In this document: positions 1-64,000 of the stretch, one piece after another
Position numbering within the stretch: the stretch's first letter is position 1
Layout of the letters: every line of letters begins with the position of its first letter
NCBI GenBank assembly: GCA_016742275.1
Contig: JACVCD010000003.1
Span: forward strand, 1 to 64,000
Origin: Gemmatimonadaceae bacterium
GTDB taxonomy: Bacteria > Gemmatimonadota > Gemmatimonadetes > Gemmatimonadales > Gemmatimonadaceae
Direction: 5' to 3'
DNA length: 64,000 nucleotides
Notes under the pieces: model-generated
Told to the model about the DNA's origin: nothing
Database searches by the model: none
Seen by the model: only the letters and a program-made list of their open reading frames with translations
Translations under genes and position numbers: made by a program

Positions 1-288
1 GGTAAGTGGGACCAGCTCAACGCCCAGGGTCAGCCCAAGATCGTGTGGCCGCCCAGCTTCCCGTTGGCCAAGGCGTACACGGATCAGCTGGAGCGGAAGG
101 GCTGCGCGAGTGGTGCCGTGAACACGTTGCGCACGCAGATTGCTGCTGCCGAGAAGGCGAATGGCGCGGCGCGCAACACGGCGCTGCAGGCGGCCGTCAC
201 GGCGGCGGAAGGCGCGCGTGGCTGCGACAGCAAGAAGGTGGATCTGCTCAAGAAGGCGCTGCAGGATCTGCAGGGCGCCATGATGTAA
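1..288 (+). CDS. C-terminal end of an unidentified protein (5' truncated by window)
   Basis: The frame is open from base 1 and ends with TAA at 286-288, so this is the last 95 residues of a longer protein whose start lies upstream. The tail is alpha-helical in character, rich in Ala, Lys and Leu, with two widely spaced cysteines (KGCAS and RGCDS) and a segment ending in LLKKALQDLQGAMM. A helical bundle of the FIMAH kind is possible, but the match is too weak to name. A strong terminator follows 53 bases later, so this is the end of its transcription unit. Function unknown. Confidence 0.6.
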   Translation, partial: GKWDQLNAQGQPKIVWPPSFPLAKAYTDQLERKGCASGAVNTLRTQIAAAEKANGAARNTALQAAVTAAEGARGCDSKKVDLLKKALQDLQGAMM

Positions 289-341
289 TTGTGATGTAGT
301 TGAAGCACAGACTGCAGAGTCTGCGTGATCAACTGTGGGAT

Positions 342-382
342 GCGGGCGATATCTCATTTTGAGATGTCGCCCGCCTGTTTTT
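342..382 (+). terminator. Rho-independent terminator after the first partial gene
   Basis: A 15-base stem (342-356 paired with 360-374, one G-T type mismatch) with a three-base TTT loop is followed by CTGTTTTT. It ends the transcript of the partial gene at 1-288 and isolates it from the serpin pair that starts at 471. Confidence 0.88.
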
Positions 383-470
383 GGGACAAAATGCTTGTGA
401 CATGATCCAAGGCGCGCGGGTACAGCATTGTGAGCTTTTACATTGCATCCCACCTGCCATCTCACCCGCC

Positions 471-1751
471 ATGACATCCGAACACGCTATGCGGAGACAG
501 GGTCCAGGCATCACCGCACTTGTTGCCGCGCTGTCTTCTCTTCTGTTGCTTGGCGCCTGCACGGAAAGCGGATCGCCCACCGAGCAATCGCCCGCGGGCG
601 CTGATTCCCTGACCGCATTGCCGCGCGCGCTGACGGCAGCAGAGCAGGAAGGTGTGCAAGCCAATACCCATTTTGCGCTGCACCTTCTGCGCACGACATC
701 GGCCAACGAGAGCGACAATGTGCTGTTGTCTCCCTTGAGTGTGTCGTTTGCGTTGGGTATGACGATGAACGGTGCCACCGGCGAAACGTTCAGCGAAATG
801 CAACGCACGCTGGGTTGGGGATCGCGCAGTCGTGGCGATATCATCGCAGCATATCGTGATCTTGGAGCCATGCTGCCAGCGCTCGACACGAGTGTCGCAG
901 TGCATCTGGCCAACGGGATCTGGATGCGCCAGGGCTTCACGCCCGACACGGCGTTCGTGCGGCAGTCTCGCGAATTCTTCAAGGCACCGGTATTGACGGT
1001 CGCCACACCGCCGCTGATGTACGACTCGGTGAACGCGTGGGCCAAACGCGAAACACGCAACATGATTGAGGAGGCGGTGAGTGGACCGCCACCAAGTGAT
1101 CTCGTCATGTTGCTGGCGAACGCCGTCTACTTCGCGGGCTCGTGGCGCAACGCGTTCGATGTGGCGCAGACGACAACTGCTCCATTCACGCTTGCATCGG
1201 GTGCCACCGCACCAATGCCGATGATGCGACGTTCTGCCGGATTCAATGCGTATGAGGACCAGCAGGTGCGCGCCGCTGAGCTGCTCTACGGGAATGGTGC
1301 GTACAGCATGGTGCTGGTGCAGCCCAAGAGCGGAACGGCGGGCACGCTGGCACGCACGCTCGATGTGAATCAGTACGGGCGCATCGTACAGGGACTGCGC
1401 CCAGCCGAGGCGGGATCAATCCTGACCATGCCGAAGTTCTCTGTGCGCGGAACTCTCAAGCTCTCTGAGCCGCTGGCCGCCATGGGCATGCCACGCGCTT
1501 TCTCCGGAGGCGCCGAATTCCCGTTCTTGGTGGTGGGATCGCGTACGCAGATCTCGGAGGTGACTCATGTGGTGGCGCTCGATGTATTTGAGCGCGGTAC
1601 GCGTGCCGCTGCTGTCACGGTGGTGGAGGTCGTTCGCACGACTTCGGCACAGCCGGTGTACAACTTTGACAAGCCATTCGTGTTCTTCATTCGTGATCGT
1701 CTGAGTGGGACGGTCCTGTTTACTGGCCTGATCAACGATCCGAGGAACTAG
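471..1751 (+). CDS. Serpin family lipoprotein (first of a tandem pair)
   Basis: A 426-residue serine-protease-inhibitor fold protein, about the normal serpin length plus a lipoprotein leader. The start at 471 was chosen because the leader up to the lipobox (LLLLGAC, Cys30) then has exactly the same length as that of the paralogue downstream. The serpin signature lies at the C-terminus (FDKPFVFFIRDRLSG). The reactive-centre hinge reads ERGTRAAAVT, with small residues at P12-P10 as in inhibitory serpins, so loop insertion is likely. Counting from the hinge puts P1 at a Thr, with Arg just before it (VVRTTSAQP). Presumably membrane-anchored and facing the periplasm or outside, guarding against proteases. 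It lies 6 bases before a second serpin. Confidence 0.93.
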   Translation: MTSEHAMRRQGPGITALVAALSSLLLLGACTESGSPTEQSPAGADSLTALPRALTAAEQEGVQANTHFALHLLRTTSANESDNVLLSPLSVSFALGMTMNGATGETFSEMQRTLGWGSRSRGDIIAAYRDLGAMLPALDTSVAVHLANGIWMRQGFTPDTAFVRQSREFFKAPVLTVATPPLMYDSVNAWAKRETRNMIEEAVSGPPPSDLVMLLANAVYFAGSWRNAFDVAQTTTAPFTLASGATAPMPMMRRSAGFNAYEDQQVRAAELLYGNGAYSMVLVQPKSGTAGTLARTLDVNQYGRIVQGLRPAEAGSILTMPKFSVRGTLKLSEPLAAMGMPRAFSGGAEFPFLVVGSRTQISEVTHVVALDVFERGTRAAAVTVVEVVRTTSAQPVYNFDKPFVFFIRDRLSGTVLFTGLINDPRN

Positions 1752-1757
1752 TCAATC

Positions 1758-3029
1758 ATGATTATTCAGCACAACTCACGGAGAAGTGGCTTGAATGCCA
1801 CGACATTCGCCGCTGCGCTGACTTCGGCGCTGCTGTTGACCGCGTGTAAGGAAAGCGGATCACCAACCTCGCCGCGCGGCACCGATTCGTTGGCGGCTTT
1901 GCCAAGGGCGCTGAGTGCAGCCGAGCAGGAAGGTGTTGGAGCGAACAACCAATTCGCGTTGCAATTGCTACGTACGTCAGCTGCTGGCAAGACGGATAAC
2001 GTATTGCTCTCGCCACTCAGCGTATCGTTTGCGCTGGGTATGACCATGAATGGTGCGGGCGGCGAAACGCTAGAGCAGATGCAACGCACGCTGGGCTGGG
2101 GGAGCCGGACACGTCAGGACATCAACACTGCCTATCGGGATCTGGGCACCTTGCTCCCGACTCTCGACAGCAAAGTCGCAATTCATCTGGCGAACGGTGT
2201 GTGGCTACGATCGGGTTTGACACCGGATACCAGCTTTGTCCGAAACGCGCGCGAGTTCTTCCGTGCTCCGGTGCAGACGGTGGCGACCCCGCAACTCATG
2301 TTCGATTCTGTGAACGCTTGGGGTAGCCGGGAAACGCGCGGTATGATACCCAGGGTGATGGATGGAGCGCCGCCGCCGGATCTGGTCATGATGCTGGCGA
2401 ATGCCGTGACATTCTCTGGCACTTGGCGGGACGAGTTCAAAGTGGCTGACACCAGGAACCAGCCATTCACCCTGACGAGCGGGCAGCAGGTCAGTGTGCC
2501 GTTGATGACACGCGTCGGCAAGTTCCGCTCGTTCGATAGCCCGGAATTGCAAGCCGCTGAACTGCTTTACGGCAATGGTGCGTATGGCATGCTGCTCATG
2601 CAGCCGCGCAGTGGATCAATCTCGACATTCGTATCCGCACTCGACTCGGCGCGCTATGCGACCATTGTGCAGGGATTGCGGGAACCGGATTCGCGTTCGC
2701 CGGTGTATCTGCCGCGATTCAAGGTCAGTGCATCGCTCGAACTGTCGCCGGCCCTCAAGACCATGGGCATGACACGCGCATTCACCGACGCCGCCCAGTT
2801 TCCACAGCTGTTGCCCGGTGTGCCAACACTCATCCGGTTCGTAAAACACGGCGTTGCGCTTGAAGTGGATGAGCGTGGAACCAAGGCCGCTGCAGTGACG
2901 TCGGTTGGCATTGGCGTAGTCTCCATGCCACCGACGTATCGATTCGATCGCCCTTTCGTGTTCTTCATCCGCGATCGCCTGAGTGGTACGATCCTGTTTT
3001 CCGGCGTGATCAACGATCCGCGGCAGTAA
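1758..3029 (+). CDS. Serpin family lipoprotein (second of a tandem pair)
   Basis: A 423-residue paralogue of the preceding serpin, co-directional with a 6-base gap, so probably co-transcribed. The leader ends in the lipobox LLLTAC (Cys30) and is followed by KESGSPTS, closely matching its neighbour. The hinge ERGTKAAAVT is of the inhibitory kind. Counted both from the hinge and back from the FDRPF motif, P1-P1' falls on Val-Ser within GVVSMPP, which resembles the Met-Ser of alpha-1-antitrypsin and suggests an elastase-like target. The framework is well conserved between the two copies while the reactive loop differs. Target proteases are unknown. Confidence 0.93.
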   Translation: MIIQHNSRRSGLNATTFAAALTSALLLTACKESGSPTSPRGTDSLAALPRALSAAEQEGVGANNQFALQLLRTSAAGKTDNVLLSPLSVSFALGMTMNGAGGETLEQMQRTLGWGSRTRQDINTAYRDLGTLLPTLDSKVAIHLANGVWLRSGLTPDTSFVRNAREFFRAPVQTVATPQLMFDSVNAWGSRETRGMIPRVMDGAPPPDLVMMLANAVTFSGTWRDEFKVADTRNQPFTLTSGQQVSVPLMTRVGKFRSFDSPELQAAELLYGNGAYGMLLMQPRSGSISTFVSALDSARYATIVQGLREPDSRSPVYLPRFKVSASLELSPALKTMGMTRAFTDAAQFPQLLPGVPTLIRFVKHGVALEVDERGTKAAAVTSVGIGVVSMPPTYRFDRPFVFFIRDRLSGTILFSGVINDPRQ

Positions 3030-3049
3030 GGCATCCTGCCAATGGCTGC

Positions 3050-3583
3050 CTATCGGTCCATGACGGAAAGAAACTCCCGCCATGGACCGACGGCGTCGCG
3101 GTATTGCTTGGCCATGGTGCGACTGATCTGCGTGAGGTGTGACAGATCATGCGCGACCCAGGTAGCCAACAACTGACCCAAGGTCACATCGCCGAATCGG
3201 GGATGCACGCCGGTCAATGAGAAATGGGAGGGCCGAATGCCGTACGCACTGAGTAGCGCCAGATTGTCAGCACGCGCTTCGCGAAAGGCACGCAGCAATT
3301 CATTGGTTGGTGTGTCGGCGTGATCGCGCAGCATGGCTTCACGATCGAATGGCGCAAAGTGCCGATCGCCAGCTTGCTCGACAATGATGCGAATGCGCGT
3401 CATCCAGTCGGTGCGCTCACCGTGCAGCAGATGGCCCACGACCTGATGCGGTGACCAGGTATCCAGTCCTTCAGTGCCATGCACCCATGGTTCAGGCAGA
3501 TCGCGCAGCCACATATCAAGAACGGCAGGTGTGCGCTCGAGCACTGCTACGCCCTGCGCGAGATCAAATGCCATCGCCGTCAT
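3050..3583 (-). CDS. DinB-like (DinB/YfiT fold) protein
   Basis: A 177-residue four-helix-bundle protein of the DinB superfamily, whose members are often metal-binding enzymes such as thiol S-transferases or are of unknown role. Potential metal histidines lie in the expected places: HQVVGHLLHGE in the first half and WVAHDLSHLTQISR near the end. The start at 3583 is preceded by GGAG at a good distance; a further upstream ATG would extend into the neighbouring leader without support. Convergent with the serpins. Substrate cannot be predicted. Confidence 0.82.
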   Translation of the reverse strand: MTAMAFDLAQGVAVLERTPAVLDMWLRDLPEPWVHGTEGLDTWSPHQVVGHLLHGERTDWMTRIRIIVEQAGDRHFAPFDREAMLRDHADTPTNELLRAFREARADNLALLSAYGIRPSHFSLTGVHPRFGDVTLGQLLATWVAHDLSHLTQISRTMAKQYRDAVGPWREFLSVMDR

Positions 3584-3627
3584 ATCGGGAGCTCCGTGTG
3601 TATTGAGGCAGGCTCCCAAGCACACCG

Positions 3628-4095
3628 TCAACGAGCGACGGCTTCCATGGTGAGCCAGGCGCGATAACTGGACGCGGGAACGGGCTGCGTCGGTTCCTGA
3701 GGATACGGCGTGAGTGAGTCCAGCGTCACCCGTGTCGTACCGATGATGGTATCACGCGGCGCGGTGTTCAGCTTGAGCGTGAATGGCACCGATGGACCAC
3801 TGCGCCCCAGTCGATACGCCAATTGCACGTGGGCATCGCCAGCCCAAACACACACCACACTAGCCGGGCAGCGCGAGTCCTGCGTGACGCCAATCAGGGA
3901 AACAAACAGCGAGGTATCACCTGGTTTGCTCATCTCCTCACCCGGGGCCAACGCACGACTGGCGCCCGCGAGCCGTGCCTCGGCTGCCGCGGGAGATGTG
4001 CCCTCGTTTCGGCAGGCAGTCAGCAGAACACCAAGGACGCAGAGTCCGAGTGCGCGACGCGCGCTCCAAGGTGGGGACAGCAGGATGTGAGTCAT
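3628..4095 (-). CDS. Lipoprotein of unknown function
   Basis: A 155-residue protein with a clear lipoprotein signal peptide (positive SARR region, then LGLCVLGVLLTAC). The mature part contains two cysteines close together (RCPASVVCVWAGDAHV), probably a disulfide, in a beta-rich domain ending in SSYRAWLTMEAVAR. The CPxxVxCVWAGD pattern recurs in small secreted proteins of unknown function. Start taken at the Met directly before the signal peptide. Same strand as the DinB-like gene 44 bases downstream; possible two-gene unit. Confidence 0.7.
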   Translation of the reverse strand: MTHILLSPPWSARRALGLCVLGVLLTACRNEGTSPAAAEARLAGASRALAPGEEMSKPGDTSLFVSLIGVTQDSRCPASVVCVWAGDAHVQLAYRLGRSGPSVPFTLKLNTAPRDTIIGTTRVTLDSLTPYPQEPTQPVPASSYRAWLTMEAVAR

Positions 4096-4166
4096 GTTGG
4101 CCAGTACCTGGTGTGGGACGAAGCTGTCACTGGCGGTGCGCATGCTCCGGCCACTGATTTGACATC

Positions 4167-4871
4167 ATGTCCGATTCCTCTCCGCTGCGAATTCATACCC
4201 TGCAAACGGTTCGTACGGCACGGTATGCCGTACGTGGTGCTGAACTTTCCAGCGCACGACGCATCTGGTTTGCTCTCCACGGCTATGGGCAGGTTGCGCC
4301 GAGCTTTCTCAAGCCGTTCACGGATGTTGTACCGGCAGATACCAGCGTCGTAGCGGCCGAAGGGCTGAACCGATTCTATCGCGAGATGCCGCGTCCCGAT
4401 GGGTCGCATATGCAGCAGGTCGGTGCGACCTGGATGACACGCGAGAATCGCGAAGACGATATTGCCGATACGCTGACGTGGCTTGGACGTTTGCAGGCGC
4501 ACGTGCTGAGTGAAGCGCCGCTTGGCGCGCAGACACCGGTGGGGGTGCTCGCATTCTCGCAGGGCGTCGCCGCGGCCATTCGGTGGATTGCCACGGGCAC
4601 GGTACCGGTTTCCTGTCTTGTTCTTTGGGCTGGTGGAATGCCACACGATGTGGATTTTGGAGTGCTGCGCCAAGCGCTCCGCAATACACGCATCGTGCTG
4701 GTTCTGGGAATACGAGACCCATTTATCACCGAGTCCCGTCGTGCAGAAATGGAGAAGGCGATTGCTGCGATCGACCGACCCGTCGAACTCATGACATTCG
4801 ACGGAGAACATCACCTCGACCCGCACGTGCTTGGCACGCTGCTGGAGGCATTGCCACATCATGCGTCGTGA
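4167..4871 (+). CDS. Alpha/beta hydrolase of the phospholipase/carboxylesterase type
   Basis: A 234-residue cytoplasmic hydrolase. FALHGYGQ supplies the oxyanion-hole region, FSQGVAAA is the nucleophile elbow (Ser in GxSxG-like FSQG), GIRDPFI carries the likely acid Asp, and DGEHHLDP the His. Size and motif order fit the short-chain carboxylesterase/phospholipase family. Its last 11 bases overlap the start of the next hydrolase gene, implying translational coupling. Substrate unknown. Confidence 0.8.
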   Translation: MSDSSPLRIHTLQTVRTARYAVRGAELSSARRIWFALHGYGQVAPSFLKPFTDVVPADTSVVAAEGLNRFYREMPRPDGSHMQQVGATWMTRENREDDIADTLTWLGRLQAHVLSEAPLGAQTPVGVLAFSQGVAAAIRWIATGTVPVSCLVLWAGGMPHDVDFGVLRQALRNTRIVLVLGIRDPFITESRRAEMEKAIAAIDRPVELMTFDGEHHLDPHVLGTLLEALPHHAS

Positions 4872-5895
4872 AACTCTGCGGTCCCTGCTGGTGTTGTCGC
4901 TGTCCAGCGTTGCGGCCTGTGCGCCGAAAGCGGATGGCACTGATGCACTGGCCTCGAAGTTTTCGGCAGCCACCATGGACTCGGTCCACTATGACAGTGT
5001 GCAGGTTGGCAACGCGACCGTATTGACTCGCGAAGGGATGGTGCAGGTTCCTGGTGGACGTGTGTTTGTGCGGCAGATCGGCACCGGCAGTGGCGTTCCG
5101 TTGCTGGCGCTGCACGGCGGACCCGGTGGCGTATCCTGCCGGTTCGAAGTGCTGGCGCCGCTGGCAGCTGACCGCCCCATTGTGTTCTACGACCAGTTGG
5201 GATCGGGACGTTCGGATCGTCCGACGGATACGACCCTGTGGCAGGTGCCGCGGTTTGTTGAGGAAGTCGGTGCGGTGCGTCGAGCGCTCGGTCTCGAGCG
5301 CATTCACCTGCTCGGGCATTCGTGGGGCGGTGCGCTCGCGGCAGAGTATCTCGCAGCCGCCAAGCCCGATGGTATCGCGTCGGTAGTGTTGAGCAGTCCA
5401 CTCATCGACACTCCGATGTGGATTGCTGATGCGAATCTGCTTCGCACGCAGCTGCCGGACTCCATTCGCAAGGTGCTCGACGAAAACGAAGCCAAGGGCA
5501 CGCTCGACACGCCAGCGTACAAGGTGGCCACGGATACGTTCTACGGCCGTCATGTCCGTCGCTTGCCGGTGGCGGCCGAACCACGCTGCGAAGGCGTGGC
5601 TGGCAACGACACCATCTATCAGCAGATGTGGGGGCCGACGGAATTTCTGAGCACGGGTTCGCTCAAGCTGTGGACACGCGCAGCCGATCTGCCAGCCATC
5701 ACAGCGCCGACGTTGTTCATTGCCGGCGAATTCGATGAAGCACGTCCGGCAACACTCGAGACCTTCCGTGCCACGATGCCCAATGCCCGCCTGGTTGTCG
5801 TGCCCGGTGCGGCGCACGCGGCCATGCGTGAGAAGCCGACAGAGTATCTCGATGCGCTGCGAGCGTTCTTACGAGAGGTGGAAGCGCCGAAGTAG
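4861..5895 (+). CDS. Lipoprotein alpha/beta hydrolase, proline iminopeptidase-like
   Basis: A 344-residue alpha/beta hydrolase with a lipoprotein leader (LSLSSVAAC). The motif HGGPGG and the downstream YDQLGSGRSDRP are characteristic of the proline iminopeptidase family (peptidase S33), and the nucleophile elbow is GHSWGG. The acid is likely the Asp in AGEFDEARP and the His is in GAAHAAM. Start at 4861 places the signal peptide at the N-terminus and overlaps the upstream gene. Likely removes N-terminal residues from peptides outside the cytoplasm; exact specificity is not proven. Confidence 0.85.
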   Translation: MRRETLRSLLVLSLSSVAACAPKADGTDALASKFSAATMDSVHYDSVQVGNATVLTREGMVQVPGGRVFVRQIGTGSGVPLLALHGGPGGVSCRFEVLAPLAADRPIVFYDQLGSGRSDRPTDTTLWQVPRFVEEVGAVRRALGLERIHLLGHSWGGALAAEYLAAAKPDGIASVVLSSPLIDTPMWIADANLLRTQLPDSIRKVLDENEAKGTLDTPAYKVATDTFYGRHVRRLPVAAEPRCEGVAGNDTIYQQMWGPTEFLSTGSLKLWTRAADLPAITAPTLFIAGEFDEARPATLETFRATMPNARLVVVPGAAHAAMREKPTEYLDALRAFLREVEAPK

Positions 5896-5913
5896 TAGGC
5901 TGCTGCTGCGTAC

Positions 5914-7197
5914 TTACGCGACACCACCCGCAGCAATGATCTGATTGAGCGCGTCGTTGTTCACGAAGACACGTGCGTGGAAACGCTCTCCGTAGGACCG
6001 TGCCGTGACGTCACGATAGTCGTGTCGTGCCGAGTCACCGTGTCCGGGATGCAGGCGTTTCCACACGGAGGCGCGGATGTTGGGATCCGCGCCATGCTTG
6101 AGAAGTAAAGCGGCCATGTCGCCTGCGTATGGACTCTGCCCATGATAGTTGAGCCAGAACCCGGGCATCGAGACTACGCAGTTGAATAGCGGTGTGTAGC
6201 CGCCAAAACCGCTCGCACCGACATGCGCACGCGCATTCACATCCGCACCGCGCGCAAGGCACCATTCGGCGATATCGCCTTCGTCGAACTCGATGGCCAT
6301 GTGTAGCAATGTCGTGCCATCGAGAGGTGTGCCTTCCGTGGCATCGAGTGGATCACGACAACCCATTTCGCTGGGATAGATCTCGCGATGACGGAATCGG
6401 CGATGCAACAATTCCGGATCACGCGCGAGATGGGCCTCCAGCAGATCGATGCGACCGCGGTGCAATGCCATGGTCGGTGTATCCGGCAACGACAGGCCGT
6501 GCTCGGCCCATGAGTCTAGAATGGTGTGCTTGGCTTCCGGTCGACGTGAGTCAGTTTCCAGGACCACACAGACCGGCGCCAGACGTTCGCCGTCGGTCGA
6601 CACGACGGGAACACCCAAAGCAAGAAGTGCGGCGTTACCACTGGCATTCAGAGTGTATGCCGGTCCGCCCAGCATGTCATGATTCACGGGCGGCGCACCG
6701 GCAAGTTCATGCAGCAATCGCACCGAACTGATCTTGCCCTGCAAGGCGGCTCGTCCAAGGGCGTGCACATGATCCGTCGCTCCCGCGTCATGCAGCCACT
6801 GAATGATGGCATCGCGCCCGACATTGGCCGCATACGACATGGGCGGCCCCCAGTTGCTGTCGCGACGAATCAATACCTGTTCGAAAAGCAGTGTGCGGTT
6901 GCGTGTCACGAGCCCCTGAATGGTAGCCAGATCATCGTTCCAGATGGCATCGCATAACTGACACGCCTGCACGAGTCTGTGCCATGAACTGGCCTGGTAT
7001 CGTTTCGCCACCACCTGCTGCGCGTCTGCCAGGACCACATCATCAGGATGAACCGGACGATCATGATGGGTCGCGAGCAGCTGCAGCGCATGAGGATCAT
7101 GCGCGAGGATGGCTGTCTGCAATTCCCGCGCTTCGTCGAGCAGACGATCCAGTACAGGCCGTACAGGAAGTCTCGCAATGGTGGAAACGGGGCTCAT
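5914..7197 (-). CDS. Ankyrin-repeat protein
   Basis: A 427-residue cytoplasmic protein, mostly of unknown N-terminal sequence, with ankyrin repeats in the C-terminal half: TTLLHMAIEFDEGDIAEWCL followed by ARGADVNARA, and YTPLFNCVV through MAALLLKHGADPNIRA. Weaker repeat-like units occur earlier (AANVGRDAIIQWLHDAGAT, ALQGKISSVRLLHELAGA). Such proteins act through protein-protein contacts. The start at 7197 (MSPVSTIARL) was preferred to an ATG 27 codons upstream because the extra sequence is basic and low in conservation character. Convergent with the hydrolase gene. Confidence 0.8.
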   Translation of the reverse strand: MSPVSTIARLPVRPVLDRLLDEARELQTAILAHDPHALQLLATHHDRPVHPDDVVLADAQQVVAKRYQASSWHRLVQACQLCDAIWNDDLATIQGLVTRNRTLLFEQVLIRRDSNWGPPMSYAANVGRDAIIQWLHDAGATDHVHALGRAALQGKISSVRLLHELAGAPPVNHDMLGGPAYTLNASGNAALLALGVPVVSTDGERLAPVCVVLETDSRRPEAKHTILDSWAEHGLSLPDTPTMALHRGRIDLLEAHLARDPELLHRRFRHREIYPSEMGCRDPLDATEGTPLDGTTLLHMAIEFDEGDIAEWCLARGADVNARAHVGASGFGGYTPLFNCVVSMPGFWLNYHGQSPYAGDMAALLLKHGADPNIRASVWKRLHPGHGDSARHDYRDVTARSYGERFHARVFVNNDALNQIIAAGGVA

Positions 7198-7336
7198 GAT
7201 TCTCGTCTCGGTGACTGGCGAGCGGCGGTACGACTTGGGATCTTCGGGTATGCACTCTGCCAGCCCACGCGTCAACACCTCGGGCAGACAGACCCATTCA
7301 CGCCACCCTTCAAACTACTCCAGGAAATCCCGCCTG

Positions 7337-7663
7337 ATGACGATGTCCGATGCGGAACTTGAACGTGCGACACTACCGGTCCTGCTGGCTTCCTGGGCGC
7401 GGATCGTGGACGTCGTCGCGCGAGGCGATATGTCGCCTGACGAGTTCCAGCGGGATGTGCGCGTCCGGCATGAGATTGCCAAACGCATTCGGTCACGCCC
7501 GGCTACGGCAGAAACGCGTGAGCTGCTCGCGGAATTGGATGGATGGATGCGCGAGGCGACGGAACCTACTAGCGCGTGTGCGTTGGGGGCAGAGCAGGCG
7601 GAGAGGGAAGGGTGGACGCCCTCTCTCCAATGGTACTACTGGATTGGACTGCGAAATGCGTAA
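7337..7663 (+). CDS. Small protein of unknown function
   Basis: A 108-residue acidic, helical, apparently cytoplasmic protein. It has the segment LLASWARIVDVVARGDMSPDEF and ends with a tryptophan/tyrosine-rich stretch (SLQWYYWIGLRNA). Start at the Met at 7337; the frame is open further upstream but that part overlaps the divergent ankyrin gene's start region. Codon use is like the neighbours, but no family is recognised. Confidence 0.5.
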   Translation: MTMSDAELERATLPVLLASWARIVDVVARGDMSPDEFQRDVRVRHEIAKRIRSRPATAETRELLAELDGWMREATEPTSACALGAEQAEREGWTPSLQWYYWIGLRNA

Positions 7664-7731
7664 AGGGAAAAGCGTAAGGTTTGGGGGCGTAAAGGAACGG
7701 TACGCGAGACGGCGTTAAGAGCGAGACTGAG

Positions 7732-8691
7732 TCAGCTCGGCACGTCGTTCACATTGATGCGATCGTAACACGTCGGGCAGACGCCGTGACTGAACTGCGA
7801 ACCGGTATGAGTCACGATGTAGGCTTCCACGTGCTGCCAGAAGTCGTCATCGTCGCGGACCTTTCGGCAATACGAGCAAATGGGAATGATCTCGCGAAGT
7901 GTCTTCACTTCGGCGAGTGCGCGTTGCAGGTCCGCGATCAACTCCTCGCGCTCGGACTCGGCGACTTTGGCGTCGGTGATGTCGCGCGCGACAGAGTAGA
8001 TCACGCCCTGATCGACATCGGCGGCGGCATTCCACCGAAACCAGCGGTAGCTGCCGTCCTTGCAGCGATAGCGGTTTTCGAAGCCGAGTGCCTGGCCTCC
8101 TCCACGTACCGCACGATTCTGATTGAGCGTGCGCTCGCGGTCGTCAGGGTGCACGAAGTCGATAAAGGGCCGCGCCAATAGTTCGCCGAGTGACCAGCCA
8201 AGGGTGCGCTCCCAGGCGGGGCTCAGGCGACGGAAGTAGCCGGAAAAATCGAGGAAGCAGAGCAGGTCGAGTGTGACCGCGAAGAACCGCGCATCAGGGT
8301 CGCTGGCCAGCTGGAGTGCGTGGGCGTGACGACGTGCCAGGTCCAGGGTGGCCAGCAAGGTGGCGTCGGTAACGGTGGCCGGCAGCAAGGCCGCCGGTAG
8401 CGCATCGACCAGCGTGTTTGGTGCCGGGTAATCGTCATCGACCAGAAACACCGTGGCCACGCCGCCAAGGCGCCGAAGCTGACGGGCGAGGTGCTCGGTG
8501 CTCATGGAGCCGGGCAGGTCTGGCTGCACGAGCGCCAGATCGGGGTGCACATGGGCGCACAGGTCGAGCGCTTCTTCGGCCGATGGACAGGGCCCGAGCA
8601 CGTGATAGCCGCCCTCGCGCAGGACGTTCACCAGTGCCGCACGACGTTCGTCGGCGGTGTGGACCAGAAGGACGCTGATCGGATGACTCAT
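7732..8691 (-). CDS. Degenerate receiver-PAS signalling protein
   Basis: A 319-residue cytoplasmic protein. Residues 5-125 have the layout of a response-regulator receiver, but the phospho-acceptor position holds Gln56 (LALVQPDLPG), the acidic pair after strand one is replaced (VLLVHTADE), and the conserved Lys is absent (AALLPATVTD). It is thus probably not phosphorylated. Residues 130-250 form a PAS domain with PAC motif (YRCKDGSYRWFRWNA). A C-terminal Cys module (ICSYCRKVRDDDDFW, then HGVCPTC) is typical of PAS-type sensors and may bind metal. It lies divergently from ndh and could sense a ligand or redox state. Output partner unknown. Confidence 0.82.
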   Translation of the reverse strand: MSHPISVLLVHTADERRAALVNVLREGGYHVLGPCPSAEEALDLCAHVHPDLALVQPDLPGSMSTEHLARQLRRLGGVATVFLVDDDYPAPNTLVDALPAALLPATVTDATLLATLDLARRHAHALQLASDPDARFFAVTLDLLCFLDFSGYFRRLSPAWERTLGWSLGELLARPFIDFVHPDDRERTLNQNRAVRGGGQALGFENRYRCKDGSYRWFRWNAAADVDQGVIYSVARDITDAKVAESEREELIADLQRALAEVKTLREIIPICSYCRKVRDDDDFWQHVEAYIVTHTGSQFSHGVCPTCYDRINVNDVPS

Positions 8692-8752
8692 GCCGCAACC
8701 TAGACGGTAGCTGGCTCAGCTGTGACGGGGGGACTGGCGAATTTAGCAACGC

Positions 8753-8770
8753 TTGTGAAACTTTTCACAA
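8753..8770. promoter_or_regulatory. Rex- or CRP-type operator upstream of ndh
   Basis: The 18-base sequence TTGTGAAACTTTTCACAA is a perfect inverted repeat of 7-base arms with a 4-base centre. It matches the published consensus for the NADH-sensing repressor Rex (TTGTGAA-N4-TTCACAA). It equally contains TGTGA-N6-TCACA, the CRP/Fnr-family pattern. The site starts 65 bases before the ndh ATG, in the divergent gap with the receiver-PAS gene. Rex control of ndh is well known in other phyla, which favours that reading. Confidence 0.7.
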
Positions 8771-8817
8771 GCAACGGGACTAGTAAGGGAACAGCCCTGA
8801 ACTCCGGTGGAGAAGCC

Positions 8818-10218
8818 ATGACCGCGCCTCGCGAGACCGAAACCCTCGAACGCCCACTGGGCGAGTTCGTAAGTACCGCTCCCAAGCTCACCGTGACCGG
8901 CAGTCACACGGCCGATCCGCGTCCCCATGTGGTAATTATTGGTGGCGGATTTGGCGGTATGTCGGCGGCCAGGGCGCTGGCCAAGTCGCCGGTGCGGATC
9001 ACCCTCGTCGATCGCACCAATCATCATCTGTTTCAGCCGCTGTTGTATCAGGTGGCTACGGCCGTGCTCAATCCGGCCGACATCAGCGTGCCAATCCGGT
9101 GGCTGCTGCGAAAGCAGAGCAACGTCACCGTGATCATGGCTGATGTGGATGCCATAGATCCGAATGCCCGTACGGTGACGCTTGATGCCGGTACGGTATC
9201 ACTCACGTTCGATTATCTCGTTCTGGCCACGGGTGCGCGGCACGCGTATTTCGGTCATCCCGAATGGGAAACCAATGCGCCGGGGCTCAAGAGTCTCGAG
9301 GACGCACTTGAAATGCGTCGCCGTTTTCTGCTGACTTTCGAAGCGGCCGAACGATCGAGCGCGGCGGACGAACGCGAGGCGTTGTTGACATTCGTGATTG
9401 TCGGTGGTGGGCCGACGGGTGTCGAACTTGCCGGCATGATTCCCGAAGTCACAAGACATGCATTGTGCGGCGAATTCCGTCGCATTGATCCATCCAAGGC
9501 ACGTGTGCTGTTGCTCGAGGGTGGTCCACGCATTCTCCCGGCGTTTCCTGAGTCGTTATCGGCGCGCGCGCAGCGCGATCTCGAGTCGCTTGGTGTGACG
9601 GTGCGGACCAACTGCATTGTGACGGAAGTCGATGCCGATGGTGTGGTGGCAAACGGTGAGCGCATTGCGGCACACACGGTGTTCTGGGGCGCGGGCAATC
9701 AGGCGTCGCCGCTCGGCCGGCAGTTGGGGGCGGAGGTTGACCGCGCCGGTCGAGTGCAGGTCAAGGCGGACCTTAGCGTGCCCGGACATCAGAACGTCTT
9801 TGTAGTCGGTGACGTGGCAGCGGTGAAGACCGCCAACGGTGCACCGGTACCGGCGGTTGCGCCGGCCGCGAATCAGATGGGTGTGCACGCCGGTCGCATG
9901 ATTGCTGGCGATTTACGCGGGCGCGAGCGCACATCGTTTCGCTATGTGAACAAGGGTGACTTGGCGACGATCGGTCGTCATCGCGCGGTTGCTGTGCTGG
10001 CCGGCCAGAAGCTGACCGGGACGTTCGCGTGGCTCACCTGGTTGTTCGTGCACATTCTCTATTTGGTCGGATTGCGCAATCGTCTCACGGTGCTCGTGCA
10101 GTGGGCCTTTCAGTATTTCACCTTCCAGCGTGGCGTGCGTCTCATCACCGGAGACACGGTGCATCGTCTGCTCAAGGCCAGTCGACTCGCACACGAGAAG
10201 CGTCGCGTATCGGTGTAA
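8818..10218 (+). CDS. ndh: Type II NADH dehydrogenase (NADH:quinone oxidoreductase)
   Basis: A 466-residue monotopic flavoenzyme that passes electrons from NADH to membrane quinone without pumping protons. The FAD-binding motif is VVIIGGGFGG (about residues 38-47) and the NADH-binding motif VIVGGGPTGVELAG (about 193-206). NVFVVGDVAA near the C-terminus is the second FAD contact. The C-terminal region contains hydrophobic amphipathic helices (FAWLTWLFVHILYLVG) for membrane attachment. ATG at 8818 is preceded by GGTGGAGAAGCC, a good ribosome binding site. A Rex/CRP-type operator lies upstream, so expression probably follows redox state. Confidence 0.93.
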   Translation: MTAPRETETLERPLGEFVSTAPKLTVTGSHTADPRPHVVIIGGGFGGMSAARALAKSPVRITLVDRTNHHLFQPLLYQVATAVLNPADISVPIRWLLRKQSNVTVIMADVDAIDPNARTVTLDAGTVSLTFDYLVLATGARHAYFGHPEWETNAPGLKSLEDALEMRRRFLLTFEAAERSSAADEREALLTFVIVGGGPTGVELAGMIPEVTRHALCGEFRRIDPSKARVLLLEGGPRILPAFPESLSARAQRDLESLGVTVRTNCIVTEVDADGVVANGERIAAHTVFWGAGNQASPLGRQLGAEVDRAGRVQVKADLSVPGHQNVFVVGDVAAVKTANGAPVPAVAPAANQMGVHAGRMIAGDLRGRERTSFRYVNKGDLATIGRHRAVAVLAGQKLTGTFAWLTWLFVHILYLVGLRNRLTVLVQWAFQYFTFQRGVRLITGDTVHRLLKASRLAHEKRRVSV

Positions 10219-10408
10219 GTCGTTTGTAAGGTTGGACGCTGATGAAACTTTGTGTAGGTCAATTGTAAGTGTCTAAAAAATGGATTGCTTCGTCAAAGAA
10301 TGAAGCCTACGACGACACTGGCGAATGAACAGCCGGTAGTCGATGTCGACACCGCGCAGCTTGTTGGCTGCAGTAGCCCATGTCGAAACCTCCTGTAGGG
10401 AGTGGATC

Positions 10409-10927
10409 ATGTCATTGTCTTTTCTTCGTCGTTCACCGGAGCTGGTTGTCGGTGCCAGTGTGATCGCCCTGTTGTTGTCAGGCCGTCCAGCACAGGCCCA
10501 GACGGCCGCCAACGCGTCCGTCACGGCTACCGTGGCACAGCCGTTGGCGGTGCACGCCACGGCGCCTCTGGCCTTCGGTACCGTGGTGCCTGGCACCAAC
10601 AAGACCGTGGCGGTCAGTGATGCCGCGGCGGCTGCCTTCACGATCACGGGCAACGCACTCGGTGTCGTGAGCATCTCGTTCACGCTGCCCAGCACGATCG
10701 CGAGCGGTGGCAACACCATGCCGTTGGCCAACTGGACCGGTCGCCGCAACACCACGAACAACGCGGGTGCCGGTACCGACTTCACGCCCAGTGCGAGTGC
10801 GGTGCAGGGTTCGCTGAGTGCCTCTGGTGAACTCTATGTGTTCGTCGGCGCGACCGCGCAGCCTGGTGCCTCACAGGCGGCCGGTAGCTACAGCGGTACG
10901 ATCACCATGACCGTGGTGTACTTCTGA
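10409..10927 (+). CDS. DUF4402 pilin-like subunit (first)
   Basis: A 172-residue secreted protein with a signal peptide ending in RPAQAQ. The mature domain is beta-rich and of the DUF4402 kind: PLAFGTVVPG near the start, a GELYVFVGATAQP segment, and the terminal GSYSGTITMTVVYF strand. DUF4402 proteins are pilin-like and often sit beside periplasmic chaperones. The start at 10409 follows AGGGAG and is a better signal-peptide start than an in-frame ATG 22 codons upstream. It is the first gene of a four-gene unit with 1-base, overlapping and 2-base junctions. Probably the major fibre subunit, by inference. Confidence 0.82.
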   Translation: MSLSFLRRSPELVVGASVIALLLSGRPAQAQTAANASVTATVAQPLAVHATAPLAFGTVVPGTNKTVAVSDAAAAAFTITGNALGVVSISFTLPSTIASGGNTMPLANWTGRRNTTNNAGAGTDFTPSASAVQGSLSASGELYVFVGATAQPGASQAAGSYSGTITMTVVYF

Positions 10928-10928
10928 T

Positions 10929-11858
10929 ATGCGCGCCTACCTGAAGACGCGTTCCGCGCCGTTCAGTGTTCGGCGCTGGCAGATGTGGACGATGCGTTTG
11001 CTGACCGTTGTCATGATGGCGTTGCCGTTGGCACTGCCGGTGGCGTCCGTTGGTGCACAGGGTGTGCTGGTCGCGCCGACGGCGCTCGTGCTGACCGAAT
11101 CGCGGCGTTCCGCCACGGTAACACTGGTGAACACCAGCAGCACGGCGAGCGATGTATCGATCGCATTGGCCTTTGGCTATCCCGAAACGGACAGCCTTGG
11201 CCAGATGCGCCTCGTGCTTCAGGATGCGCCGGCTGACAGCATGCCGTCCGCGGTGCCGTTGCTCTCAGTGTATCCGTCACGTGTACTGCTGCCCCCTGGT
11301 GCTACGCGTGTGGTGCGTCTGGTTGCAACGGCACCGCTTCCTACCGCGCATGAACACTGGGCGCGTTTGGTCGTGACCAGTCGGGCTGCTGCGGGTACTG
11401 CGGCGTCGACCGCTGGCGCCAATGGCACCGATTCGACGCAGGCTTCGCTCGATCCGTCGCCCGAAGTGGCGCTGTCGCTCGAAGTGCGCTCCATCCTCGG
11501 TGTGTTCTACCGTCCGTCGCAAGCCACGACGTCCCTGGTGGCGTCGGCACCGGAAACGAAGTTGCACGAAGGCAAGTTGAATGCGCGTCTCACGCTCAAG
11601 CGCGAAGGAAGTGCGGCGTACGTGGGAACACTGCGTGCCGTGCTGCGTGACAGTCTCGGTGTTGCCCGTGGCGAAGCGCAGGTACCGCTTGGTGTGTATT
11701 ACGAACTGTCGCCCTCCGTGTCGTTCGATATGGCACGGTTGCCGCAGGGCAAGTATGCCGTAGAGTGGCGTGCCACAACGGATCGTGCCGATGTGCCCAG
11801 TACGTTGCTCACCCCGGGTGCCGTGGTTCAGGCATCAACGGATGTGCGCGTGCCGTGA
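10929..11858 (+). CDS. PapD-like periplasmic pilus chaperone
   Basis: A 309-residue protein with a signal peptide (ALPVASVGAQ) followed by an Ig-like domain starting GVLVAPTALVLTESRRSATVTLVN, the usual pattern of pilus chaperone domain 1, including VYPSRVLLPPGATRVVRLV for the G1-type edge region. The second half (about 190-305) is another beta domain. It is longer than classical chaperones (about 230 residues) owing to an Ala/Thr/Ser-rich insert near residue 155. Its function would be to cap DUF4402 subunits in the periplasm and hand them to the usher. It starts 1 base after the first subunit gene and overlaps the next by 1 base. Confidence 0.82.
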   Translation: MRAYLKTRSAPFSVRRWQMWTMRLLTVVMMALPLALPVASVGAQGVLVAPTALVLTESRRSATVTLVNTSSTASDVSIALAFGYPETDSLGQMRLVLQDAPADSMPSAVPLLSVYPSRVLLPPGATRVVRLVATAPLPTAHEHWARLVVTSRAAAGTAASTAGANGTDSTQASLDPSPEVALSLEVRSILGVFYRPSQATTSLVASAPETKLHEGKLNARLTLKREGSAAYVGTLRAVLRDSLGVARGEAQVPLGVYYELSPSVSFDMARLPQGKYAVEWRATTDRADVPSTLLTPGAVVQASTDVRVP

Positions 11859-12409
11859 TGAAGACGCGCCGAGTCGTGGTGATGCCAGTGCACGAGATCG
11901 TGCGTGGTTTTGCGCGTGATTTCGTCCGTGCGTGCAAGCGGACGGTGCTCCTCATCGGAGTACTGTTCGCTGGCACGCATGGCACTGCGCACACGGCAGC
12001 CGCACAGACCACCGTGACAACATTGCGCGGACTGGCGTTCGGCAGTGTCACGAGTGGTGTGTCAAAAGCCATTGCTGCCAACTCGGCCAACTCGCTGTCC
12101 TTTCGTATCTCCGGCGTGCTCGGCGTAGGTGGAGGGTTCAGTTTTACATTGCCGACGTCGCTGCCACGTGTTGGTGGCGGCGCATCATTGCCAGTCACAT
12201 TCTGTACGACTTGCGGCATCTACCGGCTTGGTACCAACTCACCAACCGGCGGGATCGTGTTCAACCCCAATAATGGCGTGCTGGGGCTTACTGTGCTTGT
12301 GAACAGTGACATTTACGTATGGCTCGGTGCCACCGCCAATCCGCCGCTCAATCAGGCGGGCGGAACGTATTCCGGCACCGTCACCATCAACGTTTTCGCC
12401 ATTCTGTAG
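11858..12409 (+). CDS. DUF4402 pilin-like subunit (second, with CxxC)
   Basis: A 183-residue secreted protein whose ATG overlaps the chaperone stop (TGATG), so it is translationally coupled. A long n-region is followed by a signal peptide ending in AHTAAAQ. The mature part shares DUF4402 landmarks with the first subunit: LRGLAFGSVTSGVSK, a SDIYVWLGATANPP segment and a C-terminal GGTYSGTVTINVFAIL strand. Unlike the first, it has a CxxC motif (VTFCTTCGIYRLG). It may be a tip or minor subunit; this assignment is inference from position and divergence. Confidence 0.78.
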   Translation: MKTRRVVVMPVHEIVRGFARDFVRACKRTVLLIGVLFAGTHGTAHTAAAQTTVTTLRGLAFGSVTSGVSKAIAANSANSLSFRISGVLGVGGGFSFTLPTSLPRVGGGASLPVTFCTTCGIYRLGTNSPTGGIVFNPNNGVLGLTVLVNSDIYVWLGATANPPLNQAGGTYSGTVTINVFAIL

Positions 12410-12411
12410 TC

Positions 12412-15153
12412 ATGCGCATGCATGCACGATGGCTTCTGCTGTTGGTGGTGTTGGTGATGCCATGGCAGCTCAGTGCGCAACCGCTTATGGGTCTTGGCGG
12501 AGCTACAGCTGTTATGGCGAAGGGTGGAGCGGTGCCGCCAATTGGCGACCCCATGCAGTTGCGTTTTGAAGTACAGATCCTCGAAGCCAGCTATGGACTC
12601 GTGCCGGCACTGCACATCACGGGCAAGACTGGTGAAGCCGTGCTGCTGGATGTGGCTGCGTTGGCGTCCCGGCTGGGGTTTGACCCCAATCGTATTCGCA
12701 CCTGGTGTGCAACCCTTACGTACACCGCCATTGCACCGGAGCAGCCGGTGGAGTGGCCGTGTCACGCAACGCTCGAACGAGCGATGGTACAGCTCGGGCT
12801 CAAGTTGGAAGTGGACCTGGCGAATGCTGCATTGATTGTGCGTACGGCAGAGACGGTTCCGATCATTCGTCGGCAGCGCATGCGCCGCGCAGCTGTTGCC
12901 ACGCTCGCATCGCGCGATGGTATGTCCGAAGCGGCCGACACGGGTACCCGCGAACGACTGGCTCCGGTGCGTAGCGCGCCGAACCGCACGCCATCTGCAG
13001 CAGTCGATCTGCGTCCTTCCACGCAGTTCGACTATCTCCTGAGTGCTCAGCGCCAGGAGGGTGGTTTCGTCAACGAGCAGACTGGTGATGTTTCCGCAGC
13101 GTGGAGTCAGTTCGGAACTGCGCACGTGAGTCGCGGGATCCTGGGTGGCGCACTCGAAGTCGATTTGTCTGGCGGCAGCGGAACAGGTATCGCAAGCCGC
13201 TGGCAGTGGACGCGCCGAGATGCGACACCTACCGGTCGTCGACTGATTCAGCTGGGTGCGTTGCCGACGAGTGGCCCCAATATGGGTGAAGTATGGGGTG
13301 TAGGATTTGGCAATCCGGTCGGTGAGCTTTTTCATACGCGTGATGTGGTGGTGACGCACCGTGCGCGTCCGGATTGGGAGTACTTCGCACTGGTTGGGGA
13401 TGGCGTGCTTTCTTCCGCACGTGGAGCAGACGGTCGTGTCTCGTTCCGTGTGCCGCTCACTGGTGACGTCTCGCCGTATGAGTTGATCGCCATTGGCAAG
13501 GACGGGCGTGAAGTGCGTCAGCCGCGGCTGGTGCAGGGCATGGCCGAGTCCATGGGCCCAGGGGCTGTGCGCCACTCCACGACACTCGGACGTTGCCGCA
13601 ATCCTGGTCGCGCGCTGTTGATGCTGTCGACTTCTTCGTCGACCGACTGCATGTGGCGTGGTACGACCGACTGGTTGTTCGGCGTATCGCACTCGGCGCA
13701 ATTACGTACAGGTGTCGACATTGTCGACGGACGATGGATGCCGTTTGCCGGTGTACGCAGTGCGCCTGCGCCGTCGTGGCGCATGGAGGCCATGGTGTTT
13801 CGTCCGGCGCCATCGGCCGCGCTCAACATGGAGGCCGGCGGAAGTGTCGGATCGGTTGGGAGCATGATGCGTCAGACCACAGCCGTGCACACGGACGCGA
13901 TCGGATCAAGCGCCAGTCTGACGTGGAATCCGTCGCCGACCCAATTGGCGAGCGCCTCATGGCAGCGCGCCTTGCCGATGCAGACGCGCACACTGCAGCT
14001 GGTGCAGGCGCTGCCCGGGCTTGCTCGCCCCATCCAGTTGGGCGCGTGGTGGAACGAGTCCGTACAGCCAACGCTGGTGCTCAAGACCGGGCGACTCAGC
14101 GCGTCCATTCAGCGTGGAACGTCACGCTTTGAAGGCTTCTGGCAGCAGCTGTCGGCATCGTCGACGATTGGCGCGACGGGACCTGGTGATCGCACCATTG
14201 GTGTAACCGGACACGTAGTTCCTGCATGGATGCAATCCACACGCAATCCCTGGTGGGTTCGTGCCTCGGTGGCGCGCACGTTGGCGACATCGGCCTGGCA
14301 GCACGATGTGCGCCTCAACATGGTGGCGGCACGCGCGGACATCGAGCTGGCGCAAACGAGTGGTCCTGCAGGAATGCGATGGAGTGTGCTGGTGGCGCCA
14401 CGTCTCTCGCAGTTGCGATTGACGAGCAGCGCGAATGGTGGTTTGCCGGGAGGCGCTGGCCGTTCAGGGCAGTCCTCACCCCTCGGCAGCGTACAGGCAT
14501 GGACTGCTACTGGGAGCGTCGGGTTCGATGATCGCGCGGGTCGCGTGCGCATGAGTGCGGATCGGCAGGCCGACCGTGCCACGCTCGAGGCGGTGGTCTT
14601 CCTGGATCGGAACGCCAATGGAGTTCATGACCACGATGAGTCCATGATTCCCGATGTCATGGTGCTGGCCGGCAACAGTCGGGCGGCCACGGATGCCCGT
14701 GGTCGTGCAATCCTCAATGGACTGACAAGCCGCGAACCTGTGGCCATTGCAGTGGATCCGATCACGTTGGAGCAACCATGCTGGCTACCAGCAGCAGCGC
14801 GTCAGCGTGCACAGCTGACCGCCGCACATGTGGCTGTTGTGCCGATCCCTTTGAGAGAAGGCGTGCTTGTGGAGGGACGAGTCGTGAAATCGAATGCGGA
14901 CTCGTCTGTTCGTGCATTGCCGTCGGTGCTTACGCTGACAGATGCGATGGGCACACGCACATCCGTTGATCTCTTCGCTGATGGATGGTTCAGCACGCCA
15001 CCGTTACTCCCTGGGCGGTGGAGTGTGAGTCTTCAGGATGGGGACAACACGTTACGCGGCGTGATCATTGTCACTGAGAATCGCGATAACACTGATCGTA
15101 CCGCTCGCGATGCCGGATGCCGAACACAGCATGAGACACTGATCGTGCACTGA
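12412..15153 (+). CDS. Divergent outer-membrane usher of a chaperone-usher pathway
   Basis: A 913-residue protein with signal peptide (VLVMPWQLSAQ), 2 bases after the second subunit. An N-terminal domain (about 30-150) contains PALHITGKTGEAVLLDVAAL-like sequence resembling usher N-domains. A long beta-rich region (about 180-720) includes the usher-like element RPDWEYFALVGDGVL with GRVSFRVPL and YELIAIGKDGREVRQ (about 320-370), comparable to the ELYRNG and YGPxGQ elements of known ushers. From about 727 comes VVFLDRNANGVHDHDES with TDARGRAILNGL, the SdrD_B-like C-terminal module of alternative ushers. It would form the secretion pore for DUF4402 fibres. No close assignment to a named usher clade can be made by eye. 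Confidence 0.72.
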   Translation: MRMHARWLLLLVVLVMPWQLSAQPLMGLGGATAVMAKGGAVPPIGDPMQLRFEVQILEASYGLVPALHITGKTGEAVLLDVAALASRLGFDPNRIRTWCATLTYTAIAPEQPVEWPCHATLERAMVQLGLKLEVDLANAALIVRTAETVPIIRRQRMRRAAVATLASRDGMSEAADTGTRERLAPVRSAPNRTPSAAVDLRPSTQFDYLLSAQRQEGGFVNEQTGDVSAAWSQFGTAHVSRGILGGALEVDLSGGSGTGIASRWQWTRRDATPTGRRLIQLGALPTSGPNMGEVWGVGFGNPVGELFHTRDVVVTHRARPDWEYFALVGDGVLSSARGADGRVSFRVPLTGDVSPYELIAIGKDGREVRQPRLVQGMAESMGPGAVRHSTTLGRCRNPGRALLMLSTSSSTDCMWRGTTDWLFGVSHSAQLRTGVDIVDGRWMPFAGVRSAPAPSWRMEAMVFRPAPSAALNMEAGGSVGSVGSMMRQTTAVHTDAIGSSASLTWNPSPTQLASASWQRALPMQTRTLQLVQALPGLARPIQLGAWWNESVQPTLVLKTGRLSASIQRGTSRFEGFWQQLSASSTIGATGPGDRTIGVTGHVVPAWMQSTRNPWWVRASVARTLATSAWQHDVRLNMVAARADIELAQTSGPAGMRWSVLVAPRLSQLRLTSSANGGLPGGAGRSGQSSPLGSVQAWTATGSVGFDDRAGRVRMSADRQADRATLEAVVFLDRNANGVHDHDESMIPDVMVLAGNSRAATDARGRAILNGLTSREPVAIAVDPITLEQPCWLPAAARQRAQLTAAHVAVVPIPLREGVLVEGRVVKSNADSSVRALPSVLTLTDAMGTRTSVDLFADGWFSTPPLLPGRWSVSLQDGDNTLRGVIIVTENRDNTDRTARDAGCRTQHETLIVH

Positions 15154-15250
15154 TTTAATTCTGCCTCTTCCGTTCCAAGGAAACATTGCAAATACTGTAG
15201 TTATGTCGTGAGCAACTGTTCGACCTTGGTGCCACGTGGAGTGAGGAGAA

Positions 15251-17476
15251 ATGCAATCGGATGTCGGCAACATGACAGAAGCACAGTTGCTGAATCGTCA
15301 GCAGGTTCGGCGATTGTACCGTGCCGCGTTATTTGCGGTGCTTTTCATCGCGTTCATTGCCGCGGCAGGTGGTATAGGGCTCGAGGCGTCTGCACGATGG
15401 GTGCAGCACACCCGTGAGGTCCTGCGCACCGTGCGCGAATTGCAAGCAGCGCTCCTGTCATCGGAGTCGCAGGCACTGCTCGCTGTGTCTTCGGCACGGC
15501 CACTGGCCGCGCCTCGCGACGTAACAGCACCGCCCCCGTCTCTCGACACGGGAGCGACCACACCACTGCTGGATCGTCTTACCACGCTCACGCGCGACAA
15601 CTCCTTGCAGCAGGCCCGTGCCCAGCGACTGACCGAAGCCGTTGCCGCGTGGGAAGACGAGCTGATTGCCGTGACCACTGGCCGTGTGACCACGCCGTCC
15701 ATCACCGTCAACGTGGGTTTGCGGGCTGCGCTCGACGAATTCCAGGCCGAAGAGTCCGAGCTGTACTCGTCGCGCATTGCGCGTCAGCAGCAGTGGCGTG
15801 CGGCACTGATCATCGCCCTGCTGTTCTCGCTTACGCTGGTCGCGTTCGCGCTGCGCTACGTGATGCGTGGAGCGCTGGGTGAGGCGCGGCGTCGTATTGC
15901 GTCCGAGGCGGAGCGTGATCGAGCGAGCCGACTGTTGGAGTTTGCTCTTGAAAGTTCCCCGCTTGCCGTCGGCGTCGTGAATACTGACGGGGCGCTCGTG
16001 CTTGAAAACGATACCTGGCGTCGCTTGAGTGAGCAGGCGGAGGCACCAATCCTGCCGCTTCTGCAGCCGCAGATTGATGCCGTGCGCGCGTCGGGCAATC
16101 CGCAGGTTGCTGAACTGACCGTGCATGCGTTAGTCGACGGCAAGCGGGCGCCGGATGGCCCCATTGCAGATGAGGGGAAATCTGTCCGCACGCTTGCCGT
16201 CAGCGCATATGCGGTAGGTAAGGCGCAGCCATTACAGGTCGGTCTGGTGCTCTTTGATCTCACCGATCAGCGATGGCTCGAAACACAGTTGCGTCATGCG
16301 CAGCGCATGGAGGCGCTCGGTCGACTGGCTGGTGGTGTTGCCCACGATATCAACAATGTGCTGACTGCCATCATCGGGTTCACCGAAATGGCGATCATGG
16401 GAGCCCAGCGCGGCGCGACCAGCGGCAACACGCAGTTGCAGATGGATTTGCAGCAGGTACGTCGTGCTGCGGACCGCGCGGCCATGATGGCCAGGCAGTT
16501 GCTCACATTCAGCCGACAGAATGTTCTGCGCGTTCGCGCGATCAATCCGGCCGATGTGTTGCTGGATCTGGAGCCGATGCTGCGGCGGATCATGGGGTCG
16601 CATGTACAGTTCGCCGTACGCGCATCATCCGACACCTGGTCGATCCTGGCCGATCCTGGGCAGATCGAGCAGGTGGTGCTGAATCTTGCCATCAATGCGC
16701 GCGACGCGATGGACACCGGTGGCGAGCTCACGGTGGAGCTCAGCAATATCCCTGCGCGCGATGTGCTGCGTCAGTCGGGATCACCGGCCTGGCCCGGAGA
16801 TCGGCCACCCGTGGATTGCGTGCGCATTACTGTGGTTGATACCGGTGGCGGTATCCCGGAGTCGGTGCGCGCGCGCATCTTCGATCCGTTCTTTACCACC
16901 AAGGCGGCTGGAAAGGGTACAGGTCTCGGGCTCGCGACCGTTCGTCAGATCGTTTCTGATCTCAACGGCCACATCGCCTTGCTCAGTGAGATCGGACAGG
17001 GAACCACGTTCTCGGTCATGTTGCCTCGTGTCGCCGCAGCGCCGGAACCGGTTCGGCCTGTTGCCGCGGATCCGGTTCAACAGATCCGGCGCGGTTCAGT
17101 ACTCGTGGCCGAGGATGACCGTGATGTCCGGTTCCTCACGGAGTACGTGCTTGGCGAGGCCGGCTTCACCGTGCACACGGTGCGCAACGGCCGCGACGCC
17201 ATCAATGCCATCGAACGCAGTCCTGTACCGTTCGATATACTGATCACCGATCTCGTCATGCCGGACATTGGCGGCATTGCGCTTGGAGAACATCCGACCG
17301 TCAAGTCACGCGGGATCGTCGTGATGTACATGTCCGGATATCCGGCGGACACGTACGGTCAGCAAACCACTGTTCCCGCGGACGCGCATTTTCTGGCGAA
17401 GCCGTTCACGCCTTCCGCGCTGCTTGAGGCGATGGCCGAAGTGCTTTCGAAGAACGGTTCCGATCACTCGGTTTGA
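15251..17476 (+). CDS. CHASE3-type hybrid sensor histidine kinase
   Basis: A 741-residue membrane protein. TM1 is at about 22-45, a CHASE3-like extracytoplasmic domain follows ([19 protein letters not shown]), TM2 lies near 180-203, then a PAS-like segment. The HisKA H-box is [13 protein letters not shown] with His365; N-box [12 protein letters not shown]1 [10 protein letters not shown]-box FDPFFTTK and G2 [11 protein letters not shown] are intact. The C-terminal receiver carries the acidic pair AEDDRDV and Asp667. ATG follows GGAGAA. It lies 97 bases after the usher gene on the same strand; regulation of the pilus operon is plausible but unproven. Confidence 0.92.
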
Positions 17477-18162
17477 GTACTGACCCTCAACTGGATTCCG
17501 ACGTCGCGCAGGCTGTGTACTGACACCAGTAGACTTGCCTGAACGAGCTTTTGTCTGAGACGGGTAAGTGTCACATCGAGCACGCTGGTGTGTGGATCAA
17601 AATCGTATCCCCACACCAGCGAAAGCAGCTCGGCTCGCGGGACCAGCTTGTCTGGATGTCCGGCGAGCGTGGTGAGCACCTGCCACTCCTTCGGAGTCAG
17701 CGCAACACTGCCAACAGGGCCAGTAATGTTTCGGGCGATTGGATCGCAGGTCAGATCGCCAATGGTGGTGGGCGTGCTGGCGCGTGATGCAGGAGTGAGG
17801 CGCCTTCGCAGTGCGGTGAGTCGCGCCTTGAGTACGGCAGGCGATACCGGCTTTACCACATAGTCATCTGCTCCAGCTTCCAGTGCCTGTACGATGCGAT
17901 CGTCGCTCTCATGTGCAGAGAAGACGAGAATGCCCGCATCAGGATGGCGCGCACGAAGATCCGGCAGGATGTCGACTCCAGAGCCATCAGGAAGTGTGAG
18001 GTCCACGATGATCGTGGCAAACGGCTCGCTGCCAAGCACCGCACGCGCATCGCGAATTGAACTAGCGACGCAAATTTCCTCGTCCGATGGATCCAGGAGT
18101 CGGCGAAACCAGGCGATCACATCCTGGTTGTCTTCAATGAGCAACAGAGGCAGAACGGGCAT
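17464..18162 (-). CDS. OmpR/PhoB-family response regulator
   Basis: A 232-residue two-domain regulator. The receiver (1-120) has the acidic pair IEDNQDV, phospho-acceptor Asp54 (IIVDLTLPDG), switch residue Ser82 and Lys104 (YVVKP). The winged-helix effector (about 140-228) shows ALTPKEWQVLTTLAGHP and VLDVTLTRLRQKL, typical of OmpR/PhoB DNA binding. Its 3' end overlaps the 3' end of the hybrid kinase gene by 13 bases on the opposite strand. The convergent overlap makes the kinase the natural candidate partner, by inference only. Confidence 0.92.
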   Translation of the reverse strand: MPVLPLLLIEDNQDVIAWFRRLLDPSDEEICVASSIRDARAVLGSEPFATIIVDLTLPDGSGVDILPDLRARHPDAGILVFSAHESDDRIVQALEAGADDYVVKPVSPAVLKARLTALRRRLTPASRASTPTTIGDLTCDPIARNITGPVGSVALTPKEWQVLTTLAGHPDKLVPRAELLSLVWGYDFDPHTSVLDVTLTRLRQKLVQASLLVSVHSLRDVGIQLRVSTQTE

Positions 18163-18281
18163 CAGCGAATCTCAATCGTGTGTCAACACCATGCGAACAT
18201 AGAAGGAAGATCTCTGCTGGTGCCGTATGATCGCAAGTGTATGATGAAAAAGTCTCAGCAGAGTTTTGTCTATGCGGAGAA

Positions 18282-18716
18282 TCAGTGAAGATCGAATACG
18301 TAGCGTTGCAGTTCGGTGATTTGTGTTTCCTGAAGCACGACCTCGTATGCAAGGATATCGCCGCTGGTGATCAGCCCAACGATCTCGGCTCCATCCGCAA
18401 CAGGCACATGACGAATGCGGCGTGTGGACATGAGTGCACGACACTCCGCGACTGAAATATCAGCATTGGTGGTGACGACATCGCGTGTCATGACATCGGC
18501 CACGCGCGTGGTGGCTGGATCGAGGCCCGTGGCGACGACACGTCGCATGACATCACGCTCGGTAAAGATCCCTGCGAGCATGCCATTGGACATGGCGAGC
18601 ACGCCGCCGATGCCATGTGTGTTCATCAGCATGGCGGCTTCCCGAACTGATGCGTCCGGGTCGACTGATACGACCAAGGTGCCTTTGCGCGCCAACAGAT
18701 CACGTACGGTGGACAT
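18282..18716 (-). CDS. CBS-domain pair protein
   Basis: A 144-residue cytoplasmic protein made of two CBS motifs, roughly 8-65 and 72-130 (VSVDPDASVREAAMLMN, GIFTERDVMRRVV, then VTTNADISVAECRALM and GLITSGDILAYE). Stand-alone CBS pairs bind adenine nucleotides and act as energy sensors. A near-ideal Shine-Dalgarno (AAGGAGGACAGA) precedes ATG at 18716. Divergent from the PqiA-like gene. The regulated partner is not apparent. Confidence 0.9.
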   Translation of the reverse strand: MSTVRDLLARKGTLVVSVDPDASVREAAMLMNTHGIGGVLAMSNGMLAGIFTERDVMRRVVATGLDPATTRVADVMTRDVVTTNADISVAECRALMSTRRIRHVPVADGAEIVGLITSGDILAYEVVLQETQITELQRYVFDLH

Positions 18717-18799
18717 TCTGTCCTCCTTGTGGAACGTGTCAGACCTGCTTCATTCCCTGAGACCTTACCGCGTCGGGTGTCACGGCGCCAGTATTGGAT

Positions 18800-19294
18800 A
18801 TGACCCGACGCAATCAACTGGCACTCGCTCTTTCCGTGGTTTCGCTGGCTCTGCTGTGGCCTGGCCTCACGGAACCGGTACTCACCATCCGCGCCACCAT
18901 CGACATGTTCGGTGTGGAGCGCGAGCTCACCAATGAAACACGCAGTGTGGTTGGGGCCATTCGCAGCCTGCATCAGTCCGGCAATGACTTTGTGGCCGGT
19001 CTCATTCTGCTCTTCAGTATACTCGTACCGCTGACCAAGGCATTGCTGGCGGTGCCGGTGCTGTTCGGTGCGCCTGAGCGCCGAGCCTCACTTATGCGAT
19101 TCGTGCAGGCTATCAGCAAATGGTCGATGGCGGATGTCTTCGCCGTTGGTATGCTGATTGCGCTCCTGGTCGCGAAGGGCACGGCGAATCTCTCCGCCAT
19201 TGCCGGCCCTGGTTTCTATTTCTTCACCGCGTACTGCCTAGTGTCGAACGCGGCGTTCCAGTTGTTGCGCGCGGAGTCGAATTCGCAGGCGTGA
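18800..19294 (+). CDS. PqiA-like (paraquat-inducible protein A family) membrane protein
   Basis: A 164-residue inner-membrane protein with about four transmembrane segments. The order of motifs (LSVVSLALLWPGLTEPVLTI, FVAGLILLFSILVPLTKALL, ISKWSMADVFAVGMLIALLV, FYFFTAYCLVSNAAFQLL) is that of the PqiA domain, including the conserved KWSMxDVF segment. It is a single-domain version of a family usually involved in envelope lipid transport and stress. A TTG two codons upstream is an alternative start. No MCE-domain partner is adjacent. Confidence 0.82.
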   Translation: MTRRNQLALALSVVSLALLWPGLTEPVLTIRATIDMFGVERELTNETRSVVGAIRSLHQSGNDFVAGLILLFSILVPLTKALLAVPVLFGAPERRASLMRFVQAISKWSMADVFAVGMLIALLVAKGTANLSAIAGPGFYFFTAYCLVSNAAFQLLRAESNSQA

Positions 19295-19307
19295 TCTGTG
19301 CCGCGAT

Positions 19308-19766
19308 CTACGGCGTATTCTTTGGCGCCGTCTTGGCAGGGGTGATACGGAACTTGGCCAATGGCTTCTGGTCCATGTAGACCATTCCCTCGATGACCTG
19401 CTCGGACGCGACCTGCCCATCGTGTTCGAGCAATCGGTTTTCGGGAGCCGTGACGCGGAAACGCAACCGCGCACCTTCACGCACGACATTGGAGATTTGT
19501 CCCGACCCCTGACCCGGGACAACGGCAGTACCCGTGGTCGTGCCGTTGTTGGTGACGAATGTGTACATCACCGGCACGGTGATCGCACTGTCCCCGAGTT
19601 GCACCGTTGCGGTGCCGCTCCACGCGCCTTGCACCGGCGCTGCCGCACTCTTTGCCGTCTTTGATGCAGCAGCACCGGTCTTTGCGCTCTGCGCGCTCAC
19701 CCGTGTGCCGGCGACCAACAAGAGGCCGGTCAGCGCAACGGCTGCCGGCGAAGAAACACGAAACAT
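19308..19766 (-). CDS. Secreted protein of unknown function
   Basis: A 152-residue protein with a signal peptide (ALTGLLLVAGTRVSAQ). An Ala/Lys-rich linker is followed by a beta-rich domain (GAWSGTATVQLGDSAITVPV, YTFVTNNGTTTGTAVVPG). The domain looks like a small lipocalin-like or calycin-like barrel, similar in style to the protein at 45516-45896. Convergent with the PqiA-like gene. No family name can be given with confidence. Confidence 0.7.
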   Translation of the reverse strand: MFRVSSPAAVALTGLLLVAGTRVSAQSAKTGAAASKTAKSAAAPVQGAWSGTATVQLGDSAITVPVMYTFVTNNGTTTGTAVVPGQGSGQISNVVREGARLRFRVTAPENRLLEHDGQVASEQVIEGMVYMDQKPLAKFRITPAKTAPKNTP

Positions 19767-19898
19767 CGGCTATACTCCACGAGCAATTGAACGCGATAGC
19801 AAGGCACTCTGCCTGGTGCCTCTGCTGGCGACTCTTCTGGTACCGTGTGATGCCGGGAAAAGTGTCATTCCCACCACGACTTGCACAACTTTTCGGTC

Positions 19899-21047
19899 AT
19901 GGCTGAACCCTTCAAGGAATTTCTGAACGCCACGCTGGTACGGGAGGCCGCTGCGACCCTGCGCCGTATCGATGCCGATTTCCCGGCCAAGGCGTTCGAA
20001 CGTGCAATCATCCCTCAGTTGAGTGGGCTCGAACTCAAGGCTCGTGCACTCTGTATCGCCGACGCATTGGAGCAGCACCTGCCTGCGGATTTCTCCAAGG
20101 CTGTTACTCTGCTGACCCGCGCACTGGCCCCGGTGACCGGAAGTGCCGACACACCCATGACCGATGCGGCGAAGGCGGCAAAGGCAGAGGGCATGTCCGG
20201 TTGGATTCTGTGGCCGGTGGGGGAGTACATCGCGCGCCGCGGTGTGGACCACCCAAAGCTGGCGCTCACCTATCTCCATGCCATGACCCAGCGATTCACG
20301 GCGGAATTTGCCATCCGTCCGATCCTTGTGGCACACGAAGCGCTGGTGTTGGAGACACTGAAAGACTGGCTCAATGATCCGAGCGCGCATGTGCGCCGTC
20401 TCGTGAGCGAGGGCACTCGCCCGCGTCTGCCTTGGGGCTTGCAGCTCAAGCAATTCATTGCCGATCCCGCGCCATGTCTGCCGTTGCTGGCGGCGCTCAT
20501 GGACGATGAAAGCGAGTACGTGCGGCGCAGTGTCGCCAATCACCTGAACGACATCGCCAAGGATCATCCGGCGCTCGTAACGAATTGGGTTGTCGAACAT
20601 CTGCGGGATGCATCGGCGGCGCGTCGCGCATTGCTCAAGCATGCAAGTCGCACGCTCATCAAGAAGGGCCATGCCGACATGCTCGCCGCCTGGGGCACCG
20701 GCACCGCATTCAAGGGCTCTGTTGACTTGTCGCTCACCCCACGTCGTCTCGCACTTGGCGGTGCGCTCACGATGCAAGTCACGCTCACCTCGTCTTCGAA
20801 GAAGGCGCAGGATCTGGTGATCGACTATGTCGTACACCATGTCAAAGCCAATGGTGAGACGTCACCCAAGGTGTTCAAGGGGTGGCAGGTGACACTTGCT
20901 CCGGGGGAGTCGCGGACGCTGATCAAGCGCCACGCCGTGAGACCGATTACGACGCGTCGTTACTACTCGGGGAAACACGGTCTGGCGATACAGGTCAATG
21001 GAACCGTCCACGCCGATGCGTCGTTCATGTTGTCGGTGCCGGAGTAG
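19899..21047 (+). CDS. AlkC-type alkylpurine DNA glycosylase with C-terminal Ig-like domain
   Basis: A 382-residue DNA repair enzyme of the HEAT-like-repeat glycosylase superfamily. The AlkC hallmark segments WLNDPSAHVRRLVSEGTRP and YVRRSVANHLNDIAKDHP are intact. Residues from about 270 onward form a beta-rich Ig-like domain (LALGGALTMQVTLTSSS to RYYSGKHGLAIQVNG), which is known in the AlkC subclass. The enzyme removes cationic methylated bases such as 3-methylcytosine and 3-methyladenine without flipping the base. The start at 19899 (MAEPFKEFLN) matches the family's N-terminus. It is followed after 3 bases by a P450 gene. Confidence 0.88.
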   Translation: MAEPFKEFLNATLVREAAATLRRIDADFPAKAFERAIIPQLSGLELKARALCIADALEQHLPADFSKAVTLLTRALAPVTGSADTPMTDAAKAAKAEGMSGWILWPVGEYIARRGVDHPKLALTYLHAMTQRFTAEFAIRPILVAHEALVLETLKDWLNDPSAHVRRLVSEGTRPRLPWGLQLKQFIADPAPCLPLLAALMDDESEYVRRSVANHLNDIAKDHPALVTNWVVEHLRDASAARRALLKHASRTLIKKGHADMLAAWGTGTAFKGSVDLSLTPRRLALGGALTMQVTLTSSSKKAQDLVIDYVVHHVKANGETSPKVFKGWQVTLAPGESRTLIKRHAVRPITTRRYYSGKHGLAIQVNGTVHADASFMLSVPE

Positions 21048-21050
21048 ATC

Positions 21051-22019
21051 GTGGCGTGGGTGTACGCGGAGCCCGATAACGAAGTCGATCGTGGTGTATG
21101 GCGAGTGAGCGGCTATGCCGATGGCTTCGCTGCACTGACTCATCGTGACTTGCTGATTCCGGGCTCGGTACAGACATCAGAAACTGCAGGAGCACGTCGT
21201 GAACAGGTGGTGGCCGGTGATGAGCGCGGTCGCGTGCGTGAACAGCTGGATGGATCTGCCAGGCTGCTACTCGAATCAGCGTGCGCGGATTCCAGGGCCG
21301 AGTGCACGGTGGAACTGATGGCGCTTGTGTGCAAGCCCTTTGGTGCGCAGGCGGCTGCCATCATGCTGGATATGCCCGCTGCAGATGTGCAACGGCTCGA
21401 AGATGATGCGCGTGTCGTGTGGCGAGATGCTGCGATGGCCCGTCGACCTGGAGCATCTGCTGAAGCGTTGCGCGCCACGGCGGCCCTGGCGAACGCCTTT
21501 GGCGCCGATGCTGTGCACAAGGTGCAGGCTTTTGTTGCGCTGACCTACAGCTTGCCGGCATTGCTCGGAAATGTCTTCGCGCAACTACTGGAGTATCCCG
21601 TATCAAGCCGTCAGTGGCGTGATCACCCGCGCCAGATTGTGGAGGAGCTGCTTCGTGTTGCTGGACCAGCAAAGGTGGTGTATCGCGTCGTCGACGACGT
21701 GGCGCGCCTTGATCAGACAGGCATCGAGCGCGGCGATGTGGTGGCAATCGATCTCGAATCGGCCAATCACGATTCGCACGTCTTTCCCGAACCGCTGCAA
21801 CTCAATCTCGCGCGGGAGACAACGCCTCATGTGGCCTTCGGCTGGACGCCACATGCCTGTCTTGGCGCCGGCGCGATACGCCTCGCTCTCGGCAGTGTTG
21901 TTGGTGCGTGGATGACAACCTTTGGCCGCGAGATGGTCCGCTGGACATGGCGCACGGAGGCAGACGATACGCTCGTGACGATGCGGCGTATGCAGCGCGT
22001 GGATGTGACGTGCGTTTAA
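21051..22019 (+). CDS. Short, atypical cytochrome P450
   Basis: A 322-residue P450-fold protein, about 80 residues shorter than usual, lacking N-terminal beta/A-helix sequence. The K-helix ExxR is ELLR (199-202), the meander resembles HVFPEP, and the haem loop is FGWTPHACLG with Cys270. The I-helix region (158-180, FVALTYSLPALLGNV) lacks the acid-alcohol pair used for oxygen activation. GTG start with GGAG six bases before. Located 3 bases after the AlkC gene and overlapping the TonB receptor gene by 10 bases. It may be a peroxygenase-like or non-oxygenating P450; substrate unknown. Confidence 0.8.
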   Translation: MAWVYAEPDNEVDRGVWRVSGYADGFAALTHRDLLIPGSVQTSETAGARREQVVAGDERGRVREQLDGSARLLLESACADSRAECTVELMALVCKPFGAQAAAIMLDMPAADVQRLEDDARVVWRDAAMARRPGASAEALRATAALANAFGADAVHKVQAFVALTYSLPALLGNVFAQLLEYPVSSRQWRDHPRQIVEELLRVAGPAKVVYRVVDDVARLDQTGIERGDVVAIDLESANHDSHVFPEPLQLNLARETTPHVAFGWTPHACLGAGAIRLALGSVVGAWMTTFGREMVRWTWRTEADDTLVTMRRMQRVDVTCV

Positions 22020-24358
22020 GCGCAGTGGCTTCGCGTTCGTTTGGCGTCTGCCTCCGAATGTGTGTGCTGCTTCTCGGCGTGATGGTGGGGGCCGTACCGG
22101 CCAAGGCACAGTCTACTGGTCGTATTGCTGGCCTCCTGGTCGCGCGATTGACCGAGGCTCCCATTGCCGATGCCACGGTCGTTGTGGTTGGACAGGGAAT
22201 ATCTGCTTCGAGCGATAGTCTCGGCCGATTCGTGCTCCGCGATCTCCGCCCAGGTATCGTGACACTTGAAGTTCGACGATTGGGCTTCCGGCCGGTACGC
22301 CGCGGTGATGTCGTCGTGTCGCTTGCCAAACCGACCGAGGTGACCATCACCATGGAACCGGTCGATCAGCGGCTCGAGCAGGTGACGGTGCGACCCGAAA
22401 GCTTTCCGGCGTTGCGTCCTCCAGCCACTCCGGTCTCCACGCAGGTCTATGACGCGGAGGAGGTGCGCCGGCAGCCTGGGGCGCAGGAGGATGTCCTTCG
22501 TGCCGTGAGTGTGGCGCCCGGTGTTGGTGTGACCAGCCCCTCGCGCAATGACCTTGTCGTGCGCGGTGGTGCACCCTTCGAGAATCTGTTTGTGGTCGAC
22601 AACCTCGAGGTGCCGAATATCAATCACTTCGGCTCCCAGGGTTCGACGGGTGGCCCGATATCACTCATCAATATTCGATTTGTCGAATCGGCGGCCATCT
22701 CGACTGGCGGATATGGCGCACGCTATGGAGATCGTGCGGCTTCGGTCACCGATATCACACTGCGTGAGGGCAATCGTGAGCGTATCGCCGGTGAGCTGAA
22801 TGTCGCGGCGACGCAGGTTGGTGCCTTGCTGGAAGGGCCCATTGGTTCGCAGGTGTCGTTCTTCGCCAATGTGCGCCAGAGCTATCTCGATCTGCTGTTC
22901 AAGGCCATTGGACTGTCGTTCATTCCCTCGTACACGGATGCAACGGTCAAGACGGTGTGGCGGCCGAATCGGCGCAACATCGTGAGTGCGCTGGCGATCG
23001 GTGCACGGGGTACGGTGTCATTCGACAACGACACGGATTCGGCGCGCGTGGACAACTCGCAGATTCTGGCGCCGGTGCAGGATCAGTATTTCAGTGCGCT
23101 GACGTGGAAGCGTTTGATGTCGCAAGGTGTGGTGACGACGACCTTGGGGCGTACCTGGACCCGTTACACCACTGCGCAGCGCGACAGTCTGCTGCAACCG
23201 GTATTCGAGAATCGATCGACCGAGGGTGAGACGTCGCTGCGCAGCGATCTTTCATGGAAGAGCGCGCGTGGGTTCGAAGTTGATGCCGGCACCCAGGTGA
23301 AGTACGCATCGGCCCTCCGCTACGACGCCACTCTTGCCGGCATGATGCGGCGCGATGACAACGGCGTTGAGCGCCCGCTCACCGTTGATACGATGTTTTC
23401 GGCCTGGCGCCAATCCGCTTATGCGCAGGGCAGTGCGCAGCTCCTGCCGTCATTGCGGGTCTCACTTGGCGTTCGTCAGGATTGGTATGCCTGGCTTGGT
23501 GACACATTCAACGATGCCGTGCGCGTGGCTCCCCGTGCGAGTGTTGCATGGCAGACCGGAGCGTCGACAACGCTATCACTGGCCGCTGGACGCTATTGGC
23601 AACCACCGAGTTTCATCTGGCTGGTCGGCGATGTTGGCAATGCCCAACGGCTGCGCCCGTTTCGTGCCGATCACGCCGTGTTGGGCGTGTCGCGCGTCAT
23701 TGGCAGCGATCTCAAGCTGCAGGTGGAAGCCTATGGCAAGATCTATGGCGACTACCCATCACGTATGTATCGACCCAATGCGGTGTTGTCGCCGAGTGGG
23801 TTTGACGATGTGACCACCGATATTCCTTTTGGTCTCGAGCCGTTGGAGTCAAACGGTCGAGGTCGTGTCGTCGGGCTGGAGTTTTCCGCGCAGAAAAAGC
23901 TGGGCGTTTCACGATGGTACGGGCAGAGCAGTGTGAGCCTGAGTCGCACACGTTTTGCCGGTCTCAGCAGGATGTACACGGTTGGCGCGTTCGACACACC
24001 ATTCACGGCCAATACGGTGCTTGGCTGGCGTCCCAATGCGCGATGGGAACTGGCTACCCGCATTCGCGCAGCCTCCGGGCTGCCGTATACGCCATTCTAC
24101 ACATCAGTTCCGATGATCGGAACATTAAATTTTTCCGAGTATAACAGTCGTCGATTGCCGATGTTCTTCTCGGCCGATCTGCGCATTGATCGGCGATTCA
24201 ATACCGGGCGCAGGCAGTGGGTTGCATTTCTTGACTTGCAGAATGTGACCAATAGAGAGAATGTGGGAGCACCACAATGGAATCCGCGACTTCAACGCGC
24301 GGAACTCAACACCGGCGTGGGATTGTTGCCGTCCATCGGACTGAACTTTGAATTCTGA
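22010..24358 (+). CDS. TonB-dependent outer-membrane receptor with carboxypeptidase-regulatory-like N-domain
   Basis: A 782-residue protein. A signal peptide (VMVGAVPAKAQ) is followed by a carboxypeptidase-regulatory-like beta domain (GRIAGLLVARLTEAPIADAT) to about residue 115. A plug domain follows (VLRAVSVAPGVGVTSPSRND, LVVRGGAPFENLFVVDNLEV), then a long beta-barrel ending in an aromatic LNFEF. The GTG start at 22010 was chosen because it gives a full signal peptide and overlaps the preceding gene. Imports an unknown ligand across the outer membrane using TonB energy. The neighbouring P450 may act on the same compound; that is inference. Confidence 0.87.
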   Translation: MRLSAVASRSFGVCLRMCVLLLGVMVGAVPAKAQSTGRIAGLLVARLTEAPIADATVVVVGQGISASSDSLGRFVLRDLRPGIVTLEVRRLGFRPVRRGDVVVSLAKPTEVTITMEPVDQRLEQVTVRPESFPALRPPATPVSTQVYDAEEVRRQPGAQEDVLRAVSVAPGVGVTSPSRNDLVVRGGAPFENLFVVDNLEVPNINHFGSQGSTGGPISLINIRFVESAAISTGGYGARYGDRAASVTDITLREGNRERIAGELNVAATQVGALLEGPIGSQVSFFANVRQSYLDLLFKAIGLSFIPSYTDATVKTVWRPNRRNIVSALAIGARGTVSFDNDTDSARVDNSQILAPVQDQYFSALTWKRLMSQGVVTTTLGRTWTRYTTAQRDSLLQPVFENRSTEGETSLRSDLSWKSARGFEVDAGTQVKYASALRYDATLAGMMRRDDNGVERPLTVDTMFSAWRQSAYAQGSAQLLPSLRVSLGVRQDWYAWLGDTFNDAVRVAPRASVAWQTGASTTLSLAAGRYWQPPSFIWLVGDVGNAQRLRPFRADHAVLGVSRVIGSDLKLQVEAYGKIYGDYPSRMYRPNAVLSPSGFDDVTTDIPFGLEPLESNGRGRVVGLEFSAQKKLGVSRWYGQSSVSLSRTRFAGLSRMYTVGAFDTPFTANTVLGWRPNARWELATRIRAASGLPYTPFYTSVPMIGTLNFSEYNSRRLPMFFSADLRIDRRFNTGRRQWVAFLDLQNVTNRENVGAPQWNPRLQRAELNTGVGLLPSIGLNFEF

Positions 24359-24417
24359 TCCTGCACGGTACTGTCATTATGCTTGATCGACTATTTACGC
24401 CACGCTCTCAGCCTGCC

Positions 24418-24918
24418 ATGTCGGCTCACTTCCACGATTTCACACTGCCTTCCATCAATGGAGATACGCTGCAGATGTCGGCGTATCATGGTCAGGTCAT
24501 GCTGTTTGTGAATACAGCCAGTCAATGTGGTTTTACGCCGCAGTACACGGCGCTTGAGGAATTGTGGAAGACCTATCGCGACCGCGGATTGGTTGTAGTC
24601 GGATGTCCGTGTGATCAGTTCGGGAATCAGGAGCCCGGTGATGAAGCGGAGATCGCGCAATTCTGTTCGCTGCGTTATGACGTGACGTTTCCCATGAGCG
24701 CCAAGCTCGATGTAAACGGGGACCAGGCGCATCCGCTGTGGCGTTGGCTGCGTGTGTCGGCTCCTGGTCTCCTCGGAACGGAGTCCATCAAGTGGAACTT
24801 CACCAAGTTCCTGGTGGGGCGAGATGGCAAGGTGATTGATCGATTTGCGCCCACGGTCACCCCGGAATCGCTCGTGCCCGACATCGAACGGGCGTTAGGC
24901 GCTTCAAGCGTGACCTGA
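24418..24918 (+). CDS. Glutathione peroxidase family protein (thiol peroxidase)
   Basis: A 166-residue thioredoxin-fold peroxidase. The catalytic Cys lies in NTASQCGFTPQY, the Gln in CPCDQFGNQEPG, and the Trp in KWNFTKF, so the catalytic triad is complete. The usual GFPCNQF reads GCPCDQF, giving extra cysteines. Bacterial members normally use thioredoxin rather than glutathione. The start at 24418 matches the usual N-terminal length; an in-frame ATG at 24379 would add 13 residues. Detoxifies peroxides, in keeping with the repair and P450 genes before it. Confidence 0.9.
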   Translation: MSAHFHDFTLPSINGDTLQMSAYHGQVMLFVNTASQCGFTPQYTALEELWKTYRDRGLVVVGCPCDQFGNQEPGDEAEIAQFCSLRYDVTFPMSAKLDVNGDQAHPLWRWLRVSAPGLLGTESIKWNFTKFLVGRDGKVIDRFAPTVTPESLVPDIERALGASSVT

Positions 24919-25023
24919 CGCGCCATCGCTTGCCCTGCTGTAAGCCGGGCGCGAAACTGAGGGGTTCCCCATCCCGGTCGCCATCCGTCTTCGTTGGCGA
25001 CGCCCCTCACCGTTGGAGCCCCG

Positions 25024-28000
25024 GTGTCGACTGCTCACGCACACCGATTCTTTGGACGGTCATCATTGCACATGGTGGCCTTCTGCATTGCGGCGGCTTT
25101 GCCGTCGATCGCAGATCAGTCCCTGCATGCCCAGGCTGCGGCGCCTGCACGCGCCACGCCGCCTCGTCCACTGCCACTCGAAGCCACGCGGCGCTTCTCG
25201 CTCGATACGCGCGAAGGTACATGGCTGTCCGTCGATGTCAGTCCCGATGGCAAGTCGATCGTGTTCGACATGCTCGGCGATCTCTACCTCATGCCATTCG
25301 CCGGCGGTGATGCGACGCAGCTGACGAGCGGATTGGCGTTTGATACGCAGCCCCGATTCAGCCCCGACGGCAAGTCGATTGTGTTCATCTCCGATCGACA
25401 GGGCGCGGACAATGTGCACGTGATGGACGTGGCCACGAAGGAGATCAAGGAAGTGACACGTGGACGTACCAACGTCTACCTGTCACCCGAGTATTCGCCG
25501 GATGGCCAGTACATCGTGGCTAGCAAGGGCGGTTTCCGCGGCAGCTTGCCCACGCTCTGGATGTACCATGTGAAGGGCGGTAACGGTGTGTCGTTGTACA
25601 CGGCACCGGCCAACGCCGCGCCGGGAACGGCGGTGCAGCAGGCTGGCGCGGCGTTCAGCGCCGATGGGCGTTTCATGTATTACACGCAGCGCGCGAGTGC
25701 GTGGAACTACAATGCGCAGTTCCCGCAGTATCAGATCTGGTCGTATGATCGCGAAACCGGTGAGCGTGAGCCGATGTCGTCGCGTTACGGCTCCGCCGTG
25801 CGTCCCACGGTGAGCCCCGATGGCAAGTGGCTGGTGTACGGGTCACGTCATGAAGACAAGACCGGTCTTCGCATTCGTGAAATCGCGACGGGTGATGAAC
25901 GCTGGCTGGCGTACCCGACGCAGCGCGATGAGATGGAATCGCGTGCACCCATGGATGCGCTGCCCGGCATGAGTTTCACGCCGGACAGCAAGGAGCTCGT
26001 TGCCAGCTATGGCAATCGTCTGTGGCGTGTGCCGGTGGATGGCAGCGGCCAGACGGAAATTCCGTTCCGTGTGCGCGCGGAAGTCGATGTGGCACCGGAG
26101 TTGTCGTTCCAGTATCCCATTTCGGATAGCGCGCAATTCATCGCGCGTCAGATTCGCGACGCGGTGCCGAGTCCCGATGGACGTCAGTTGGCGTTCGTGA
26201 GTATGGACAAGTTGTATCTGATGGACTGGCCGAGTGGCACACCGCGTCGTGTGTCGACGTCGACGGCCATTGAGGCGGAGCCCACGTGGTCGGCAGATGG
26301 ACGTTCGTTGGCGTGGGCGTCGTGGACGGACAATGGTGGCGGGTTGCACAAGGCCACCGTGGCAGCGGGTCGTGTCACACGCGTGACGACGCTGAGCCGC
26401 GGTACGGCCATGGTGCGTCAGCCGGTGTTTTCGCCGAACGGTTCACGTGTGGTTGCGGTACGTACGCCTGCGCAGGGACGCCGCGATCAGACCGGCGTGA
26501 CGGGCACGTCGCAGCTCGTGTGGTATGACGCCAACGCCGCCACGCCGGGTGACCCTACGGTGATTGCGCGCAGTGCGGGGCGTAGCCGTCCGCACTTCTC
26601 GCGCGACAGCACACGCATCTATTTCTCATCGAACGCCGGTTTGGTGTCGCTGCGTTGGGATGGTACCGACGAGCAGCGGCATTTGCGTGTAGTGGGCGGC
26701 GGCGGAGCTGGTGCCATCGATGATGATCACGGGCACAACGATCTCACGCTGTCCGAGCTCGAACTGCATCGCACGCCGGAAGAGCCGGATTCACCGGGTG
26801 CACCAGCGCAGCTCACGATGATTTCGCCCAATGGTGATCTCGCACTCGCGCAGATCAACAGCGATTTCTACACGGTGATGATTCCGCCGCGCGGCACGCA
26901 GGCGGCGGTCAACGTGACGGACCCGAATACCGCATCGTTTCCGGTGCGCCGTCTCACCGATATCGGTGGACAGTTCCCGGCGTGGTCGCAGGATGGCAAG
27001 CGTGTGCACTGGTCGATTGGCAATGCGCACGTGGTGTATGATCTCGACAGCGCCGTAGCGCACGAAGCGGCGGCTGCGCGTCGTGATACGACCACGCCGC
27101 CAGCTGGCGGTGCAGCAGGTGCAGCAGGTGCGGCGGGTGCCGCTGCAGGTGGTACGGCCGCGAATCGCCCGCAGCCGTACACGCCGGTCGAGCGCCGGAT
27201 TCTCGTGTCGGTGGCGCGTGATATTCCGAATTCCACCGTCGTGCTGCGCAACGCCAAGCTCGTCACCATGAAGGGCGATGAGGTGATCGCCCGTGGTGAT
27301 GTGGTGGTGCGCAACAATCGCATCACGGCGGTTGGGGCGGCGGGGTCGGTGCAGGTGCCGGCTGGTGCGCGCGAGATGGACCTGGCTGGTGCAACAGTCA
27401 TTCCGGGCTTTGTGGATACGCACGCGCACTTGCGTGCCGAGCGTGGCACGATTCACGAAACGCAACCGTGGGCGTATCTGGCCAACTTGGCCTACGGTGT
27501 GACGACCACACGCGACCCGCAGACGGCTACCACCGACGTGCTCACGTATCAGGACATGGTGGAGGCGGGTCAGATCATCGGTCCGCGCATCTACTCCACG
27601 GGCCCTGGCATCTTCAACACCGATGTCATTCGTGATCAGGCGCATGCCCGCAACATGCTGAAGCGCTACAGCACGTATTACGACACGAAAACAGTGAAGA
27701 TGTACGTGGCCGGTGTGCGTCAGACGCGCCAGTGGATCATCACGGCGGCGCGCGAACAGCAGTTGATGCCGACCACCGAAGGCTCACTCGATGTGAAGCT
27801 CAATCTCACGGAAACGCTCGACGGATATCCCGGTCTCGAGCACTCCATGGGCATCACACCACTCGGCGCTGACGTGACAGGCTTCATGGCGTGGAGCAAG
27901 CGCGCCTACACGCCGACTCTGCTGGTGAACTACGGTGGGCCGTGGGCGGAGAACTGGTTCTACACGCGCGAGAATCCGTACGCGGATCCCAAGCTCCAGC

Positions 28001-28518
28001 GCTTCACGGCGTACGAAGAACTCGCCACCAAAACCCGTCGCCGTATGGCGTCGATGCCGGGCGGTGGTACGGCCGGTGGTTGGTTCCGCGATGAAGAGTA
28101 TGTGTTCCCGCAGCTGGCGACCGATGCAACGAAAATTCTGCGCGCCGGTGGACGGCTGGGCATTGGCAGCCACGGCCAGCTGCAAGGCCTCGGCTATCAC
28201 TGGGAGTTGTGGGCGATGGCCAGTGGTGGCATGACGCCACATGAAGCGTTGCGTGTGGCCACGATCATGGGCGCCAACGACATTGGTCTGTCGGGCGACC
28301 TGGGTTCCATTGAAGTCGGCAAGCTGGCCGACCTGGTCATTCTCGACAAGGATCCGCTGGCCGATGTGCGCAATACGAACAGCATTCGCTACGTGATGAA
28401 GAACGGGCGGATGTACGACGGCAACACGCTGGCGGAGTTGCATCCGACGCGACGTGATGGGCCGGTGGTGCCGAACAGACCGCAAGCGCCGGTGACGAAG
28501 GCGGGAACGGGGAAGTGA
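25024..28518 (+). CDS. Secreted PD40 (TolB/Tricorn-like) propeller fused to amidohydrolase
   Basis: An 1164-residue secreted protein. GTG at 25024 has GGAG five bases upstream and leads into a signal peptide ending near ADQSLHAQ. Residues about 50-700 are a beta-propeller with PD40 repeats (PRFSPDGKSIVFISDR, PEYSPDGQYIV, TVSPDGKWLVYGS). After an Ala/Gly-rich linker comes a metal-dependent amidohydrolase (VIPGFVDTHAHL supplies the HxH pair; IGSHGQLQGLG another His; SIEVGKLADLVILDKDP the C-terminal composite). Probably hydrolyses a peptide-like or cyclic amide outside the cytoplasm. Length and order fit a known but uncharacterised fusion family. Confidence 0.9.
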   Translation: MSTAHAHRFFGRSSLHMVAFCIAAALPSIADQSLHAQAAAPARATPPRPLPLEATRRFSLDTREGTWLSVDVSPDGKSIVFDMLGDLYLMPFAGGDATQLTSGLAFDTQPRFSPDGKSIVFISDRQGADNVHVMDVATKEIKEVTRGRTNVYLSPEYSPDGQYIVASKGGFRGSLPTLWMYHVKGGNGVSLYTAPANAAPGTAVQQAGAAFSADGRFMYYTQRASAWNYNAQFPQYQIWSYDRETGEREPMSSRYGSAVRPTVSPDGKWLVYGSRHEDKTGLRIREIATGDERWLAYPTQRDEMESRAPMDALPGMSFTPDSKELVASYGNRLWRVPVDGSGQTEIPFRVRAEVDVAPELSFQYPISDSAQFIARQIRDAVPSPDGRQLAFVSMDKLYLMDWPSGTPRRVSTSTAIEAEPTWSADGRSLAWASWTDNGGGLHKATVAAGRVTRVTTLSRGTAMVRQPVFSPNGSRVVAVRTPAQGRRDQTGVTGTSQLVWYDANAATPGDPTVIARSAGRSRPHFSRDSTRIYFSSNAGLVSLRWDGTDEQRHLRVVGGGGAGAIDDDHGHNDLTLSELELHRTPEEPDSPGAPAQLTMISPNGDLALAQINSDFYTVMIPPRGTQAAVNVTDPNTASFPVRRLTDIGGQFPAWSQDGKRVHWSIGNAHVVYDLDSAVAHEAAAARRDTTTPPAGGAAGAAGAAGAAAGGTAANRPQPYTPVERRILVSVARDIPNSTVVLRNAKLVTMKGDEVIARGDVVVRNNRITAVGAAGSVQVPAGAREMDLAGATVIPGFVDTHAHLRAERGTIHETQPWAYLANLAYGVTTTRDPQTATTDVLTYQDMVEAGQIIGPRIYSTGPGIFNTDVIRDQAHARNMLKRYSTYYDTKTVKMYVAGVRQTRQWIITAAREQQLMPTTEGSLDVKLNLTETLDGYPGLEHSMGITPLGADVTGFMAWSKRAYTPTLLVNYGGPWAENWFYTRENPYADPKLQRFTAYEELATKTRRRMASMPGGGTAGGWFRDEEYVFPQLATDATKILRAGGRLGIGSHGQLQGLGYHWELWAMASGGMTPHEALRVATIMGANDIGLSGDLGSIEVGKLADLVILDKDPLADVRNTNSIRYVMKNGRMYDGNTLAELHPTRRDGPVVPNRPQAPVTKAGTGK

Positions 28519-28524
28519 GATGAT

Positions 28525-28558
28525 GGGCCGGTGACCATTTGGTCACCGGCCCGTTTTT
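28525..28558 (+). terminator. Rho-independent terminator after the PD40-amidohydrolase gene
   Basis: A perfect 12-base stem (28525-28536 with 28541-28552), loop ATTT, followed by GTTTTT. It begins 7 bases after the stop codon at 28518. Confidence 0.92.
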
Positions 28559-28561
28559 GCT

Positions 28562-28614
28562 GCGCCAACTGCGCTAGCGGGGTGGCGCTAGCGTAGTTCG
28601 CTAGCGATTGGCGC
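28562..28614. repeat. Cluster of CGCTAGCG palindromes within an inverted repeat
   Basis: Three copies of the 8-base palindrome CGCTAGCG lie within 35 bases (28572-28579, 28586-28593, 28599-28606). They are enclosed by the 7-base arms GCGCCAA (28562-28568) and TTGGCGC (28608-28614). It sits between the terminator and the 14-base tandem repeats in a convergent intergenic gap. Role unknown. Confidence 0.65.
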
Positions 28615-28644
28615 CATCAGGTGTTTCGAGGTGGAGAAATGAGT

Positions 28645-28740
28645 GCGGAAGCGAAACTGCGGATGCTGAAAGGCGGAAGCGAGACTGCGGAAGCGAGACT
28701 GCGGAAGCGAGACTGCGGAAGCGAGACTGCGGAAGCAATG
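28645..28740. repeat. 14-base tandem repeat, GCGGAAGCGAGACT
   Basis: Four identical units of GCGGAAGCGAGACT run from 28673 to 28728, preceded by two diverged units (28645-28658, 28659-28672) and followed by a partial one. The array is just beyond the stop codon of the RCC1-type lipoprotein gene that ends at 28757 on the minus strand. A related array, sharing GCGGAAGCGAGA, occurs at 49533-49604, also just 3' of a minus-strand gene. Confidence 0.85.
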
Positions 28741-28756
28741 ATGCGAATTGACATGC

Positions 28757-30814
28757 CTAACGAAGCGGTGCGATGCGTTCGGGGACAGCACGTATTGCGG
28801 CTTGGAGACCGTTCCCGAGACCGCCAAGCACATTGGATCCCCAGCACCAAGTTTCGCCACCGGTATCGATCGCGCAGGCGTGGCGCGCGCCCGCGGTCAT
28901 GGTACGGAATGTGCGATTAACAACGATCGCAGCCGGTGTGGTGCTAAATCCAGTTGGGGTTCCTTCACCACGCCCAAGCTGCCCTCGCTGATTCAGTCCC
29001 CAGCAGCTTATGACACCAGTCGTAGAGACTGCGCAGGTGAAGTGCAGACCTGTCACTACCTGTTGATAGCCCGCACCAACCAGCACCGGGATGGACGAAC
29101 TGCTGACAGTAGTCACTCCGAGTTGTCCGAACGTATTTGAACCCCAGCAGTAAAGTTGACCAGCCTCGGCTACCGCGCATGTGTGAGTGCTGTCTGCGTC
29201 AATCTGGCGAAACCGTACTTCAGAGTTCACTCGTCTGGGGCGTTGAATGAGCGCGGTAGCGCCATCGCCGCGCTGACCTGCCTCGCCGTTGCCCCAACAC
29301 CATGCGAGCCCGGTTGTTTGCTCAATCCCGCAGGTGTGGTTGAAGCCAGCTGCAATGGCCGAGAACCGTAGGCGCGTAGCCATCAACCCGTCAGGTCCGA
29401 CGACGGGAATTGGTGTCGTGCTATTGATCTGCAGCGTGTCGCCAAGCTGCCCGAAATCATCGCGGCCCCAACAAAACACGAACCGCTGGGTGCTCAAGGC
29501 GCAGAAGTGATCACCGCCTCCCGCGAGTTCGACGAATCGCTCGTTCAAAACCGTGGCCAGTGTTGGAGACTGGCTTCCTGAACCTGTTCCGTTGCCGATG
29601 GTGCCATGTATGCCGCTACCCCAGCAGTACAACATTCCGCTGTCGTCGATTGCACATCCAGACGAACGCGACGTGGCAAGGCGAGCGTAAGACTGGAAGG
29701 GAGCACCGGCTCGTTTTGCTTGTATTGCGCACGCGCCGCCGGAGTCATATTGGTCGCCAAAGCAGGTCGAGTCTGGCGGGCTCGCGGTTTGACCAACATC
29801 GCCGCCGCCCCAGCAAAACAAACGACCAAGGTTTGCGAGACCACATGAAAAGGCGCGACCTCCTGCGATCGTCACCAATTCTCTAGCAAGCGACGTGACA
29901 CTTGCTGACGCAGAGCGATACGCCGTACTCGCCGTAAACGTCACCGCACCCGGCGCGATGAAGATAGCCTGACCGTTCTGGTCGATCGTGGCAATGGACG
30001 TATTCGACGATGACCACCGAAAAACTCGCGTAATTGTCTCGTTGGCATAGCCTGATGCAACGGCAGACAGTCGCACTGTGTCGCCAGAAAGCACTTGGGC
30101 CGACGTGGCAGACAGTGCAACGCTGCGAACCACGGGAACCACTTGAATGGTCCGCTGTCCCTGAATACTAGCAGTGGACGATCGGGCCACTACGACCACT
30201 GATCCCGGTGCGATAGCTCGCAGGCTGCCAGTTGAGTCGATGGTCGCAACACTATTCGGCGTCGCGCTCCAAGTGATGCGAGTTCCCGACGATGGCTGTC
30301 CCGAATTGTCGACGACCCGCGCACTCATCTGCAATGGAGCGTTCGCCGCGACGACGGGTTCATCGATGAAGACGGAGTCTCGACTTGCCAACACGTCAAT
30401 GCGCTGCACGGCCGGCAGAATTACCACGGTAGCCTTACCGATACGTGTTGCACTGGCACTGATCTCTACAACGCCGGTTCGCTTAGGAAGAACCAGGCCA
30501 GAGCTGTCGACTCGCGCAATGCTGGTGTCCGACGATGTCCACACATAGCGCGAGACAGGCAATCGCTCAGAGCCGACACCAAATGCAGTCGCCTGAAGCT
30601 GCAGTCGATCCGTTACCCGAATCGTGTCCGGAACGAAGAGCGTGTCGACGGATGGCGAGATCTCGACCCAACGAATGTCGAATCCCGGCACGCCACTGAT
30701 GTTCGGTCCGTGCTCATCTTCACATGCAGCAAGCAACAGCATCATGAGCATCGTCGTCGATGCTCTCGCGATCGAACGCATCGACGCCACGACGGCGTGA
30801 ACACGCAATGGCAT
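28757..30814 (-). CDS. Lipoprotein with Big2 Ig-like domains and a seven-unit RCC1-like propeller
   Basis: A 685-residue lipoprotein (lipobox LLLAAC). Residues about 45-310 hold three BIG2-type Ig domains (WTSSDTSIARVDSSG, WSATPNSVATIDSTG, WSSSNTSIATIDQNG). From about 315 there are seven RCC1-like units, each with a cysteine pair of the pattern CAx...CWG (SCGLANLGRLFCWG, FCALSTQRFVFCWG, TCAVAEAGQLYCWG and others), consistent with one disulfide per blade. The start follows AAGGGAG at a good distance. Presumably a surface or periplasmic binding protein; ligand unknown. A short tandem repeat array follows its 3' end. Confidence 0.88.
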   Translation of the reverse strand: MPLRVHAVVASMRSIARASTTMLMMLLLAACEDEHGPNISGVPGFDIRWVEISPSVDTLFVPDTIRVTDRLQLQATAFGVGSERLPVSRYVWTSSDTSIARVDSSGLVLPKRTGVVEISASATRIGKATVVILPAVQRIDVLASRDSVFIDEPVVAANAPLQMSARVVDNSGQPSSGTRITWSATPNSVATIDSTGSLRAIAPGSVVVVARSSTASIQGQRTIQVVPVVRSVALSATSAQVLSGDTVRLSAVASGYANETITRVFRWSSSNTSIATIDQNGQAIFIAPGAVTFTASTAYRSASASVTSLARELVTIAGGRAFSCGLANLGRLFCWGGGDVGQTASPPDSTCFGDQYDSGGACAIQAKRAGAPFQSYARLATSRSSGCAIDDSGMLYCWGSGIHGTIGNGTGSGSQSPTLATVLNERFVELAGGGDHFCALSTQRFVFCWGRDDFGQLGDTLQINSTTPIPVVGPDGLMATRLRFSAIAAGFNHTCGIEQTTGLAWCWGNGEAGQRGDGATALIQRPRRVNSEVRFRQIDADSTHTCAVAEAGQLYCWGSNTFGQLGVTTVSSSSIPVLVGAGYQQVVTGLHFTCAVSTTGVISCWGLNQRGQLGRGEGTPTGFSTTPAAIVVNRTFRTMTAGARHACAIDTGGETWCWGSNVLGGLGNGLQAAIRAVPERIAPLR

Positions 30815-30932
30815 ACTGACTCCCTTGGCAACGCACGGTTTTCACTGCCACGCGAGCATTTACCTTGAGGCGCGGCAAAGATTGTCCCATACACTCCGGG
30901 TTTTTCTCATTTCCGTCAAGATCAGCCTCGAC

Positions 30933-32135
30933 TCAATCGCCGTCGATCATGCGTGCGAGCGCAAGAAGACGCGCGTCACTGGAGCGGCCACCAACAAGGG
31001 AAATCCCAAGAGGAAAACCGTCACGCGATGTCACTGGCATGGACAGTTGCGGTAGCCCGCCGAGTCCGGCTGGCGATAGCAACATGAGGGACTGTTCACG
31101 TACCGCCACGGTCTCCGCCGGCGGCAACTGCAATTGTGGCGCGATGTCGGGGACGGTGGGAATCACGAGAATGGTGTCGTCTGCGAGAATGGAATCGAGA
31201 CGCGCGACGATCTCTGCTTGCTGCATGGTGGCATTGGCCACTTCGTCGGCATTGACCTTGGACGCCGCTTCGAAACGCGGCGCTATCTGCGGGCCGAAAC
31301 TCGGTCGTACTGCTTCCACCCAGGGGCCGTGGGTGCGCCAGATGTCCGCCCACTGCAACACACGAAACACATCGTACCACGCGCGCAGTCCATCAGGTGC
31401 GAGGACTTCGTATGCCACTTCGGTTTCCGTGGCGGCGAGCCGCTGCACAACCTGCGCGACGGCTGCTTCGGCGGCGAGCCGTGCTTCGGGCACCACCAGC
31501 GCGAGCGCATCAGTTGCCACGACAATGCGGCGCGGTGATGAGCGGTCGTGACTTGGGGCGCCAAACAATACTTCGCCCACGCGCGCGAGCATGGCAGCGT
31601 CGCGCGCAAACCATCCGACGGTATCAAATATCGGTGCCAGTGGGCAGGCGCCAGCCAGTGAGAGGCGGCCGTGTGTCGGGCGCATACCAAAAATGCCGCA
31701 GAAGCTCGCTGGTGCACGCACACTGCCACCGGTGTCGCTGCCAATGGCAAAGTCCACGAGACCACCGGCCACGGCGGATGCGGAACCACTTGATGAACCG
31801 CCCGGCACGCGGCCAGGTGCCGCCGGATTGATCGGAGTGCCGTAGTGCGCGTTTTCACCAGTCAGACTAAATGCCATTTCCTCCGTATGTGTCTTGCCCA
31901 CCATCGTGGCACCAGCCGCGAGCATGGTTGACAGCACCCAGCTGTCGGCCACTGCGGGTTCATGCGTGCGCAACCAATCGGGACTGCCAAACCCCGTGCG
32001 ATGTCCTGCGACATCGAACAAGTCCTTGAGGCCGAAGGTTAGTCCGCTCAACACTCCATCACCCGTGGGAGCGCGCTTCACATGTGTGTGACGGCAGAAA
32101 GCGCTCAACTGATCGCGATCAAGGATGGATGACAT
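30933..32135 (-). CDS. Amidase-signature family amidase
   Basis: A 400-residue cytoplasmic amidase. The Ser-cisSer-Lys triad is recognisable: Lys in TFGLKDLFD, the Ser-rich loop PGGSSSGSASAVAGG, and the nucleophile loop GSDTGGSVRAPASF. It hydrolyses carboxamides to acid and ammonia, substrate unknown. Start at MSSILDRDQL; ten residues further upstream are possible. It lies 33 bases downstream of, and co-directional with, a GlxA-type regulator, so likely one unit controlled by it. Confidence 0.9.
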   Translation of the reverse strand: MSSILDRDQLSAFCRHTHVKRAPTGDGVLSGLTFGLKDLFDVAGHRTGFGSPDWLRTHEPAVADSWVLSTMLAAGATMVGKTHTEEMAFSLTGENAHYGTPINPAAPGRVPGGSSSGSASAVAGGLVDFAIGSDTGGSVRAPASFCGIFGMRPTHGRLSLAGACPLAPIFDTVGWFARDAAMLARVGEVLFGAPSHDRSSPRRIVVATDALALVVPEARLAAEAAVAQVVQRLAATETEVAYEVLAPDGLRAWYDVFRVLQWADIWRTHGPWVEAVRPSFGPQIAPRFEAASKVNADEVANATMQQAEIVARLDSILADDTILVIPTVPDIAPQLQLPPAETVAVREQSLMLLSPAGLGGLPQLSMPVTSRDGFPLGISLVGGRSSDARLLALARMIDGD

Positions 32136-32168
32136 GGAGAACTGGTCGGTTTGATGGAGTGCCACTGT

Positions 32169-33152
32169 CTATCGTGCGGGGGCGCTGGCCACGAACGAAC
32201 GACGATAGGCCGACGGGCTGATACGAAAACGGCGCCGGAAATGCTGACGCAGCGACACCTCGCTCCCCAATCCACAGCGCGACGCAATGCGTGACAAGGG
32301 CAGGGTAGTGGTTTCAATCAACTCTCTTGCCAGCAGCAACCGCTCGCCCAACAGCCACTGCAGCGGAGAGGTGCCAATCTCGGCCCGGAATCGCCGTGAA
32401 AAGGTGCGTTCCGCAATACCGGCATGACGTGCCATCTGCGCCACCGTCAGTGCCTGCGCCAGTCGGGCCCGCGCCCAGATACAGGTGCCCTCAAGGCCAC
32501 CGTTGTCTTCTGCGTCGACGGTACGCGCCACGAATTGCGCCTGCGAACCCTCACGGTGCGGTGCCACCACCATCCGACGAGCTACGGTAGCGGCAACGGC
32601 CGCACCGTGATCGAGTCGCACAACATGCAGACAGAGATCAATACCGCAGGCTATGCCGGCCGACGTGAGCACCTGCCCATCGTCCACATACAACACATCG
32701 GAGTCGACCGTGACATCGGGGTATCGCGCCTTAAGCAGGGGAGCATCCATCCAGTGCGTTGTGGCTCGGCGTCCCGCCAGCAATCCGGCGTCGGCGAGAA
32801 CGAAGGCACCGGTGCAGATGGAAACAAACCGCGCACCACGTGCGGCGGAGGCCTGCAAGGCTCGCACGGTCGCAGGCGGAGGATGCACATCGAGATCATC
32901 GATCCCGGGCAACACGATGGTGTGCGCGTCCTTCAGCGCAGAAAGCCCTCGCGTAACTCGCACGGAAAATCCGGAGGATGAACGAATGAGCCCCGGGCGC
33001 GGTGTGCACAGCGTCACGCGATAGCGCTGCGCGCCATCATCAGGGCGGGGGTACCCGAACACCTGCATGGGTACGGCCAGATCGAATGGCACAACGGACG
33101 GCAGGATCAGGACCGCGACCGGGATGGGTGGCAGGACGGCGGGACGAGGCAT
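32169..33152 (-). CDS. GlxA-type AraC-family transcriptional regulator
   Basis: A 327-residue regulator. The N-terminal DJ-1/PfpI-like domain (about 10-185) includes the nucleophile-elbow position FVSICTGAFVLADAGLL. The C-terminal AraC DNA-binding domain (about 225-320) has two helix-turn-helix units (LTVAQMARHAGIAERTFSRRF and LSRIASRCGLGSEVSLRQHF). This architecture is often linked to nitrogen or amide metabolism. It probably controls the amidase gene next to it. Confidence 0.92.
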   Translation of the reverse strand: MPRPAVLPPIPVAVLILPSVVPFDLAVPMQVFGYPRPDDGAQRYRVTLCTPRPGLIRSSSGFSVRVTRGLSALKDAHTIVLPGIDDLDVHPPPATVRALQASAARGARFVSICTGAFVLADAGLLAGRRATTHWMDAPLLKARYPDVTVDSDVLYVDDGQVLTSAGIACGIDLCLHVVRLDHGAAVAATVARRMVVAPHREGSQAQFVARTVDAEDNGGLEGTCIWARARLAQALTVAQMARHAGIAERTFSRRFRAEIGTSPLQWLLGERLLLARELIETTTLPLSRIASRCGLGSEVSLRQHFRRRFRISPSAYRRSFVASAPAR

Positions 33153-33257
33153 GGCTGAAAGCTATCGATTGTTGGCATTTCGGCCACTCGCGTACTCATG
33201 CAAGTGCGCAGCAAGCTTCAGAGGCCGCTGAACCGTTCTCCCACTACGCACTCCCTC

Positions 33258-34199
33258 ATGCACGCCACACATACGTCTCGTATTCGCCGCAGGTCGGGTG
33301 GCCTTCTGCTTGCCATGCTGATGCCGGTGTTTGTCGCCTGGCGCACCAATCGCGCTCCGGGCATTGAATCGAACAATCAGCCACCGGCATCGGCACCCAT
33401 ACGTGTCGTGGACCCGGCCTGGCTATCGTCACATCTCAACGATCCTGATCTCGTCGTACTGCAGATCGAAATGGATGCGGCGCCGTCCGCGCGTATTCCC
33501 GGCGCACGCGTGGTGCCATACCGCGCGCTGATCGTGAATCGCGATGGCCTATCCACTGAGCTGCCGTCCCCCGATAGTCTGGCCGCGCTGATTGGTCGAC
33601 TTGGTATCGGCCCCAACACACTCGTGGTGGCGACCACCACGCACGAACCGCCCATGGCCGCTCGTGCCCTCATGACACTCGATGTGCTGGGACATCCGCG
33701 ACTGGCCTTCCTGTCTGGCGGTGTGTCCCGCTGGAAGCGCGAAGGGCACGCGCTGGCAACATCGGCACCCCAGGTTACGCCAGTCACATATCCTGCAAGG
33801 ACCGCGCATCCCGTCGTTGTTACCGCTGAGTGGATTCGTGCGCGTCAGGCGGGTCGTGGACTCGCGCTCATCGATACACGCACTGATGGCGAATTCGATG
33901 GCACCGGCAATCGCAGTGGAATGCCGAGTGATGGGCATCCGGTCGGTGCACGCCAGCTCGAGTGGCAGCAGCTGTTTTCCGACAGCGAATTCACGGTACT
34001 TCACGACAGCACGATACTACGAAAACTCTACAGCGAGCGCATGTCGCCGGGCGACACGGCCGTCACCTACTGCTGGATCGGCTATCGCGCATCAATGACC
34101 TATGTCGCGGCACGCACACTTGGTCTACCAGTGCGCTTCTACGACGGGTCGTATCAGGATTGGCAGATTCGCAAACTTCCGGTGCAGAAGGGGCGCTGA
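33258..34199 (+). CDS. Exported rhodanese-type sulfurtransferase (two domains)
   Basis: A 313-residue protein with a basic N-terminus and one hydrophobic stretch (GGLLLAMLMPVFVAW), so exported or membrane-tethered. Two rhodanese domains follow. The first (about 45-165) lacks a catalytic Cys at the expected loop (VVATTTHEPPMAARA), as usual. The second has the active loop YCWIGYRAS with Cys272. Fits thiosulfate/3-mercaptopyruvate sulfurtransferases. Divergent from the GlxA-type gene. Physiological donor unknown. Confidence 0.87.
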   Translation: MHATHTSRIRRRSGGLLLAMLMPVFVAWRTNRAPGIESNNQPPASAPIRVVDPAWLSSHLNDPDLVVLQIEMDAAPSARIPGARVVPYRALIVNRDGLSTELPSPDSLAALIGRLGIGPNTLVVATTTHEPPMAARALMTLDVLGHPRLAFLSGGVSRWKREGHALATSAPQVTPVTYPARTAHPVVVTAEWIRARQAGRGLALIDTRTDGEFDGTGNRSGMPSDGHPVGARQLEWQQLFSDSEFTVLHDSTILRKLYSERMSPGDTAVTYCWIGYRASMTYVAARTLGLPVRFYDGSYQDWQIRKLPVQKGR

Positions 34200-34214
34200 C
34201 GCTCCTGGAGGGAA

Positions 34215-34394
34215 TCAGGGCGACGGATCCGTGGGTGGGCCGACTTCTTCCTTGCCACGTCGCTTGAAGAAGTTGAGCATCACCACCGAACCAATCATGA
34301 ACGACGTACGCAGCACCAGAAGCACGAGCAGCAGCAAAAACAGCGCAATCGCGCCTTGTGCGACCCAATTGCCCAGCGAGCCTTCATTCTCCAC
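34215..34394 (-). CDS. 59-residue single-span membrane protein coupled to the antiporter
   Basis: A short gene of 60 codons, found by reading the gap after the antiporter. It starts with GTG at 34394, one base after the antiporter's TGA, and ends with TGA at 34215-34217. The product begins MENEGSLGNW, has one strongly hydrophobic segment (about residues 13-28, ALFLLLLVLLVL) with a second hydrophobic stretch (SFMIGSVVML), then a basic-acidic tail (NFFKRRGKEEVGPPTDPSP). The stop-start spacing indicates co-translation. It may be an accessory subunit of the antiporter, but no homology is recognised. Confidence 0.6.
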   Translation of the reverse strand: MENEGSLGNWVAQGAIALFLLLLVLLVLRTSFMIGSVVMLNFFKRRGKEEVGPPTDPSP

Positions 34395-34395
34395 G

Positions 34396-35802
34396 TCAGC
34401 CAGCCGCGAGCGGGCGACGCCAACGATCGTACACGGCGATGGCAGGCACGGTCATCGCCGTTGTCACGAGCGCCATGATCACCATCATGGCAAACAGTCG
34501 CGGTGACAGCACACCAAGGTCGAGGCCGATATTGAGCACGACCAGTTCCATTAGGCCGCGCGTGTTCATGAGCAGACCAAGTACGGTAGCTTCGCGCCAC
34601 GGCTGACCACCGGCACGCGCCGCGATGGCAGTGCCAAACACCTTGCCGCCAATCGCCACGGCGAGAATGGCACCGAGGAAAATCAGGTCTTCGAATCCGC
34701 CCAGCAGATCGAAGTGTGTACGCAGTCCGGTGTAGGCGAAGAACAGCGGGAGCAGCAACACCACCAGCAGATCACTCAACTGATCCGCCACTTGATCATT
34801 GAAGCCATTGTCGCGCGGCATCACCGCACCAGCTACGAAGGCGCCAAACAGCGCATGAATGCCGAGGAGCTCCGTGGCGAACGCGGCCAGCAACACCACG
34901 ATCATGATGACAGCCATCGTCGCTGAAGACACACGCTGACCGATCACGCGTGTGCGTGTCAGACGCTGCAGCATCGGTCGCATCACGTAGAACATGGCGA
35001 GCACGAATGCTGCCGTACCGAACAACGTGACCGCGAGCGTGAAGTCCACACCGCCGGCCTGCACCAGCGCGACCACCACGGCCAGCAGAATCCACGCCGT
35101 CACGTCATCCACGGCGGCACAGGCAATTGCCAGTGCGCCGAGCGGTGTTGACAGCATCCCGCGCTCTTCAAGAATGCGGGCGAGCACCGGAAAGGCGGTG
35201 ATGCTCATCGCCACACCAACGAACAGTGCAAAGGCCGCGAACGGCACGCCTGCCGGCGAGAAACGCGGGAACAGCCAGAACGCCAGCAACACACCAAGCG
35301 TGAATGGTGCGGCTATGCTGGCATGACTCGCAATTACGGCGGTGCCACTCTGTCCACGCAGCGAGCGCAGGTCGACATGCAAACCGACGACAAACAGAAA
35401 GAGCAACACGCCCAGCTGACTCAGAGCGTTGAGGAATCCGAGGCTACCGGCAGGGAAGAGTGCGGCGGTCCACTGCGGTTGCAGCGCTCCAATCACCGAC
35501 GGGCCGAGCACGATACCGGCCACCATTTCGCCAACCACAGTTGGCTGTCCCAATCGTCTCGCAATCCATCCAAATGCCTGCGCTGCCAACAAGACCACGA
35601 CCAACTGACCAACAAGCAACCCCAGCGTGAATCCACGTTGCGTCGTGGCCGGTGCGCTGCGCGCGACCTCCGGAAATACATCAGCAAGCGCAGGAATCAC
35701 CGGAAGCGTGAAAGTGCCGACCTTGATCATGGCCAGCACCAGCACGACAGGGAGTCCAACCAGTAGCGCGTAGTGAGAGAACGAAACTCTGGATTCCGAC
35801 AT
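34396..35802 (-). CDS. Cation:proton antiporter, CPA2/Kef-type membrane domain
   Basis: A 468-residue protein with about 12 membrane spans. Landmarks of the family are VVGEMVAGIVLGPSVIG, ITAFPVLARILEERG and ACAAVDDVTAWILLA, where the adjacent Asp pair is the likely ion-binding site. No cytoplasmic RCK/TrkA_N domain is attached, so it is the bare transporter. Expected to exchange Na+ or K+ for H+ at the inner membrane. Followed directly by a membrane miniprotein gene and preceded by an amino acid permease and H+-pyrophosphatase on the same strand. Confidence 0.9.
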   Translation of the reverse strand: MSESRVSFSHYALLVGLPVVLVLAMIKVGTFTLPVIPALADVFPEVARSAPATTQRGFTLGLLVGQLVVVLLAAQAFGWIARRLGQPTVVGEMVAGIVLGPSVIGALQPQWTAALFPAGSLGFLNALSQLGVLLFLFVVGLHVDLRSLRGQSGTAVIASHASIAAPFTLGVLLAFWLFPRFSPAGVPFAAFALFVGVAMSITAFPVLARILEERGMLSTPLGALAIACAAVDDVTAWILLAVVVALVQAGGVDFTLAVTLFGTAAFVLAMFYVMRPMLQRLTRTRVIGQRVSSATMAVIMIVVLLAAFATELLGIHALFGAFVAGAVMPRDNGFNDQVADQLSDLLVVLLLPLFFAYTGLRTHFDLLGGFEDLIFLGAILAVAIGGKVFGTAIAARAGGQPWREATVLGLLMNTRGLMELVVLNIGLDLGVLSPRLFAMMVIMALVTTAMTVPAIAVYDRWRRPLAAG

Positions 35803-35842
35803 TCCAGAAACCTAACGGTGCCGGAATCCAGCTCCTACATGA

Positions 35843-35875
35843 GCACGACTGCGGAATACTACTGAGCAGTCGTGC
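35843..35875 (-). other. Intercistronic hairpin between permease and antiporter
   Basis: A perfect 10-base inverted repeat (GCACGACTGC at 35843-35852 and its complement at 35866-35875) overlaps the last codons of the permease. No T-run follows on either strand, so it is more likely a 3'-end stabilising or attenuating structure than a full terminator. Confidence 0.45.
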
Positions 35876-37181
35876 GTCCGAGTCCGCTACGCGCCGCCAC
35901 CAGATAGAAACCAGTCGCCACACCGAGCGTGATCACCAACACCATCCACTCGGCTTGTGTGATGCTGGTCAGCAGCCATGCGATCAGTCCAATCGTGATG
36001 AATGGAATGACCGGTCCACCTGGCACTGCAAATGGAACCGCACCTTCCTGACGCACACCACGCTTGCGCAGCATGAAGGTGGCAGCAGCACACGCCGCGT
36101 ACAGCAACAGCGCGGCGAGATTGGAAATCACGGCGAGCTGCTCAAACGAATTGAACACGGCCAGCGCGCACACCAATGACGTCTGGATGATGATGGCCAC
36201 GTGTGGCGTGCGATACGACGGATGAACGGAGCCCACCACCTTGGGCAGCAGACCGTCTTCAGCGAAACGAAACAACGCGCGCGGGACAGCCAGCGTCATG
36301 CCGCTCACGTAGCCGAACATCGAGATGCTCGCACCAACCAGCAGCAGCAAACGGCCTGGCGTACCGAGGAACGATTCGGCTGCAAACGCCAGCGGTGCCG
36401 CAGTGCTGGTTGCCAATGCATCACCGAGCAGTCCAGCGGCCACGAGATGCACCGCGAGATAGAGCAGAGTGACACCGATCATGGCGATGGCTAGTGCGCG
36501 CGGCACCGTGCGTGCCGGATCACGGACTTCACCACTTGGCACCAGCGCCGTCTCCACACCGCTGAACGCAAACACCAGCACGATGGCCGCGCGGGCGAGC
36601 GATGATGGGCTCGGGATTTCGCGAATGGCGATGTGATCGGGCTGAATGAAAAACACACCGATGGCCACAAATGCGAGCAGCGGCAACAGTTTGGCGATGC
36701 TCGCCACGACAATCAGCTTCGTGCCCTGTTCAACACCACGCATGTTGATGATGGCGAGCAGCACGAACATCGTCACGATCACCGGGACGCGGATCCCCTC
36801 GACACCAATCAGCGCACCCACGCCTTCTGCGAATGCCGACGACACACCGGCAACGGCCGTGGTGCCAAGCATCCACAGCAGCACGCCAGCGAGGAAACCG
36901 ACGTAGCGACCGAAGACGGCTTCCACGTAGGCATAGGGTCCGCCCGTGAGTGTGATGCGACTGCCTGCTTCCGCGAAACAGAGCACTACAAAGCCCATCA
37001 CCGCGGCGCAGATCAGATACACGAGCGGCGCGGCAGCGCCGGCTGCAGCCGCTGCACTGGCGGGCAAACGGAAGATGCCGCCGCCAACAGTGACGTTGAA
37101 AATGCTGGCCGCGAGGGCCCAAACGCCAACCGCGCGGACCAGTGCTGGTCCGCGCGGCGAGCTTGTCGCTGAAGAGGTCAC
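35859..37181 (-). CDS. APC-superfamily amino acid permease
   Basis: A 440-residue inner-membrane transporter with about 12 spans. The TM1 signature is [17 protein letters not shown] (the Gly-rich unwound substrate site) and TM2-3 contains [26 protein letters not shown]6 has [19 protein letters not shown]. These are the usual APC features. Imports or exchanges an amino acid with H+, specificity not predictable. It starts 2 bases after the H+-pyrophosphatase gene stops, so both are co-transcribed. Confidence 0.92.
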
Positions 37182-37183
37182 GA

Positions 37184-39220
37184 TCAGGCCTTGGAGAGCA
37201 ACGGAATGAGCAACAGGGCCACGATGTTGATGATCTTGATCAGCGGGTTGATGGCCGGACCCGCCGTATCCTTGTACGGATCGCCCACCGTGTCACCCGT
37301 GACCGCTGCCTTGTGGGCATCGCTGCCCTTGCCACCATGGTGGCCTTCTTCGATGTACTTCTTGGCGTTGTCCCATGCACCACCACCGGTGCACATGGAG
37401 ATCGCGACGAAGAGACCCGTCACGATGGTGCCCATGAGGAGACCACCAAGCGCCGCACCTCCAAGGAACACACCAACGAGCACCGGAATCACGAGCGGCA
37501 GCAGCGACGGCAGAATCATTTCACGAATGGCTGCCTTCGTGAGCAGGTCCACGGCCTTGTCGTACTGCGGCTTCTGCGTGCCCTGCATGATGCCCGGCAG
37601 TTCCTTGAACTGACGACGCACTTCCTGCACCACCGAGCCGGCGGCACGACCCACTGCCTGCATGGCCGACGCACCAAACAGGTACGGGATCATGCCGCCG
37701 ATGAGGAGACCGATCACGACCTTCGGGTCGTCGATCGAGAAATTCACCGGTGTGCCAAGATGCTCGCCCAGCTTGCTCGAGTAGTCAGCAAACAACACGA
37801 GCGCCGCGAGACCGGCCGAGCCGATCGCATAGCCCTTGGTGACGGCCTTGGTGGTATTGCCCACCGCGTCGAGCGCGTCGGTCGTCTTGCGAATCTCGGG
37901 ACCCAGGTGGCTCATCTCGGCAATGCCGCCGGCATTGTCGGTGATGGGGCCGTAAGCGTCGAGTGCGACGATCATGCCAGCCATGGACAGCATGGACGTG
38001 GCGGCGATGGCCACACCATAGAGCCCGGCCATTTCAAAGCAGGCGTAGATGGCCGCAGCCACCACGAGCACCGGCGCAGCGGTGGAACGCATCGACACCG
38101 CGAGACCCGAGATCACGTTCGTGCCGTGGCCCGTTTCCGACGCCTTGGCAATCTCACGCACAGGGCCGTACTCGGTGGCCGTGTAGTACTCGGTGATCAC
38201 CACCAGCGCCGCTGTCAGCGCGAGACCGATCATGGCGCAGATGAACAGCGACATGCCGTTGCCCGGGAACATCGAGTTGGTGACGAAATAGAACGCGATC
38301 GCCGCCAGTACACCCGACACGAGCAGACCGCGATAGAGCGCGGCCATGATCTTGCCACCCGGCTTCACGCTCACGAAGAACGTGCCGACGATGGAGGCCG
38401 GGATGGACACGGCGCCAAGCACGAGCGGATAAATCACGCCGGTGTTGCCATACGTGGCGTAACCGAGGCCCGCCACGAGCATCGCGGCAATCACGGTCAC
38501 GGCGTACGTCTCGAACAAGTCGGCGGCCATACCGGCGCAGTCGCCGACATTGTCACCCACGTTGTCGGCAATCACGGCCGGGTTACGCGGATCGTCTTCG
38601 GGAATGCCGGCTTCGACCTTGCCTACCAGGTCAGCGCCAACGTCCGCACCCTTGGTGAAGATGCCGCCGCCAAGTCGCGCGAAGATGGAGATGAGCGACG
38701 AACCAAAGGCCAGACCAACCATGGGTTCGAGCGCGTGCTTGACCGCTTCTTCACCGGTCGTGTCGCCGATGACCAGCATATAGAAGCCGGCTACGCCGAG
38801 CAGACCGAGACCGGCGACCAGCATACCGGTGATGGCGCCGCCCTTGAACGAGATGTTGAGTGCGGCGTTGAGGCCTGTCGATGCGGCCTGCGCGGTGCGC
38901 GAGTTGGCTCGCACGGACACGAACATGCCGATGAAGCCCGCCAGTCCGGAGAGCACGGCGCCGATGGCGAAGCCAATCGCGGTCATCCAGCTGCCCAGGC
39001 CGAAGCCGACAGCGAGGAAGAGGATCACGCCCACGATGGCGATCGTTGTGTACTGGCGCTTCAGGTAGGCGTCGGCGCCTTCCTGGATGGCACCGGCGAT
39101 CTCCTGCATCCGCTCATTGCCCGCAGGCTGAGCGATGATCCAGCGCGCGGAGACGATGCCATAGACGATGGCGATGGCCGCGCAGACGAGAGCCAGTGGA
39201 AGTGCGTACTGCTCAAGCAC
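37184..39220 (-). CDS. hppA: Membrane-bound proton-pumping pyrophosphatase, K+-independent type
   Basis: A 678-residue integral membrane enzyme that hydrolyses pyrophosphate and pumps H+. The substrate-binding motifs are intact: [30 protein letters not shown], and the C-terminal [15 protein letters not shown]. In the segment [10 protein letters not shown] the residue after the Thr pair is Lys, which in this family marks K+-independent H+-pumping enzymes (Ala in the K+-dependent ones). Around 16 membrane spans. It recycles energy from biosynthetic PPi. First gene of a run including the permease and antiporter. Confidence 0.95.
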
Positions 39221-39328
39221 GGGATCTGGGGTTCGGGAATGGAGGGGAGCCGAAAGGCGTTCCGGAATATCCCCACAAAATCACGCCAGAAGGGCACAAT
39301 GACCAGTCCCGGCGGCGAAAAAGCGGTT

Positions 39329-40597
39329 TCAGGTCGCGTCGAAGCCGGGGATCTGGAACGCTGGTCGCACCGCCTCGCAGTCTGCCTGGCTCCCGCCATG
39401 TGTGAGAATGGCCCCCTCCCACATCGCTGCGACCTTTGTACGCATATGATCGACAATCGCGTTGGCTTCTTCGACGCTCAGACCGAAGCGCGCGCTGCCT
39501 GACAAGAGGTTGGGTTTCGTGGCACGTCGCCCGGCCGCCGCACCGCAAACCATGGCGAGATCCCGCTCGAATGCGTGCACGGGTGACGGCGTGATGTCGT
39601 AGGCAGGGGAGAGACGCCAGTCGCTGGTATGGGCAATCAGGGCGTGGTTGCGTGGATGGTCGTCGTTGTTGGTTACGAGTGCATTGAAGACCATCCGACG
39701 AAACAACTCCGCGCGGTCGAGTTGCGGGCGGGCAGACCATCGCTGCAATTCGTCGCTGAGCAGCAGGTACGACCATCGCTGCTTGTCGATCATCTCCTCT
39801 CCCCCGAGGACAGTGAGTGCACTCACCATCCGTGCCTTGCCGTAGCCCGGCTGACCATCGGTGAACTTTTCTCGGTCGAAACGGCGGACAAGGAGCACTG
39901 GCGCCGTACCGACATTCTCGATGCGGTAGGGTGGAACACGTATGTCGCATTCCTTGGCAACCGACAGCAAGGCGCCTTCGACGGCCGCATTGTTCCAGCG
40001 ATCTCCACGTGCGGGAAACTTTGCGAGCCAGATACCGTCATCGTCGGCGACCACGTTCTTGGGACGTGCGCCACCCATCGAGGTGCCGGCCTCGATCAAT
40101 TCCTGAAGACGTTGCAAGCTTTCCGGGATCGGTTCACCAACATTCAGCGACTCGAGCTGCCTGGCCGCGTCAAGCAGCGCTTCGAGCTGCAGTGTGCTGT
40201 TGAATGGGCGCACTGGCGGCGGAGGTGTTTTGCCGAGGCCGAAGGACAGTGCCCCCGCGCGATCTTCCGGGGAGTTGAGCAGATACTCGATCTCCCCGAC
40301 ATCGACTTTGCCCAAGGCGTGTTCAATGACACGCCGCCCCCAGGCATCCGGCCCGGCGTCCCGAATGGCGCCGAACACCCCTCCGAGCCTGGTGGTTTCG
40401 TACGTGTTGCTTGAAAGGGGCAGATTGATCGGGTCAATTGGCACCGCCATGGGGTGCTCGCGATAGCGCCGACCATATACGAACCGTCCGACAACGTCAC
40501 CAAAGGCGTTCTGTTCGCGCACGAATCGCCCACAGGTCAGGACCTCGGCCGACCGTGGGAGTTGGATGTACACGAAGCACTCTTCAGTGCGTGCCAT
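39329..40597 (-). CDS. hipA: HipA-family serine/threonine kinase toxin
   Basis: A 422-residue HipA-like protein. After the N-terminal subdomain (to about 130) come the glycine-rich loop SMGGARPKNVV, the conserved Lys in WLAKFPAR, the catalytic segment NALVTNNDDHPRNHAL and the metal-binding Asp in LSPAYDITPSP. All catalytic residues are present. Kinases of this family phosphorylate targets such as a tRNA synthetase and halt growth. The antitoxin-like gene lies 11 bases upstream on the same strand, the usual hipBA order. Confidence 0.92.
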   Translation of the reverse strand: MARTEECFVYIQLPRSAEVLTCGRFVREQNAFGDVVGRFVYGRRYREHPMAVPIDPINLPLSSNTYETTRLGGVFGAIRDAGPDAWGRRVIEHALGKVDVGEIEYLLNSPEDRAGALSFGLGKTPPPPVRPFNSTLQLEALLDAARQLESLNVGEPIPESLQRLQELIEAGTSMGGARPKNVVADDDGIWLAKFPARGDRWNNAAVEGALLSVAKECDIRVPPYRIENVGTAPVLLVRRFDREKFTDGQPGYGKARMVSALTVLGGEEMIDKQRWSYLLLSDELQRWSARPQLDRAELFRRMVFNALVTNNDDHPRNHALIAHTSDWRLSPAYDITPSPVHAFERDLAMVCGAAAGRRATKPNLLSGSARFGLSVEEANAIVDHMRTKVAAMWEGAILTHGGSQADCEAVRPAFQIPGFDAT

Positions 40598-40608
40598 GGG
40601 CGATCAGA

Positions 40609-40965
40609 TCAGAAGTCGTCGTCGAGAGGAGTGCGACTGATGCGTGGCTGAGCCAGCCCCCGACGCAACGCGGCGCGCTCCCGAATCTGGCCTTCGGGAT
40701 CGAACTCGAGGGCCGCGACCGGGATCAGGCCGTCTTCCAGGCCAAGTGCCCAGAGGGCGCCGATGTAGGCCGCAATGCTCGTCCCGACATTGCCTGCCTC
40801 GACTGCACGTAGTGTGGGGATGGTGATGCCGGCCTTCTCCGCCACATCAGCCAGCCGCAGCCGTCGCCGCTTGCGGGCGAGCGCGATGTTCCGGCCGAGT
40901 GTGGCGGCCACCTCCACCGTGCGCGCAGGTGTGCGATCGGGGTTTCGAATCGTCGTCTTTGGCAT
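40609..40965 (-). CDS. hipB: HipB-like XRE-family antitoxin
   Basis: A 118-residue DNA-binding protein with an XRE helix-turn-helix at about 25-82 (LGRNIALARKRRRLRLADVAEKAGI, TIPTLRAVEAGN). Its C-terminal tail is charged. It would bind the HipA-like toxin and repress the pair. ATG at 40965 is preceded by GGTGGAG seven bases away. The upstream gap is markedly AT-rich. Confidence 0.9.
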   Translation of the reverse strand: MPKTTIRNPDRTPARTVEVAATLGRNIALARKRRRLRLADVAEKAGITIPTLRAVEAGNVGTSIAAYIGALWALGLEDGLIPVAALEFDPEGQIRERAALRRGLAQPRISRTPLDDDF

Positions 40966-41069
40966 GCAATTACTCCACCTACTGGATATATAATAATTAC
41001 AAAATATTAGATAAAAAGCAAGAATAGTTTCTTTGTAGATCGTAATATCTCAAAACTGGCTGCCGAGCC
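40966..41069 (-). promoter_or_regulatory. AT-rich promoter/operator region of hipBA
   Basis: Between hipB and the next gene lies a stretch that is strikingly AT-rich against the GC-rich background (about 40985-41035, with ATATATAATAATTAC and AATATTAG). Read on the minus strand it offers TTGCTT and, 16 bases later, TAATTA as candidate -35/-10 boxes. Autoregulatory HipB operators would be expected here, but no clean palindrome was identified. Confidence 0.5.
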
Positions 41070-41492
41070 CTATAGGGGGTCATACGGTTGCAGAGTGAAA
41101 TCCAGCCCCGAGAGGACCTGGCCAGTGGGTGGGAGCGAATAGTCTCGCGTCACTCTTGCTGTTCGTCCCTGACGGTCCACCACTGTCACTTCCACGCATT
41201 TGCTGATGTCCGCTCCCAGCGAAATCCTGAATTGCCCGCCTGCATTCGTTGTTCCTGAAGTGGATTGAATGAACGAACCTAAGCCGCAAGTGAGGGCATA
41301 CGTTCGGACGCCCACTACCACATCGCGAACGGGAGTGCCAGCGGCGGAGCGGACGGTGCCCGCAACTTCAAAGTATGCCCCGGCTTCCGGCTCGGTCGCA
41401 GAGCAGGCGGTGAAACCAACAAGGAAGCTCAGTATGACGAGCGATCGAGCAGCAGCATTGGTTTGGAGAAATCGATTACTACAGTTTGCCAT
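41070..41492 (-). CDS. Lipoprotein with carboxypeptidase-regulatory-like domain
   Basis: A 140-residue lipoprotein (signal ending VGFTAC). The mature part is one beta-sandwich: YFEVAGTVRSAAGTPVRDVVVGV, GQFRISLGADISKCVEVTVVD, ending in SGLDFTLQPYDPL, as in carboxypeptidase-regulatory-like or transthyretin-like domains. Two cysteines (LTCGLG and SKCVEV) may pair. The start was placed at the Met before the leader at 41492; 16 further residues are open upstream. Function unknown. Confidence 0.75.
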   Translation of the reverse strand: MANCSNRFLQTNAAARSLVILSFLVGFTACSATEPEAGAYFEVAGTVRSAAGTPVRDVVVGVRTYALTCGLGSFIQSTSGTTNAGGQFRISLGADISKCVEVTVVDRQGRTARVTRDYSLPPTGQVLSGLDFTLQPYDPL

Positions 41493-41616
41493 GGGTGATG
41501 TCCCCGACAATGGGAGGGCAGACAGCTTCTTCCTACGCAATATCTACACATGCATGGTGGTCGAAGGTGCCACACCCGCACTGGCGGCCCGGGTACCGTG
41601 CCACGACTTTTGACGG

Positions 41617-43497
41617 ATGCACGGTACCCCCCACCTCCGCCGGGCGATCATCATCGCTCTGGCACCGCTGGCCCTCTCGGCCTGTCAGTCCGCCGCTCGC
41701 AGCAGCAGTGCCGCCGCTGGCGCCACTGCTGCTCCGCCCGCGTCCCAGGGCGCTTCGCTCCCCGCGCCCTACGTCATCCAGAATGGCGAGTCGCAGATTG
41801 TGCCGGCCTTCGCCGACACCACGCAATGGATTCGGGAACGCCTCTGGGTGGAAACCGAATTCGATTCCGACTATGACGGCAAGAAGGATCGTGTCCATGT
41901 GGACGTGACCCGGCCCGGCCCCACGGCAACGGGACTCAAGGTGCCGGTGGTCTATGAAACGAGCCCCTACTACGCGGGCACGTTGGGCAACGCCGATGTG
42001 TTCTGGCCCGTGAAGCAGGAACTGGGCGCTGAGCCACCCGCGCGCGCGCTGGGCACGGGCGTGACGTTCAATCCGAATCGCACACGCATTGGCACATCGC
42101 ATGTGCGCAATTGGGTGCCGCGCGGATTTGCCGTGGTGCACTCGGAGTCGCCGGGTACGGGACTCAGTCAGGGTTGCATCACGATTGGTGGTTCCAACGA
42201 ATCACTCGCGCCCAAGGCCGTGGTGGATTGGCTCAATGGTCGCGCGCGTGGGTTCACGACCATCGATGGCAACGAAGAAGTGAAAGCCACCTGGGCGACG
42301 GGCAAGGTCGGCATGACCGGTACGTCGTTCAATGGCACGCTGCCCATTGCCGCGGCGACCACCGGCGTGAAGGGACTCGAAGCCATCATTCCCGTTGCGC
42401 CAAACAATTCGTACTACCGCTACTATCGCAGCAACGGTCTCGTACGCAGCCCCGGTGGCTACCTGGGTGAAGACGTGGACGTGCTCTACGACTTCGTGCA
42501 GAGTGGCAATCCAGCCACGCGCGCGCTGTGCAATCAGCGGGTGCGCGATGAGATCATCGGCAAGGGCATCGATCGTCGCACGGGCGACTTCAATGATTTC
42601 TGGGCTTCACGCGACTACATCCTGCAGGCCCGTGGCATCAAGGCCGCCACACTCATGGCACACGCGTTCAACGACTGGAACGTGATGCCTGAACACAGTG
42701 TGCTGATGGTGCAGGAACTCAAGAAGAACGGCGTGCCGGTGCAGCAGTACTACCATCAGGGTGGACATGGCGGTGAGCCGCCGATGACCATGATGAATCG
42801 CTGGTTCACGCGCTACTTGCTGGGTGTGCAGAATGGCGTGGAGCAGGATCCCAAGGCGTTTGTCGTGCGTGAAGGCGCGGCGCGTCTCGAGCCCACGGCC
42901 TATGCGGACTATCCGAATCCGTCGGCTTCACCGGTGACGCTCTATCCGAACAAGGGTGGCAATGCGGTCGGTGCGCTCACACTCGAGCAGCCGCGCAATC
43001 AGGGCAGCGAAACCATCACCGACAACGTGGCACTTGGCGGTGTGGAGTTGGCGCGCGCCGAGAATTCGCCGACACGCTTGTTGTTCGCGACGGGTGTGCT
43101 CGCCAGGCCCGTGCATCTCTCGGGTATTGGTCGTGTGTCCATCACACTGTCGTCGAGCAAGGCGGCGGCCAATCTGTCGGTGTGGTTGGTGGAGCTTCCG
43201 TGGCCGGCCACGGGTAACAACAACGCAGGTATCATCACACGCGGCTGGGCCGATCCGCAGAACGCCAAGTCGAATCGTCAGAGCACGCCATTGGTTGCCG
43301 GACAGCCGGTGACGGTGACGTTCGATCTCCAGCCCGATGATCAGATCATTGCCGCGGGCAAGCGCATTGGTCTCATGATCATGTCGAGCGACAAGGATTT
43401 CACGTTGCATCCGGCAGCGGGTACGGTGCTTACGGTGGATCTCGATCGCACATCAGTCACGCTTCCGCTGGTGGGCGGCGCCGGAGCGCTCAAGTAA
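41617..43497 (+). CDS. Secreted X-Pro dipeptidyl-peptidase (S15 family) lipoprotein
   Basis: A 626-residue lipoprotein (PLALSAC). The catalytic domain has nucleophile motif GMTGTSFNGT, the acid in AHAFNDWNVMP and the His in HQGGHGGEPP. A C-terminal jelly-roll domain starts near residue 430 (LEPTAYADYPNP onward), as in the CocE/S15 family. It likely cleaves X-Pro dipeptides or esters outside the cytoplasm. Its TAA overlaps the first ATG of an in-frame extension of the next gene, so they may be co-transcribed. Confidence 0.92.
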   Translation: MHGTPHLRRAIIIALAPLALSACQSAARSSSAAAGATAAPPASQGASLPAPYVIQNGESQIVPAFADTTQWIRERLWVETEFDSDYDGKKDRVHVDVTRPGPTATGLKVPVVYETSPYYAGTLGNADVFWPVKQELGAEPPARALGTGVTFNPNRTRIGTSHVRNWVPRGFAVVHSESPGTGLSQGCITIGGSNESLAPKAVVDWLNGRARGFTTIDGNEEVKATWATGKVGMTGTSFNGTLPIAAATTGVKGLEAIIPVAPNNSYYRYYRSNGLVRSPGGYLGEDVDVLYDFVQSGNPATRALCNQRVRDEIIGKGIDRRTGDFNDFWASRDYILQARGIKAATLMAHAFNDWNVMPEHSVLMVQELKKNGVPVQQYYHQGGHGGEPPMTMMNRWFTRYLLGVQNGVEQDPKAFVVREGAARLEPTAYADYPNPSASPVTLYPNKGGNAVGALTLEQPRNQGSETITDNVALGGVELARAENSPTRLLFATGVLARPVHLSGIGRVSITLSSSKAAANLSVWLVELPWPATGNNNAGIITRGWADPQNAKSNRQSTPLVAGQPVTVTFDLQPDDQIIAAGKRIGLMIMSSDKDFTLHPAAGTVLTVDLDRTSVTLPLVGGAGALK

Positions 43498-43562
43498 TGC
43501 CTTCGTTGCATCGCAAGTCGCAAGTCAAGTTGCACATCAATTCGTTCAGGAGATTCGCCGCT

Positions 43563-45482
43563 ATGCGGAGCAGGTTTGCGTCAGCTGTTGTTCCGATGAT
43601 CGCTATTGCTGCGGGCTGTGCGTCGGCGGGTGCATCTACTGGTGCGTCTGCTGCGTCCTCTGGCGGTACGTCAGGCACGGCGTCGACGCCGACTGCTTCG
43701 CGGCCGTCCACTCCGCCGCGTCGCAGCACCACGGCCGAACAGGCGCGCTGGGCTGACTCCGTGTTGGCCACACTCAGCGTAAAGCAGAAAGCGGCGCAGA
43801 TGGTGTGGGTGTGGACACTTGGTGACTACGCCCCAATCGATGCCGGTTCGTACACGGCCATTGAATCACTGGTGCGTGATCAGGAACTCGGTGGTGTGAT
43901 CGTGTCGGTGGGTGGACCGGCCGATATCGCGATCAAGCTCAATGCGCTGCAGCGTGTGGCCAAGCTGCCGCTCTTGGTTGGTGCGGACCTCGAGACCGGC
44001 GCGGCCTTCCGCGCGCGTGGTGGATGGTTCCTGCCCAACGCGATCGAGTTGGGTGGTGCCACGTCGTTCCCGTATCAGATGGGTGTCGGCGCCACGCGCG
44101 ACACCATGATGGCCTACGAGATGGGTCGGGTGACGGCGGTAGAGGGACGGGCCATGGGTATTCACATGGCATTCGCGCCCGTGCTCGACGTGAACAACAA
44201 CCCCAAGAATCCGGTCATCAGCGCGCGCTCGTTTGGTGAAGATCCAAAGCTGGTGGCGCAGATGGGACGCGCGCTCGTTCGCGGCATCCAGGAGAATGGC
44301 ATGCTGGCCACGGGCAAGCATTTCCCGGGGCACGGCGACACCGAACAGAACTCGCACCTGGAGCTCTCGCGTGTGGATGTCTCGCGCGCGCGTCTCGACA
44401 GCGTGGAACTGGTGCCATTTCAGGCGGCCATCGACGCCGGTCTGCGTGGCATGATGACCTTCCATGGTGACCTGCCCGCGCTCGACAACACCAAGACGGC
44501 GGCCACGCTCAGCAAGGCGGTTATGACGGACTTGCTGCGCAAGCAGATGAAGTTCGATGGTTTGCTCGTGACCGATGCGCTCGATATGAATGGTGTGCTG
44601 GGTGGTATTACCATGGCCGAAGCCACGCTGCGCGCGGTGGAAGCGGGTAACGACATTCTGCTCATGCCCACCGACGCCAAGGTGTCCATTCAGGCGGTGG
44701 TGGATGCGGTGGCGAGTGGACGCATCACGGAGGCGCGCATCAATGAGTCGGTGCGCAAGCTGCTGATGGCCAAGCATGAATTCGGTCTCCACGTCAATCG
44801 CTATGTCGACGTGGAAGGACTGCGTGCGCATGTCGGTACGGCCACCAATCTCAATCCGGCGCGGGCCGCGTCGGAAAAGGCCATCACGCTGGTGCGTGAT
44901 TCGCTGTCGCTCGTGCCGTTCAAGATGGCGCGCGAAGCGCGAGTGGTGAGCATCACCATCTCGTCGCGTGTGGACCTGAGTGCCGGTCGCACATTCGACG
45001 CCGAACTGCGCTCGCAGTATCCGCGTCTCCTGTCACTCACGTTGACACCGGAAATCGTGGCTGAAGCTACGGCCGGTGCCGCGGCAGGGCAGGCTGGTGG
45101 CTATCGCGTCACACCTGACCCGACGATTCTTCCGGCGTCGGTGGAGAATGCGCTGCGCATTGCGCAGGGCGCTGACCTGGTGATCGTGTCCAGCTACATC
45201 GGCGCCGCGACCAACACGGCCAACATGAAGCCCACGGCCGGTCTACCAGAGTTGCTGAACGGTTTGCGCGCGGCCAATACCAAGGTGCTGCTCGCCAGCT
45301 TCAATAATCCGTATCTGCAACTCGGTCTGCCCATGACCGAGGCGCATATTCTCGCGTGGAGCCCGTGGACGCTTTCGCAGCGTGCGGCCGCGCGTGCGCT
45401 GCTGGGCCGTACGCCGATCACTGGCAAGCTGCCTATCACCATACCCGGTGTGGCCAAGTACGGCGACGGTCTCACGCGCTGA
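43563..45482 (+). CDS. Glycoside hydrolase family 3, beta-N-acetylhexosaminidase-like lipoprotein
   Basis: A 639-residue lipoprotein (IAIAAGC). GH3 catalytic core: FAPVLDVNNNPKNPVISARS, GEDPKLV, KHFPGHGDTEQNSH (His-Asp pair typical of NagZ-type hexosaminidases), and the nucleophile Asp in LVTDALDMNGV. A C-terminal alpha/beta domain from about 430 onward is present as in longer GH3 members. ATG at 43563 follows AGGAG ten bases upstream; the ATG at 43497 would put 22 residues before the leader. Likely trims amino sugars from peptidoglycan or chitin-like material outside the cell. Confidence 0.9.
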   Translation: MRSRFASAVVPMIAIAAGCASAGASTGASAASSGGTSGTASTPTASRPSTPPRRSTTAEQARWADSVLATLSVKQKAAQMVWVWTLGDYAPIDAGSYTAIESLVRDQELGGVIVSVGGPADIAIKLNALQRVAKLPLLVGADLETGAAFRARGGWFLPNAIELGGATSFPYQMGVGATRDTMMAYEMGRVTAVEGRAMGIHMAFAPVLDVNNNPKNPVISARSFGEDPKLVAQMGRALVRGIQENGMLATGKHFPGHGDTEQNSHLELSRVDVSRARLDSVELVPFQAAIDAGLRGMMTFHGDLPALDNTKTAATLSKAVMTDLLRKQMKFDGLLVTDALDMNGVLGGITMAEATLRAVEAGNDILLMPTDAKVSIQAVVDAVASGRITEARINESVRKLLMAKHEFGLHVNRYVDVEGLRAHVGTATNLNPARAASEKAITLVRDSLSLVPFKMAREARVVSITISSRVDLSAGRTFDAELRSQYPRLLSLTLTPEIVAEATAGAAAGQAGGYRVTPDPTILPASVENALRIAQGADLVIVSSYIGAATNTANMKPTAGLPELLNGLRAANTKVLLASFNNPYLQLGLPMTEAHILAWSPWTLSQRAAARALLGRTPITGKLPITIPGVAKYGDGLTR

Positions 45483-45515
45483 TTGCGCTCTGCTATCACA
45501 CACTCGAGCATACGT

Positions 45516-45896
45516 ATGCGTGCACTTTTAACAATCGCAGCGCTCGGCGCTGCTGTTTCCACGGCAGCGGCGCTCACCGCGCCCAAATCCGCAGTCAATC
45601 TCACCGGCACTTGGAAGTACGCCGTGGTGACCGAGAACGGCACCGGTACACCCACGGTCATCATGAAGCAGACCGGTGATTCGCTGAGTGGTACCTACGA
45701 ATCCGGCCGCATGGGTGTGCTGCCATTTAAAGGCAGCGTAAAGGACGCCGCGTTCACCTTTGCCATCGCCACGCAGGGTGGTGCCACACTCACGTTCAAG
45801 GGAACGATCGTGAGTGAGAATGTGGTGAAGGGCGATGTCGATTTTGGCGGGCAGGGTGGCGCAACGTTCTCTGGCGAACGTCAGGTCACCAAGTAA
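45516..45896 (+). CDS. Small secreted protein of unknown function
   Basis: A 126-residue protein with a signal peptide (ALGAAVSTAAALTA). The mature part is a small beta-barrel-like domain: NLTGTWKYAVVTENGTGTPTV, MKQTGDSLSGTYESGRMG, FKGTIVSENVVKGDVDFGG. Such calycin-like lipid or ligand-binding folds are common but not namable here. It follows the GH3 gene by 33 bases. Confidence 0.72.
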   Translation: MRALLTIAALGAAVSTAAALTAPKSAVNLTGTWKYAVVTENGTGTPTVIMKQTGDSLSGTYESGRMGVLPFKGSVKDAAFTFAIATQGGATLTFKGTIVSENVVKGDVDFGGQGGATFSGERQVTK

Positions 45897-45914
45897 AACG
45901 AGCAAAACGCGTGC

Positions 45915-45945
45915 GCAGGGTCGTCCTCACTGTGGACGACCCTGC
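45915..45945. terminator. Hairpin between convergent genes, probable terminator
   Basis: A perfect 12-base stem (45915-45926 with 45934-45945) and 7-base loop lies where the secreted-protein gene and the convergent membrane-protein gene end. The T-rich stretch on the minus-strand side (CGTTTTGCTCGTTTT) begins a few bases after the stem, so termination is likely but not ideal. Confidence 0.6.
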
Positions 45946-46349
45946 AGCACCTGCGCATAGCGTTGCTTCCAACTGGTCAGTGACTCCTCGCTCAGCGAGT
46001 CGAGCAAATTGGTCACATCACGCACGGCGGATTGCACGCCGTCCATGGTTTCGCGAGATGCGGCAACGTCCTGCATCTCCACATGCATGCTGATCACGTT
46101 GAGTTTGTTGTTGACGCGATCCATCAGCATGCTCTTGATCTCGCGAAGCGCCTCATCGCGCACACGACGCTGACGACGCCGTACGAGCCAGAAGATGACG
46201 CCGTGCAGCACGCCGACGATGAGCGCTGTCACAGCCATCACGGACCAGTAGCTATGCTGCTCACTCAGGCCGAGTCGCGGAACAAGCAGGATGACGGCCA
46301 CGCCGGCGCCGCTGAGCCAGAGCTCGATATTGTCGAAGAAGGATTTCAT
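45927..46349 (-). CDS. Two-span membrane protein with helical cytoplasmic tail
   Basis: A 140-residue inner-membrane protein: two hydrophobic segments (AGVAVILLVPRLGL and YWSVMAVTALIVGVLHGVIFWL), then a charged RRRQRRVRDEALREI stretch and a helical domain (RVNNKLNVISMHVEMQDVAASRE, TNLLDSLSEE). The helical part recalls a histidine-kinase dimerisation helix without the His and ATPase domain. Start placed at MKSFFDNIELW. Function unknown. Confidence 0.7.
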   Translation of the reverse strand: MKSFFDNIELWLSGAGVAVILLVPRLGLSEQHSYWSVMAVTALIVGVLHGVIFWLVRRRQRRVRDEALREIKSMLMDRVNNKLNVISMHVEMQDVAASRETMDGVQSAVRDVTNLLDSLSEESLTSWKQRYAQVLQGRPQ

Positions 46350-46396
46350 TGGATAAGGGAAAGGATGTCTTACTGTGCATTCGATTGCCGGAAAGC

Positions 46397-46429
46397 ACCA
46401 GCCCCCAATCGCGAGGCGACCAGGGGCTG
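46397..46429 (-). terminator. Possible terminator after the sortilin-like gene
   Basis: A 9-base stem (CCAGCCCCC at 46397-46405, complement 46421-46429 allowing one mismatch) lies 30 bases past the stop of the minus-strand BNR gene. On that strand it is followed by TGCTTT, a weak tail. Confidence 0.4.
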
Positions 46430-46458
46430 GAGAATTTCTCAGCACTACGTGTTGTGAA

Positions 46459-49400
46459 CTATGGCTGCAGCAACGCCATCACGTTGAATGTCTGCGAGGG
46501 ACCAACAGCGGTGAGCGCATCACCCTTGAGCGTGTGGATGGTTGCCTTGTAGCTGCCGTTCGGCACACGTGGTGCCTGTCCACGCAGCAGCGCGGCCGCA
46601 ACACCGCCGAATCCTCCACCACCTCCGCCACCAAAGCCGGAGCACGACTGTAGTGCGTTCTGCGCGGGACGCGGTGCACGTGCCGCACTGTCCGCCTGGG
46701 CGGCCATGGCAGCCGGCATCTGTCCGCCAAACTGACGACGCATGCGAGCCAACTGCGCGCTGTCTGGCGGCACCGGATCACCATTCAGATTCCACGTAAA
46801 ACGACGGAGTCCGGGTGATTTGTCGAGCTCGCATTTGCGCCAGACCTTGCCGTCGGTATCGGCAATGGTGAGCACGAGCTTGGTATCAGCGGCCAGGCCA
46901 GCCTTCACATGATACGTGATCCACGCGCCGACCGGCGGGTTGGGTGTACTGAAATTGCCACTGATGGCCAGTGAACCGGCGGCGCCTGCTGGCGCGACAC
47001 CACCCGGTGTGAAGCTGTACGCATGACGCAGCGGCAACAGGCGCGCGTCCTCGGCCAGTGTCGTGTTGCTGAGTTCGCGCAGCGCCGAGTAGTCATCGAG
47101 CACGTAGAAGCCGCGGCCGAATGTCCCCATCACGAGATCGCTCTCACGCTTCTGAATGGCGATGTCACGCACCTGCGTGACGGGCATGCCGCCCTTGAGC
47201 GCCGTATACGAGGCACCACCATCGACCGTCACGAAAAGACCGAACTCCGTGCCGACAAACAGCAGATCACCATTCACGTGATCCTGCGCAACACTCCACA
47301 CATTGTGCTTGGCTGGCAGGTTGGCACTCACGTTGGTCCAGGTGCGGCCACGATCCGTGGATTTCACGATGTACGGCGCGTAGTCGCCGCGATGCCAGTT
47401 GTTGAGCGCCACGAACACGGTGTTGGCGTCGCGGGGTGACGCCAGCACATCGCTGACGTACGTGAACTTCGGCACGCCGGGGAAGGTGTCGATGCGGCGC
47501 CAGGTTTTGCCGCCATCTTCGGTCACTTGCACCAGACCATCGTCGGTGCCGACCCAGATGAGTCCTTCGAGCAGCGGGGACTCATCGATGCTCACGATAT
47601 TCGAGAGATCCGTGGTCGACACATTGAGCGCCACCGAACCACGCGGCCACACCTTGCCCATGATGGGCAGGGTATCACGATTGAGGTTGCGTGAAAGGTC
47701 CGGGCTGATGCGCGTCCAATTGTCACCGCGATCATCCGAGCGATACACGAACTGACTGGCGAAGTAGAGACGGTCGGCGTTGTGCGGGCTCAGGATGTAA
47801 GGTGCGTCCCAGTTGGTGCGATCTCGTACCCGCGCGGCCGTTGCTGCGGTGTCGCGACGTGCGGTGGAATCCGGCGTCGCCGCTGCGCCACTTTCGTCAC
47901 CGCCAGCTGATGCCGTGGTGGGTCGGATACTCTGACCGCGACCGGTGCGCATGTCGAAACGACTCAGGCCACCATTCTGCGATTCGCCGAAGAAGATATT
48001 CTGATCTTCCATGTGGCCACGCGCCTGGAAACCGTCTCCACCCACGATGTTGAACCAGTCGCTATTGCGAATGCCCCACGAATTGGTGGTCCGCGATGGT
48101 CCGCACTGCGAGAAGTTGTCCTGCGTGCCGCCGCATACGTAGTAGAACGGCTTGGCGTTGTTCAGGCCGACACGGTAGTACTGCGTGACGGGCAGCGTGG
48201 CGTGAAACTTCCACGTCTCGCCCGCATCATAGGTCTCATAGAGGCCGCCGTCATTACCGAGCAGAATGTGATTCTTGTCGATCGGATCGAACGTGAGGGC
48301 ATGATGGTCGACGTGCACACCCTTGCTTTCCCAATTGGTATTGGACCAGGTGGCGCCGCCATCCGTACTGCGTGACAGGTTGGTCCCCACTTCGTACATG
48401 TGGCCAACCCGATGTGGGTCGAGGAACAACTCGCTGTAGTACTGGCCAAGTCCATTGGTGAACCACTGCGCCATGGCGGCGCGTGCACTGTCCTGCGCGG
48501 GATTGCCTGGGCGGCCACCAGCACCGCCGCCGGCGCCAGCACCAGGTGCACGTGCTACGGTAGCGTTCTTTCCATAGCGCACCCATGTCGCGCCATCATC
48601 GACGCTACGGTAGAGACCAGACTGATTGTTGGACGCTTCGATGAATGCAAAAATCTGCGTGGGACTCGTGCGTCCTTCGATGGCCAGGCCGGCTCGACCC
48701 ACATCGCCCGTGGGCAGACCATTCGCGAGCTTGGTCCATGTCTTGCCGCCGTCCGTGGTCTTGTGCAAGCCACCTTCGGGACTGCCACCAATGGCTTGAC
48801 CCACATGACGGCGACGCGGGTATGCCGCCGCGTACAGCACGTCCGGATTCTTGGGGTCGATCACCACGTCGGTGATGCCGGTGTTGTCACTGATGAACAG
48901 ACTGCGTGTCCACGTCTTGCCACCATCGGTGGTCTTGTAGAGACCACGCTCACCGCCAGCCGAAAACAGCGGACCCTGCGCAGCCACATACACCACATCG
49001 GTGTTGCGCGGGTCGATGACGATCTGACCGATATGCTCTGAGGCGGCGAGACCTACCCGCGCCCAGCTCTTGCCGGCGTCTGTGCTCTTGTACAATCCGT
49101 CGCCGAAGTGCGCGCTGCGCTGACTGTGATTCTCACCGGTACCCAGCCAGAGCACGCTGCTGTTTTTCGGGTCGATCTCGATGCAGCACATGTTGTGTGC
49201 ACCGTAGTTCTCAAAGATCGGTGTGAACGAGGCACCACGATTGGTGGTCTTCCACACACCACCGAATGCGGTGGCGATGTACCAGGTGCTCGGGCTCGTA
49301 GGATCGATCTTGATGTCAGCGATACGCCCGGTCACAAGACCGGGGCCGAGCGAGCGAATCTGAATGCTGTTCAGGAGCTCGGCAGGAATGGGCGTGGCCG

Positions 49401-49494
49401 GCGGCGCCTTGGCGGGAGCCGCCTTGGCCGTACTGCCGCGCTGTGCCAGGACGGCAGAGGGGAGGGCGGCAAGCAGGAAGAGAAGTGAGCGCAT
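46459..49494 (-). CDS. Secreted sortilin/BNR-repeat propeller protein
   Basis: A 1011-residue secreted protein (signal [12 protein letters not shown]). At least ten Asp-box (BNR) motifs of the pattern S/T-x-D-x-G-x-T/S-W are visible, such as [44 protein letters not shown] and [11 protein letters not shown]. They imply two beta-propellers as in VPS10/sortilin-like proteins. A C-terminal beta domain follows, and a Gly-rich [11 protein letters not shown] stretch near the end. These proteins are common in Gemmatimonadota-like genomes; no enzymatic residue is obvious. Confidence 0.9.
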
Positions 49495-49532
49495 GGGAGG
49501 GGGGATGAACAGCGAAAAGCGGAAGCGCGGGG

Positions 49533-49604
49533 GCGGATGCGAACGAGCGGAAGCGAAAAGGGCGGAAGCGAGAAGGGCGGAAGCGAGAAGGCGGAAGCGT
49601 TAGA
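49533..49604. repeat. 14-15-base tandem repeat, GCGGAAGCGAGAAG
   Basis: Units begin with GCGGATGCGAACGA (49533), then GCGGAAGCGAAAAG (49547), GCGGAAGCGAGAAG (49562 and 49577) and GCGGAAGCGTTAGA (49591). Two units carry one extra G. The last unit overlaps the stop codon of the zinc-ribbon membrane gene. Same core as the array at 28645-28740. Confidence 0.8.
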
Positions 49605-50673
49605 GCGGGGCAGCCTCTTCGTGTGGGCTGGAGCGATCACTCGCGGGCGTACCGCAGGTCGGGCAGTACGGATAAAACGCATTCTTCCGCGTGGCGCAGG
49701 TGCCGCACTCGTTGAACAGCTTGAGACCACAGTGGACGCAAAAGTTGCTCGGGCCATTGGGCCCCTTGGCCACCGAACGCTCGCAGCCGGGGCATACACC
49801 GGCATCGATGCGGCGTAGCGCTTCCTCGTACGGCAGACTGCGCCGGCGCTCTTCCTCGCTCTGTTGTTCGACCTTCTGACGCTGCGCGAGATAGCGACGC
49901 ATGGCGCGGATGATGTACACGCCGGCCACACCTGACACGACAATGCCCACGCCATAGCGCACGTAGCCGCCGTAGCTCGGCAGATAGGGCACGAGCTCCA
50001 CAAAGAACGCAAACACGGCGAACAGCACGAAGCCGCGCAGCAACGGCCAGTATTCGCTCTTGCGCTTGCGCGCTACCAGCCAGCCGGCGAGAACGAGCAG
50101 CGGCAGTGTGATCGCGAGACGGAGCAGGAAGGTCATGGCCTCCTGCCGGAAGCGCGCCTTTTCATACGGACCGCGCGCGGCCATCTCGAGTTCAATCTGT
50201 GCTTCGCGATTGCCTTCCTGCGCCTGCGAAATGGCGAGCAGCTGTTCATCGAGCCGCTCAACGGCCGACTCGGCGTCACGCTCGATGATCTTGAGCGAGT
50301 CCAGCGTACGCGTGCGCGACAACACCTGCGGATCCTGCTGTGGATCAGTCGTAGCCGTGCGCGTGGCAATCCAGGCGTCGAAGGATTCTTTCTGCGCCGA
50401 ATAGGTGTTGCGCGCCACCGTGTGCGCCTGCAGCGCAATGTCGCGCGCATCCTGTGTGCGACGCTGCATGCCCATCAGTGAGTCCCGCGCACTGCGCAGT
50501 GGCGCCGCTCTCGCCGGGTCCACGAATTCCTGCAGCGACATCGGCTGCGGAACACCTGGCAATTCCCCGACAATCTTGCCACCCAGACCAATCAGAAATC
50601 CGGCGAACACCATCGACACCACCCACATTGCGATGGCGAAGATGCGTTCGGGGACGCGCAGGGCTCGAAACAT
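49600..50673 (-). CDS. Membrane protein with coiled coil and C-terminal zinc ribbons
   Basis: A 357-residue inner-membrane protein. TM1 is near 12-35, then a periplasmic or cytoplasmic coiled-coil-like region (about 60-170, LKIIERDAESAVERLDEQLLA). Three further hydrophobic segments cover about 180-255. The C-terminus carries Cys pairs CPGCERS, CVHCGLKLFNECGTC and YCPTCG, likely two zinc ribbons. Function unknown. It ends within a short tandem repeat and is separated from the sortilin-like gene by it. Confidence 0.78.
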   Translation of the reverse strand: MFRALRVPERIFAIAMWVVSMVFAGFLIGLGGKIVGELPGVPQPMSLQEFVDPARAAPLRSARDSLMGMQRRTQDARDIALQAHTVARNTYSAQKESFDAWIATRTATTDPQQDPQVLSRTRTLDSLKIIERDAESAVERLDEQLLAISQAQEGNREAQIELEMAARGPYEKARFRQEAMTFLLRLAITLPLLVLAGWLVARKRKSEYWPLLRGFVLFAVFAFFVELVPYLPSYGGYVRYGVGIVVSGVAGVYIIRAMRRYLAQRQKVEQQSEEERRRSLPYEEALRRIDAGVCPGCERSVAKGPNGPSNFCVHCGLKLFNECGTCATRKNAFYPYCPTCGTPASDRSSPHEEAAPL

Positions 50674-50678
50674 CGGGC

Positions 50679-51413
50679 TTACTCCCGTGTGAGACTGGAC
50701 ACGAATCCGGTGAGGCGGGACACCAGCACATCGAGTGGCACCTTCTCGATGGGATGCGGCACATCGTCGAGGCCAACGGCCTCCGCACGGCCCAGCTGCT
50801 GCGCAACGGTTTCGGCTTCAGCAAGCGTGACCGAGTCATCACGGCTGCCAACCATCAGCAACACCGGTGTGCGAACGCGCGCATACACATCGGGTGTGAG
50901 TGGCGGTGCAGCACCGAGTGAGCGGAGCAGTGTTGCTGTGCGCTCGAGCGTGAGTTCCCAACCGCCGCCATTGGCATGTCGCAACGACAACGCTTCGGCA
51001 AATGCCGGCACCTTGGTGCGAATGCCTTCGACATTCAACCGGCGCGCACCGCCCTCCGCTACTTCCGGTGTCCACGTCACCATGGTGCCAAGTGTCACGA
51101 TTCCCGCGCACAACCCGGGATGCGTGGCTTCGGCCAGCAGTGCGGCGTACCCCCCCATGGAATATCCGAACACGACAACCAGATGCGCACCATGAGATGC
51201 AACGCGCGTGCGAATGACTTCAGCAAACGCGGACATCGTAAATGCGCCCGATGCGTCGAGTGGCGTGGAACCGTGTCCGGGAAGTTCGAGCACATCCACC
51301 GAGGCAAACGCCGCGCTGGCGCGACAGGCCGCAGCAACCGGCTCCATCTGCGCTCCACTACCCAGCGCCCCGTGCACGATCAGCAGCACAGGGCGCGCAT
51401 TCAATTCGGTCAT
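50679..51413 (-). CDS. Alpha/beta hydrolase
   Basis: A 244-residue cytoplasmic alpha/beta hydrolase: LLIVHGALGSGAQ (oxyanion region), nucleophile elbow VVFGYSMGGYAALL, acid in MVGSRDDSV, His in DDVPHPIEKVP. Start at MTELNARPVL because upstream codons overlap the preceding gene and read as low-complexity. It ends 5 bases before the zinc-ribbon gene and follows the enoyl-CoA hydratase gene, so it may belong to the same unit. Substrate unknown. Confidence 0.85.
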   Translation of the reverse strand: MTELNARPVLLIVHGALGSGAQMEPVAAACRASAAFASVDVLELPGHGSTPLDASGAFTMSAFAEVIRTRVASHGAHLVVVFGYSMGGYAALLAEATHPGLCAGIVTLGTMVTWTPEVAEGGARRLNVEGIRTKVPAFAEALSLRHANGGGWELTLERTATLLRSLGAAPPLTPDVYARVRTPVLLMVGSRDDSVTLAEAETVAQQLGRAEAVGLDDVPHPIEKVPLDVLVSRLTGFVSSLTRE

Positions 51414-51436
51414 GAGAGAGAGTGAATGGGAACGAG

Positions 51437-52222
51437 TCAGCGTGATTTGAAAGCGCCGATGGCCTGACGCGTGAAATCCGACAACACCAGCGTGCCGCTC
51501 ATCGACGCACGTTCCGCGAGCAGCGAGTCCCATGATTCGGTGCCGGCCCAGAACACCTTCTTGAGCTGCGCCATGGCTTCGGGGTTCGACGCAGCCAGTG
51601 TGGTTGCCAGTTGATCGACGGCGGCATCGAGTGCTGCGGTATCGGGCACCACCTTGGCATACAGACCGCGGCGTTCACACCAGGCGGCGTCACGCCAGTC
51701 GGCATCCACGGCCATCTGACTGAATGAGGCGAGACCGATCTTCTTCTCAATCACCGGTCCCACCACAAAGGGACCAATGCCAACGGCCAGTTCACTCAGC
51801 TTGGCGGCGGCCTTGTCCACGGCGAAGCTGAAATCGGACGCGGCAATCAGTCCCACCGCTCCACCGGCTGCCTTCCCATGCACGCGGCTGATCACGAACT
51901 GCGGCGCGCGCACCATGGCGAGAATCACACCGGCAAAGCCGGAAAAGAATCGCTGGCCTTCGGCGATGTCGTTGATGGACACCAGTTCGTCGAATGACGC
52001 GCCGGCGCAGAAGGGACCGGTGCCACCGCTTTGCAGGATGATCACACGCACATCCGGTTGACGACTGACGTCCGTCACCGTCTGGGCCAGTTCACGCAGC
52101 AGGGCGCCCGGGAGCGAATTGCTCTTGGGATGGTAGAACTCTATGCGGCCGATTCCAGCGGCCACGTGGGTCCGTACGTAACCGTTCGGACTCGCTTCCG
52201 AAGAGGAGTTATCGGGTGTCAT
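51437..52222 (-). CDS. Enoyl-CoA hydratase/isomerase, candidate PaaF-like
   Basis: A 261-residue crotonase-fold protein. The acyl-CoA oxyanion segment is [13 protein letters not shown] and [20 protein letters not shown], and a catalytic Glu is present in [15 protein letters not shown]. It is transcribed divergently from paaA with a 63-base gap. It could hydrate 2,3-didehydroadipyl-CoA, the PaaF step otherwise missing from this cluster, but that is inference from position only. Confidence 0.82.
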
Positions 52223-52285
52223 GCGGGGGAAGATAGCGCCCGACTCCGATTGTCGAATCCCGATCCGTTCCCCTATCTTTCCCTG

Positions 52286-53257
52286 ATGGACCAGACCATG
52301 CCCGTCCCCCCCGACGAGTCGGCCCTTCTGGCCGATTTCGAAGCCCGCATCGCCGCCGGCGAGAGCATCGAGCCGAAAGACTGGATGCCGGAGCGCTACC
52401 GCAAGCAGCTCACGCGGATGATGTCACAGCATGCGCACTCGGAAATCGTGGGCATGCTTCCCGAAGGTAACTGGATCACGCGGGCGCCCAGTCTGCGTCG
52501 CAAGCTGTCCCTGTTGGCCAAGGTGCAGGACGAAGCCGGTCACGGGTTGTACATCTACTGCGGCACGGAAACGCTGGGTGTCGACCGTCACGAGCTGAAC
52601 GCGCAGTTGCTCGATGGTCGTGCCAAGTACTCCAGCATTTTCAATTATCCGACGCTCACGTGGGCGGATGTTGGTGTGGTCGGCTGGCTTGTCGATGGCG
52701 CCGCCATCGTGAATCAGACGGTGTTGGCCAAGGCGTCGTATGGCCCGTACGCGCGTGCCATGGTGCGGATCTGCAAGGAAGAAAACTTCCACAAGCGCCA
52801 GGGCTACGAAGTGTGCATGGTGCTGGCCAAGGGCACGCCCGAGCAGAAGGCCATGGTGCAGGATGCGGTGAACCGTCTCTGGTGGCCGTCACTCATGATG
52901 TTCGGTCCGAGCGATACGAATTCGCCCAACAGCGCCGAACTCCTCAAGTGGCGCGTCAAGCGCAAGACGAACGACGAACTCCGTCAGCGCTTCATCAATC
53001 TCACCGTGCCGCAGGCCATCGCACTCGGCATCACACTGCCCGATCCTGATCTCAAGCTCAACGAAGAGACGGGCAACTGGGAATTCGGCGAGATCGACTG
53101 GAGCGAATTCCACGCCGTGCTCAAGGGCGAAGGTCCGTGCAACCACGAGCGCATCGCCGCGCGCCAGAAGGCGCATGACGACGGCGCCTGGGTGCGTGCC
53201 GCAGCAACGGCGTACGCCGAAAAGCAGCAGGCCCGCAAGTCAACGGTGGCCGCCTGA
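52286..53257 (+). CDS. paaA: Phenylacetyl-CoA 1,2-epoxidase catalytic subunit PaaA
   Basis: A 323-residue di-iron monooxygenase subunit that epoxidises the ring of phenylacetyl-CoA. The ferritin-like four-helix bundle holds the iron ligands in [15 protein letters not shown] and [13 protein letters not shown] (ExxH pairs). ATG at 52286 gives the usual N-terminus. Its stop overlaps paaB's ATG (TGATG), so translation is coupled. First gene of paaABCD. Confidence 0.96.
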
Positions 53258-53583
53258 TGAGCACTCCCGCAACAACCGAAACACGTACGGAAACACCTAT
53301 GGACAGCCAGTGGCCGCTCTGGGAAGTGTTCACCCAGGGCAATCATGGTGAAGCCTTCGAGCATGCGGGTAGTGTGCATGCGGCTGACGCCGAGCACGCG
53401 CTGCAGAATGCGCGCGATGTGTACACGCGTCGCGGTGAAGCCGTGAATCTGTGGGTGGTGCCAACCACGGCCATCGTGGCTTCAGCACCGTCGGACGCCG
53501 GACCGTTTTTTGATCCGGGTAACGACAAGGCCTATCGTCATCCGCAGTTCTACATCGCGCCGCGCGGCGTGCGCATCTTCTGA
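53257..53583 (+). CDS. paaB: Phenylacetyl-CoA epoxidase subunit PaaB
   Basis: A 108-residue small subunit of the epoxidase complex. WPLWEVFTQGNHGEAFEHAGSV and HALQNARDVYTRRGEAVNLW are family hallmarks. It bridges PaaA and PaaC subunits. Overlaps its neighbours by one base at each end. Confidence 0.95.
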   Translation: MSTPATTETRTETPMDSQWPLWEVFTQGNHGEAFEHAGSVHAADAEHALQNARDVYTRRGEAVNLWVVPTTAIVASAPSDAGPFFDPGNDKAYRHPQFYIAPRGVRIF

Positions 53584-54395
53584 TGGCGGAAGTCATCAAC
53601 AAGGCGCCCGACTTTCAGGTCGCGGCGCCGCGCAAGGTTCCGGTCGCGAATCTGCTGGCAGACTATCTCCAGCGGCTCGGCGATGATCGTCTGATTCTTG
53701 GTCACCGTGTGTCCGAGTGGTGCGGTCACGGCCCCATCCTCGAAGAAGACATTGCGATGGCCAACATCGCGCTCGACCTCATCGGACATGCCACCTCATT
53801 GCTGGCGTTGTCGGGTGAAGTCGAAGGCGCTGGCCGGAACGAAGACGCACTCGCGTATTTCCGTGAGGCCGTGCAGTTCCGCAACGCGCTGCTCGTGGAA
53901 CAGCCCAATGGCGATTTCGCCATGACGATGGTGCGGCAGTTCCTGTTCGATGTGTACAGCGTGCTGCTCTGGGATCAGCTCTCCAAGTGTGGTCATGAAG
54001 GCCTGGCGGCCATCGCCACCAAGTCGCTCAAGGAAGACAAGTATCACCTGCGCCACAGCAGCGAGTGGGTGGTGCGCATGGGTGATGGCACCGAGGAAAG
54101 CCACGCGCGTACGCAGCATGCGGTGAACGAACTGTGGCGCTTCACGGGTGAGCTGTTTGATCGCGACGACGTGGATGCGGCTGTTGAGGCGCAGGGTATC
54201 GTGGTGGATCACGAGGCGCTCAAGTCGCTTTGGAATACCATGGTGTCGGATGTACTGACACGTGCCACGCTGACCATGCCGAGCAATCCGGCGGTGCGTC
54301 GTGGTGGTCGTACCGGCTTCCACACCGAGCACCTCGGCCATCTGCTGGCCACCATGCAGAGTGTGGCCCGCGCGCATCCCGGCGCGAGCTGGTGA
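53583..54395 (+). CDS. paaC: Phenylacetyl-CoA epoxidase structural subunit PaaC
   Basis: A 270-residue ferritin-like subunit without full iron site, which stabilises PaaA. The segment LGHRVSEWCGHGPILEEDIAMANIALD-type sequence (about residues 39-66) and LKEDKYHLRHSSEWVVRMGD are typical. Overlaps paaB by one base and paaD by four. Confidence 0.95.
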   Translation: MAEVINKAPDFQVAAPRKVPVANLLADYLQRLGDDRLILGHRVSEWCGHGPILEEDIAMANIALDLIGHATSLLALSGEVEGAGRNEDALAYFREAVQFRNALLVEQPNGDFAMTMVRQFLFDVYSVLLWDQLSKCGHEGLAAIATKSLKEDKYHLRHSSEWVVRMGDGTEESHARTQHAVNELWRFTGELFDRDDVDAAVEAQGIVVDHEALKSLWNTMVSDVLTRATLTMPSNPAVRRGGRTGFHTEHLGHLLATMQSVARAHPGASW

Positions 54396-54901
54396 GTACG
54401 GATACCGGCGCCATGCTCACGCGTGATGAGGTCTTCGCGCTGCTGCAATCGGTGCCTGATCCCGAGGTACCGGTTGTCAGCGTGGTGGAGCTGGGCGTCG
54501 TGCGCGACGTCGAAATCACCGCTGAGCGCATCGTCGTGACCATGACACCCACCTATTCCGGGTGCCCGGCGATGCGCGAAATGGAGGCCGATGTGAAGGC
54601 CACATTGCTCGCGCGTGGCGTACCGTCGGTGGAAGTGCGCACAGTGCTATCGCCAGCGTGGACCACCGACTGGATTGGCCCCGAGGCGCGCGAGAAGCTG
54701 CGCCGCTATGGCATCGCGCCGCCGGGCAAAGCCGAATCGCAGGGACTGGTCACTCTGACGCGTGCACGCGCTGCGGTGACATGCCCATTCTGCGGCTCAA
54801 ACGACACCACGCTGCAGTCGGAGTTTGGCAGCACGGCATGCAAGGCTATTCACACGTGCCGGAGCTGCGGGTCGCCATTTGACGAGTTCAAGGCGCTCTA
54901 G
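54392..54901 (+). CDS. paaD: PaaD, MIP18/SufT-type maturation factor with zinc-binding tail
   Basis: A 169-residue protein of the DUF59/MIP18 family, believed to help Fe-S assembly in the reductase PaaE. The family Cys is in TYSGCPAM. The C-terminal CPFCG...CRSCG quartet is a zinc ribbon. A GTG at 54392 overlapping the paaC stop (GTGA) was chosen; an ATG at 54413 is the alternative. A terminator-like hairpin follows, and the expected next gene, paaE, is not present. Confidence 0.92.
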   Translation: MSTDTGAMLTRDEVFALLQSVPDPEVPVVSVVELGVVRDVEITAERIVVTMTPTYSGCPAMREMEADVKATLLARGVPSVEVRTVLSPAWTTDWIGPEAREKLRRYGIAPPGKAESQGLVTLTRARAAVTCPFCGSNDTTLQSEFGSTACKAIHTCRSCGSPFDEFKAL

Positions 54902-54926
54902 CTGTAACTGATTAACACTGATGACA

Positions 54927-54986
54927 CGGACAACTAAGAAACCACAGGATGCATTCGGTTTGATCCTGTGGTTTCCTTGTTGTCCG
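54927..54986 (+). terminator. Long hairpin after paaD
   Basis: Arms of 24 bases (54927-54950 and 54963-54986, about two mismatches or a shifted pair) enclose a 12-base loop, 25 bases after the paaD stop. The T-run is interrupted (TTTCCTTGTTGT lies within the arm), but the length and position argue for transcription end or 3' protection. Confidence 0.65.
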
Positions 54987-55044
54987 CGAACTCCGTGATA
55001 GTCAGTTGAAAAAACTACTGGCGACACATGCCGAGAAAAACAAA

Positions 55045-55071
55045 GGGCCCCGGAGCATCGCTCCGGGGCCC
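55045..55071 (-). terminator. Rho-independent terminator of the OmpA-type gene
   Basis: A perfect 12-base GC-rich stem (GGGCCCCGGAGC with its complement, loop ATC) is followed on the minus strand by TTTGTTTTTCTC. It lies 18 bases after the stop of the minus-strand gene at 55090. It could also stop plus-strand readthrough from paaD. Confidence 0.9.
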
Positions 55072-55089
55072 TTCGTCTTCAGGCTCGGC

Positions 55090-56682
55090 TTACTTGTTCA
55101 GATCGCCGAAGCTGGTGCGACCGGCACGCTCGTTATCCGAGCGGCAGCTGGTCGGAGCACCCTGACCGTCGAGGAGCTGCCAGATCTCCACGCGGCGGTT
55201 TGCAGCCTGTGCCTGGCGGTTGGCCGCCGACACACGCGGGCGATTGGCTGGCGGCGGTTCCTGCTCGCTGTCACCGCTGCGCACCAGGATGCACTGCTCG
55301 CCGAAGCTCGACCACACGATGCGGTCCTTGATCGAGTTGGCATCAGCACCGGCCACGTTCAGCAGCTGCTTGTGCACGGCTTCCGCACGCGACTTGGCCA
55401 GCTTGTTGTTGTACGCTTCCGAGCCGTACCAGTCGGTGTGGCCTTCGATCGAGATGCGGAGCGACGGGTTCCTCTTCATCGCTTCCACGATGACCTTGAG
55501 CGTGTCGTTACCAGCCTTCAGCACAACCGCGCGGTCGAAGCTGAAGAGCGTGGTGTCGAACGCCACGCGGGCGGCCGGACGCGCCTTGCACTCAACCGAA
55601 GCCGACTCGGTCTTGGAGCTGCCGTAGGCGGTCTTGCTGACCGTGATCGTGGCGGTGCCCGGCGCGTTACAGGTCACGGTGCCGTTGTTCACCGAGGCGA
55701 TCGACGCGTTGGACGAGCTCCAGGTGACGGCGCCGAGGTCCACATTGTCGGCGTCAACAGCCTTCGACGTGAACGACAGCGTGCGACCAACCTGCTCCGA
55801 ACCGCTGCGCGGGTCGAGCGAGAGGGTCCACGACGGCGGCGGCACGGTGACCGTGGACGACGCCATGCGCTCGATCTTCTTCACGATGCCCTTGCACGTG
55901 ATCGTGGCCGTACCGGCCTTGACCGCCGTGACCTTGCCCGTGTTGTCGACCGTGGCAACCGAGGCATCGCTCGACGTGCAGGCGAGGCTCTGGATGGTGC
56001 GGAGCTCGATCGGACGGGCCTTGAGGTCAGCGGCGCTGAGCGCGAACTGACGATCACTGCCACGATTCACGGTCGCGCTGGCCGGGTCGAGCTTGAGCGC
56101 CCAGTCAAACTGCTCCGTCTTGGCGCAGGCGCCACGCAGCGCGTAGCTCACACCAGCACGGACACCCATCTGCACCGACGTGCCGTCGAGTGCCTGTTCG
56201 TTCGGCGACGGGTTGTAGTCGGCGAGACCATCGAGGCGAAGACCCCACTTGCCGCTGCCGCAGAACTTGAGTCCCACGAGACCGGTGAACGAGTCTTCGT
56301 ATTCGTTCGGCGTGCTGCGGCCATCAAACACCTGCAGCGCGTAACCCGAGCCGAGGATGAGCGACGTCTTCTTGCTCGACGTCATCGGGATGGTCAGCGT
56401 GGCGAGACCACGGAGCGGACGGTACGTGATGCTTTCGAACGGATCACGCGTGGCCTTCGTCTTGCCGATCTGGATATCGCCTTCGACGCCGAGCCACTTG
56501 TAGACAGACATGCCCAGACGTCCACCGACGCCGAACACATTGTCCATGTTGAGTTCTTTGTCGAGCTTCGTGAACTGACCGAACGCACCGATCTCGATAC
56601 GCTCACCCAGGGTCTGGGCTTGTAGTGTCGGCGCCACCATGACGGCGGCAAGCAACGACATTCCGACCAGGTTTTTCTTCAT
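55090..56682 (-). CDS. OmpA-family outer-membrane protein with two Big2 Ig domains
   Basis: A 530-residue outer-membrane protein. After the signal peptide (VMVAPTLQAQ) come an 8-strand porin-like beta domain (about 24-185), two Big2-type Ig domains (about 190-365, CTSSDASVATVDNTG and WSSSNASIASVNNG), and a C-terminal OmpA peptidoglycan-binding domain (ISIEGHTDWYGSEAYNNKLAKSRAEA and ANRRVEI). The Ig domains inserted between barrel and OmpA domain are unusual. A strong GGAGG ribosome site lies 6 bases before the ATG. It tethers outer membrane to peptidoglycan; Ig domains may extend the reach. Confidence 0.9.
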   Translation of the reverse strand: MKKNLVGMSLLAAVMVAPTLQAQTLGERIEIGAFGQFTKLDKELNMDNVFGVGGRLGMSVYKWLGVEGDIQIGKTKATRDPFESITYRPLRGLATLTIPMTSSKKTSLILGSGYALQVFDGRSTPNEYEDSFTGLVGLKFCGSGKWGLRLDGLADYNPSPNEQALDGTSVQMGVRAGVSYALRGACAKTEQFDWALKLDPASATVNRGSDRQFALSAADLKARPIELRTIQSLACTSSDASVATVDNTGKVTAVKAGTATITCKGIVKKIERMASSTVTVPPPSWTLSLDPRSGSEQVGRTLSFTSKAVDADNVDLGAVTWSSSNASIASVNNGTVTCNAPGTATITVSKTAYGSSKTESASVECKARPAARVAFDTTLFSFDRAVVLKAGNDTLKVIVEAMKRNPSLRISIEGHTDWYGSEAYNNKLAKSRAEAVHKQLLNVAGADANSIKDRIVWSSFGEQCILVRSGDSEQEPPPANRPRVSAANRQAQAANRRVEIWQLLDGQGAPTSCRSDNERAGRTSFGDLNK

Positions 56683-56774
56683 GTGATACCTCCGGGAGGG
56701 AGCAAGGAAAGCGAGCTGAACTATGCCCGCGCCTCCACCGGAGCCAGCAGCTTCGCTGGAGGCACTGCAATACT

Positions 56775-56945
56775 AAAGCATTCACGCGTCGTGCGATACA
56801 TCACGAGCCACAGGCGCTCGGTCCCGTGGCTCGTGTTTTGGGCACCCGTGAATGCTTTTGACGCATGTCGCGTGACATGCGTCACGAACCGGGCTGTTCG
56901 GTCACGAAGCACCGAATGGGCATACTTCCTGGATCAGCCCGGTTC
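56775..56945. other. Highly self-complementary intergenic block
   Basis: Three adjoining inverted-repeat structures fill this part of the 305-base gap between the E1 gene and the ompA-type gene. First, arms AAAGCATTCACG (56775-56786 and 56847-56858) enclose an inner perfect stem CACGAGCCAC (56802-56811 with 56826-56835). Second, TGACGCATGTC-GCGT-GACATGCGTCA (56859-56884). Third, GAACCGGGCTG (56886-56896 with 56935-56945) encloses a 6-base stem (56897-56902 with 56911-56916). No open frame of note. It could be an ncRNA, a composite terminator or a 5' leader. The rest of the gap (56683-56774 and 56946-56987) shows nothing but the ompA ribosome site and short TGCA-rich sequence. Confidence 0.7.
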
Positions 56946-56987
56946 ATGCAGATGCAATTGCGTCTGCATTCGCACCTGCATTTGCAG

Positions 56988-59120
56988 CTACACCGCAAGC
57001 AGGCGTTCGAGTTCCTTCTGAATCACTTCGACCGTGGGTACCACGGCATCGAGCAGCACCGGATGGTAGGGCACGGGGATGTCGTTGGGCGCGAGACGCA
57101 CGATCGGCGCATCGAGGAACCAGAAGGCCTCCTGCGCGAGCGTGCCGGCGATTTCCGCACCAAAGCCTGCGGTGAGGCTGTCCTCGTGCACGATGAGGCA
57201 ACGACCGGTCTTCTCGACGGAAGCCAGCACCGTGTCGCGATCCCACGGGGCGACGGTTCGAAGATCGATGAGCTCGATCTGATCGCCAAATGCTTCCACG
57301 GCCTCGCGGCAGCGATGCACCATGGCGCCCCAGCTCACCAGCGTGAGCGCGTCACCCTTCTGCAGGATGTGGGCCTTGCCGAAGGGCAGGACGTAGTCAT
57401 CGCCCGGATATCGCGCGCTGCCGTCACCCGTCATGAGCAGCGAACGGTGCTCGAAGAAGATGGTCGGGTTGGGACTCCGCATGGCCGCCCGCAACAGACC
57501 CACGGCATCGGCGGCATTGGACGGCATGGCCACCTGCCAGCCGTACGCGTGCGCAAAGCGAACCTCATCGCTGAGCGAATGCCATGGGTCGCCCACGTCC
57601 TTGCCGTAGCCGCCCGGCATACGCACCACGATGGGCGCCGCAAACCGGTTGGCCGTGCGCCAGCGCATGGTGCCCGTGTTGTTGAGCTGCTCCGTGGCCG
57701 GATCGGCGTATTTGCGGAACTGAATTTCCGCGACGGGCATGAGACCGCTGATGGCCATGGCCACCGCGCGACCAATGATGCCTTCTTCGCTGAGGCTGGT
57801 GTCGAACACACGCGTCGGACCGAACTGCTTCTGCAGTCCTTCGGTCACGAGGTGCACACCACCCTTCTTGCCTACGTCCTCGCCAAACACCACGACCTTG
57901 TTGTTGACCTCGAGCTCGCGGCGCAGCGTACGGCGCACGGCTTCAGCGAAACGCAGCAGGTCACCACCTTCCTGCACCACGTCGGTGCCACCCAGCGCGC
58001 TGCGCTCGGCGTGCGACAAACCGCCCATGGCATCGGGCGCGGTCTCGTCGCAGAACACGTGCTGCGCCACCGTGGACGGGTCGGGCATGGGACGCGCACG
58101 CGCCGCTTCGAGGGCCACGTTCACATCGCGTTCGACTTCCTGCTCGAGCGCCTGCCAATCGCCTTCGCTCATGAAGGCCGGCACGAGATACTCACGCAGC
58201 TTGGGCAGCGGATCGCGCGTCTGATCATCCGCGATCTCGGCTTCCGTGCGATAGCCCTTCTGATTGTCGGGACCCGAGTGACTCGACAAGCGCGGCACCG
58301 TGAGACGCACAAGGGCGGGGCCGTGTCCGGCGCGCACATGCTTCACGGCTTCCTCGAGCAATCCGGATGCATCATGCGGATCGGTGCCGCTGCCATTCCG
58401 GATGAACAGATTCGTGAACGACGCAAGATTCTTGGCGATGTCGCCGCCAGGTGTCTGCATGTCGCCGCGCACGCTGATGCCGAGGTCGTTGTCTTCGATG
58501 TAGAAGAGCATCGGCAGCTTGAGCGTCGTGGCCATGGTGAGCGCCGCCCAGAAGCCGTTGGTGGCCACCGAGGCATCGCCACCCAGTGCCACCGCCATGC
58601 TGTTCTTGTATGACGCATCGCCCAGCACATCGCGGTGATACACGATGCTCTGCGCCCAGCCGGCGGCCGGCGTGTACTGACCACCTACGTCACCAGCCAT
58701 CGGCAGCACGGTGCAGCCATCGCGATTGGGGAGATTGCACACCACGCCGATATCGCGGCCATCGCTGAAACCACCGGCGCGGCCGAGCGGACTGCCCAGC
58801 GCGTCCTCGATGGTAAGGCCAACTGACAGCAGCATCGGACGTGAGCGATAGTACGCACCGGCGCCATCGCGCGAACCGGTCATCAGCGATCCGAGAATCG
58901 TCTGCGCCATATCGTGACCGCGCGCCGAGAACTGATAGAGCACGACATGCTCTTTCGGCACGGAATTGCGATTGCGATTCGTGCTCTCCTCGATGTCATC
59001 GAGCGAGCGCGAAACCAGCGTATCGTAGGCGATCTTCCGCCAGTTGAATCCGGCGCGCGGAGTGCGGGCCGAAGAAACGGCCGGTCGCGCCGAAGGGCGA
59101 GCTTGAGTCTTGGCAGGCAT
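56988..59120 (-). CDS. Fused E1 alpha/beta subunits of a 2-oxoacid dehydrogenase
   Basis: A 710-residue thiamine-diphosphate enzyme. The N-terminal half (about 25-360) is E1-alpha with TPP motif GGDASVATNGFWAALTMA ... EDNDLGIS. The C-terminal half (about 380-710) is E1-beta with VVFGEDVGKKGGVHLVT, SLSEEGIIGRAVAMAISG and AEIQFRKYADPATEQ. Fusions like this occur in branched-chain or related 2-oxoacid dehydrogenases and transfer the acyl group to a lipoylated E2, which is not in the window. Substrate is not fixed by sequence. The start at 59120 has a low-complexity leader (PARPAVSSARTP) that may be disordered. Confidence 0.9.
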   Translation of the reverse strand: MPAKTQARPSARPAVSSARTPRAGFNWRKIAYDTLVSRSLDDIEESTNRNRNSVPKEHVVLYQFSARGHDMAQTILGSLMTGSRDGAGAYYRSRPMLLSVGLTIEDALGSPLGRAGGFSDGRDIGVVCNLPNRDGCTVLPMAGDVGGQYTPAAGWAQSIVYHRDVLGDASYKNSMAVALGGDASVATNGFWAALTMATTLKLPMLFYIEDNDLGISVRGDMQTPGGDIAKNLASFTNLFIRNGSGTDPHDASGLLEEAVKHVRAGHGPALVRLTVPRLSSHSGPDNQKGYRTEAEIADDQTRDPLPKLREYLVPAFMSEGDWQALEQEVERDVNVALEAARARPMPDPSTVAQHVFCDETAPDAMGGLSHAERSALGGTDVVQEGGDLLRFAEAVRRTLRRELEVNNKVVVFGEDVGKKGGVHLVTEGLQKQFGPTRVFDTSLSEEGIIGRAVAMAISGLMPVAEIQFRKYADPATEQLNNTGTMRWRTANRFAAPIVVRMPGGYGKDVGDPWHSLSDEVRFAHAYGWQVAMPSNAADAVGLLRAAMRSPNPTIFFEHRSLLMTGDGSARYPGDDYVLPFGKAHILQKGDALTLVSWGAMVHRCREAVEAFGDQIELIDLRTVAPWDRDTVLASVEKTGRCLIVHEDSLTAGFGAEIAGTLAQEAFWFLDAPIVRLAPNDIPVPYHPVLLDAVVPTVEVIQKELERLLAV

Positions 59121-59183
59121 AGACTCGTAATTTGCCCAAGTGCGGGGGCAATAGGGAGTTTGCTCGACCCTCGAATTGCTCCG

Positions 59184-59468
59184 CTAGTTGCTCGTGTCGG
59201 ACGTCGCCCAGGTCGCGTTTGGTGTCACGGCACGCGCTCCGGCAATGCCGAGTCGTGCTGCGGTTGTGAGCGTCGGTACACCTAGCCCGATGGTCACGAG
59301 CAGGAGGTTTGCTGCAAGCCATGCAGAGGTCCATTTCTGGACCGTCTCGCGACTGCCCTGCATGACCCAGAGAATGGCTGCGGCGCCATTGACGATCAGC
59401 AACCCAGCGAACGCCCACGCGAATGCGGTCCAACCCACACTGGCCAGCCACTGCGTCACGGTATCCAT
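59184..59468 (-). CDS. Small membrane protein of unknown function
   Basis: A 94-residue protein with two or three hydrophobic segments (WLASVGWTAFAWAFAGLLIV, WLAANLLLVTIGLGVP). Start set at MDTVTQWLASVGW; 46 upstream codons are open but read as unlikely coding. It is upstream of the E1 gene and divergent from paaG. No family recognised. Confidence 0.62.
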   Translation of the reverse strand: MDTVTQWLASVGWTAFAWAFAGLLIVNGAAAILWVMQGSRETVQKWTSAWLAANLLLVTIGLGVPTLTTAARLGIAGARAVTPNATWATSDTSN

Positions 59469-59641
59469 GGCGACATGACTCCGGGAAAATGGGACGACCG
59501 GGCTACAATACGGCGTGAGTCGAGGATTCGCGAGACCAGCTGGCGGGTTTTCCAGACGTGTGCTCGGATGTGTGCGCGGTGCCTGTGTTCCGGGCCCGTC
59601 TGGCATCCTGCCAGAGGGGTGCGGTATGCTACTTTTCCGGG

Positions 59642-60436
59642 ATGTCTGCTCCTACCTCCCTCCTTATCGAGCAGGTCGATGGCGTGCTGTTGCTGACGCT
59701 GAATCGGCCCGACGTTCTCAACAGCTTCAATCGCGAGATGTCTGCGGCGCTCAAAGCGGCGCTCGATCACGCGGCGAGCGATCCCACCGTGCGCGCCGTG
59801 GTACTGACCGGTGCCGGTCGCGGTTTCTGCGCGGGTCAGGATCTGGCCGAAGCGCTGCCCAAGGATGGCGGACCGATGCCGAACATCGGCGACATCGTGG
59901 TGGAGTGTTACAACCCCATCATCCGCGCCATTCGCACACTGGAGAAGCCGGTGCTCTGCGCAGTGAATGGCATCGCGGCTGGTGCCGGTGCCAATCTCGC
60001 GTTTGCCTGCGATCTCACCTGGGCCGCCGAAGAATCGAGCTTCGTGGAAAGCTTTGCCAAGCTCGGTCTTATTCCCGATACCAGCGGCACCTTCTTCGTG
60101 CCGCGTCTCGTGGGACATCAGCGGGCGACGGGTATGTTCTTCCTCGCCGAAAAGATGGCAGCGGCGAAGGCCAAGGAGTGGGGTCTCATTTGGGACGTCG
60201 TGCCCAAGGTGGATTTGCTGGACACCGTGATGACCGTGGCGAAGCAGCTGGCCACACAGGCCACACGCGGATTTGGTCTCACCAAGCGTGCCTTGAACGC
60301 CAGTGCCGCCAATGGTCTCGATGCGCAGCTTGATGTGGAAGCGGCGTGCATGACCGAAGCCGGCAAGACGGCGGACTACGTGGAAGGTGTGACGGCGTTT
60401 CTCGAGAAGCGCGCGCCCGTGTACCGCGGCGCCTGA
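59642..60436 (+). CDS. paaG: 1,2-epoxyphenylacetyl-CoA isomerase PaaG
   Basis: A 264-residue crotonase-fold enzyme that rearranges ring-1,2-epoxyphenylacetyl-CoA to oxepin-CoA. Close to the PaaG pattern throughout: LTGAGRGFCAGQDLAE, VNGIAAGAGANLAFACDLTW, FAKLGLIPDTSGTFFVPRLVG, LTKRALNASAANGLDAQLDVE and YVEGVTAFLEKRAP. The catalytic Asp is in LGLIPD. The start at 59642 fits the family; upstream in-frame codons are not coding-like. Followed by paaH after 4 bases. Confidence 0.93.
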   Translation: MSAPTSLLIEQVDGVLLLTLNRPDVLNSFNREMSAALKAALDHAASDPTVRAVVLTGAGRGFCAGQDLAEALPKDGGPMPNIGDIVVECYNPIIRAIRTLEKPVLCAVNGIAAGAGANLAFACDLTWAAEESSFVESFAKLGLIPDTSGTFFVPRLVGHQRATGMFFLAEKMAAAKAKEWGLIWDVVPKVDLLDTVMTVAKQLATQATRGFGLTKRALNASAANGLDAQLDVEAACMTEAGKTADYVEGVTAFLEKRAPVYRGA

Positions 60437-60440
60437 GCTG

Positions 60441-61634
60441 ATGAATATCGGAACGGTTGGTGTGATTGGTGCTGGCGCGATGGGCGCCGGCATCGCGCAG
60501 GTGGCGGCCATGCATCGGCACGATGTGGTGATTGCCGATGCGCATCCCATGGCGCTGGTGAAGGCACGCACCGGGCATGAAAAGGCCATGCTGCGTGAAG
60601 TGGAGAAGGGGCGGCTCACGCGCGAAGCGGCTGATGCCGTGCTGGCGCGCTTCACCTATGTGTCTGGGGTGTCGGTCGCCGAACTCGCGCCATTTGCCGC
60701 GTGCGACTTCGTGATCGAAGCCATCATCGAACAACTCGATGCGAAGAAAGAATTGTTTCGCACGCTCGAACAGGTGATTCGAGACGACGCCATTCTCGCG
60801 TCCAACACATCGTCCCTGTCCATTGCCGCGCTGGCCGGTGCCTGTCGCCACAAGGACCGTGTGGTGGGTGTGCACTTCTTCAATCCGGCGCCGGTGATGC
60901 CGCTGGTGGAGATCATTCCCGCCATCACCACCGACGTGTCGGTGGCCGAACGTTCGCGTGCGCTGGCTGATTCGTGGCGTAAGACGACCGTGATGGCGGC
61001 CGATACTCCGGGCTTCATCGTGAATCGGGTGGCGCGTCCGTTTTACGGCGAAGCCATGCGCATCCGCGAAGAGGGCATTGCCGACTGCGCGACGATTGAC
61101 TGGGCCATGAAGACCATCGGTGGATTCCGCATGGGGCCATTCGAACTCACCGACTTCATTGGTCACGATGTGAACTTTGCGGTCACACGTTCGGTGTTTG
61201 ATGCCATGTACGGTGATCCGCGCTATCGCCCGAGTTTGCAGCAGCAGCGACTGCTCGAAGCGGGCTGGCTGGGTCGCAAGACAGGACGTGGTTTTTACGA
61301 CTACGCCGAAGGTGCCGTGATGCCGGCGCCGGTTGAGGATCCGTCGTTGGGCCAGGGCATCGTGGATCGCATTCTTGCCATGCTGGTGAACGAAGCGGTG
61401 GATGCGGTGCACTTTGGCGTGTGCTCGGTGGCCGATGTGGAGCTGGCCATGACCACCGGCGTCAACTACCCCAAGGGCCTGCTGGCGTGGGGCGACGAGA
61501 TCGGCGCTGCCAATGTGCAGGCACGTTTGCAGGCGCTGCACTTCGAAACGGGCGATGATCGCTATCGCCCCAGCGTGCGTTTGCGTCGGGCGGTGCAGGC
61601 GGGTGTATCGCTCACTGATCCGCGTCGGCTCTGA
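60441..61634 (+). CDS. paaH: 3-hydroxyadipyl-CoA dehydrogenase PaaH
   Basis: A 397-residue NAD-dependent dehydrogenase. The Rossmann motif is GVIGAGAMGAGIAQVAA (about 6-22), and the catalytic His and Asn region is VGVHFFNPAPVMPLVEI. Two C-terminal 3HCDH domains follow (FIVNRVARPFYGEAMRI; ILAMLVNEAVDAVHFGV). A single-domain form of about 310 residues would be enough; the longer C-terminus resembles PaaH. Oxidises 3-hydroxyadipyl-CoA. Next gene starts after 11 bases. Confidence 0.93.
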   Translation: MNIGTVGVIGAGAMGAGIAQVAAMHRHDVVIADAHPMALVKARTGHEKAMLREVEKGRLTREAADAVLARFTYVSGVSVAELAPFAACDFVIEAIIEQLDAKKELFRTLEQVIRDDAILASNTSSLSIAALAGACRHKDRVVGVHFFNPAPVMPLVEIIPAITTDVSVAERSRALADSWRKTTVMAADTPGFIVNRVARPFYGEAMRIREEGIADCATIDWAMKTIGGFRMGPFELTDFIGHDVNFAVTRSVFDAMYGDPRYRPSLQQQRLLEAGWLGRKTGRGFYDYAEGAVMPAPVEDPSLGQGIVDRILAMLVNEAVDAVHFGVCSVADVELAMTTGVNYPKGLLAWGDEIGAANVQARLQALHFETGDDRYRPSVRLRRAVQAGVSLTDPRRL

Positions 61635-61645
61635 GGCGCGCGCGT

Positions 61646-62101
61646 ATGGCGGAACCTTCCGAAACCCCGGTGTCTTCTCCTCAAGGGACTTCTCCTGAAG
61701 AAGTCGTTGCGCGCCTGATGGCGCGCGACGCGTTTTCACAGCTGATGGGCATGGAAGTGATCGACGCCGGCCCCGGTCGTGCGGTGGTTCGCATGCCCGT
61801 GCGTTCCGACATGGTGAACGGATTTGGCACACTGCACGGCGGTGCTCTGTTCTCGCTGGCCGACAGTGCTTTCGCCTTTGCCACGAACGGCGCCGGTACG
61901 CTGAGCGTAGCCATCGATATGCACCTCGGCATTCCCACGGCGTCGTTCCCCGGTGATGTGCTTACGGCAACCGCGGTGGAACAGAGCACGACCAATCGGC
62001 TCTCGTTCGTGGATGTCACGGTGCTCAACCAGAAGGATGTTGTGGTCGGACATTTTCGCGGCACGGTGTATCGCACACACAAACCGCACGTGTTCGACTA
62101 A
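61646..62101 (+). CDS. paaI: Hotdog-fold acyl-CoA thioesterase PaaI
   Basis: A 151-residue thioesterase. The motif NGFGTLHGGALFSLADSAFAFATN with catalytic Asp in LADSAFA and Asn/His in LHGG is that of the PaaI subfamily, and the C-terminus HFRGTVYRTHKPH is usual. It relieves toxic ring-hydroxylated CoA thioesters by hydrolysis. Start at 61646 includes a short polar N-terminal extension (SSPQGTSPEE). Confidence 0.92.
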   Translation: MAEPSETPVSSPQGTSPEEVVARLMARDAFSQLMGMEVIDAGPGRAVVRMPVRSDMVNGFGTLHGGALFSLADSAFAFATNGAGTLSVAIDMHLGIPTASFPGDVLTATAVEQSTTNRLSFVDVTVLNQKDVVVGHFRGTVYRTHKPHVFD

Positions 62102-62140
62102 ACGCTTTTCGCACTTATCAGTTTTCTCTTCCGGAGACGG

Positions 62141-63385
62141 ATGATGGCTTCAGTTCCTTCGCAGGCATGGATCGTTGACGGTGTACGCACACCCATCGGC
62201 AATCTCGGTGGATCGCTGAGTGGTGTGCGCGCCGATGATCTGGGCGCCCATGTCATTCAGACGCTGATTGCGCGTGTGCAGTCCGCTGCGCCCAACTTCG
62301 ATGCCAAGGCCATCGCCGATGTCATACTCGGCTGCGCCAATCAGGCCGGTGAAGACAATCGCAATGTGGCACGCATGTCGGCGCTGCTGGCTGGTCTGCC
62401 GGTTGAAGTACCGGGTGAAACGGTGAATCGTCTCTGCGCATCCGGTCTTTCCGCCGTTGCTGCCGCTGCGCGCGGCATCAAGGTGGGCGAAGGCGCGCTG
62501 TACGTAGCCGGTGGTGTGGAGAGCATGACCCGCGCGCCATTTGCGCTGTCCAAGGGCAGCACGCCATTCGCGCGTGATGTGCAACTCTTCGACACCAGCC
62601 TCGGCTGGCGTTTTGTGAATCCGCGCATGAAGGCCATGCACGGCACCGACAGCATGGGCGAAACGGCGGAGAATGTGGCGTCGGATTACGGTGTCACGCG
62701 TGCCGATCAGGATGCCTTTGCCGTGCGTTCGCAGCAGAAGGCCGCCGCCGCCCGTTCGGCTGGTCGTTTTGAGCGCGAGATCACTTCGGTTCCTGTGCCA
62801 CAGCGCAAGGGAGATCCGGTGCTCGTGTCGCAGGATGAATTCCTGCGCCCCGACACCTCGGTGGAAACCCTGGCCAAACTCAAGCCGGCATTCCGGCATG
62901 ATGGACAGGGCAGTGTCACGGCCGGCAACGCCAGCGGACTCAATGACGGTGCGGCCGCGCTGCTGCTCGCATCCGACTCGGCCCTCACGCAGTACGGTCT
63001 CAAGCCGTTGGCGCGTGTGGTGGCCAGCGCCGCTGCCGGTGTGCCGCCGCGCATCATGGGCATGGGTCCGGTGCCTGCTACACGTCTCGTGCTTGAGCGC
63101 GCCGGTCTTACGCTCGATCAGATGGACGTGATCGAACTCAACGAAGCCTTTGCCGCGCAGTCGCTGGCCTGCATGCGCGAACTTGGCATGGCCGATGACG
63201 ACGCCCGCGTGAACCCCAACGGTGGTGCCATTGCCCTCGGTCACCCGCTCGGCATGAGTGGTGCCCGTCTCGCACTCACGGCCGCGCGTGAACTCGAGGC
63301 GCGCGGTGGCCGCTATGCGCTCTGCACCATGTGCATTGGTGTGGGGCAGGGTTACGCGATGATTCTTGAGCGCGCCGGGGTCTAA
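62141..63385 (+). CDS. paaJ: 3-oxoadipyl-CoA/3-oxo-5,6-dehydrosuberyl-CoA thiolase PaaJ
   Basis: A 414-residue thiolase. Active-site Cys99 lies in [11 protein letters not shown]; the His is in [16 protein letters not shown]; the second Cys in [11 protein letters not shown]. The adjacent NTAG-type motif is conserved. It cleaves 3-oxoadipyl-CoA to succinyl-CoA and acetyl-CoA. It belongs equally to the PcaF group, the two being hard to separate by sequence; neighbours point to PaaJ. ATG at 62141 follows CCGGAGACGG. Confidence 0.92.
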
Positions 63386-63394
63386 CTAGTCAGC

Positions 63395-64000
63395 ATGATT
63401 TACGAATTCGACGGTTTCATCCCGGTTGTTCACGAATCGGCGTTCATTCACCCGCAGGCGGCGGTCACGGGCAATGTGATCATCGGCCGCGATGTGTATG
63501 TGGGTCCGGGCGCAGCCATTCGTGGTGACTGGGGTGGCATCATCATCGAAGACGGCTGCAATGTGCAGGAGAATTGCACGTTGCACATGTTCCCCGGTGT
63601 GACCATGACGCTCGAAGTGGGCGCGCACATTGGCCATGGTGCCATCGTGCATGGCGCGCGGATCGGTGCCAATACACTGGTGGGCATGAATGCGGTGATC
63701 ATGGACAATGCCGTGATCGGTGCCGGCTGCATTGTCGGCGCGCTCTGTTTTGTGCCAGCCGATATGCAGATCCCCGATCGCAAGGTCGTGGTGGGCAATC
63801 CGGCCAAGATCGTGAAGGACGTGAGCGACGAAATGCTCGCGTGGAAGACCGATGGAACGGCGCTCTATCAGCAATTGCCGGCCGCGATGCGGGCCGGCTG
63901 GCGTCCGGTGGAACCCCTGCGCGAGATCCCGAGTGATCGGCCTGCGCAGGCGAATATCCTGAAGACGTGGAACGACACCCAGAAGGGTCTCCGCAACGAT
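63395..64000 (+). CDS. paaY: Gamma-carbonic-anhydrase-type protein PaaY (3' truncated by window)
   Basis: The frame starts at ATG 63395 and stays open to base 64000 (202 codons seen), so the stop is just beyond; known PaaY proteins are near 200 residues. The N-terminal left-handed beta-helix has hexapeptide repeats (VTGNVIIGRDVYVGPGAAIRG) and metal-binding His residues (CTLHMF, GAHIGHGAIVHG). It is a thioesterase/hydrolase accessory of phenylacetate metabolism. Spacing from paaJ is 9 bases. Confidence 0.92.
   Translation, partial: MIYEFDGFIPVVHESAFIHPQAAVTGNVIIGRDVYVGPGAAIRGDWGGIIIEDGCNVQENCTLHMFPGVTMTLEVGAHIGHGAIVHGARIGANTLVGMNAVIMDNAVIGAGCIVGALCFVPADMQIPDRKVVVGNPAKIVKDVSDEMLAWKTDGTALYQQLPAAMRAGWRPVEPLREIPSDRPAQANILKTWNDTQKGLRND

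Follow-up and report, generated by a model that had tools for sequence, protein, structure and literature searches.

A predicted Rex operator upstream of ndh and a candidate respiratory redox regulon in Gemmatimonadota

Introduction

The closest described counterpart of the regulon considered here is that of Streptomyces avermitilis. In the parts of the report on that organism used here, Rex represses atpIBEFHAGDC, cydA1B1CD, nuoA1-N1, rex-hemAC1DB, hppA, and ndh2, its operators follow the pattern TTGTGAANNNNTTCACAA, and the presence of NADH makes it bind less strongly (PMC5355995). The original prediction for the present locus had appealed to Rex control of ndh in other phyla, and the place of ndh2 among these targets bears this out. 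Both systems combine the same operator consensus with four kinds of target, namely rex, complex I, F-type ATP synthase, and type II NADH dehydrogenase. As far as those parts of the report allow the comparison, the system described here differs in belonging to another phylum, in having sites before two atp operons (atpZ and atpA), and in a putative cupredoxin target, and its regulation is predicted. Moreover, S. avermitilis Rex acts on cydA1B1CD, whereas no cyd operon was seen beside the sites of our genome with at most one mismatch. The Rex operator of Staphylococcus aureus, TTGTGAAW4TTCACAA, has arms identical to those found here, but its regulon, in the sections of the study drawn on, consists of anaerobically induced genes, while the targets here belong to respiration (PMC2883068).

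We found no relevant description of Rex in Gemmatimonas, Gemmatimonadota, or Gemmatimonadetes in the open-access literature. A second system to be compared is CRP, whose core is TGTGA-N6-TCACA. Its half-sites are identical to those of the operator described below, and a CRP-like protein is encoded in the genome. The assignment to Rex instead draws on the genomic setting, on co-occurrence across the phylogeny, and on the full arms. Here, we analyze a palindrome upstream of ndh in a stretch of 64,000 nucleotides from a Gemmatimonadaceae bacterium (the window), together with its genome of origin and 150 genomes of the phylum.

Results

A perfect Rex-type palindrome precedes ndh

The putative Rex operator (ROP) occupies positions 8753–8770 of the window, without strand, and reads TTGTGAAACTTTTCACAA. 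It is a perfect palindrome with 7-base arms, TTGTGAA and TTCACAA, which are fully complementary around the 4-base centre ACTT in the window sequence, and it matches all 14 specified positions of TTGTGAANNNNTTCACAA. The operator thus lies upstream of a respiratory gene: the ATG of ndh at 8818 is 65 bases from its start and 47 bases from its end, exactly the letters and the place of the original prediction. On the other side, a divergent PAS-domain gene (minus strand) starts at 8691, 61 bases away.

Given the base composition of the window (about 38.5% A+T), 4e-5 exact matches to TTGTGAANNNNTTCACAA are expected per window and about 0.003 (0.0028) per genome, and three are observed in the genome. 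Reversed control patterns yielded no match, neither that of TTGTGA-N6-TCACAA in the source genome nor that of TTGTGAANNNNTTCACAA in any of the 150 genomes of the phylum. A shorter reading of the motif with two mismatches allowed occurs in the window no more often than chance predicts, so that the evidence there is carried by the exact match. A scan for sigma-70-like promoters near the operator returned none, leaving the predicted repression of ndh by promoter overlap unsupported.

The downstream gene (8818–10218, plus strand) encodes 466 amino acids and would be the Rex-repressed target. Its product matches Pfam Pyr_redox_2 (5.7e-53) and NDH2_C (35.6 bits, over the cut-off of 27.7), the domain pair of a type II NADH dehydrogenase, and ndh is therefore a fair gene name; no NCBIfam model scored over its own cut-off. 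The longest open reading frame (ORF), from GTG 8722, would span the operator. ATG 8818 is more likely to be the start, being preceded by GGTGGAG (8805–8811, plus strand), which reads as a possible ribosome binding site.

The genome encodes a single canonical Rex

The original prediction called for a rex or crp homologue, and the genome (4.57 Mb, 33 contigs, 99.6% complete) encodes both a Rex and a CRP-like protein. A profile search of the genome located exactly one Rex, with PF06971 (2.4e-19) at C24:45925–46068. In the protein, the winged-helix domain PF06971 (5.3e-19) is joined to the Rossmann domain PF02629 (4.2e-21), both over cut-off and in single copy. Several NCBIfam Rex models also exceed their cut-offs (best NF003995, 1.9e-78), and among solved structures its nearest matches are without exception Rex proteins, one of them named AT-rich DNA-binding protein. 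The recognition helix of the helix-turn-helix shares QVRKDLS with 1xcb, and the glycine motif GAGKIGAAL can be read in the translation. In the part of the Thermotoga maritima Rex–DNA structure report used here, Lys49, Arg60, and Gly61 contact DNA (PMC8836258); a hand count, with an offset of four taken from the matched ranges, places K45, R56, and G57 at these positions. NAD(H) binding and NADH-driven release from DNA are predicted for this protein.

Rex sites precede rex and co-occur with Rex across the phylum

The rex gene of the source genome is itself preceded by the same palindrome, TTGTGAAATACTTCACAA, at a distance of 20 bases from where the Rex query begins. We examined 30 rex loci, our own and 29 others, the 30 that scored best among the 136 genomes carrying a Rex domain. 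In every one, a search of the 400 bases upstream finds a site with no more than one mismatch, 7 to 92 bases ahead of the Rex query start; 24 of the 30 sites are exact. These sites most likely indicate the predicted binding sequence of Rex in this phylum, independently of the site before ndh.

Among the 150 genomes of the phylum, 136 have a Rex domain and 124 have exact sites. Sites occur where Rex occurs: an exact site is found in 122 of the 136 Rex-bearing genomes and in 2 of the other 14 (Fisher p 4e-9, an overstated value, since it ignores kinship among genomes). The 14 Rex-bearing genomes that lack an exact site count against the Rex reading. A whole-Rex search of the 14 Rex-less genomes returned one partial Rex in G142 (49% identity, residues 90–204) and near-threshold matches in G031 and G045. 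G142 has no exact site, and counting it as Rex-bearing changes the figures to 122 of 137 and 2 of 13. The two site-bearing exceptions are G031, with one exact site and no clear rex in profile or protein search, and the congener G055, with two exact sites and five with at most one mismatch, including the ndh site. Neither profile nor whole-protein search of the G055 draft (about 90 contigs) found rex, which reflects either a gap in the draft assembly or recent rex loss.

Exact palindromes are unusually frequent in genus g47 of family f5 (e.g. G017, G064, G059, and G138), with 5 to 17 per genome as opposed to 1 to 4 in most others. The Rex regulon of this genus is apparently expanded.

The sites of the source genome outline a candidate respiratory regulon

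The search for further copies that the original prediction had proposed yielded three exact sites in the genome and seven when up to one mismatch to TTGTGAANNNNTTCACAA is allowed, against 0.15 expected for the latter. Six of the seven precede ndh, rex, nuoA, atpZ, atpA, and a cupredoxin gene, while one lies within an ORF. The site TTGTGAATTCTTTCACGA stands before nuoA, the first gene of the complex I operon; TTGCGAAAAATTTCACAA before atpZ (PF09527), ahead of further genes including atpE; and TTGTGAAAATTATCACAA before atpA, the first gene of atpAGDC. In these operons atpE, atpG, atpD, atpC, and the later nuo genes were named by eye from their translations. With zero to two mismatches, 13 places are found, compared to 3.5 expected by composition and 3 in the reversed control; the six with two mismatches were left out of the interpretation of the regulon. 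Two of these places, C27:56004 (one mismatch) and C8:1272 (two mismatches), fall within ORFs; we treated them as likely chance matches.

The 18-mers of the nuoA, atpZ, and atpA type recur letter for letter in five of five congeners. Within the loci returned by tblastn, the gene context was confirmed for atpA in G019, for atpZ in G073, and for nuoA in G055. G134, from another genus, has an atpZ site with a different centre, again with tblastn context.

A cupredoxin gene is a recurrent neighbor of Rex sites

The site TTGTGAATAACTTCACAA (C18:78675; L003:1501–1518) is a perfect Rex site 74 bases 5′ of a gene (1593–2087 of the same locus) for a cupredoxin of the plastocyanin family with 164 residues. 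It recurs within the genus, in G019, G039, G055, G073, and G078. At 30 exact-site loci of the same order (L107–L136, one site per genome), rex adjoins the site in 16, a cupredoxin relative of 39–48% identity in eight, and neither in six, three of which are short loci. The cupredoxin thus seems to be the most stable Rex target after rex itself. Auracyanin is a name for such blue copper carriers; in a small literature search for Rex together with such carriers, the word auracyanin appeared in none of the matches listed.

The ndh site is conserved in close relatives

At ndh, the site is restricted to a lineage. Within the family, NDH gave 63 matches in 62 of 81 genomes, and the best 30 of these loci were examined. 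Six of the 30 have an exact site within 400 bases, and they are the six that rank highest in protein identity, our own included (71 to 100%). The seventh-closest, in G073 (70%), has no site, and the ndh relatives of the congeners G019, G073, and G111 all lack it, which counts against the assignment. Six of 80 NDH loci of other genomes carry a site, among them four of the six loci with at least 72% NDH identity. The other two, L080 and L095 (Verrucomicrobia-type, 55–57% NDH identity), each have a perfect palindrome before ndh at 2894–2911. All six genomes possess a Rex domain, and in the four from Gemmatimonadota rex is likewise preceded by an exact site; in the L080 and L095 genomes no close site precedes rex (best 4 and 5 mismatches). 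With 6 of 30 family loci and 6 of 80 elsewhere, Rex control of ndh would be a lineage trait rather than a phylum-wide one.

Ten Gemmatimonadota ndh loci with a site, of which L020 and L170 are alike at this stretch and probably one locus counted twice, have identical arms throughout (10 of 10), and their 40-base flanks average 0.34 pairwise identity. Conserved arms amid diverged flanks form a footprint at ndh in close relatives. A tile control (28 of 197 tiles) mostly recounts rex sites and does not serve as an independent control.

Dual control, CRP/Fnr, and chance

The intergenic position raises the question of whether one operator serves both ndh and the divergent gene, as the original prediction had suggested for a "receiver-PAS" gene. 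This gene (7732–8691, minus strand) does encode a PAS domain (PAS_3, 2.7e-16), but its receiver domain is weak (Response_reg, 0.002, below the Pfam cut-off). Although the operator falls in the gap between these divergent genes, with 61 bases to the PAS start codon and 47 to that of ndh, no PAS gene relative was found beside ndh at any of 80 NDH loci of other genomes or at 29 other loci of the family, where the same search did recover the gene at our own locus, and in close relatives the operator stays with ndh. Dual control is therefore not supported and we regard it as unlikely, while a passive effect of the operator on its PAS neighbor is possible in this genome.

Binding of the palindrome by a CRP/Fnr-family regulator is a real rival, because the genome encodes a CRP-like protein (C7:260804–261535; PF00027, 2.5e-23) with RETVSR in its recognition helix. 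The helix reads SRETVSR, which we take to be close to the recognition helix of E. coli CRP; the best NCBIfam match is CRP (7.8e-33), yet far below cut-off. The operator also contains the TGTGA-N6-TCACA core, as had been pointed out from the start. However, the whole genome holds only nine TGTGA-N6-TCACA sites, four of which are the Rex-type sites before ndh, the cupredoxin gene, rex, and atpA, while the other five comprise four inside ORFs and one between ORFs read as ftsA and ftsZ. Moreover, the operator has full Rex arms, and a site precedes rex itself at all 30 rex loci. The distribution of the sites does not follow the CRP-like protein either. Five genomes in which no Rex was found keep an orthologue of 48–82% identity; exact sites are absent from G080, G122, and G050, and the exceptions are G031 with one and G055 with two. 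Taken together, recognition by a CRP/Fnr-type protein is highly improbable.

The site between the ftsA- and ftsZ-like ORFs, TGTGAGCCGCCTCACA (L241:1501–1516; C25:8427 in the genome), is the only intergenic TGTGA-N6-TCACA site that is not Rex-type. The genome further encodes, on C8, a 634-residue ORF (L105:1699–3603) with an N-terminal cyclic-nucleotide-binding domain, identified by profile search, and an aspartase/fumarase-like enzyme part, named by eye.

A palindrome arising by chance, or kept for another reason such as coding for an ndh N-terminus from GTG 8722, can be dismissed almost entirely: the longest ndh ORF does include the operator, but such palindromes are expected only 4e-5 times per window, the distance from site to projected ndh start in relatives (47, 52, 52, 53, 38, and 141 bases) follows no fixed codon frame, and the flanks are unconserved.

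Discussion

The presence of rex, the conserved sites before it, the coherent regulon, the co-occurrence of site and Rex, and the footprint at ndh strongly support the Rex reading. The palindrome before ndh is thus very probably an operator of Rex, an NAD(H)-sensing winged-helix repressor. The core of the original prediction, a Rex operator before ndh, stands on this evidence, whereas the added control of the receiver-PAS gene is not supported.

Our observations comprise the palindrome, the gene for Rex, their co-occurrence, and the conservation of the site; binding, repression, and a response to NADH are inferred. At low NADH, a Rex dimer would occupy the palindrome in front of ndh and keep the gene from being transcribed. 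A rise in the NADH/NAD+ ratio, for example when oxygen is short, would lead to NADH binding and release of Rex, and ndh would be expressed, its NDH-2 product re-oxidizing NADH. Other predicted targets of this Rex are rex itself, the genes of complex I (nuo), both ATP synthase operons, and the gene for the plastocyanin-like copper protein.

Rex logic is already known from other bacteria, and sequence evidence supports well that the same logic would operate in another phylum. We further consider it reasonably likely that Gemmatimonadota Rex is a phylum-wide, autoregulated switch of aerobic respiration, in which the plastocyanin-like carrier is the most conserved target after rex and ndh was added in one lineage.

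These findings provide a concrete, predicted redox regulon for Gemmatimonadota, a phylum common in soil and water whose genetics is little developed. They suggest that the respiration-type Rex logic of Streptomyces (ndh, nuo, atp, and rex) may hold in a distant phylum, and they suggest that Rex recurrently targets a blue copper carrier. If true, Rex control of the cupredoxin would extend the Rex regulon by a new branch.

Follow-up and report, generated by a model that had tools for sequence, protein, structure and literature searches.

Gene content of the operon and its neighbours

The window, by which we mean the whole 64,000-nucleotide stretch of Gemmatimonadaceae DNA analysed here, carries four forward-strand genes that follow one another almost without interruption. 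These encode subunit A, a DUF4402 pilin (10409-10927, 172 aa), a PapD-like chaperone of the predicted non-classical type (10929-11858, 309 aa), subunit B, a DUF4402-type pilin without an N-terminal extension (11858-12409, 183 aa), and a putative usher (12412-15153, 913 aa). The gene calls place a 1-base gap between A and the chaperone, a 1-base overlap between the chaperone and B, and a 2-base gap between B and the usher (+1, -1 and +2 bases), confirming the boundaries and compactness of the operon described in a first-pass annotation of the sequence. A chance arrangement of open reading frames is ruled out by the occurrence of the identical gene set in dozens of other genomes, and the identification of the four genes as a chaperone-usher operon is well supported. 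Across the whole genome, the operon provides the sole DUF4402 match and the sole PapD_N match. Half of it escapes the standard family databases, the export pore and the subunits being too divergent; PHROGs gave no matches, and a promoter scan gave no signal above chance.

A hybrid histidine kinase (15251-17476, forward strand; HisKA, HATPase_c and Response_reg domains) begins 97 bases past the usher and is convergent with an OmpR-type response regulator (17464-18162, reverse strand; Response_reg and Trans_reg_C). The nearest relative of the operon, in genome G020, has the same four genes in the same order with nearly equal spacing, and carries the kinase and the regulator in the same place, at 42% and 45% identity, although the two genomes have different genes on the upstream side of the operon. 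In 14 other loci a kinase adjoins the usher, but it is convergent and just 26-35% identical, and 37 loci with room for one have no kinase in reach. A two-component system controls the archaic cupE operon (PMC10104325).

Predicted folds of the usher, chaperone and subunits

Of the family models proposed beforehand for the profile search of the 913-residue protein, PF00577 (Usher) gave no match in Pfam even at E 1, and SdrD_B gave a sub-threshold match at residues 727-753 (E 0.046), the sole Pfam match of the protein. A PDB sequence search with the usher profile returned only NOMO2 and SdrD, both through the C-terminal domain. Two of 12 usher relatives touch PF00577, with a best E of 0.0014. We modelled the protein with AlphaFold2 from an alignment restricted to 25 Gemmatimonadota sequences, which kept any FimD signal out of the input. 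The model, of modest confidence (pLDDT 61, pTM 0.44), has a barrel of about 24 strands (residues 199-706; 13006-14529, forward strand) that aligns to the PapC and FimD pores, a small inserted, plug-like beta domain (residues 323-375; 13378-13536, forward strand) and C-terminal beta domains with an SdrD_B-like motif (residues 722-890; 14575-15081, forward strand). FimD and PapC account for all of its 17 top PDB matches (best E 6e-24), with residues 1-198 barely covered, and VIA gave a Z of 16.6 over 605 residues for an usher against 12.7 for the best porin. Independently of the model, profile comparison with hhalign aligned residues 276-435 with the plug region of FimD/YraJ (E 1.8e-4). Lack of a 24-strand barrel had been named beforehand as a refuting outcome, and the roughly 24 predicted strands, together with the FimD and PapC matches, leave the usher assignment standing. 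Within the limits of this model confidence, the protein is predicted to have the usher fold, a plugged barrel of about 24 strands followed by C-terminal domains. Just past the plug region, both usher alignments show two invariant cysteines, C395 and C413, which could possibly form a disulphide.

The chaperone matches PapD_N (24.4 bits, E 3e-5; Pfam cut-off 23 bits), and its profile matches FimC/YraI/EcpB at E 1.9e-5. Classical chaperones (beta, gamma, kappa and pi) anchor the subunit carboxylate through a conserved domain-1 Arg and Lys, whereas the non-classical (archaic/alternative) chaperones have a conserved Arg (Arg89 of CsuC/EcpB) and Pro (59/60) (PMC4654587). In the profile alignment, the classical positions are occupied by A52 and G191. 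P116 and R146, which are invariant across 11 chaperones, fall on Pro60 and Arg89 of EcpB (numbered without its 20-residue signal peptide) in a profile alignment with an E of only 0.002. A conserved Tyr and Arg are also present in domain 2 (compare Tyr196 and Arg174 of CsuC), but the EcpB alignment stops short of them. By these residues the chaperone is predicted to be of the non-classical (archaic/alternative) type, not the classical one. Searched against PDB sequences, the chaperone profile returned chance matches only, and tblastn of the chaperone against plasmids found no match; the same search with subunit A retrieved one Cetobacterium protein, with no adjoining annotated chaperone or usher gene.

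Subunit A matches DUF4402 (PF14352) with 38.7 bits (E 1.9e-9), above the Pfam cut-off of 25.2 bits, and subunit B falls under it (12.8 bits, E 0.2). The kinship of B with the DUF4402 subunits is nevertheless secure, since BLASTP pairs it with its homologue in G020 (1.7e-36) and all 45 members of a subunit alignment that includes B touch DUF4402 at E <=1. SCPU (PF05229) has no match in A or B and is touched by six of the 45 aligned subunits (best E 0.073); none of the subunits scanned matches a CS1 or ECP family, and a PDB sequence search with the subunit profile gave no significant match. The earlier description of a divergent usher accompanied by two DUF4402-type subunits in a chaperone-usher operon is thus borne out, for B through homology and for the usher through its model.

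The monomer model of subunit A has high confidence from about residue 41 onward, and residues 31-46 form no strand in it. Its 22 best Foldseek matches are chaperone-usher pilins; their E-values are individually weak (best 1.3e-3) and the list is consistent. VIA ranked CsuA/B first (Z 9.1) and then CsuE (8.8), both archaic Csu pilins. The model therefore points to an incomplete Ig pilin fold, nearest to that of the archaic Csu pilins. DUF4402 had been proposed as a substitute for the classical pilin fold; the consistent pilin matches of subunit A argue instead that DUF4402 is itself a pilin fold, and this family without known function gains a likely role.

Distribution and chaperone-usher fusions

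Usher matches were found in 15 of 61 genomes searched, the window genome counted, and the neighbours at all these loci are chaperone and DUF4402-type genes. Scanning of GTDB contigs with a single protein found no relative. An alignment query then retrieved 26 loci, whose record titles all name Gemmatimonadetes or a group belonging to Gemmatimonadota; their gene content is the same wherever the contig extends far enough, and a few of them come from genomes already found in the 61-genome search. Of 298 Gemmatimonadota genomes sampled, 57 have a long usher match (E <1e-60), a count from which matches at profile positions ~666-720 were excluded as SdrD_B-like domains. Homologous operons are widespread yet patchy in Gemmatimonadota, and standard family models overlook this type of usher, the window protein itself having no family match. 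The unfused form is present in only G000 and G020 among 30 same-genus genomes.

Three further loci were recorded during these searches. Two of them (L079:3632-6058 in G071 and L085:4289-6610 in G217) hold shorter usher-like open reading frames without the C-terminal part, and the surrounding stretch examined showed neither a chaperone nor a DUF4402 gene. In the third (L105:4607-9562 in G028, a genome of the same genus), a PapD_N protein (443-aa open reading frame) adjoins a 1036-aa open reading frame with NPCBM_assoc and a sub-threshold SdrD_B match, perhaps another chaperone-dependent system.

In four of the 30 same-genus genomes (G012, G016, G017 and G024) the chaperone and the usher share a single open reading frame, 1145-1275 residues long (L032:4975-8412, L033:2328-5798, L066:3714-7541 and L106:1044-4532). 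The fused proteins are 44-82% identical to that of G016, and a fusion conserved at such divergence is unlikely to be an assembly artefact. Each has one signal region, at the N-terminus, and the linker shows no further hydrophobic segment. A divergent single-domain DUF4402 protein precedes each fusion and a two-domain DUF4402 protein follows it, in which domain 1 has no extension and an extension-like segment precedes domain 2; G032 (L034) provides the unfused counterpart of this layout. No description of a chaperone-usher fusion was found in the mainly open-access literature searched. The most unexpected lead of this analysis comes from the fused relatives. They would also put to the test a basic tenet of the pathway, the need for a chaperone that can freely depart and come back. 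We tentatively suggest, at slightly below an even chance, that Gemmatimonadota may have their own branch of non-classical machines, with DUF4402 pilins, a bare single-domain tip and one sub-branch in which chaperone and usher are covalently linked, where a single secreted polypeptide would both cap and export the subunits.

At another locus (L047:971-2161) a chaperone open reading frame continues in frame as the C-terminal portion of a subunit, and the junction sequence is missing, which may reflect either a deletion or an artefact of metagenome assembly. We considered this fusion as a stand-in for the chaperone-subunit complex and rejected it, the in-frame junction having lost the first strand of the subunit.

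Proposed pilus and its alternatives

We measured the N-terminal extension of each subunit as the number of residues from the predicted signal cleavage to the conserved FG motif. Extension lengths are bimodal, clustering at 9-16 and at 24-29 residues, and three subunits lie in between at 19-22. Subunit A of the window belongs to the long group (25 or 27, depending on the cleavage site chosen) and B to the short one (11). Exactly one short and at least one long subunit are present in 26 of the 29 operons with at least two subunits, counts that are not independent because the operons are related; the other three operons each have one intermediate subunit. The long extensions are hydrophobic at 75-82% of alternate positions versus 19-32% of those in between. 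In subunit A, length and alternating hydrophobicity mark residues 31-46, past the predicted signal peptide, as the proposed donor strand (10499-10546, forward strand). The gene for the short subunit lies ahead of the chaperone in some operons and behind it in others, a variation consistent with a functional need for such a subunit. A and B are each single-domain, and the operon has no gene for a two-domain tip adhesin. This anatomy suggests that A is the rod subunit and B a single-domain tip.

We consider it very likely that the product of the operon is a minimal non-classical chaperone-usher pilus, in which B would form the tip and A the rod through donor-strand exchange between subunits, with expression probably controlled by the adjacent kinase and response regulator. 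This model draws on gene content, the folds of A and the usher, the anchor residue, the presence or absence of the extension and synteny, all read from sequence or predicted structure. The chaperone would lend its G1 strand to the incomplete Ig fold of the Sec-exported subunits, capping them, while R146 would anchor the subunit C-terminus. The usher pore would take B first, given that a subunit without an N-terminal extension is only possible as the distal tip, and each copy of A would then fill the groove of the preceding subunit with its extension as the fibre is extruded through the usher barrel. Such a fibre may have a role in adhesion or biofilm formation.

That the 913-residue protein is instead an unrelated outer-membrane barrel or an SdrD_B-like surface adhesin, with the DUF4402 proteins exported otherwise, is most improbable: it would suit a protein with no Pfam usher match and a barrel to which porins too align (Z 11-12.7), but FimD and PapC are clearly top-ranked and span the barrel, the plug and the C-terminal domains, two relatives touch PF00577, and the gene adjoins chaperone and pilin genes in most loci examined. 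Within the same machine, B might be a minor or terminating subunit, with A polymerising in the absence of a dedicated single-domain tip. B does sit after the chaperone, in the slot that an extension-bearing third subunit occupies in other operons, and the tip is two-domain in the archaic systems known to date; we nonetheless judge this arrangement unlikely, as B has no donor strand with which to attach to the subunit ahead, exactly one extension-less subunit recurs in nearly all the operons compared, and the extension-less domain of the fused relatives leads a two-domain protein, like the known two-domain tips.

The chaperone-usher pathway makes coats too, among them the F1 capsule and spore-coat material, and the minimal gene content of the operon would fit export, by the same route, of a thin coat or capsule-like surface layer rather than a long fibre. 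We regard this as clearly unlikely, since almost all the operons have a separate subunit lacking the extension, which suggests a fibre that is linear and has an end, and the nearest folds are pilins of fibres. The assembly of a linear pilus remains our preferred reading, and the earlier suggestion of a surface fibre not yet described is supported as probable. The word DUF4402 is absent from the open-access literature searched, in which we also found no paper treating Gemmatimonas together with chaperone-usher pili.

Among known systems, the archaic pili (Csu of Acinetobacter and CupE of Pseudomonas) share with the window operon the nearest pilin folds, an Arg89-type chaperone anchor without the classical pair and, in cupE, a two-component control (PMC10104325) that the adjoining pair recalls. 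The window subunits, however, are DUF4402 by Pfam and not SCPU, the proposed tip is single-domain whereas the archaic tip adhesin is two-domain, and the usher is unrecognised by PF00577. With the alternative pili (ECP and CFA/I types) the chaperone shares the P116/R146 correspondence, but the profile match is weak and the subunits scanned have no match to the families of these pili. The classical pili (type 1 and P) resemble the window system in overall usher architecture and pilin fold, and differ in having the Arg/Lys carboxylate anchor and a two-domain adhesin. A possible counterpart of the proposed tip B is the Afa/Dr-type tip (AfaD, DraD), one pilin domain without an N-terminal extension, although that type has a classical chaperone and an unrelated subunit family.
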